27,181 bases of DNA from JBDRGX01 sp043817485 [NCBI: bacterium] (GTDB lineage Bacteria > JBDRGX01): NCBI GenBank assembly GCA_043817485.1, contig JBDRGX010000068.1, positions 1 through 27,181 on the forward strand. The letters are read 5' to 3'. The position numbers and the translations under genes were made by a program. Shown here in pieces: positions 1 to 27,181 of the stretch (within the stretch, counting starts at the first letter, position 1; every line of letters starts with the position of its first letter). The notes beneath the pieces were generated by a model. It ran no database searches. It was not told the DNA's origin and saw only the letters and a program-made list of their open reading frames with translations.

Positions 1-165
1 AGTCTTTATATCAACTAATTTAAGTCTTTATATATACAATTGATAATTAATGGCAAAACTATCCCATATATAGTATTTATTGCTAATATTGGCACAACAT
101 TGCATACTTCTCATGCCAAATTTCTATTGCGACACAGTCTCGCCGTTCACCCTTACCAAATGGGA

Positions 166-186
166 CATCAGAATAAATGGAAAATG
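166..186 (+). repeat. 21-base direct repeat, copy 1
   Basis: The 21 bases beginning catcagaataaatgg and ending aaaatg recur exactly at 4379-4399. Both copies are intergenic and lie in low-complexity AT-rich surroundings. A shorter variant (cagaataaatgaaaa) is seen near 4288. Probably an interspersed non-coding repeat of this genome. Confidence 0.7.
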
Positions 187-453
187 GGAAATTATTGATT
201 TTGGGTAGTATAGACTTGTTTTCCAATCATTTTTCAATTTTCCATTTTCAATTTAATTTTCTTTTATTGTTTCGAATTTCGATATTTGTTTTAAATTGAA
301 AATTGAATTTGTTTCTGATTTTGATATTCGGATTTCGTATTTTCTTTAGAAGGGGAAGAAAAGGAGAGAAAATAACATTTTTTTTTACTTTTAAGGAACA
401 TAATTATATTAAAAGCAAGAATTTAGAATTTATCACAAAATTCAAAAAAAAAT

Positions 454-482
454 TTGACAACAAAGGTGGAAAGTAATAAAAT
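454..482 (+). promoter_or_regulatory. Possible sigma70-type promoter
   Basis: TTGACA at 454-459 is followed after 17 bases by TAAAAT at 477-482. It would give a leader of roughly 190 bases ahead of the lolC/E start at 679. Chance matches are common in DNA this AT-rich, so the call is tentative. Confidence 0.3.
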
Positions 483-678
483 AAAAAAAATATGGCAAAA
501 AAGAGAAATTGGAAATAGAAAAATTAATTTTAGGAAATGATTTTATAAACAAAACAAAAAAAGAGAAGGTTTTGACATTTCAATTTATAACCAAATCTTG
601 AAGCCATGACAATTGATTTGTAAATACATTTAGTCAGGACAATTAAAAACAAAAATTCAAATAAATAAGGAGGTTTTT

Positions 679-1905
679 TTGTTTTACGAAGGATTTATTG
701 GTTATAGATATTTAAAAGCAAAACATAAAAAAGCTTTTATTTCTATTATTGCTTTTCTTTCTATGGCTGGGATTAGCATAGGTGTTATGTCTTTAATTAT
801 TGTTTTATCTGTAATGAATGGGTTTGAAAATGATTTACGAGAAAAAATGATAGGGTCTCGTGCTCATGTTGTTATCTCTTCATGGGATAATAAAGGAATT
901 TCTGATTACAAAAATTTGCGACAAAAAATTAAAGAAATAAAAAATGTTAAAGGTTGTGCTCCTTTTATTTCTGCTCAAGTAATGTTAAAAACAAAAACTA
1001 ATGTTAAAGGTGCTTTAATTCAGGGAATTGATCCTGTATTTGAAAAAGAAGTATCTAATATTTTTTCTGAAATAAAAATTGGTACTTCTAAATTAAATAC
1101 AGAAAAAGAATTTCCATCTTTACTTATTGGAACTGAATTGGCTAATGAATTAGAAGTGAAAATTGGAGATAAAATTACAGTAATTTCTCCAGTTTTTATT
1201 CAAACTTCTATTGGTAAAGTTCCTCGAATGAAAGAATTTGAAATTACTGGTATTTTTAAAACAGGTTATTATGAATATGATTCTAATTTAGTTTATGTTT
1301 CTATTAATTCTTGCCAAAATCTTTATAATATGCCAGATGTAGTTACTGGTTTAAGTGTTAAAATAAATGACATTTTTTCTGCTCCTTCTATGGCGAATTT
1401 TATTTGTAAAAAATTGGATTATAAATATTTAACAAGAGATTGGTCAGTAATGAATATAAATTTATTTAAAGCTTTGAAAATAGAAAAAATTGTAATGTTT
1501 ATTATTTTAGCATTAATTGTTTTAGTGGCAGTATTTAATATAGTTAGTACTTTAATTATGGTGGTTATGGAAAAAACAAAAGATATTGGAATTTTAAAAT
1601 CATTAGGATCTACGAATAAAAGCATTATGTCTATTTTTATGATAGAAGGAATAATTATTGGTTTTATTGGTACTTTTATTGGAAGTGTTTTAGGAATAGT
1701 AGGATGTTTTTTAATAAAAGTTTTAAAAATAAATATTCCTGGTGGTGGAGAAGTATATTATATTACTTATTTACCCGTTAAAATGGATTTTTCCCAAATT
1801 ACTTTAATTATAATTTCATCAATTATTCTTACTTTTTTATCTACTATTTATCCATCTATGAATGCAGCTAAAATAAATCCTGCACAAACATTAAGATATG
1901 AATAA
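679..1905 (+). CDS. LolC/LolE-family lipoprotein-releasing ABC transporter permease
   Basis: This 408-residue inner-membrane protein belongs to the MacB/FtsX-type permeases that, with the ATPase LolD, extract lipoproteins from the inner membrane and pass them to LolA. The N-terminus 'FIGYRYLKAK' and the first membrane segment (about 20-45) with 'MNGFENDLREKM' are typical of LolC/E. A large periplasmic domain fills about 50-265. Three more membrane segments follow at about 270-300, 320-350 and 370-395, with the 'KTKDIGILKSLG' coupling-helix motif between the second and third. The start is TTG at 679, fixed by AAGGAGG at 667-673 with a 5-base spacer. LolD is not in the window. lolA follows after about 90 bases, which supports the assignment. 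LolC, LolE and a fused single permease cannot be told apart here. Confidence 0.9.
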   Translation: MFYEGFIGYRYLKAKHKKAFISIIAFLSMAGISIGVMSLIIVLSVMNGFENDLREKMIGSRAHVVISSWDNKGISDYKNLRQKIKEIKNVKGCAPFISAQVMLKTKTNVKGALIQGIDPVFEKEVSNIFSEIKIGTSKLNTEKEFPSLLIGTELANELEVKIGDKITVISPVFIQTSIGKVPRMKEFEITGIFKTGYYEYDSNLVYVSINSCQNLYNMPDVVTGLSVKINDIFSAPSMANFICKKLDYKYLTRDWSVMNINLFKALKIEKIVMFIILALIVLVAVFNIVSTLIMVVMEKTKDIGILKSLGSTNKSIMSIFMIEGIIIGFIGTFIGSVLGIVGCFLIKVLKINIPGGGEVYYITYLPVKMDFSQITLIIISSIILTFLSTIYPSMNAAKINPAQTLRYE

Positions 1906-1996
1906 GAATTCTTATTGATGATATTTTTTAAATTGTATTAAATTATTTATTAACTAAATAGTAGTTTTTTTGATTCAAAAAAAGGAGAAAAAAACA

Positions 1997-2662
1997 ATGA
2001 TAAAAAATATTTTAATTACTTTTCTTTTTTTAACTTGCTTTTTAAAATTATCTTTTTCTGTTTCTAATTCTGATAATAAAAAAATTGAAAATTTGTTAAA
2101 ACAAATAGAAAAAAAAATGGAAGAAGTTAAAAATTTTCAAGCAGAAATTACACAAACTATTTATTCCAATATGACAAAAGAAACAGAAGAAACAAAAGGT
2201 ATCATTTATTTTCAAAGTCCAGATTTGATAAAAATTGATTATTCTATTCCTAGTAAAGAAATTGTTTTTTTAAATGGAAAAACTTGTTATTTATATATAG
2301 AAGAAACTAATCAAGTGTTAAAAAAAATAATTTCTGATGAAGAAAAAAGTCTTTTTAAAGAACAATTTTTTTTCCCCAATTTTGATAAAATTAAAAAAAA
2401 TTACAAAATATTTTTTAAAGATAAAAAAGATAAAAAAAACTTTAATTTAGAGATGGTTCCGTTAAAATCAACAAATTCTTTTTTTGCTAAAATAAAAATG
2501 TCAGTTGATAAAAATTCATTTATGCTTACTAAAATAATAATACAAGATTTTTTTGAAAATAAAACTACTTTAACTTTAAGTAATTTACAGCCAAATATTG
2601 AAATAAGTAAAAATATTTTTGAATGGAAAATACCAGAAGGAGCGTCAGTAATAGAACAATGA
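1997..2662 (+). CDS. lolA: Outer-membrane lipoprotein carrier protein LolA
   Basis: LolA is the periplasmic chaperone that shuttles lipoproteins from the LolCDE complex to the outer membrane. The 221-residue product starts with a signal peptide (MIKNILITFLFLTCFLKLSFS, broken here: hydrophobic core about 4-20, likely cleavage after about residue 21). It is followed by the family pattern 'NFQAEITQTIYS' (binding-fold strand one), 'GIIYFQSPDLIKIDY', 'FLNGKTCYLYI' and a C-terminal strand 'FEWKIPEGASVIEQ'. ATG 1997 is preferred over the in-frame TTG at 1970 because AAAGGAG (1981-1987) sits 9 bases upstream and the shorter form begins directly with the signal peptide. Its TGA stop (2660-2662) overlaps the ATG of the next reading frame, where the BRO pseudogene begins. 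Confidence 0.85.
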   Translation: MIKNILITFLFLTCFLKLSFSVSNSDNKKIENLLKQIEKKMEEVKNFQAEITQTIYSNMTKETEETKGIIYFQSPDLIKIDYSIPSKEIVFLNGKTCYLYIEETNQVLKKIISDEEKSLFKEQFFFPNFDKIKKNYKIFFKDKKDKKNFNLEMVPLKSTNSFFAKIKMSVDKNSFMLTKIIIQDFFENKTTLTLSNLQPNIEISKNIFEWKIPEGASVIEQ

Positions 2663-2674
2663 ATACAAAAATAG
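2651..2674 (+). repeat. Direct repeat at cassette left edge (copy 1)
   Basis: The bases aacaatgaatacaaaaatag at 2655-2674 are identical to 4505-4524; extending left to 2651 adds four bases with one mismatch. Copy 1 spans the lolA stop and the BRO start; copy 2 spans the rimO start. The pair brackets a 1.85-kb segment of foreign appearance. Confidence 0.7.
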
Positions 2675-3488
2675 CGGTTTTTAAAAGCAAAAAAATTCGA
2701 AAAATCATATACAACAATGAATGGTGGTTTTCTGTTGTGGATGTATGTGGAGTGTTAACAGATAGCGTTGATGCTGGGGCGTACTGGAGAAAACTGAAGC
2801 AAAGACTTCAAGAGGAAGGAAGTGAGGTCGTGACATTTTGTCACGGACTCAAATTAGAAGCGTTTGATGGTAAAAAATATGAAACAGATTGCGTCAATAC
2901 CGAAGGAATATTTCGCATAATCCAATCTATCCCTTCACCAAAAGCCGAGCCGTTCAAACGGTGGTTAGCAAAGGTTGGTTATGAGCGAGTGCAGGAGATT
3001 GAAGACCCTGAGTTGGCAACAAAAAGAACGCGGGCTTTATATAAAGCTAAAGGGTATAGAGTGATGATTGGATAGAAAAACGAATGCGTGGCATTGCTAT
3101 TCGTGAAGAGCTTACCGATGAATGGAAAAAGCGTGGCATTGAAGAAAACAAAGAATATGAAATTCTAACTGCGGAAATATCTAAAGCCGCTTTTGGTCTA
3201 ACACCGAACCAATACAAAAAACTTAAAGGATTAAAAAGTCAGAATCTTAGGGATCATATGACTGACTTGGAACTTATTTTTTCTATGCTTGGCGAAGCGT
3301 CTACAACGCAAATTACCAAAGTTGAGAATCCCAGCGGATTTGAAGAAAATCGAAATGTCTCTTGTCGTGGAGGTAATGTTGCAGGAGTGGCACGGAAAAA
3401 ATTAGAACAAGAAACCGGTAAAAAAGTAGTAAGCAGGGAAAATTATCTGCAAAAACCACAGAATAAAAAGCTAATAGATAAAGAATAG
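2659..3488 (+). pseudogene. Frameshifted BRO-N (phage antirepressor-like) protein
   Basis: The 5' part (2659-3075) encodes a BRO-N domain: 'IRKIIYNNEWWFSVVDV', then 'YETDCVNTEGIFRIIQSIPS' and 'AEPFKRWLAKVGYERVQE'. It stops at a TAG at 3073. The 3' part continues in another frame (3063-3488) as 'DDWIEKRMRGIAIREELT', 'EYEILTAEISKAAFGLTP' and 'LRDHMTDLELIFSMLGEAST', the usual C-terminal half of these proteins. The join is at 3058-3061, where 'agag' stands for an expected 'ag': a two-base duplication restores the reading frame if removed. Full length would be about 275 residues. BRO-N proteins are DNA-binding and common in phages and mobile DNA. G+C is clearly higher than in the neighbours, which suggests transfer. 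Its ATG overlaps the lolA stop. Confidence 0.85.
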
Positions 3489-3538
3489 ACTGGGCAAAAA
3501 AAGAAAATTAAATTTTTGGAAAATAAGAATTTTTTGCA

Positions 3539-3860
3539 ATGAAATTGACAAGACAATTTGATAAACATTTTTCTGAAGTTGTAAATGTTATTCATCAAGC
3601 CCGTTACAATGCTATTAAAAGCATAAATGTCGAACTAATAAAATTGCATTGGAGTATTACGAATATATCAGCAAAAAAAATGCAGTTGCTGAGTGGGGCG
3701 ATGCTGTGGGATTGACCAGCTTGCTGATTATATCCAAAGCAACCATTCAGAATTTAAGGGATTTACGCGTGTCGTGGATTATCGGATAAGGCAGTTTTAT
3801 GAAACTTACAGGGGCAATAAATTTGTGTCAACAATGTTGACACAAATCAGTTGGTTTAGT
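3539..3860 (+). pseudogene. Decayed fragment of DUF1016/YhcG N-terminal domain protein
   Basis: Reading across three frames gives a recognisable DUF1016 N-terminal domain. 3539-3660 reads 'FSEVVNVIHQARYNAIKSIN' and 'LIKLHW'. From 3661 it reads 'EYISKKNAVAEWGDAV'. From about 3708 it reads 'IDQLADYIQSNHSEFKGFTR' and then 'YRIRQFYETYRGNKFVS', ending 'TQISW'. One-base shifts lie near 3660 and 3706. Near 3770-3785 a two-base gain (cgtgtcgtgg) and a two-base loss cancel out. The homology ends after ISW, and the nuclease-like (PDDEXK) C-terminal domain found in complete YhcG proteins is missing. This is a dead remnant, not a functional gene. It lies between the BRO pseudogene and the retropepsin gene, in the same higher-G+C segment. 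Confidence 0.75.
3821..3847. repeat. Perfect 12-bp inverted repeat with 3-base loop
   Basis: atttgtgtcaac (3821-3832) and gttgacacaaat (3836-3847) are exact reverse complements separated by aat. It lies inside the DUF1016 remnant, where it would encode 'FVSTMLTQI', and ends about 10 bases before homology to that family stops. It could be a hairpin or a protein-binding site; nothing shows which. Confidence 0.8.
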
Positions 3861-3885
3861 TTTATAAAAACAAAGGAGGATTATT

Positions 3886-4269
3886 ATGGGTATTTTTTAT
3901 ACAAAATGTATAATCGAAAATCATATTGATAGAAAAAAGTCAATTTTGATACCAAAAATACTTGTTGATACAGGAAGTGAATATACTTGGATTTCAAGTG
4001 AAATGCTTCATAAAATAGTCGTCGTTCGTGAAAAAAAAGATTTAGTATTTATTATGGCAAATGGTCAAAAAATAACTAGAAGTGTTGGATTCGCTATCAT
4101 TAAAATAGAAGAATTTTTTACAATTGATGAAGTTGTATTTGGTGAAAAAGGTGATATGCTTCTGCTTGGTGCAAGAACTTTAGAAGGTCTTAATTTAACA
4201 GTAAATTCTTGCTTAAAAAAACTTGTGGCTGCAGGTCCATTGCCAGTGGCTTATGGAAAAAGGAAATAA
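3886..4269 (+). CDS. Retropepsin-like aspartic protease domain protein
   Basis: The 127-residue protein carries a single retroviral-type aspartic protease domain. The catalytic motif is 'LVDTGSEYTW' (D28-T29-G30-S31), and the later hydrophobic-hydrophobic-Gly motif is 'MLLLGARTLEGL' (about 91-102). Such domains are active as homodimers in the retropepsin fold; there is no signal peptide, so it should be cytoplasmic. ATG 3886 is supported by AAAGGAGG at 3872-3879 with a 6-base spacer. Similar small orphan proteins of this type are widespread in uncultivated bacteria; their substrate is unknown to me. It is the only intact gene of the cassette between lolA and rimO. Base composition is intermediate between the cassette pseudogenes and the host genes. 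Confidence 0.75.
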   Translation: MGIFYTKCIIENHIDRKKSILIPKILVDTGSEYTWISSEMLHKIVVVREKKDLVFIMANGQKITRSVGFAIIKIEEFFTIDEVVFGEKGDMLLLGARTLEGLNLTVNSCLKKLVAAGPLPVAYGKRK

Positions 4270-4313
4270 TAAACCATCAATAATTCAGCAGAATAAATGA
4301 AAACAAGCAATCT

Positions 4314-4339
4314 TAACCCGAAGGAGTGGCATTATTGTA
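4314..4339 (+). repeat. 'CCCGAAGGRGTGGCATTATTG' repeat, copy 1 (motif here abbreviated)
   Basis: taacccgaaggagtggcatt followed by attgta matches 4452-4478 except for one missing C and one A/G change. The core ccc-gaa-ggg is weakly self-complementary. Short GC-richer intergenic repeat. Confidence 0.7.
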
Positions 4340-4378
4340 TGTTTCTGTTAATGTAAAAAAAGGCTGAAGATGTTTGTT

Positions 4379-4399
4379 CATCAGAATAAATGGAAAATG
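4379..4399 (+). repeat. 21-base direct repeat, copy 2
   Basis: Exact second copy of the intergenic repeat at 166-186 (begins catcagaataaatgg). Lies between the two gaagg-type repeats upstream of rimO. Confidence 0.7.
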
Positions 4400-4451
4400 T
4401 AAAATGTAAAATTATAGTAATTTTCAATTTCAATATTTTTACCGATAATTC

Positions 4452-4478
4452 TAACCCCGAAGGGGTGGCATTATTGTA
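4452..4478 (+). repeat. Gaagg-type intergenic repeat, copy 2
   Basis: taaccccgaaggggtggcat followed by tattgta. The core CCCCGAAGGGG can form a four-base-pair hairpin with a GAA loop. It ends 30 bases before the rimO start codon, so it forms part of the rimO leader. Confidence 0.7.
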
Positions 4479-4500
4479 GAAGGTGATATTATTATAGCAA

Positions 4501-4524
4501 ATAAAACAATGAATACAAAAATAG
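4501..4524 (+). repeat. Direct repeat at cassette right edge (copy 2)
   Basis: Second copy of the repeat at 2651-2674 (20 identical bases, 4505-4524). It carries the rimO start codon. Confidence 0.7.
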
Positions 4525-5831
4525 GATTTATTAGTTTAGGTTGTCCTAAAAATAGAGTAGATTCAGAAGTAATGTTAGGAATTTTAAAAGAAAAAGGATT
4601 TACAATTACATCAAATGAAAATGAATCTGATATAATAATTATCAATACCTGTTGTTTTATTAAAGATGCAGAACAAGAAGCTTTAGATACTATTCAGGAA
4701 TTTTCTCTTTTAAAACAAAAAGGTATTATAAAAAAACTTATTGTTACGGGTTGTTTAGTTCAAAGATATAAAAATAAATGTCTTGAAAAATTTCCATTTG
4801 TAGATGCTTTTATTGGTACAGGAGAAATTGCTTCTATTGATAAAATTGCTTTTCAAGTATTTGAAAAAAAAATAATTAAAGTTAAAGAGCCAAAATATTT
4901 ATATAATCATACTACTCCTTTAATAAAAACTACTCCTTTTTATACAAGTTATGTAAAAATAGCTGATGGATGTGATAATAGATGTAGTTATTGTTTAATT
5001 CCTTTTGTAAGGGGCTCTTATAGAAGTAGAAAAATAAATTCTATTGTAAAAGAAGTTGAAAAATTAAAATTTTCAAAAGAAATAATTTTAGTTTCTCAAG
5101 ATACTACAAATTATGGAAAGGATATTTATGGTAAAAATAAGTTAGTTTCTCTTTTGAAAAATCTTAGTAAAATTTCTCATGTTGAATGGATTCGGTTAAT
5201 GTACACTTATCCTGGACATTATACTGAAGAATTTATAAAATATATTTCTGAAAATTCTAAAATTTGTCGTTATTTAGATATTCCTATTCAACATATTAGT
5301 TCTCGAATTTTAAAAAAAATGAATAGAAAACAAGATAAAAAATTTATTACAAATTTATTATTAAAATTAAAAGAAAAAATTCCAAACATTTCCTTAAGAA
5401 CTTCTATTTTAGTAGGTTTTCCAAGTGAAACAGAAAAAGATTTTGAAGAATTAGTAAATTTTATTCAAAAAATTAAGTTTAATAAATTAGGGGTTTTTAC
5501 TTATTCTAATGAAAAAGAAACACCTTCTTCAAAAATAAAAAATCAAATTTCAGAAAAAGTAAAATTAGAAAGAAAAGATATTTTAATGAAAATACAGCAA
5601 AAAATTTCTTTTGAAAAAAATCAAGAAATTGTTGGAAAGAAAATAAAAGTTTTAATAGAAGGAAAAAAATCGCAATCTCTTTTTATTGGAAGATCTGAAT
5701 ATGATGCTCCTGAAATTGATGGAGTAGTTTATGTGAAACCAAATAAAAAAAATGAACCTCAAATTGGAGAAATGGTTGTAGTTAAAATAACAAAAGGAGA
5801 TGAATACGATCTTTATGGAAAAATTTCGTAA
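4509..5831 (+). CDS. rimO: Ribosomal protein S12 methylthiotransferase RimO
   Basis: RimO is a radical-SAM enzyme that adds a methylthio group to a conserved aspartate of ribosomal protein S12, using two 4Fe-4S clusters. The 440-residue protein has the N-terminal UPF0004 domain with cluster cysteines C12, C48 and C82. The radical-SAM motif 'GCDNRCSYC' follows (C155, C159, C162), and a C-terminal TRAM domain covers about 375-440. 'SLGCPKNRVDSEVM' is the RimO rather than the MiaB form. ATG 4509 has no Shine-Dalgarno at a useful distance: the nearest, AAGGTG at 4480-4485, is 23 bases away. The reading frame overlaps pgpA at its end. The bare leader is explained if rimO originally overlapped the lolA stop and was coupled to it (inference). 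Confidence 0.93.
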   Translation: MNTKIGFISLGCPKNRVDSEVMLGILKEKGFTITSNENESDIIIINTCCFIKDAEQEALDTIQEFSLLKQKGIIKKLIVTGCLVQRYKNKCLEKFPFVDAFIGTGEIASIDKIAFQVFEKKIIKVKEPKYLYNHTTPLIKTTPFYTSYVKIADGCDNRCSYCLIPFVRGSYRSRKINSIVKEVEKLKFSKEIILVSQDTTNYGKDIYGKNKLVSLLKNLSKISHVEWIRLMYTYPGHYTEEFIKYISENSKICRYLDIPIQHISSRILKKMNRKQDKKFITNLLLKLKEKIPNISLRTSILVGFPSETEKDFEELVNFIQKIKFNKLGVFTYSNEKETPSSKIKNQISEKVKLERKDILMKIQQKISFEKNQEIVGKKIKVLIEGKKSQSLFIGRSEYDAPEIDGVVYVKPNKKNEPQIGEMVVVKITKGDEYDLYGKIS

Positions 5832-6276
5832 TTTTATTATTTTATTTTTTGCTACTTCAATTGGAACGGGTTATTTTCCTTTTGCTTCAGGAACTATTAG
5901 TGCCTTATTAGTTGGATTTCCTATTTATTGGCTAATTAAAGAAAATATTTTTATATATTTTTTAATAATCTTTTTTTTAATTATTTTAGGTTGTTTTACA
6001 TCTCATAAAGCAGAACAAATTTTAAAAGAAAAAGATAGTAAAAAAATTACTATAGATGAAGTTGTAGGGCTTTTGATTGCTTTTTGGGGTATTTCAATTA
6101 ATATAAAATTATTATTATTGGGATTTTTAATTAATAGAGGATTAGATATAATTAAACCTTTTCCAATAAATAAAACTCAAAAATTTCCAGGTGGTATAGG
6201 AATAATGGCAGATGATATTTTAGCTGGAATAGTATCTAATATTATATTAAAAATAATTTCAATAAATTTGTTATGA
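5815..6276 (+). CDS. pgpA: Phosphatidylglycerophosphatase A
   Basis: This enzyme removes the terminal phosphate of phosphatidylglycerophosphate to give phosphatidylglycerol, at the cytoplasmic face of the membrane. The protein shows the family signatures 'GTGYFPFASGT' near the N-terminus, 'DEVVG' in the middle and 'IKPFPI' with 'GGIGIMADDILAG' near the C-terminus. It has about four hydrophobic segments. Two starts are possible. ATG 5800 has AAAAGGAG touching it with no spacer; ATG 5815 has the same motif 15 bases upstream and gives 153 residues. I chose 5815; either way the gene overlaps the end of rimO, so the pair is co-translated. rimO beside phospholipid genes is a common arrangement. Confidence 0.85.
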   Translation: MEKFRNFIILFFATSIGTGYFPFASGTISALLVGFPIYWLIKENIFIYFLIIFFLIILGCFTSHKAEQILKEKDSKKITIDEVVGLLIAFWGISINIKLLLLGFLINRGLDIIKPFPINKTQKFPGGIGIMADDILAGIVSNIILKIISINLL

Positions 6277-6389
6277 AATTAATTGTTTAATAGGAAAAAG
6301 TTATTATAAAAATTTTGTGAAACTTTTTTCTACCACAATGATGTTTTTCTTAAAAGGAAAATTATTTAACAAAATAAGGAAATAAAAAA

Positions 6390-7145
6390 ATGGACAAAAA
6401 AGAAACACAAAAAATTGTAAGAGAAGCTTATAGCAAAATTGCTAAAAGACAAGAAGGTTGTGGATGTGGAAGTACCTGTGTGCCAAATACAGAGAAATTT
6501 GCAAAGTCAATTGGATATTCAGAGGAAGAATTAATGGTCATTCCAAAAGAAGCAAATTTGGCTTTAAGTTGTGGGAATCCAACAGCATTAGCCAGTCTTA
6601 AAAATGGTGATGTGGTACTTGACCTTGGTTCAGGTGCTGGATTTGATTGTTTTCTGGCTGCAAACAAGGTTGGGCAAAATGGTAAGGTCATAGGAGTAGA
6701 TATGACGCTTGAAATGGTTGAAAAAGCAAAAGATAATGCTAAAAAGAACGGAATTAAAAATGTTGAGTTTAGATTTGGGGAGATTGAGAAATTACCTGTA
6801 GAAAACAATTTAATTGATATAACTATAAGTAATTGTGTTATTAATTTATCGGCTGATAAGCCAAAAGTTTTTCAAGAGGTCTATAGGGTTTTAAAACCAG
6901 GTGGTAGAATAGCAATTTCTGATATTGCTCTTCTCAAAAAACTTCCTAAAAAAATTCAGGAGAGCATTGAAGCTTATGTAGGTTGTATTTCAGGGGCAAT
7001 ACTTATTGATGAGTATAAAAAAATTGTAGAAGCATCTGGATTGAAAGATGTGAAAATTACAATTAAAGGTACATCTAACTGCATTCTTCCTGACACAAAA
7101 AGACCCAATAGGCAAAGCTATTTTAGATGGGTTGGGAGAAAATGA
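6390..7145 (+). CDS. arsM: Arsenite S-adenosylmethionine methyltransferase, frameshifted near the C-terminus
   Basis: ArsM methylates As(III) in steps with SAM, a detoxification reaction in the cytoplasm. The 251-residue frame has the N-terminal cysteine cluster 'GCGCGSTC' (C24, C26, C30) and the SAM-binding motif 'LDLGSGAGFD' (77-86). The three cysteines expected to bind arsenic are C61 ('LSCGNP'), C149 ('ISNCVINL') and C199 ('YVGCISG'). Start ATG 6390 has AAGGA at 6376-6380. The last residues 'RPNRQSYFRWVGRK' are unlike the family: an extra A in the run 7097-7101 displaces the true tail, which continues to a stop at 7192-7194. The catalytic part is complete, so the product could still work. 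No arsR or other ars genes are adjacent. Confidence 0.85.
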   Translation: MDKKETQKIVREAYSKIAKRQEGCGCGSTCVPNTEKFAKSIGYSEEELMVIPKEANLALSCGNPTALASLKNGDVVLDLGSGAGFDCFLAANKVGQNGKVIGVDMTLEMVEKAKDNAKKNGIKNVEFRFGEIEKLPVENNLIDITISNCVINLSADKPKVFQEVYRVLKPGGRIAISDIALLKKLPKKIQESIEAYVGCISGAILIDEYKKIVEASGLKDVKITIKGTSNCILPDTKRPNRQSYFRWVGRK

Positions 7146-7194
7146 GTTTCTTGAAGAGTATGTGGTTAGTGTTTATGTAGAAGGTTACAAGTAA
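7097..7194 (+). other. arsM: Displaced arsM C-terminal tail (one-base frameshift)
   Basis: If one A is removed from the AAAAA run at 7097-7101, the reading becomes 'KDPIGKAILDGLGENE' and then 'FLEEYVVSVYVEGYK', ending at TAA 7192-7194. This resembles the usual end of the protein far better than the basic residues now encoded. The rebuilt ArsM would have 267 residues. It may be a sequencing or assembly error, a real mutation, or a slippage site. Confidence 0.75.
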
Positions 7195-7433
7195 AATATG
7201 CTATTTAAATTTTGTTTAATATTACATATATTATTTTGCTTACTTTATCAATAGTGGTATAGATATAACTTTTTTTTTGTTAATTTTAGGAAAATAAAAA
7301 AGATCGATGTGGAGATAATCAATTACATATTTTTTGATTTTTTTCTAATTTTATAAAATCAAAGGATAAAATTGTTAATCCGTGTTTTTTAAGATTTTAT
7401 ATTTTTAACATACTGAATATTTAGGAGTTTGCA

Positions 7434-8669
7434 ATGAAATTTATTGCTGATTTTCATATTCATTCTAAATATAGTCGAGCAACAAGCCCAACAACTAATA
7501 TTGAAAATTTGTCATTATTTGCTAAATTAAAAGGGATTGATTTATTAGGAACGGGTGATTTTACACATCCAAGTTGGCTTAATGAATTAAAAAACAATTT
7601 AAACCCTATTGGTAATGGCTTATTCAAATACAATGAAATATTTTTTATTCTTACTGTTGAAGTATGTAATCTTTTTAATAAAAATGGTAAAGGTAAAAAA
7701 AATCATAATTTAATTTTTGCTCCTTCTTTTGAAATAGTAGAAAAAATAAATAAAAGTTTGGCAAAGTATGGAAATTTATCTATTGATGGACGTCCAATGT
7801 TAAGTTTATCATCAGCAAATTTAGTAAAAATTCTTATGAATATTTCAGAAGATATTATGATAATTCCAGCCCATATTTGGACACCATGGTTTTCTTTATT
7901 TGGTTCTAAATCTGGATTTGATCAAATTGAAGAATGTTTTGAAGATCAAACTAAATATATTTATGCTCTTGAAACTGGATTAAGTAGCGATCCATCTATG
8001 AATTGGATGCTTTCTAAATTAGATAAATATACGCTTATTTCTAATTCTGATGCGCATTCTCCAAGTAAATTAGGCAGAGAAGCAAATGTTTTTAATGCAG
8101 AAATGGATTATTTTGAAATCAAAAGAATTTTTCAAAAAAAAGATAAAGAAAAATTCTTATTTACTCTTGAATTTTTTCCAGAAGAAGGAAAATATCATTA
8201 TGATGGTCATAGAGTTTGTAATATAAGATTTTCTCCAGAAGAAACTCTTGAAAACAATAACATTTGTCCAGTTTGTAAAAAAAATTTAACAATTGGTGTT
8301 ATGAATAGAATAAATTTTTTAAGTGATAGAAAAAATGGAATTATACCTTCTTGTGCTATTCCTTTCAAAAAAATTATTCCTTTAAAAGAAATTATTTCTG
8401 AAGTTTTACAAGTAGGTATTGATACAAATGCGGTTAATGCAGAATATAAAAAAATTATTCAATGTTTTGGGACAGAATTTAATACTTTATTAGATGTTTC
8501 AGAAAAAGATCTTAAAAATGAAATTACAATAAATATAGCAGAAGCAATTATTAAAGTAAGAAATGAAAAAGTAAAAATTATTCCTGGATATGATGGTGTT
8601 TTTGGAGAAATACATATACAAAAAGAAAAAGAGAAAAAAAAAGAAGCAATTCAATTAAATTTATTTTAA
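7434..8669 (+). CDS. Endonuclease Q (PHP-domain DNA repair nuclease)
   Basis: EndoQ cleaves DNA 5' to deaminated bases (uracil, hypoxanthine) and abasic sites; it is known mainly from Thermococcales and some bacteria. The 411-residue protein has a PHP metallophosphoesterase domain with 'DFHIHSKYSRA' (H8, H10), 'GTGDFTHP' (D42, H45), E76, 'PAHIWTPWFSLFGSKSGFD' (H147) and 'SNSDAHSPSKLGREAN' (D206, H208). A zinc-binding region with 'DGHRVC' (C262) and 'ICPVC' (C278, C281) precedes 'IGVMNRI', as in the TIGR00375/EndoQ family. The end 'PGYDGVFGEI' is also typical. The start at 7434 has TTAGGAG at 7421-7427. It stands alone, convergent with lysA. An AT-rich genome would suffer many cytosine deaminations, but that link is inference. 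Confidence 0.85.
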   Translation: MKFIADFHIHSKYSRATSPTTNIENLSLFAKLKGIDLLGTGDFTHPSWLNELKNNLNPIGNGLFKYNEIFFILTVEVCNLFNKNGKGKKNHNLIFAPSFEIVEKINKSLAKYGNLSIDGRPMLSLSSANLVKILMNISEDIMIIPAHIWTPWFSLFGSKSGFDQIEECFEDQTKYIYALETGLSSDPSMNWMLSKLDKYTLISNSDAHSPSKLGREANVFNAEMDYFEIKRIFQKKDKEKFLFTLEFFPEEGKYHYDGHRVCNIRFSPEETLENNNICPVCKKNLTIGVMNRINFLSDRKNGIIPSCAIPFKKIIPLKEIISEVLQVGIDTNAVNAEYKKIIQCFGTEFNTLLDVSEKDLKNEITINIAEAIIKVRNEKVKIIPGYDGVFGEIHIQKEKEKKKEAIQLNLF

Positions 8670-8728
8670 TTGAATTGTATGATGAACAAACAATTTTGAT
8701 CCAATGTTTTTGAACAAACGATTTGAAC

Positions 8729-8746
8729 CGACGATTTTAATCGTCG
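8729..8746. terminator. Hairpin, possible bidirectional terminator
   Basis: cgacgatt (8729-8736) and aatcgtcg (8739-8746) are exact reverse complements separated by two T. The stem extends with a one-base bulge through aacc/gggtt. It lies between convergent genes where a terminator is expected. No clear T-run follows on either strand, so it may instead be a REP-like repeat. Confidence 0.45.
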
Positions 8747-8821
8747 GGTTTAAAAACTCTTATCGGTGAAAAACATCTTTTTACTGCAATTGAGTTTGTA
8801 ATAAATAATTATTTTATATTT

Positions 8822-8862
8822 CAAGTCGCATTCAAACACTAACTGTGTTGGCTTTATTACGG
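8822..8862 (+). repeat. Repeat flanking lysA, copy 1
   Basis: About 41 bases starting caagtcgcattcaaacacta match 10197-10238 with three substitutions and one indel. Both copies have the same orientation and lie just outside lysA. The core aacac-taact-gtgtt can pair. Confidence 0.8.
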
Positions 8863-8895
8863 CTTTTAATTTTTTCCTCAATTTGTATTTTGTTA

Positions 8896-10137
8896 TTATA
8901 AAATTATTGCATTTTCACCTTTAATTAAATCTTTATAAGTTTCTCTTTTTCGTATAACATAGTATTTATCATCTTTTGTTAATACTTCTGCTACTTTTTT
9001 TCGAGAATTATAATTAGAAGCCATAGTAAATCCATAAGCTCCAGCACTCATAATAGCTAATAATTCTTCTTGTTTTACTTCTAAAATATTTCTATCTTTA
9101 GCAAAAAAATCACCAGATTCACATACAGGGCCTACTATATCTGCTTTAAAAGTTTTTCTATTTTTCTTTATTACTGGTATTATTTGATGAAAAGCATCAT
9201 AGAAAGATGGTCTAATTAAATCTGTCATTGCTGCATCAACAATAACAAAATTTTTTTGAGGAGTTTTTTTAAGATACAGAATTTTAGTTACTAAAATTCC
9301 AGCGTTTCCAACAATAAATCTTCCTGGTTCAATCATAAGTTTTAATCCCGTATTTTTAAATAATGGGATAATTTCTTTGCTAATTATTTCCGCATTTGGA
9401 GGTGTTTCTTCATTATAAATAATTCCAAATCCTCCTCCAATATCTAACCATTCACATTTTATTTTTAAACTTTTTATTAAATTTATAAGTTTTGTAATTG
9501 CTTTAATAGAAGGAGATACTTGTGTTATTTGAGTACCAATATGAGATTGTATATCAATTAATTTTAAATAAGGATATTTATTTATATTTTTAATTAAATC
9601 TATTGCTTGATCAAAATCTATACCAAATTTATTTTCTTTTTTTCCAGTAGTTATATGATGATGAGTATTTGCTTCTATATCTGGATTAATTCTTAAAGCA
9701 ATAGAAGCACATTTTCCTGATGATTTAGCAATACTATGAATTAATTCTAATTCTGGAATAGATTCTACAGTAAACATTAAAATATTTGTTTTTAAAGCTA
9801 ATTCAATTTCTTCACGAGTTTTACCTACTCCAGCAAAAACAATTTTTTTTCCTGGCACTTTTATTTTTATTAGCCGATATAATTCTCCTCCAGAAACAAT
9901 GTCAAAATATGCATTTTGATCTGCTAAAAGTTTTAAAATTGCTAAATTTGAATTTGCTTTGACAGAATAACAAATTTTATGTTCTATATTTTTAAAAGCT
10001 TTATCTAAACTATGATAATGATGGAGAATAGTTTTTGAACTATAAAGATAAAAAGGTGTTGAAACATTTTTACTTATTTCTTCTACTTTTACATCATCAC
10101 AATATAAATGATTATTTTTATATTTAAAAAAATGCAT
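8896..10137 (-). CDS. lysA: Diaminopimelate decarboxylase
   Basis: LysA converts meso-diaminopimelate to L-lysine with pyridoxal phosphate, the last step of lysine synthesis. The 413-residue protein is a fold-type III (alanine racemase-like) decarboxylase. The PLP lysine is K60 in 'CYSVKANSN'; the phosphate-binding loop is 'DIGGGFGIIY' (232-241); 'IEPGRFIVGNAG' lies at 269-280 and the specificity loop 'GPVCESGDFF' at 336-345. The last part, 'MSAGAYGFTMASNYNSR', is typical of LysA rather than arginine or ornithine decarboxylases. ATG 10137 has AAGGAG 8 bases upstream on the minus strand. It follows ispG in the same direction after 241 bases, with its own leader; both sides carry the same short repeat. 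Confidence 0.95.
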   Translation of the reverse strand: MHFFKYKNNHLYCDDVKVEEISKNVSTPFYLYSSKTILHHYHSLDKAFKNIEHKICYSVKANSNLAILKLLADQNAYFDIVSGGELYRLIKIKVPGKKIVFAGVGKTREEIELALKTNILMFTVESIPELELIHSIAKSSGKCASIALRINPDIEANTHHHITTGKKENKFGIDFDQAIDLIKNINKYPYLKLIDIQSHIGTQITQVSPSIKAITKLINLIKSLKIKCEWLDIGGGFGIIYNEETPPNAEIISKEIIPLFKNTGLKLMIEPGRFIVGNAGILVTKILYLKKTPQKNFVIVDAAMTDLIRPSFYDAFHQIIPVIKKNRKTFKADIVGPVCESGDFFAKDRNILEVKQEELLAIMSAGAYGFTMASNYNSRKKVAEVLTKDDKYYVIRKRETYKDLIKGENAIIL

Positions 10138-10196
10138 ATGCTTTTCTCCTTAATTTTGTTTTTATTTTGTAGAAAATAATTTATGAATTTTTATAC

Positions 10197-10238
10197 CAAG
10201 TCGCATTCAAACACTAATTGTGTTGACTTTGTTATCGG
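10197..10238 (+). repeat. Repeat flanking lysA, copy 2
   Basis: Begins caagtcgcattcaaacacta and pairs with 8822-8862 (about 90% identical). The core aacac-taatt-gtgtt is a perfect five-base-pair hairpin. It is immediately followed by the GC-rich patch at 10247. Confidence 0.8.
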
Positions 10239-10246
10239 TTCCTTAT

Positions 10247-10287
10247 GTCCCCTGCTGGCGGGGGGTGTCCGTTAGGACGGGGGTGGA
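10247..10287. repeat. GC-rich double-hairpin patch
   Basis: In a region of about 25% G+C, these 41 bases are mostly G and C. cccc (10249-10252) can pair with gggg (from 10260) across tgctggc, and gtcc (10267-10270) with ggac (10275-10278) across gtta. It looks like a REP/MITE-like insertion rather than host sequence. Confidence 0.6.
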
Positions 10288-10378
10288 ATTTTTTAATACA
10301 TTCCTATTTGCAAGCAGAATCCATCGTCTTTTCCTTGTTGCCTTATTATCATTTGAATGTAATGTGGTATAAGAAGTT

Positions 10379-11454
10379 TTACTTTATAAATTCATTAAAT
10401 TTTTCAAAATTTTTCATTTTTTTAATTTTTTCTAATAAAACTTTTACCATTTCATTTTCTGGTATTTTTTTAATTAGTTTTCCTTTTTCAAAAAGCATTC
10501 CATATCCTTTTCCTCCAGCAATGCCTATATCTGCATAAGAAGCTTCTCCTGGACCATTTACAACACATCCCATAATAGCAATTTTAATTGGTTCATGAAA
10601 ATTTTTAAGACCATTTTGAATTTTTTTAGTAATTTGAAAAATATTAATATTACATCTTCCACAAGTAGGACAAGAAATAATTGTTGGACCATATTCCCCT
10701 AAATTTAAAACTTTTAAAATTTCATATCCAGTTTTTACTTCATTTATTGATGTATCAGTTAATGAAACTCTTATAGTATCTCCTATCCCTTGTGCTAATA
10801 AAACTCCTATCCCAATACTTGAACGAATATTTCCGTTTATTAGAGGTCCAGATTCTGTAACTCCAATATGAAAAGGATATTTTACTTTGGAAGATAAAAG
10901 ATGATGTGATTCTATCAGTAAGGGAATATCAAAAGATTTTACAGAAATTACAATATTTTTAAAATCCATATCTTCAAATAATTTAACATAATCTAAAGTT
11001 TTTTCTACTAAAATTTCTGGTTTTATATTTTTTGTTTTTGTTCCAAAAATAGAGCCCGTATTTATTCCTATTCTAATAGGAATATTTTTTGTTTAGAAGC
11101 ATCAATAATTGCTTTTATTTTCTTTTTTTCTTTTATATTTCCTGGATTTATTCTAATTTTATCTGCACCTTGCGATATTGATTCTAATGCTAATTTATAA
11201 TCAAAATGAATATCTGCTACTAAAGGAATTTTAATATGCTTTTTTATAAAATTTATTTTAGAAGCAAATTCCATATCAGGAACAGCAACTCTAATAATTT
11301 TACAACCAACTTTTTCTAATTTTTTTATTTCTTTAATAATCCCTTTAATATCTTGTGGTGGTGTTTTACACATTGATTGAACTAAAATAGGATGATTACT
11401 TCCAATAAATTCATTTCCTATTTTTATAGAAAAAGTTTCTCTTCTTTTGATCAT
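10379..11454 (-). pseudogene. ispG: 4-hydroxy-3-methylbut-2-enyl diphosphate synthase IspG, split by a one-base frameshift
   Basis: IspG (GcpE) performs the sixth step of the MEP isoprenoid pathway with a 4Fe-4S cluster. The 5' part (11454 down to about 11085) reads 'SNHPILVQSMCKTPP', 'PLVADIHFDYKLAL' and 'KIRINPGNI'. It then falls out of frame. The rest continues as 'NIPIRIGINTGSIFG', and the C-terminal domain carries the cluster cysteines 'ISCPTCGRCN' and 'MGCVVNGPGEA'. The break is a run of six T (11085-11090, A on the coding strand) where seven restore about 358 residues, normal length. Everything else is well conserved, so the gene looks recently broken, misassembled or rescued by slippage. 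It starts 10 bases after larA. A TTG at 11457 is an alternative start. Confidence 0.9.
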
Positions 11455-11464
11455 CAATATTGCC

Positions 11465-12745
11465 TTATTTTTTATAAATTGCTAAATTGCTTGCAGAATT
11501 AAAAACTAATATTTTAGCAGTTGGATCTTTTTTTATCCATTTATCAATTATTTCTTGTGGAGATGGTGTTGGATAAAGATGCATTTTTAAAACATCTTTA
11601 TTTTTCAATTGTGAATATAACCATATTTTTTTAGTTCTTTCAATTAATTTAGCCATTTTATAAGTTTTTTGCATAGATAATTTATAATTAGTTTTAATTT
11701 CTTTAAATATTTTAGCCAATGGCCAAGTTAAACGTTTATAAAAAAAATCTTCTGCTTCTTTACTTGGAGCAAAACCATTTTTACATTCAGCTAAAAAAAG
11801 TATTTCTCCATTATCTAAAACTGCTTGATTGACTAAATCAAGACCTCTTTGAGCCATATATACATCAGCATCATTAGGATATCCACCTGGTGATACAATT
11901 ATATATTGGGCTGGTTTAACAAAAAAACTTGTTAATTCATCTACTTTTTTTATTCCATCTCTTATTACTTTTTTAATTTCTCCAGCTTTTGCCCATTCTA
12001 TTTTTTTACTTCCATATATTACTAATGCAAAAACATCAGTTTTTTGTTTAATTAAATTCATTGTTTCTAACATATCTTCTGCTACTGGATTATTTCTTTT
12101 TTTCGGATTTGGATGATAAGGATGTTGTCCAAATGTAGCATTTTTTTCTAATGATAAAAAATGATTGGCTTCAACAGTTTCAAATTTACAAACTCCAGGA
12201 GCAAAATTTTTAATTGGATTACAATATCCCGCAAAATAATGAGATTTCATAGAAGAAGTAATTACATAAAGATCCGTATTTAATGCTTTTTCATTTACAA
12301 AAACAGGTGTTTTAAAAGAAGTTTTTCCTAAATATTTAAAATTGGCTTTTTGAGAATCATGAATAATAATTTCAGCATTTTTAATTTTATATTTTTCTAT
12401 ACTTTCTTTAATTACATTTACTATTTTTTGATTTTCAGGCATAAGAGGGCTATGGCAACCTGTTGCAATAATGTAAACTACTGATTGTGCTTTTTTTAAT
12501 CTTTTATTGCATTCTGAAATTATTTTTTTATGTGGATTTGAACGAGTACAGTCTTCTATTAAAACAACAACTTTTTTATTTTGTGCTAAAATTTCTAATT
12601 TTTTTCCATAAGGATTTTCGAATGCTTCTTTTAATACTGAAGAAGATGTTTTTTGTGTTTTTCTTGGAACAATAATTTTTTCTAAATTTTTAGAAGGAAT
12701 ATTTACGCTAATTTTCGAAGAACCATAAAAAAGATTTATTTTCAT
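11465..12745 (-). CDS. LarA-family nickel-pincer enzyme (lactate racemase homologue)
   Basis: LarA racemises lactate with a nickel-pincer nucleotide bound to a lysine; homologues act on other 2-hydroxy acids. The 426-residue protein keeps the key positions of Lactobacillus LarA in the same spacing. D65 and R68 ('IEDCTRSNP') match D72/R75; H98 ('GCHSP') matches H108; H169 ('SHYFAGY') matches H174; K179 ('NPIKNFAPGV') matches K184; H195 ('EANH') matches H200. Cofactor genes larB, larC and larE are not in the window and would be needed elsewhere. The start ATG 12745 has AAAGGA upstream. It is the first gene of a unit with ispG, divergent from dtxR-feoAB. The true substrate cannot be told from sequence. 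Confidence 0.85.
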   Translation of the reverse strand: MKINLFYGSSKISVNIPSKNLEKIIVPRKTQKTSSSVLKEAFENPYGKKLEILAQNKKVVVLIEDCTRSNPHKKIISECNKRLKKAQSVVYIIATGCHSPLMPENQKIVNVIKESIEKYKIKNAEIIIHDSQKANFKYLGKTSFKTPVFVNEKALNTDLYVITSSMKSHYFAGYCNPIKNFAPGVCKFETVEANHFLSLEKNATFGQHPYHPNPKKRNNPVAEDMLETMNLIKQKTDVFALVIYGSKKIEWAKAGEIKKVIRDGIKKVDELTSFFVKPAQYIIVSPGGYPNDADVYMAQRGLDLVNQAVLDNGEILFLAECKNGFAPSKEAEDFFYKRLTWPLAKIFKEIKTNYKLSMQKTYKMAKLIERTKKIWLYSQLKNKDVLKMHLYPTPSPQEIIDKWIKKDPTAKILVFNSASNLAIYKK

Positions 12746-12791
12746 TTTCTATCCTTTTTTAAAAATACTAATTTTTTTAAATTTTTAAATT

Positions 12792-12820
12792 GTAATAATA
12801 ATTTTTGTTTAATTTGTCAA
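12792..12820 (-). promoter_or_regulatory. Promoter for larA-ispG
   Basis: Read on the minus strand, TTGACA (12820-12815) is followed after 17 bases by TATTAC (12797-12792), about 45 bases ahead of the larA start. Its -35 box forms an inverted repeat with the -35 box of the opposite promoter (tttgtcaa 12813-12820, ttgacaaa 12840-12847). Confidence 0.5.
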
Positions 12821-12839
12821 TAAATTTTTTATATAAAAC

Positions 12840-12867
12840 TTGACAAAAAATTATTAAAATGTTAACT
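12840..12867 (+). promoter_or_regulatory. Promoter for dtxR-feoAB
   Basis: TTGACA (12840-12845) is followed after 16 bases by TTAACT (12862-12867), a weak -10 that lies within the first palindrome. Start site would be about 45 bases ahead of dtxR. Confidence 0.45.
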
Positions 12868-12895
12868 AAAGTTAATTTTGTTTGCTATGGCTAAC
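12862..12895. promoter_or_regulatory. Candidate metalloregulator operators
   Basis: Two palindromes lie between promoter and dtxR. ttaact-aa-agttaa (12862-12875) is perfect and covers the -10. gtttgctatggctaac (12880-12895) matches its own complement at 12 of 16 positions. The stretch gctaacttaa (12890-12899) fits one half of the DtxR/IdeR box (SCTAACCTAA) at nine of ten positions. DtxR-family autoregulation is a reasonable inference. Confidence 0.45.
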
Positions 12896-12917
12896 TTAAA
12901 AAAGGATATTAATTTTT

Positions 12918-13403
12918 ATGAAATTATTAAGTTCAAATATAGAAGATTATTTAGAGACAATAACTATAATTAGCAATAAAAATAATATTGTAAGAGTAAA
13001 AGATATAAGTAAAGAAATGGGTGTAAGTATGCCCAGTGTAAATAAAGCAATAAAAATTCTTTCAAAAGAAAAATTAGTATCTCATGAAAATTATGGATAT
13101 GTAGAATTAACAGAAAAAGGACGAATACTTGGAAATACAATTTACAATTCTCATAATGTTTTAATTAAATTTTTAACTGAAGTACTTAATGTTGATTATA
13201 AAATAGCCCAAAAAGATGCTTGTAAAATAGAACACAATATTAGTGATGAAACTTTAAATAGATTGATAGCATTTTTAAAATATATAGAAACATTTGTATC
13301 AAATAAAAAAATAAATTGGATTAAAGATTTTAATCATTTTTACAAAACTTATAAAACAGATAAAAGTTTAAAAAAATGTAAATTGGAAAGAAATTTAAAA
13401 TAA
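12918..13403 (+). CDS. DtxR/MntR-family metal-dependent transcriptional regulator
   Basis: The 161-residue protein has an N-terminal winged helix-turn-helix ('IEDYLETITIIS', 'VRVKDISKEMGVSMPSVNKA', 'YGYVELTEKGR') followed by the metal-binding and dimerisation domain ('NVLIKFLTEVLNVDYKIAQKDACKIEH', shown here only as positions about 80-110; key residues C, E and H of 'DACKIEH'). No SH3-like third domain is present, so it is of the short MntR/TroR type. Such proteins repress transport genes when Fe(II) or Mn(II) is bound. It heads an operon with feoA (one-base overlap) and feoB, so iron is the likely signal. Palindromes upstream are probable targets. ATG 12918 has AAAGGA 12 bases upstream. Confidence 0.88.
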   Translation: MKLLSSNIEDYLETITIISNKNNIVRVKDISKEMGVSMPSVNKAIKILSKEKLVSHENYGYVELTEKGRILGNTIYNSHNVLIKFLTEVLNVDYKIAQKDACKIEHNISDETLNRLIAFLKYIETFVSNKKINWIKDFNHFYKTYKTDKSLKKCKLERNLK

Positions 13404-13630
13404 TGAATATAACACAAATAAAACAATTAGAAAAAGTAGTAATTATTGAAATTCATGGAGATAAAAATTTTGTAAATAAATTAGATTCAATGGGAATAAG
13501 ATTAGGTGTAGGAATTATTAAAATTAGTTCTCAATTTTTACAAGGGCCTATAACTATTAAAATAGGAAATACTCAAGTAGCTATAAGTTATAGTATAGCA
13601 AAAAGAATTATTGTTGAAATAGTAAAATAA
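13403..13630 (+). CDS. feoA: Ferrous iron transport protein A
   Basis: FeoA is a small cytoplasmic SH3-like protein needed for FeoB function. The 75-residue product has the family form: a first strand region 'VIIEIHGDKNFVNKLDSMGI', then 'LGVGIIKISSQFLQGPITIK' and 'TQVAISYSIAKRIIVE', where the last motif corresponds to the usual 'ialgxxiAxxIxV' end. Its ATG overlaps the dtxR stop (TAATG), and feoB begins 14 bases downstream, so the three genes form one operon. Assignment rests on domain pattern plus context. Confidence 0.88.
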   Translation: MNITQIKQLEKVVIIEIHGDKNFVNKLDSMGIRLGVGIIKISSQFLQGPITIKIGNTQVAISYSIAKRIIVEIVK

Positions 13631-13643
13631 TAAGGAAGTATAA

Positions 13644-15350
13644 ATGAAAAAAATTCTTTTAATGGGAAATCCTAATGTTGGGAAAAGTTCTATTTTTTCT
13701 CGATTAACAGATATTGATGTTATTATTTCAAATTATTCAGGAACAACAGTTGAATTGACAAAGGGGCATTTTAAAATTGGTGAAGAAAAATTTGAAGTTA
13801 TTGATATTCCTGGAACTTATACATTGGAACCAATATCAAAAGTAGAAGAAATTGCTGTAGAAATGTTGAAAGAAGGAGATATTCTTGTAAATGTAATTGA
13901 TTCTACAAATTTAGAAAGAAATCTTAATTTAACATTACAACTATTAAAACAAAATATTCCTACTATTATAATAATGAATTTTTGGGATGATATAAAACAT
14001 AAAGGGATTACTATTGATATAGAAAAACTTGAAAAAATTTTGAAAGTACCTATTGTTCCAATTTGTGCCATAACTGGCGAAGGAATAAAAAATTTTATTG
14101 AAAAATTATCACAATCTAAAATAGGAAATTATCAATATGAAGAAAAAGAAAAATGGAATGAAATAGGAAATATTATCAATAGTGTTCAAAAATTAACACA
14201 TAGACACCATACTTTTTTAGAAAAATTAGCAGATGTTTCAATAAATTCTACAAGTGGAATATTCATTGCTTTTATTGTTATGTTTTTTACTTTTAAAACT
14301 ATTAGGTTTATAGGAGAAGGGTTTATTAATTATGTTTTTGAACCATTGTTTAAAAACATTTGGTTGCCGATAATGACAAATTTTTCACAAATATTGGGAT
14401 CAAAAGGATTTTTTCATAATTTTTTGATTGGAGAACTTATTGAAGGAAAAATAGATTTTAAACAATCATTTGGAGTTTTAACAACTGGTTTTTTTGTTCC
14501 TATTGCTATGATTTATCCATATGTATTTGCTTTTTATTTTGTATTAGGTTTTCTTGAAGATACAGGGTATTTACCTCGTTTAGCAATTCTTTTTGATAGA
14601 ACTATGCATTTAGTGGGCTTGCATGGTTTTTCTATAATTTCAATTTTACTTAGTTTTGGATGTAAGATTCCAGGAGTTCTTTCTACAAGAGTAATGGAAA
14701 GTAAAAAAGAAAGATTTATTAGTGCAGCACTTATTACACTATGTATTCCCTGTGTATCACAAATTGCTATGATTATAGGTCTTATTGGAAAATATGGAGC
14801 AAAAGGATTTATTTTTGTTTTTGGAACTTTATTTTTAGTATGGTTAATTATAGGAATTTTGTTAAATAAAACACTTAAAGGAGAAAGTCCAGAAATATTT
14901 GTTGAAATCCCTTCATATCGAATTCCACATTTTGGAACATTGATGAAAAAATTATTAATAAGAATTAAATGGTTTTTAAAAGAAGCTGTTCCATTTATTT
15001 TTTTTGGAATAATTTTAGCAAATATTCTTTATTTTTTTAAAGTTATAGATTTTTTAGAAAAAATAATTGGTCCTCTAATGACAAGATTATTTGGGTTACC
15101 AATTAAAGCAATATCTGCTTTAATTATAGGTTTTTTAAGAAAAGATATTGCTGTTGGGATGTTAGCACCACTTAATTTAACTTTTAAACAACTTATAATT
15201 GCAAGTATTATTTTAGTAATGTATTTTCCTTGTGTTGGTGTTTTTGTAACACTTGTAAAAGAATTTGGAATAAAAAATATGATGAAATTAACAATAATTA
15301 TGATAATTTCTACCATAATTGTTGGAGGATTGTTTAACTTAATTCTTTAA
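13644..15350 (+). CDS. feoB: Ferrous iron transport protein B (short variant)
   Basis: FeoB is the inner-membrane Fe(II) importer with an N-terminal GTPase domain. G1 is 'GNPNVGKSS' (8-16), G2 'SGTTVE' with T34/T35, G3 'DIPG' (54-57) and G4 'NFWD' (112-115), instead of the usual NxxD with M at the second place. The membrane part starts near 205. The two Gate regions differ from the Escherichia type: 'SFGCKIPGVLSTRVMESKKERF' in positions about 330-352 (key residues GC, P, TR, ERF) followed by 'TLCIPCVSQIAMI'. At 568 residues it is about 100-200 shorter than classical FeoB, with a shortened cytoplasmic linker. It belongs to a FeoB subgroup I recall from anaerobes but cannot name further. The gene is complete. 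Confidence 0.92.
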   Translation: MKKILLMGNPNVGKSSIFSRLTDIDVIISNYSGTTVELTKGHFKIGEEKFEVIDIPGTYTLEPISKVEEIAVEMLKEGDILVNVIDSTNLERNLNLTLQLLKQNIPTIIIMNFWDDIKHKGITIDIEKLEKILKVPIVPICAITGEGIKNFIEKLSQSKIGNYQYEEKEKWNEIGNIINSVQKLTHRHHTFLEKLADVSINSTSGIFIAFIVMFFTFKTIRFIGEGFINYVFEPLFKNIWLPIMTNFSQILGSKGFFHNFLIGELIEGKIDFKQSFGVLTTGFFVPIAMIYPYVFAFYFVLGFLEDTGYLPRLAILFDRTMHLVGLHGFSIISILLSFGCKIPGVLSTRVMESKKERFISAALITLCIPCVSQIAMIIGLIGKYGAKGFIFVFGTLFLVWLIIGILLNKTLKGESPEIFVEIPSYRIPHFGTLMKKLLIRIKWFLKEAVPFIFFGIILANILYFFKVIDFLEKIIGPLMTRLFGLPIKAISALIIGFLRKDIAVGMLAPLNLTFKQLIIASIILVMYFPCVGVFVTLVKEFGIKNMMKLTIIMIISTIIVGGLFNLIL

Positions 15351-15416
15351 TTTTGAACATCTTTTGTTAGGAGATAGATTTTTTTTTTATTATTTTAAGT
15401 TTTTTTTAAATATTCC

Positions 15417-15446
15417 TTGACTTTTGTTGAATTTTTTATTTATTTT
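15417..15446 (+). promoter_or_regulatory. Possible promoter for the beta-propeller gene
   Basis: TTGACT (15417-15422) and TATTTT (15441-15446) are 18 bases apart, about 110 bases ahead of the next start codon. The rest of 15351-15564 is T-rich and shows nothing else. Confidence 0.35.
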
Positions 15447-15564
15447 ATATTTGAATAAATTATTTAATGAAACTTTAACTGTTCATTCATAAAAAAAGTA
15501 ATGTTTTTATAATGATATTTTAATAAGCATTTTATAAAACTTTAACAAATAGGAGGTTTTAGAA

Positions 15565-17037
15565 ATGAAATATAAAATTTTTATTATTTTATGTTTTTTA
15601 ATAACAAGTTCTTATTTAAAAGCAGATTGGCAAATGCTTTTCAACAATTCTCAACATACTAATTTTTTAAAAACAGAAACTTTGCCTTATTTGTCTTTGT
15701 CTTGGACATATTTAACTAATAATACGATTATTTCGTCTTCTGCTGTATTTGGGGAAGTGCTTTATGTTGGTTCTGGGGATAAAAATCTTTATGCTATTAA
15801 TATTGTTGATGGTTCTTTAGTTTGGAAATTTTCTTCACAAGGAAGTATTTTTTCTTCTCCAGCAATAAATAATAATACGATATTTATTGGTTCAAAAGAC
15901 AAAAATTTATATGCTCTTGATGCTAAAACAGGACAAATTAAATGGACTTATTTAGCCAATGGAGATATACTTGCTTCTCCATTAGTTAGTGAAGGAAAAG
16001 TTTTTATCAGTGTAGGTTATCCAGAAAAATCTATTGTGGCTATAAATGAAAATACTGGGGAAAAAATTTGGCAAATTGAAACAATGCAAATGGTTTATTC
16101 TTCTCCAGCGTTATTTTCTAATACACTTTTTTGTGGGTCTGATGATGGTTATCTTTATGCTCTTGATATTAATAATGGAAATATTAAATGGAAATTTCAA
16201 ACTAATGGAAATATGTTTCTTTCATCAGTAAGCATTAAAGATAATGTAGTATATTGTTTTCCTGGTAATTTTGAAAAAAATGTTTATGCTATTAATATTA
16301 CTGATGGTTCATTAAAATGGAAATTTAAAGATAGTGTAGAAAAAATACTTGTTACAGGTTCTTCTGTTGCAATATCTGATAAAGAAGTTTATTTTCAAAT
16401 GGGATTTTTAGAATCTTATGTTTATTGTTTAAATGCTGATACTGGAGATTTACAATGGAAAACTCTTACTGGAAAAACAGCAGATTTTGGGGTACTTTCT
16501 ACGCCTCTTATTACTAATAATTATATATATGTTGGTAGTGGAGATGGAAATATTTATGTGCTTACTCGAGATAAAGGAGAAGTAAAAACAAAATATCCTG
16601 TTAATTCTCCTTTAATTTCTTCGCCCGTTATAGTTAATAATAATCTTTATATTGGAGCAACTAATGGGAAAGTATATTCATTTTCTTTACTTTCTGAATT
16701 AAGTAAAGAAAATTTACCTTCAAAGGAAATAACTGAAACAAAAATATTGGATAATTTTCCAAATCCTTTTAATCCTGAAGTATGGATTCCTGTTTCTATA
16801 GCAGGAGGAGAAAAAGTAAATTTAGCAAAAATAAAAATTTATAATACATTAGGACAATTAATTAGAGTTCTTGAGGTAAATTTTAAAAATAGTGAATTAT
16901 GCAATAATCAAAAGCAATCTATTTATTGGGATGGAAGAGATAATCAAGGAAAAACAGTATCTTCTGGTGCTTATTTTTATCAATATGAAATTAACAATAA
17001 AATGATAAATACTAAAAAAATGTTATTGCTTAAATAA
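15565..17037 (+). CDS. Secreted PQQ-like beta-propeller protein with FlgD/T9SS-like C-terminal domain
   Basis: The 490-residue protein begins with a signal peptide (hydrophobic core about 5-16, cleavage probably after 'YLKA' at 21). Residues about 35-375 hold at least seven repeats of the pattern 'VYVGSGDKNLYAINIxDGSLVWKF', each with the 'LYALD...G..xWxf' blade signature of the PQQ-like/BamB superfamily. The C-terminus (about 390-490) carries 'LDNFPNPFNPEVWIP', 'IYNTLGQLIR', 'YWDGRDNQGKTVSSGAYFYQ' and a final 'KKMLLLK', the FlgD-Ig/type IX sorting-like domain. It is therefore expected on the cell surface or outside. No PQQ-enzyme catalytic residues were identified, so a binding or structural role is more likely. 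ATG 15565 has AGGAGG 8 bases upstream. The next gene follows after 8 bases. Confidence 0.85.
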   Translation: MKYKIFIILCFLITSSYLKADWQMLFNNSQHTNFLKTETLPYLSLSWTYLTNNTIISSSAVFGEVLYVGSGDKNLYAINIVDGSLVWKFSSQGSIFSSPAINNNTIFIGSKDKNLYALDAKTGQIKWTYLANGDILASPLVSEGKVFISVGYPEKSIVAINENTGEKIWQIETMQMVYSSPALFSNTLFCGSDDGYLYALDINNGNIKWKFQTNGNMFLSSVSIKDNVVYCFPGNFEKNVYAINITDGSLKWKFKDSVEKILVTGSSVAISDKEVYFQMGFLESYVYCLNADTGDLQWKTLTGKTADFGVLSTPLITNNYIYVGSGDGNIYVLTRDKGEVKTKYPVNSPLISSPVIVNNNLYIGATNGKVYSFSLLSELSKENLPSKEITETKILDNFPNPFNPEVWIPVSIAGGEKVNLAKIKIYNTLGQLIRVLEVNFKNSELCNNQKQSIYWDGRDNQGKTVSSGAYFYQYEINNKMINTKKMLLLK

Positions 17038-17045
17038 AAAAATAA

Positions 17046-18566
17046 ATGAAATATTTATTTCTAATAATTTTTATTTCTATTTCTTTTCAAATTGCTTTTT
17101 TAATGTTAGATAAGGCTCCAGATACTGATGAAGTTTGGTATATGACTATAGGTGAAAATATACTTAAAACTAATTTTCCAAGCATTAATGGAGTAGATCC
17201 TTATTTAATACATCCTCCTTTATTTACTCATTTAATTGCTTTATTTTTTAAACTATTTGGGAAATCATTTTTAATTGCAAGATTAATTTCAATGATAAGT
17301 TCTTTAATTGTATTAATTTTTACTTATTTTACAGTTAAAGAATTAAAAAATAAAATTGCAAATTTATCAATTTTTTTATTAGGAATAAATCCTTTTTTTT
17401 TATATTTTAGTAGTACAGTTTATATAGAAATGTTTCTTATGGCTCTTTTAAGTGCAAGTATTTATTATTTATTTAAGGGCTTTAAAACAAATAAATCTAA
17501 ATATTTTTTAATATCGGGAATAATTGTTGGATTAGGAACAATTACTAAATATAATGCTTTTATTTTAGTATTTGCTTTTATAATTTACAATTTAATTCAA
17601 TTTAGATGGAAAATATTTTTTCAAAAAAAAATTTATATTTTTTTAATTCCAATTATATTTATTTTTAGTTTATGGATAATCTATGGCTTAATGCTTGATA
17701 AAAAACTTTTTTTAGATCAGCAATTGTTTGTTTTATCATATTTTAATTCTAAATCTTGGCATTTAGCAACATGGCGAGTTGTTTCAAATTTTACTTTATT
17801 GAAACAATTAGTAGCTGTAATTACTCCTGTTATTAGTATTTTTTTTATTATATCTTTAATTCTAACTATATTTGAAATTGTAAGAAAAAAACTAAAAACT
17901 ACTCATTCCATTTTTTTTCTTTTTATATTTTTGTGTTTATTTATTATAGGGGTATTAAAAACTCAATTTAAAGATATTCATTATCCTTTACCTATATTAG
18001 GATTTATAATAGTATTTAGCTGTTATTATTTGAATGATTATTTTTCATTTTTTTTAAAGAAAAAAACTATAAGTTTTGTTGGTTCTATTTTTTTTCTTTG
18101 GCTATCTTCTCCTTTTAGTATTTTTTATAATCCATTAGATAATAAATTTTATGACAATATATATATTTGGGGAATTAAAAGAGATATAAATTATAGAATA
18201 TATCAAGAAATAGGAAAATATCTTAATGATATAACATCTGATAATCAAATAATTGTAGTAGAAACTAAATCTACTATAACTAAATGGTATATAAATAAAA
18301 AAGTAATTGTATCTGATATGTATTTTTTTGATTTTGAAAATAAAAAAGAATTTGTTTTAAAAGCAGATATAGTAGTTTTAGAAGAGGGAATTTCTGCTTT
18401 TCTTAATGATAGTGAAGAAGAAAATTTTATAAAATTTATTCAAGAAAAATTTGTATTAAAAAAAACATTTGAATTTCCTTTTGAAAAATTTTCTATAAAT
18501 ACAGATCAAAAAATTTTAAAACAAGGTGATAAAAAGAAAACAGTTTGGGTATATGTTAAGAAATAA
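17046..18566 (+). CDS. GT39/ArnT-like membrane glycosyltransferase
   Basis: The 506-residue protein has about 10-11 membrane segments in its first 350 residues and a soluble periplasmic C-terminal part (about 370-506). The first loop carries the acidic motif 'PDTDEVWY' (D26, D28, E29), followed by 'HPPLFTHLIALFFKLFGK' (about 56-73). Both are signatures of the PMT/ArnT (GT-C) fold that uses polyprenyl-phosphate sugars. The acceptor may be a protein or lipid; it cannot be told. It follows the secreted beta-propeller gene after 8 bases and has no separate promoter, so the two are likely co-transcribed; glycosylation of that surface protein is an attractive but unproven idea. Confidence 0.8.
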   Translation: MKYLFLIIFISISFQIAFLMLDKAPDTDEVWYMTIGENILKTNFPSINGVDPYLIHPPLFTHLIALFFKLFGKSFLIARLISMISSLIVLIFTYFTVKELKNKIANLSIFLLGINPFFLYFSSTVYIEMFLMALLSASIYYLFKGFKTNKSKYFLISGIIVGLGTITKYNAFILVFAFIIYNLIQFRWKIFFQKKIYIFLIPIIFIFSLWIIYGLMLDKKLFLDQQLFVLSYFNSKSWHLATWRVVSNFTLLKQLVAVITPVISIFFIISLILTIFEIVRKKLKTTHSIFFLFIFLCLFIIGVLKTQFKDIHYPLPILGFIIVFSCYYLNDYFSFFLKKKTISFVGSIFFLWLSSPFSIFYNPLDNKFYDNIYIWGIKRDINYRIYQEIGKYLNDITSDNQIIVVETKSTITKWYINKKVIVSDMYFFDFENKKEFVLKADIVVLEEGISAFLNDSEEENFIKFIQEKFVLKKTFEFPFEKFSINTDQKILKQGDKKKTVWVYVKK

Positions 18567-18598
18567 AAAAATAAATAATTATAAATTATAAATTTTTC

Positions 18599-18627
18599 TT
18601 GACAGTTTAAAATAAGTAATATATATT
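18599..18627 (+). promoter_or_regulatory. Promoter of the tRNA/rpmG/secE-nusG-rpl operon
   Basis: TTGACA (18599-18604) and TATATT (18622-18627) with exactly 17 bases between them. The predicted start is about 18634, ten bases before tRNA-Thr. This is the best promoter match in the window, fitting a highly expressed unit. Confidence 0.75.
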
Positions 18628-18643
18628 TTTTTTTTATTATTTT

Positions 18644-18720
18644 GCCCATATAGCTCAGTCGGCTAGAGCACATCCTTGGTAAGGATGAGGTCATCGGTTC
18701 AATTCCGATTATGGGCTCCA
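18644..18720 (+). tRNA. tRNA-Thr (GGT)
   Basis: Acceptor arms gcccata (18644-18650) and tatgggc (18710-18716) pair fully. The D arm is gctc...gagc, the anticodon stem catcc/ggatg has loop ttggtaa (anticodon GGT), and the T arm is atcgg-ttcaatt-ccgat. The 3' CCA is encoded (18718-18720). Confidence 0.95.
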
Positions 18721-18747
18721 AATAAGAAAAATAAGAGAGGAATTAAA

Positions 18748-18897
18748 TTGAGAGAAATAGTTATTTTAGCATGTAGTGAATGTAAAAGAAGAAATTATAA
18801 TACTACTCGAAATAAAAAAAAGAGTGAAGAAAAAATTTCTATAAAAAAATTTTGTAATTCTTGTAAAAAACATATTTTGCATAAAGAAACAAAATAG
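18748..18897 (+). CDS. rpmG: 50S ribosomal protein L33
   Basis: L33 is a small protein of the large subunit near the E site. The 49-residue product has the four-cysteine zinc-ribbon form: 'ACSECKRRNYNTTRNK' and 'KKFCNSCKKHILHKETK'. This is the zinc-dependent (C+) version, so it depends on zinc supply. The start is TTG 18748 behind GAGAGG at 18735-18740. It lies between tRNA-Thr and tRNA-Trp; its TAG stop (18895-18897) shares two bases with the tRNA-Trp gene. The order rpmG, tRNA-Trp, secE, nusG is conserved in many bacteria and supports the call. Confidence 0.95.
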   Translation: MREIVILACSECKRRNYNTTRNKKKSEEKISIKKFCNSCKKHILHKETK

Positions 18898-18972
18898 GCC
18901 TGTAGCTCCAACGGCTAGAGCACTGGACTCCAAATCCGGGTGATGGGGGTTCAAATCCCTCCAGGCCTGCCA
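18896..18972 (+). tRNA. tRNA-Trp (CCA)
   Basis: Acceptor arms aggcctg (18896-18902) and caggcct (18962-18968) pair fully. The anticodon loop ctccaaa gives CCA for tryptophan. Discriminator G and encoded CCA (18970-18972) follow. The first two bases are the last two of the rpmG stop codon. Confidence 0.95.
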
Positions 18973-18986
18973 AAAAGAGAAAAAAT

Positions 18987-19169
18987 GTGAAAAAAATAAA
19001 ATTATTTTTGAATGAAATTAATTATGAAATGAAAAAAGTTACTTGGCCAGAGAAAAAGAATCTAAGAGATTCTACAATTGTAGTTATAATAAATATATTA
19101 TTCTTTGCAATAATTATTGGAATTTTAGATAAAATTTTTACAAATTTATTAAAACTAATAATTAAATAG
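18987..19169 (+). CDS. secE: Preprotein translocase subunit SecE
   Basis: SecE is the small essential subunit of the SecYEG channel in the inner membrane. The 60-residue product shows the single-helix bacterial form: an amphipathic cytoplasmic helix ending in the signature 'EMKKVTWPEKKNL' (14-26), then one membrane segment (about 31-52). GTG 18987 is the only usable start: the ATG two bases upstream is followed at once by a stop. The Shine-Dalgarno is weak (aaagag). It lies 14 bases after tRNA-Trp and 12 bases before nusG. Confidence 0.93.
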   Translation: MKKIKLFLNEINYEMKKVTWPEKKNLRDSTIVVIINILFFAIIIGILDKIFTNLLKLIIK

Positions 19170-19181
19170 GGGGCATTTTTT

Positions 19182-19712
19182 ATGGCAGTCCATTGGTATG
19201 TGTTACATACATATTCAGGACAAGAAGAAAAAGTCAAGAAAAGTTTAGAACATAAATTTAAAACAATGCATTTAGAAGAAAAATTACAACAAATTTTAAT
19301 TCCTAAACAAGAAATTACAGAGATAAAAAAAGGAGAAAAGAAAATTTCTTCAAGAATGTATTTTCCAGGTTATTTATTTATAGAAATGGAACTTACTGAT
19401 GATTCTTGGTATGCTGTTCGCAATACACAAGGAATTAGTGGTTTTATTAGCACACATTCTAAACCTACTCCTCTTACAGAAATAGAAGTTAAAAAAATTA
19501 TGCTTCAAGTAGAGGAAAAAAAGAAAAAGTTTAAAATAGTTCTTGAAAAAGGAAATAGTGTGAAAATTATTAGTGGGCCTTTTGTTGGATTTACTGGAAT
19601 TATTGATGAAATAAACGAAGAAAAATTTAAATTAAAAGTATTGGTTACTATTTTTGGGAGATCTACTCCTATTGAAATAGATACCGATCAAGTGGAAAGA
19701 GAGGAGATATAA
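19182..19712 (+). CDS. nusG: Transcription termination/antitermination protein NusG
   Basis: NusG binds RNA polymerase and links it to Rho or to the ribosome. The 176-residue protein has the NGN domain ('[20 protein letters not shown]' at 3-22; '[13 protein letters not shown]' near 60-72; '[11 protein letters not shown]' near 80-90). The C-terminal KOW domain is '[20 protein letters not shown]' from about 124. There is no extra domain insertion, unlike Thermotoga NusG. ATG 19182 is preceded by AGGGGG at 19168-19173 with an 8-base spacer. rplK starts one base after its stop. Confidence 0.96.
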
Positions 19713-19713
19713 A

Positions 19714-20148
19714 ATGGCAGTGAAGGTTAAAAAAGAAGTTGCAAAAATAAAACTTCAAATAGAAGCAGGAAAAGCTACTCCTGCTCCACCTGTAGGTCCA
19801 TCTTTAGGACAGCATGGAATAAATATAATGGAATTTTGTAAAAGTTTTAATGCTAAAACAAGTGGACAAGAAGGATTAATTATTCCAGCTGTAATTACTG
19901 TTTATCAAGATAAAAGTTTTACTTTCATTACTAAAACTCCACCAGCAAGTATTCTTATTAAACGAGCTGTAGGAGTAGCAAAAGGTTCTGGACAACCAAA
20001 TAGAGTTAAAGTAGGAAAAATAACAAAAAAACAAATAGAAGAAATAGCAAAAATTAAATTGCCAGATTTGAATACAACAAATATAGAATCTGCTATGAAA
20101 GTAATTAGTGGAACTGTTAAAAATATGGGAATTGAAATAATAGAATAG
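19714..20148 (+). CDS. rplK: 50S ribosomal protein L11
   Basis: L11 forms the GTPase-associated centre with 23S rRNA and is needed for the stringent response. The 144-residue protein shows '[20 protein letters not shown]' with '[14 protein letters not shown]' in the N-terminal domain. The RNA-binding C-terminal domain has '[20 protein letters not shown]' and ends in '[13 protein letters not shown]' form (here '[15 protein letters not shown]'). Length is normal. It lies between nusG and rplA as in most bacteria. Confidence 0.97.
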
Positions 20149-20160
20149 GAGTTAAAAAAA

Positions 20161-20853
20161 ATGGGAAAAAAATATCAATTAGTCGCAAAAACAATAGAAA
20201 AGAATAAATTATATTCTTTGGATGAAGGGATAAATTTAGCTTTAAACACGGCTATAGTTAAATTTGATAGTACTGTTGAAATTTACATGAGATTAGGGGT
20301 AGATCCAAAACATGCAGATCAAATAGTAAGAGGAACAGTAGTTCTTCCTAATGGTACTGGAAAAGTTCCAAAAATATTAGTTTTTGCAAAAGGTGAAAAA
20401 GAAAAAGAAGCTCAAGAAGCTGGAGCCAATTTTGTAGGATCAGCAGATTTAATAGAAAAAATAGAAAAAGAAAATTGGTTAGATTTTGATGTAACGATAG
20501 CAACTCCAGATATAATGAAAGAAGTTAGTAAATTAGGTAAATTATTAGGTCCCAGAGGATTAATGCCTAGTCCTAAAATGGGGACAGTTACTTTTAAATT
20601 AAAAGAAACTATTGAACAAATTAAATTAGGTAGAGTAGAATATCGTGTAGATAAAGAAGGTGCTATTCATTGTGGTATAGGTAAAGTTTCTTTTGGAGAT
20701 CAAAAAATCAAAGAAAATTTTTTATCTATATTTAATGCAGTTATTAAAAGTAAGCCAGCTTCTACAAAAGGTCAGTATCTTAAAGGAATAGGAATTACTA
20801 CTACTATGGGACCAGGGATAAAAATAGATAGTGCTAGTATTTTAAAACAATAG
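20161..20853 (+). CDS. rplA: 50S ribosomal protein L1
   Basis: L1 forms the mobile stalk at the E site and often represses its own mRNA. The 230-residue protein has the two-domain form with 'KFDSTVEIYMRLGVDPKHAD' near the start. 'LGKLLGPRGLMPSPKMGTVT' lies in the middle (about 125-144), and 'GRVEYRVDKEGAIHCGIGK' follows. ATG 20161 has GGAG at 20148-20151. No L1 mRNA-binding leader was recognised before rplK. Confidence 0.97.
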   Translation: MGKKYQLVAKTIEKNKLYSLDEGINLALNTAIVKFDSTVEIYMRLGVDPKHADQIVRGTVVLPNGTGKVPKILVFAKGEKEKEAQEAGANFVGSADLIEKIEKENWLDFDVTIATPDIMKEVSKLGKLLGPRGLMPSPKMGTVTFKLKETIEQIKLGRVEYRVDKEGAIHCGIGKVSFGDQKIKENFLSIFNAVIKSKPASTKGQYLKGIGITTTMGPGIKIDSASILKQ

Positions 20854-20865
20854 GAGGAATGAATT

Positions 20866-21384
20866 TTGAATAAAACAATGAAAACACAAGTAATAGAAAA
20901 TTTGAAAACAAAAATGAATAAATCTTGTGGAATAATTCTTTCTGATTATAAAGGATTAAATGTAGAAGCAATTTCTTTACTTCGTTCTAATTTAGCAAAA
21001 ATAGATGCTGAATTTTTGGTAGCAAAAAATACTTTAGCTGTTAAAACAGTAAAAGAAATTGGTTTAGAAGATCTTATCCCACAATTTAAAGGACCTGTAG
21101 CAATTACTTTTAGTTATACAGACATTATTTTTTGTATTAAAGTAATGCAAAAATTTGCTAATGAAAATGTTAATTTAAAAATAAAAGCTGGTGTTTTAGA
21201 TAAAAAAATTATTAATAAAGAAGCAATAAATCAAATCGCTATTCTTCCTTCAAAAGAAGAACTTTTAACAAAACTTGTTTATACAATAAAACTGCCTCTC
21301 ATTAATTTAATTAATATATTTCAATGCCCAATTAAAAAATTAATTTGGGTAACGAAAAACATAGAAAAAAAGGAGGGTATTTAA
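20866..21384 (+). CDS. rplJ: 50S ribosomal protein L10
   Basis: L10 anchors the L7/L12 dimers to the ribosome. The 172-residue protein carries '[20 protein letters not shown]' and '[17 protein letters not shown]', then '[13 protein letters not shown]', and ends in the helical L12-binding tail. TTG 20866 is chosen because AGGAGG (20852-20857) is 8 bases upstream; ATG 20878 would be 20 bases away. A first ATG at 20859 stops after four codons. The stop overlaps the rplL start (TAATG). Confidence 0.95.
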
Positions 21385-21785
21385 TGACCACAGGTATAGA
21401 AGAAAAAAAAGAACAAAAATTTGAAAATATTATAAATGCTATTGCATCTATGAATATTTTGGAAGTTTCTGAATTAGTAAAAGCATTAGAAGAAAAATTT
21501 GGAGTAAGTGCTGCAATGCCAATGATGGTTGCTGCATCAGCAGGAACTGGCGCATCTGCTCAACCTGAAGAAAAAACAAGTTTTACTTGTATTCTTACTT
21601 CTTCTGGTGATAAAAAAATTCAGGTAATTAAAGAAATAAGAACTATTACTTCTTTGGGCTTAAAAGAATCTAAAGATTTAGTTGATGGTGTTCCTCAAAC
21701 AATTAAAGAAAATGTCTCTAAAGAAGAAGCAGAAGATATAAAGAAAAAAATAGAAGATGTTGGTGGTGTTGTAGAAATTAAATAA
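21384..21785 (+). CDS. rplL: 50S ribosomal protein L7/L12
   Basis: L7/L12 is the multicopy stalk protein that recruits translation factors. The 133-residue product has the N-terminal dimerisation part ('[20 protein letters not shown]'), an Ala-rich hinge (about 45-60), and the C-terminal domain with '[20 protein letters not shown]' and '[15 protein letters not shown]'. ATG 21384 has AAGGAGGG at 21370-21377 and overlaps the rplJ stop by one base. rpoB does not follow, unlike in most bacteria. Confidence 0.97.
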
Positions 21786-21794
21786 TTCCCACAA

Positions 21795-21867
21795 GGGGCT
21801 GTGGCGCAGTTGGAAGCGCGTCTCCTTGGCGTGGAGAAGGCCAGGGGTTCGAATCCCCTCAGCTCCA
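21795..21867 (+). tRNA. tRNA-Ala (GGC)
   Basis: Acceptor arms ggggctg (21795-21801) and cagctcc (21860-21866) pair with one G-T. The D arm is gcgc...gcgc. The anticodon stem tctcc/ggaga has loop ttggcgt (anticodon GGC). The T arm is agggg-ttcgaat-cccct. After discriminator A the sequence is CTT, so CCA is not encoded, unlike in the two other tRNAs here. Confidence 0.95.
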
Positions 21868-21962
21868 CTTTTGGGAAAACATTCTATTTATTTTAGTGAA
21901 TTTTTTTGTGTTTGATAATTAACAAAAACAGAAAAATTGATTTTTATTTTTAAAAGATAAAT

Positions 21963-22008
21963 ATAAAGTATTTTTTTTGCTTTTTAAATTGCAGAAAAAA
22001 TACTTTAT
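21963..22008. terminator. Long AT-rich hairpin, possible terminator
   Basis: The 18-base arms 21963-21980 (ataaagta, eight T, gc) and 21991-22008 (gcag, six A, tactttat) pair at 17 of 18 positions, the last being a wobble. The loop has ten bases. It sits between the ribosomal operon/tRNA-Ala and the restriction genes. It may terminate the operon, but a stem with so little G+C is atypical. Confidence 0.45.
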
Positions 22009-22061
22009 TTATTAACAAAACTTTTTTAAAATTAAAACATTTGAATTTTAATAAAATTACT

Positions 22062-22661
22062 ATGAAAAATGAAATAAAAGAAATTGAAAAAGACTTGAAA
22101 TTTGTAAAAAAAACATATTTAAAACTTTTAACAATTTTGCCAAGTTTTGATATTACTGATAATAAAATTTTACCTTATGGATTAAAAGCACATACGAGAT
22201 CTGTAAGTTGGTTAGTAGAACAGGTTATTACGCAACAAACAAAATACAATTCTAAAAAACTTGGCATTGATGATGTTCATTTTGATTTTCCTGATACTTC
22301 ATTGCATGATTGTGAAATAATCGTTGATAACAAAAATTATTTTGTAAATGTAAAAATTCATAATATTGAAGGCAAAGAAAATAAAAACGATATAGCCGCA
22401 GTAGAAAAATTATATTTTCAATACAGCGTTAACAAAAATTATACTTTAATTTATGCTTGTTTTGGAATTAAATTTGAAAATATAAAAATAAGTTTTATAA
22501 AAGATTATTTGGAAGTTTTCTCACCTCAATTTTTACCAATTTATGTAAATCCAAGAAATGATAAAATTCAAGCAACTTATAAACATAACAAAATTTATAG
22601 AACACGAGAAGAATTTTTAAAAATGTTAAAAGAAAAATCAAAAAGTATTATTTTAAAATAA
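22062..22661 (+). CDS. Probable type II restriction endonuclease
   Basis: The 199-residue protein shows no close family that I can name. Its position three bases before a DNA methyltransferase argues for the cognate endonuclease. A PD-(D/E)xK-like core is visible: 'FPDTSLHDCEIIVDNK' with D83 and E85, then 'YFVNVKIHN' with N96-V-K98. The acidic residue usually two places before the lysine is replaced by asparagine, as in R.MspI (D99, N117, K119). Later 'NYTLIYACFGIKFENIKISF' fits a core strand. ATG 22062 was chosen; TTG 22041 is an alternative. Neither has a Shine-Dalgarno, unlike most host genes. The recognition sequence is unknown. Confidence 0.65.
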   Translation: MKNEIKEIEKDLKFVKKTYLKLLTILPSFDITDNKILPYGLKAHTRSVSWLVEQVITQQTKYNSKKLGIDDVHFDFPDTSLHDCEIIVDNKNYFVNVKIHNIEGKENKNDIAAVEKLYFQYSVNKNYTLIYACFGIKFENIKISFIKDYLEVFSPQFLPIYVNPRNDKIQATYKHNKIYRTREEFLKMLKEKSKSIILK

Positions 22662-22664
22662 ACT

Positions 22665-23459
22665 ATGAATAAAATTTTTAATGAAGATATTTTATTGGGA
22701 ATAAATAAAATAGAAAATGATTCTATTGATTTAATATTAACTGACCCACCGTATTGCTTAGGAAAAAATTATGGAAATGATTCTGACCAAAAATCAGCAG
22801 AAGAATATTTAAATTGGACATATCAATGGATTGATGTAGTTTTGCCAAAATTAAAAAATACAGGAAGTTTTTATATTTTTTTAAGTTGGCAATACTCACC
22901 AGAAATTTTTGTTTATTTAAAAAAGAAATTAAGAATGGTTAATGAAATTATTTGGGATAGACGAGTTCCAAGTATGGGCGGATCTACAAGAAAATTTTCT
23001 TCTGTACATGATAATATTGGTTTTTTTGTAAAAAATAACAATTATTATTTTAATATTGATAGTATAAGAATTCCTTATGATGAAGAAACTAAAAAAGCAA
23101 GAACAAGATCGATTTTTGTTGGAAAAAAATGGTTAGAAATGGGTTATAATCCAAAAGATTTATGGAGTGCTTCAAGAATACATGCACAAGATCCTGAAAG
23201 AGAAAATCACCCCACACAAAAACCTTTGAATATAATTGAACGCATTGTGAAAGTAAGTTGTCCAAAAAATGGCGTGGTTTTTGATCCATTTATGGGAACA
23301 GGAACAACTGCTATTGCTTGTTTAAAAAATGATAGACAATATGTTGGTTTTGAAATAAACAAAGATTATCATAAAATGATAATGAATAGAATTAAAAAGT
23401 ATAATAGTTGTCCTACATTATTTCAACAACAAACTCAAAAACAGTATAATTTGGCTTAA
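22665..23459 (+). CDS. Type II DNA methyltransferase, beta class (adenine N6 or cytosine N4)
   Basis: The 264-residue protein uses SAM to methylate an exocyclic amino group in DNA and protects against the partner endonuclease. Motif IV 'TDPPYCLG' is at 26-33, followed by the target recognition region with 'WDRRVPSMGGSTRKFSSVHD'. Next come motif X 'HPTQKP' and motif I 'FDPFMGTGTTAIAC' near the C-terminus. The order IV-TRD-X-I marks the beta class. DPPY (rather than SPPY) favours N6-adenine. No Shine-Dalgarno is seen before ATG 22665. It is a compact, complete gene with low G+C like its surroundings. Confidence 0.85.
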   Translation: MNKIFNEDILLGINKIENDSIDLILTDPPYCLGKNYGNDSDQKSAEEYLNWTYQWIDVVLPKLKNTGSFYIFLSWQYSPEIFVYLKKKLRMVNEIIWDRRVPSMGGSTRKFSSVHDNIGFFVKNNNYYFNIDSIRIPYDEETKKARTRSIFVGKKWLEMGYNPKDLWSASRIHAQDPERENHPTQKPLNIIERIVKVSCPKNGVVFDPFMGTGTTAIACLKNDRQYVGFEINKDYHKMIMNRIKKYNSCPTLFQQQTQKQYNLA

Positions 23460-23719
23460 GTATTTACAACACAACTCATCTTTATTTTTCTTCAAAATAA
23501 AAATCAATTTTTTTATTTCATACAATTAATCCTCTGTTTTATTGTTTAACCATTTTTTATTTTTATAATTTTAATATTTTTTTGTTGAGTTTTAATTAAA
23601 TAAAAGTAATATATAATTTGTAAAATTTGTATTAATAATTTTGAGAAAAATTTTATTTCAAACATAAAAAATAATAAGAAAAAATTGGTTTGTGTGTTTT
23701 AAAATTGGAGGAAATTATT
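23460..23719. other. Intergenic region after the R-M pair
   Basis: No gene, hairpin or repeat stands out. It is T-rich and then A-rich, and ends with the ribosome binding site of the next gene. No flanking repeat matching the left side of the R-M pair was found. Confidence 0.5.
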
Positions 23720-24517
23720 TTGCTTGATATTTCAATAATAATTTTAACAAAAAATGAAGAAGAAATGATAGAAGGATGTTTGAAAAATATTTCTGATGCA
23801 AAAGAAATTATTATAATTGATGCTATGAGTACAGATAAAACTATAGAAATATGTCAAAAATATACAAATAAAATATATTCAATTCCATGGCAAGGGTATA
23901 CTTATGCTCGAAATAAAGGACTTGAATTTGCTACTTGTAAATGGATTTGTTTTTTTGATGCAGATGAAAGAATGAGTAAAAAATTAAAAGAAAAAATTAA
24001 AGAAATTATTTCTTTGCCTTCAAGTGCTTTTATTTATCGCATAGTAATAGAAGAAATAATTTTAGGAAAAAATGTAAAATGGGGAGGATGGAAAACAAGT
24101 GTTAAAAGATTAGCTCAAAAAGAAAAAGTTTTTTATAATAAAGATCAAAAAATTCATGAAGAACTTTTAGTAATTGGAGATAACCAAAATGTTGGACAAA
24201 TAAAAGAACCTATTTATCATTTATCTCATAGATCAATTTCTCGACTTGTACAAAAAATAAATAAATATTCAGAATTAGAAGCAGAAGAAATGATGTCTAA
24301 AAAAATTAAAATAAATACTTTTATTTTAATGAAAGTGTTTATTAAAGAATTTTATCGTAGATTTATTATATTGAGAGGTTTTAGAGATGGGATTATTGGG
24401 TTAATTGGAAGTATGTGTCTTGCTTTTTATGCTTTTTTAAATTATGCTAAATTATGGGAATTATCTCATTCAGAGATAAAAAAAATTTACAAAAATTGGG
24501 ATGAAACGGAAAATTAA
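23720..24517 (+). CDS. Family 2 glycosyltransferase, WaaE/KdtX-like
   Basis: The 265-residue GT-A enzyme resembles the beta-glucosyltransferases that extend lipopolysaccharide cores. It has 'ISIIILTKNEEEMIEGCLKN' at the N-terminus and 'IIIIDAMSTDKTIEI' for nucleotide-sugar binding. 'WQGYTYARNKGLEFATCKWI' precedes the metal-binding 'FFDADER' (DxD-like). The C-terminal part has hydrophobic stretches ('IIGLIGSMCLAFYAFLNYAKL' region) that may bind the membrane. TTG 23720 is chosen because GGAGG at 23707-23711 is 8 bases upstream; a longer GTG-start frame from 23690 would run over this site. The next transferase starts 3 bases after its stop. Confidence 0.85.
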   Translation: MLDISIIILTKNEEEMIEGCLKNISDAKEIIIIDAMSTDKTIEICQKYTNKIYSIPWQGYTYARNKGLEFATCKWICFFDADERMSKKLKEKIKEIISLPSSAFIYRIVIEEIILGKNVKWGGWKTSVKRLAQKEKVFYNKDQKIHEELLVIGDNQNVGQIKEPIYHLSHRSISRLVQKINKYSELEAEEMMSKKIKINTFILMKVFIKEFYRRFIILRGFRDGIIGLIGSMCLAFYAFLNYAKLWELSHSEIKKIYKNWDETEN

Positions 24518-24520
24518 TTT

Positions 24521-25516
24521 ATGCCCAAAATTAGTGTTATTATTCCTACTTATAATGCAGCACAATATATTGAAAAATCTTTAAAAAGTGTTTTAAATCA
24601 AACATATAAAGATTTTGAAATTATAATAGTTGATGATGGTTCTACTGATAATACAAAAGAAGTACTAAAACCATATTTATCTTCAATTATTTATATTTAC
24701 CAACAAAATAAAAAACAAGCATTTGCTCGTAATATAGCAATTAAAAAAGCACAAGGAGATTATATTGCTTTTTTAGATGCAGATGATTTTTGGCTTCCTG
24801 AAACTCTTGAAATACAAAAATTATCTCTTGATTTATATCCAGAAATAGCAATGGTTTTTGGAAATATAATTGAATTTGATGAAAAAGGAAATTTTGAAAT
24901 AGGAGGTATTAAAAAAGAAGAATTACATATATTTGAAAAATCAAATAACATAAATTTTAACAATAAAAAAATTGAAATATTTTATGGAAATGTTTTTAAA
25001 TATTTATTTAAAGGAAATTTTGTTCCTATTATGACTGTAATGATAAGAAAAACTATTTCAGAAAAAATAGGCAATTTTGATGAACAAATGGTTCTTGCAG
25101 AAGATTATGATATGTGGTTAAGAATATCTAAAAATTATTCATTAGGATATATTAAACAAAATTTAGCAAATGTAAGAATTTTGTCAAATAGTTCTTCAAG
25201 AAAAAATATAGATTTTTCTTATGAACAAGAAATTAAAGCACTTAAAAAAAATATAAAAACAAAAATTAATATTCCTTTGCAAGTTATCAAAAAACATATA
25301 TCTTATAAATATTTTAGACAAGGATATGCTTGTTTTGTATTTCAAAAAATTAAAAAAGCAAGAAAACTTTTTGCAATATCTCTTATATATTATCCATTCC
25401 AAAATAGAACATTTTTTTATTTTATATTAACTCTTTTTCCAAAGTTATTAAGAGATAAAATATTGCAATTGAATTTTTGTAAAAGAAAAGCCCCAAATAG
25501 TTTGATAGAAAAATGA
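24521..25516 (+). CDS. Family 2 glycosyltransferase
   Basis: The 331-residue protein has the classical GT2 start 'ISVIIPTYNAAQYIEKSLKS' with 'IIIVDDGSTDNTKEV' (nucleotide binding), 'AFARNIAIKKAQGDYIAFLD' leading to the metal motif 'DADDFW', and the acceptor-side 'AEDYDMWLRISKNY' with a likely catalytic aspartate. The C-terminal 100 residues are basic and without membrane segments. Sugar and acceptor cannot be assigned. It forms a pair with the preceding gene, and the flippase next door (opposite strand) points to a surface polysaccharide or O-unit pathway. Confidence 0.88.
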   Translation: MPKISVIIPTYNAAQYIEKSLKSVLNQTYKDFEIIIVDDGSTDNTKEVLKPYLSSIIYIYQQNKKQAFARNIAIKKAQGDYIAFLDADDFWLPETLEIQKLSLDLYPEIAMVFGNIIEFDEKGNFEIGGIKKEELHIFEKSNNINFNNKKIEIFYGNVFKYLFKGNFVPIMTVMIRKTISEKIGNFDEQMVLAEDYDMWLRISKNYSLGYIKQNLANVRILSNSSSRKNIDFSYEQEIKALKKNIKTKINIPLQVIKKHISYKYFRQGYACFVFQKIKKARKLFAISLIYYPFQNRTFFYFILTLFPKLLRDKILQLNFCKRKAPNSLIEK

Positions 25517-25521
25517 ATAAT

Positions 25522-26973
25522 TTAATTTTTATTATGATTTTTTTTGAATGTATTTTCTATGAAATTTTTTATAATTTCTGTTTCATTTTTTGATAAAACT
25601 CCAGAAAACCATAAAGATACAAAACAAATAATTGAATAAAAAAATAAAATGACAAAAATATTAATTTCTCTAAATATATATAATAAATAACTTATTACAA
25701 TAATTATTCCCAATGGTTTATATATAAATTTAAAAAAAGTAAGATTTTTAAGATCTTTAATACAAATAAAAAAGCAAATTACAGTAATTATAAATTCACA
25801 AAATACAGTAGCAATACTTGCTCCAATAAAACTTAATTTTCGAATAAGAAAAAAATTCAAAATAACATTTAAACACAAACTTAAAAACATAATTATAGTA
25901 AATATTTTTATTTTATTAGATGTTGATAAAAAATTGCCAAAATTATAATTAATGAAAATAAATGGAATAGTAAATATTAAAATTTTAAATGCCGGGATAG
26001 AAGGAATATATTTTGTTTTATATAATAAAATTATAATTTTATCTGCTAAAACTATTCCAGCTCCTGTTATTATAAGAGATAAAAGAAAAAGAAATTTAAA
26101 TGAAGTTTCAAATCCTTGTTGAAATAATTTTTTATTTTGAACAAAAAGACGAGACATAGATGGAAATAAGGCTACCATTAAAACACTAGGAAAAAACAAA
26201 AATCCTTCTATGATTTTATATGCAGCATTATATTGTCCAACAGCAATGTTCCCTTTCATTAGAGAAAGCATCGTCATATCAATTTTAAAGTAATAAGTAG
26301 CAAGAATTCCAGCAGAAAGAAAAGGAAAAGATTTTTTTATAATTTGCCAACAAAAAGAAAAATTAATTTTAAATTCTAATTTTGGAATAACTTTTTTAAT
26401 AAAAAATAAAAGAAAAAAAGTATTGTAAATGCTTCCTATTATTGTAATAATAACTATTGTTATAGATTTGTATCCGTGTAATAAATAATAAATACCAAAG
26501 CAAGTAGTAAGTATTTTTGAAATCATTGCAGCCAAACAAGGATACATCATTTTTTCATAACCATAAAAAATAGCACCTAAAGTTCCTGAAATTCCAGTTG
26601 GTAAAAAATTCAAAGCAATTAATAAAATCATTAATTTAACATCAAGTGTTTTTTTCATAAAACAGAGACTAATTCCAATAATAAAAATGCAAATACAAGA
26701 TGCTACTAATTTTAAAAATACACCATGAAAAAAATATTTACCAGCTAAAGATTTATCTCGACTTATTTCAAGAGGAATTAAAGACCATAAACCAAAATTT
26801 ATAATAATGCTGAAAAGGGCAGTATATGCAAAAACAAAACCATATTTTCCATATTCTTCTGGGCCTAAATATCGAGCTAAAAGTATAGTAAAAATAATTC
26901 CAAAAATTTGACTAATTAATTCTGATGAACCAATCCAAAAACTATTTGTAAGAATTCGTGTAGAAGTACGCAA
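25522..26973 (-). CDS. Wzx-like polysaccharide flippase (MOP/MATE superfamily)
   Basis: The 483-residue membrane protein has about 12-14 membrane segments over its whole length. It begins 'LTNSFWIGSSELISQIFGII' and 'LLARYLGPEEYGKYGFVFAY', the hallmark of polysaccharide exporters (RfbX/Wzx). Such proteins flip undecaprenyl-linked oligosaccharides across the inner membrane. The start is TTG 26973, with AAGGA about 9 bases upstream on the minus strand; there is no ATG nearby. It converges on the glycosyltransferase pair with only 5 bases between stops. No polymerase or ligase gene is in the window. Confidence 0.85.
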   Translation of the reverse strand: MRTSTRILTNSFWIGSSELISQIFGIIFTILLARYLGPEEYGKYGFVFAYTALFSIIINFGLWSLIPLEISRDKSLAGKYFFHGVFLKLVASCICIFIIGISLCFMKKTLDVKLMILLIALNFLPTGISGTLGAIFYGYEKMMYPCLAAMISKILTTCFGIYYLLHGYKSITIVIITIIGSIYNTFFLLFFIKKVIPKLEFKINFSFCWQIIKKSFPFLSAGILATYYFKIDMTMLSLMKGNIAVGQYNAAYKIIEGFLFFPSVLMVALFPSMSRLFVQNKKLFQQGFETSFKFLFLLSLIITGAGIVLADKIIILLYKTKYIPSIPAFKILIFTIPFIFINYNFGNFLSTSNKIKIFTIIMFLSLCLNVILNFFLIRKLSFIGASIATVFCEFIITVICFFICIKDLKNLTFFKFIYKPLGIIIVISYLLYIFREINIFVILFFYSIICFVSLWFSGVLSKNETEIIKNFIENTFKKNHNKN

Positions 26974-27181
26974 TTTTTTATTCCTTTTTAAATTTATAAA
27001 AATAAAAAAAAATTATATTTTAATTATAAAAGAATGTCAAGAATAACAATTTTTAAAAAACTGATCAATTTGTTTCGTAGGAACGAGATAGGAGTAGAAT
27101 CAGAAATTTAATATATCATGCCTACGGCATTTGTTATTATTCGAGAATGATTTTTTCTAACGATATATTGTCACGATGGGA
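26974..27181. other. Right flank with repeat-like sequence
   Basis: No gene is seen. After an A-rich leader for the flippase, the last 120 bases have higher G+C. They contain tcgt-agga-acga (27075-27086) and the perfect hairpin atgcc-tac-ggcat (27118-27130). These look like intergenic repeats and may be the reason the contig ends here (inference). Confidence 0.5.

What the first reader, a model, noticed from the sequence alone, without database searches (positions are those of the whole stretch)
2651..4524. Foreign cassette inserted exactly at a lolA/rimO start-stop overlap, bounded by the same 20 bases
The bases 2655-2674 and 4505-4524 are identical (20 of 20; 23 of 24 when extended to 2651/4501) and each contains a start codon. 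If 2659-4508 is removed, lolA and rimO join with an ATGA overlap, a normal operon junction. The removed segment holds a BRO gene, a DUF1016 remnant and a retropepsin gene, with higher G+C. rimO today has no Shine-Dalgarno, which fits loss of coupling to lolA. One reading is insertion of a mobile cassette with target duplication. Another is recombination at chance similarity, since both proteins naturally begin MNTKI.
Basis: partly seen in the sequence, partly recalled or inferred. Interest (0 to 1): 0.65.

Follow-up and report, generated by a model that had tools for sequence, protein, structure and literature searches.

The report
Foreign gene debris splitting an operon
A stretch of foreign, mostly broken genes sits exactly where two neighbouring bacterial genes would normally touch, apparently because the start of the foreign gene happened to resemble the start of the resident gene; it is a neat but ordinary example of how bacteria pick up stray DNA.

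Summary
In detail: 2655-2674 equals 4505-4524, and without 2659-4508 lolA and rimO would overlap as ATGA. Distant relatives support an insertion: 13 of 130 rimO loci have lolA directly upstream, and 4 of these, from at least three phyla, show the exact ATGA overlap. The inserted BRO gene (PADLOC PDC-S13) is full length but frameshifted. Its nearest relative found is 85% identical, whereas RimO reached at most 52%, so it is probably acquired. A DUF1016 remnant, a protease gene and repeats follow. Target duplication is unlikely: 10 of 66 related BRO genes begin M-x-T-K-I-x-x-F, three of them with DNA matching the repeat at 17 of 20, and RimO begins M-x-x-(x)-[KR]-I-G in 5 of the 13 relatives. 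Both starts therefore look native. The perfect 20-base match remains odd. The host lineage is unnamed and no close relative was found, so the event is inferred.

The parts
1997..2662 (+). lolA, upstream half of the ancestral gene pair; ends V-I-E-Q with TGA at 2660-2662
   Evidence: Pfam LolA E 3.3e-18; lolA of relatives L188, L262, L263, L267 also ends in EQ or EQP
2655..2674 (+). left copy of the 20-base direct repeat: lolA end plus BRO start
   Evidence: identical to 4505-4524
2659..3488 (+). BRO (Bro-N, PADLOC PDC-S13) gene, full length but frameshifted between the ORFs 2659-3075 and 3084-3488
   Evidence: Pfam Bro-N E 5.1e-15; PDLC04920 positions 2-138 and 146-274 of 286; phrog_15286 in both halves
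3539..3926 (+). DUF1016 N-terminal-domain remnant in more than one frame, stops inside
   Evidence: DUF1016_N profile 1-30 in 3539-3709 (E 4.3e-4) and 49-98 in 3693-3926 (E 4e-6), both below the curated cut-off; frames with stops
3886..4269 (+). clan AA (retropepsin-like) aspartic protease gene, open, with an AGGAGG upstream
   Evidence: Pfam gag-asp_proteas E 6.7e-7, over cut-off; TIGR03698 below cut-off; 61-64% identical relatives in three genomes
4311..4478 (+). two copies (4311-4339, 4450-4478) of a short G+C-rich palindromic repeat in the segment's tail
   Evidence: a 27-base, 96% match in genome G279, locus L261
4379..4399 (+). 21 bases shared with 166-186 of the same window, outside the segment
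4505..4524 (+). right copy of the 20-base direct repeat, at the rimO start
4509..5831 (+). rimO, intact, downstream half of the ancestral pair
   Evidence: TIGR01125 RimO 509 bits, cut-off 357
5800..6276 (+). pgpA, next gene
   Evidence: Pfam PgpA E 1e-36; relative L121 has lolA, rimO, another ORF, then pgpA

Best explanation
lolA and rimO were an overlapping ATGA gene pair (shown in distant relatives, inferred here). DNA carrying a BRO gene of the PDC-S13 family entered the cell (horizontal origin supported by the match pattern; route unknown). The 5' end of that BRO gene resembled the rimO start, about 16-25 bases with few mismatches, because both proteins tend to begin M-x-x-(x)-K-I and the genome is very A-rich. 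Short-homology recombination joined the two at their start codons (inferred), leaving lolA read into the BRO start at the old ATGA site and a second copy of the start region before rimO; the last mismatches were evened out in the crossover (inferred). This kept rimO whole and put BRO where lolA translation could be coupled to it, as some BRO genes elsewhere follow an upstream gene closely. The segment has since decayed: BRO is frameshifted and DUF1016 is a remnant, while the protease ORF is open.
For: Empty site: lolA directly upstream of rimO in 13 of 130 rimO loci, exact ATGA in L121, L188, L206, L262, in at least three phyla: the held phylum of G262 is 2 genomes, that of G225 is 8, and G423 (L206) is in neither. 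Foreign BRO: its N-terminal half is 85% and 81% identical to L220 and L221, while RimO is at most 52% identical in the searches made, and G444 and G275, which hold those BRO genes, give only weak RimO-family matches (1.8e-69 and 1.5e-53). Native BRO start: 10 of 66 BRO loci begin M-x-T-K-I-x-x-F; their DNA reaches 17 of 20 with the repeat in 3 of 66, more than any of the other 795 ATG contexts of the window (at most 16). Native rimO start: in 5 of the 13 relatives (L188, L262, L263, L265, L266) rimO begins M(2 or 3 residues)-[KR]-I-G. BRO behind other genes: an upstream ORF of 100 aa or more ends within about 60 bases of the assigned BRO start in 16 of 66 loci, overlapping it by 4 bases in L090, L100 and L249.
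Against: No close relative with the empty site was found; all 13 adjacent pairs are distant (RimO 38-47% identical), and 8 of these 13 RimO starts do not have the M-x-x-(x)-[KR]-I-G form. In 115 of 130 rimO loci no lolA was found near rimO. No BRO gene elsewhere carries the identical 20 bases (0 of 66), and 59 of 66 BRO starts match it at only 14 of 20 or less. Conversion of the last mismatches is assumed. DUF1016 and the protease gene were not found beside other BRO genes in the loci held (short flanks), so the segment may have come in more than one step.
Confidence: 0.6

Rival explanations
1. A foreign segment was inserted by some unrelated event next to the lolA stop, and the 20-base identity arose by convergence of two A-rich starts that both encode M-N-T-K-I.
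For: BRO starts from other genomes reach 17 of 20 with no link to rimO, so much of the likeness is convergent; gene starts here are A-rich.
Against: A position-specific model of 19 gene starts of this window gives about 3.5e-8 for a given start to equal this 20-mer (small sample, one start out of register, protein constraints ignored). The likeness runs on upstream: 24 of 25 from 2650/4500.
Confidence: 0.17
2. A mobile cassette inserted with target-site duplication of 20-25 bases, BRO borrowing the start codon of the target.
For: Perfect 20-base (24 of 25) direct repeat at both ends, preserved rimO frame, higher G+C inside.
Against: The BRO N-terminus has the sequence and length seen in part of its family, which a borrowed start would match only by luck; no transposase or integrase family matched in the ORFs scanned; longest exact inverted match near the ends is 5 bases; the segment is compositionally mixed.
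Confidence: 0.08
3. The rimO start was rebuilt: the incoming DNA ended with a second BRO start that replaced the first codons of rimO.
For: The bases at the rimO start are as BRO-like as those of BRO itself (17 of 20 to L107 and L110); duplicated or fragmentary BRO copies lie close together in other genomes (for example G116 and G131; G219).
Against: RimO in 5 of 13 relatives of the lolA-rimO type has a similar M-x-x-(x)-[KR]-I-G start, so no rebuilding is needed.
Confidence: 0.08
4. Assembly chimera at a shared 20-mer.
For: The window has no held genome and may be a metagenome record; composition changes abruptly; an ispG-like gene is also frameshifted.
Against: One contig would need two false joins at the same word, in order; the segment's tail shares 21 bases with 166-186 outside the segment.
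Confidence: 0.05

Closest known systems
Small variable segments attributed to illegitimate recombination (PMC2884548, passages read)
   Same: Extra DNA between conserved genes, no mobility gene found, flanked by a short direct repeat; that paper reports 10-18% of variable segments flanked by repeats, most under 30 bp, and for E. coli favours illegitimate recombination, in part short-homology or homology-assisted.
   Different: Here the segment is 1.85 kb of probably acquired genes rather than 20-500 bp, and the repeat is formed by two gene starts.
BRO / PADLOC candidate PDC-S13 genes
   Same: Bro-N domain and whole-length match; patchy spread (43 of 124 genomes in the phylum of G004; 39 of 317 in a broad panel), many matches fragmentary.
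   Different: Frameshifted, and sits after lolA; in three loci from the phylum of G004 the upstream neighbour carries a helicase C-terminal domain (L103, L105, L114).
ATGA-overlapping, translationally coupled gene pairs (PMC6728339, abstract start, passages)
   Same: lolA/rimO in four relatives overlap by ATGA; lolA/BRO does so here.
   Different: rimO in this window lacks the overlap; coupling was not tested in any of them.
Phage repressor-antirepressor pairs with Bro-N plus Ant or KilA-C domains (PMC2701414, passages read)
   Same: Shared Bro-N domain; several PHROG antirepressor matches of the first half, the best at 5.8e-9.
   Different: Far stronger match to phrog_15286 (unknown function) and PDC-S13 in both halves.

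Membership tests
BRO / PDC-S13 | Bro-N domain at the N-terminus | tested here: met
   PF02498 E 5.1e-15 over cut-off
BRO / PDC-S13 | whole-length family match | tested here: met
   PDLC04920 2-138 in the first ORF and 146-274 in the second
BRO / PDC-S13 | intact reading frame | tested here: not met
   two ORFs in different frames, 2659-3075 and 3084-3488; uninterrupted relatives exist
Insertion sequence or transposon | transposase or integrase gene | tested here: not met
   no such family for the plus-strand segment ORFs scanned in Pfam, NCBIfam, PADLOC or PHROGs; minus-strand ORFs were not scanned
Insertion sequence or transposon | terminal inverted repeats | tested here: not met
   longest exact inverted match near the ends is 5 bases
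Insertion sequence or transposon | target-site duplication | tested here: inconclusive
   the direct repeat exists, but the BRO start looks native to BRO
Insertion by short-homology recombination | short direct repeat (<30 bp) at both ends without mobility genes | tested here: met
   families
Insertion by short-homology recombination | homology pre-existing in donor and target | tested here: inconclusive
   similar starts in some related BRO genes (17 of 20 in 3 of 66) and in 5 of 13 RimO relatives; the actual donor and target were not found
ATGA-coupled lolA-rimO pair | uninterrupted 4-base overlap in relatives | tested here: met
   L121, L188, L206, L262, 4 of 13 adjacent pairs
ATGA-coupled lolA-rimO pair | translation of the second gene depends on the first | not testable with these tools
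   needs reporters
Clan AA aspartic protease | family match over curated cut-off | tested here: met
   PF13975 30.3 bits, cut-off 28.2; TIGR03698 below its cut-off

The most novel reading that the evidence does not exclude
BRO genes of this family might spread as start-for-start cassettes: their conserved 5' end (about ATGGAAACAAAAATAG in several genomes) would act as a built-in homology arm that recombines with A-rich gene starts, putting BRO behind a translated gene while re-creating the start of the displaced gene.
Probability: 0.03. Interest if true: 0.7.

Novelty: new member of a known kind. Interest (0 to 1): 0.27.

Why it matters
If right, it is a clean example of foreign DNA inserted at an overlapping start/stop without loss of either resident gene. 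It shows that a perfect short direct repeat need not be a target duplication when the inserted gene's own start resembles the site. It also records lolA-rimO as a tightly packed gene pair shared by genomes of several phyla.

Tried and rejected
Own genome: not held, so copies of the segment or the repeat elsewhere in the same genome could not be sought. Lineage: the one genome-contig scan gave rimO matches of at most 47% (best 80 of 257 kept). A rimO tree with these 80 placed the window in no phylum (long branch). Ribosomal protein L1 over 317 genomes gave no clear nearest group. The held phyla of G279, G200, G262 and G225 gave best RimO matches of about 39-52%. LolA, compared with eight others, is closest to L188 of G225's phylum (E 1.2e-22), a hint only.

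Start-targeting as a habit of BRO genes: of 38 loci given to, 24 could be scored (13 gave no usable plus-strand hit and L095 no start). A copy of the BRO start at 18 of 20 or better was found in 0 of 24 (best 17 in L115, 16 in L089). The flanks were short (about 1.5-5 kb) and starts were assigned by script, so this is weak negative evidence. Exact 17-mer search of viral contigs: 10 stretches, none BRO-like in the residues that follow. Segment as a conserved module: DUF1016 pieces and protease had no hit at E 1e-4 in the 249 loci held, but the protease has relatives in 14 of 290 genomes. Palindromic repeat as a wide element: 2 of 289 genomes with up to one mismatch, one of them (L260) apparently inside a coding sequence (read by eye). 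Structured RNA in the segment: none of the 3 Rfam matches in the window lies there. Tandem repeats: two minor arrays. Structure prediction was not used, since family assignments were clear. An earlier count said 18 of 20 for L107/L110; one search corrects this to 17 of 20. I first took the upstream neighbour of some BRO genes for a methylase subunit; Pfam shows a helicase domain.

Papers: five searches; passages read of PMC2701414, PMC2884548 and PMC6728339; PMC3240628 (homology-facilitated illegitimate recombination in E. coli) seen only in a listing with the start of its abstract. I make no claim that anything is absent from print.
Full report
WHAT IS THERE. The repeat, its coordinates and the start/stop geometry are as described. 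lolA ends with TGA at 2660-2662. The ATG at 2659 opens the BRO gene, and the ATG at 4509 opens rimO. The 20 bases 2655-2674 equal 4505-4524; over 2650-2674 and 4500-4524 they agree at 24 of 25. Between them lie a BRO gene, DUF1016 debris, a clan AA protease gene and a tail with two copies of a short G+C-rich palindromic repeat. The two ORFs 2659-3075 and 3084-3488 are one gene: PADLOC model PDLC04920 (PDC-S13) is matched at 2-138 by the first and at 146-274 by the second, and phrog_15286 spans both. The gene is thus full length but frameshifted.

CHANCE. In the 27 kb only three pairs of exact direct repeats reach 20 bases and none reaches 22. Of 797 ATG contexts, none besides the pair matches the repeat at more than 16 of 20. 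A position-specific model from 19 gene starts of this window (one of them out of register) gives about 3.5e-8 for a given start to equal this 20-mer. That model is small and ignores protein constraints, so it serves only to say that plain chance is a poor explanation.

THE SITE IS AN OLD GENE PAIR. It finds lolA directly upstream of rimO in 13, the six seed cases included: L119, L121, L164, L186, L187, L188, L206, L262, L263, L265, L266, L267, L268. In L121, L188, L206 and L262 the lolA TGA and the rimO ATG overlap as ATGA. Two more loci (L194, L195) have lolA 548 and 792 bases upstream with another gene between. In the other 115 the profile found no lolA near rimO. The held phylum of G262 has 2 genomes and that of G225 has 8, 7 of them with the adjacency. 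G423 (L206) is in neither, so the ATGA form occurs in at least three phyla. lolA of L188, L262, L263 and L267 ends in EQ or EQP, and the window's in VIEQ, so the lolA stop inside the left repeat looks native. In L121 pgpA follows rimO after another ORF.

THE INSERT IS PROBABLY FOREIGN. The BRO N-terminal half is 85% identical to L220 (G444) and 81% to L221 (G275). RimO reaches at most 52% in the searches made, and G444 and G275 give only weak RimO-family matches (1.8e-69 and 1.5e-53). PDC-S13 genes and fragments occur in 43 of 124 genomes of the phylum of G004 and BRO matches in 39 of 317 of a broad panel. DUF1016 pieces and the protease did not turn up in the 249 loci held at that point, BRO loci included (short flanks). 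The protease has matches in 14 of 290 genomes, three of them 61-64% identical. The fall of G+C along the segment (39.8, 35.1, 29.2, 28.5%), and the 21 bases its tail shares with 166-186, suggest a composite of foreign and long-resident DNA.

WHY NOT A TARGET DUPLICATION. If BRO had received its start from the target, its first codons should look like RimO and not like BRO. They look like those of part of the BRO family. Ten of 66 BRO loci with an N-terminal match begin M-x-T-K-I-x-x-F, and the window's MNTKIAVFKSKK lines up with METKIAVFKGKE of L106 without a gap. The DNA of these starts comes to 17 of 20 with the repeat in L106, L107 and L110, to 16 in L114 and L232, and to 15 in L099 and L105; the other 59 of 66 are at 14 or less. 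In the loci that could be scored no second copy of the BRO start at 18 of 20 or better lies nearby (0 of 24 scored of 38 given, short flanks). RimO begins M(2 or 3 residues)-[KR]-I-G in 5 of the 13 relatives (L188, L262, L263, L265, L266) and otherwise in the other 8. So both starts may well have been alike before they met, and the likeness would be what brought them together. No mobility gene was matched in the plus-strand ORFs scanned, and no terminal inverted match beyond 5 bases was seen.

MECHANISM. Shown: the native pair in distant relatives, the match pattern that points to transfer of BRO, the likeness of the two kinds of start, and the decay. Inferred: a short-homology joining at the two starts, with the remaining mismatches evened out. 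A repeat under 30 bp points to short-homology or homology-assisted illegitimate recombination, as argued mainly for E. coli in a study of small variable segments in three species (PMC2884548, passages). Some BRO genes elsewhere also sit close behind another gene: in 16 of 66 loci an ORF of at least 100 aa ends within about 60 bases of the assigned BRO start, and in L090, L100 and L249 the overlap is 4 bases. In L103, L105 and L114 that gene carries a helicase C-terminal domain. Taking the coupled place behind lolA would therefore suit BRO; this is a suggestion and was not tested. rimO now lacks the overlap and has no Shine-Dalgarno at normal spacing (read), so it may be translated less well; this too is untested. 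ATGA overlaps are a known basis of coupling (PMC6728339, passages).

LIMITS. The lineage is unnamed, no close relative and no own genome were available, and the identical 20 bases were not seen at any other BRO gene (0 of 66). A frameshift in an ispG-like gene of the same window leaves room for sequencing error, which could also touch the BRO frameshift.

VERDICT. The explanation is ordinary: probably acquired, decayed genes of kinds listed among defence candidates, joined at a short similarity.

Noticed in passing
window 10379-11457, minus strand: An ispG-like gene (named from its translation, not searched) is split into two ORFs by a frameshift near 11070; a normally essential gene broken this way hints at a sequencing error or a recent mutation.
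   Followed up: partly
window 8822-8842 and 10197-10217: A 21-base direct repeat flanks a lysA-like decarboxylase gene; with 166/4379 it is the longest exact direct repeat of the window and may be a dispersed intergenic repeat.
   Followed up: no
window 166-186 and 4379-4399: 21 identical bases in the upstream intergenic region and in the tail of the inserted segment.
   Followed up: no
L261 1456-1524 (genome G279): The palindromic repeat of the segment's tail (window 4453-4479) recurs in both orientations in G279, whose RimO is also among the closest found.
   Followed up: partly
phylum of G225: L188, L262, L263, L265-L268: lolA-rimO adjacency holds in 7 of the 8 held genomes of this phylum, and L188's LolA is the nearest of eight compared; the window may belong near it.
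   Followed up: partly
phylum of G004 (Cloacimonadota, by the title of L063): PDC-S13 BRO matches occur in 43 of 124 genomes, many as fragments, which suggests frequent gain and decay.
   Followed up: no
window 22041-23459: A DNA methylase gene (N6_N4_Mtase) follows an ORF with no Pfam match, possibly its restriction enzyme.
   Followed up: no
L293 (G333), L294 (G164): Two of the three closest relatives of the segment's protease carry an internal stop codon, so decay of this gene may be common.
   Followed up: no
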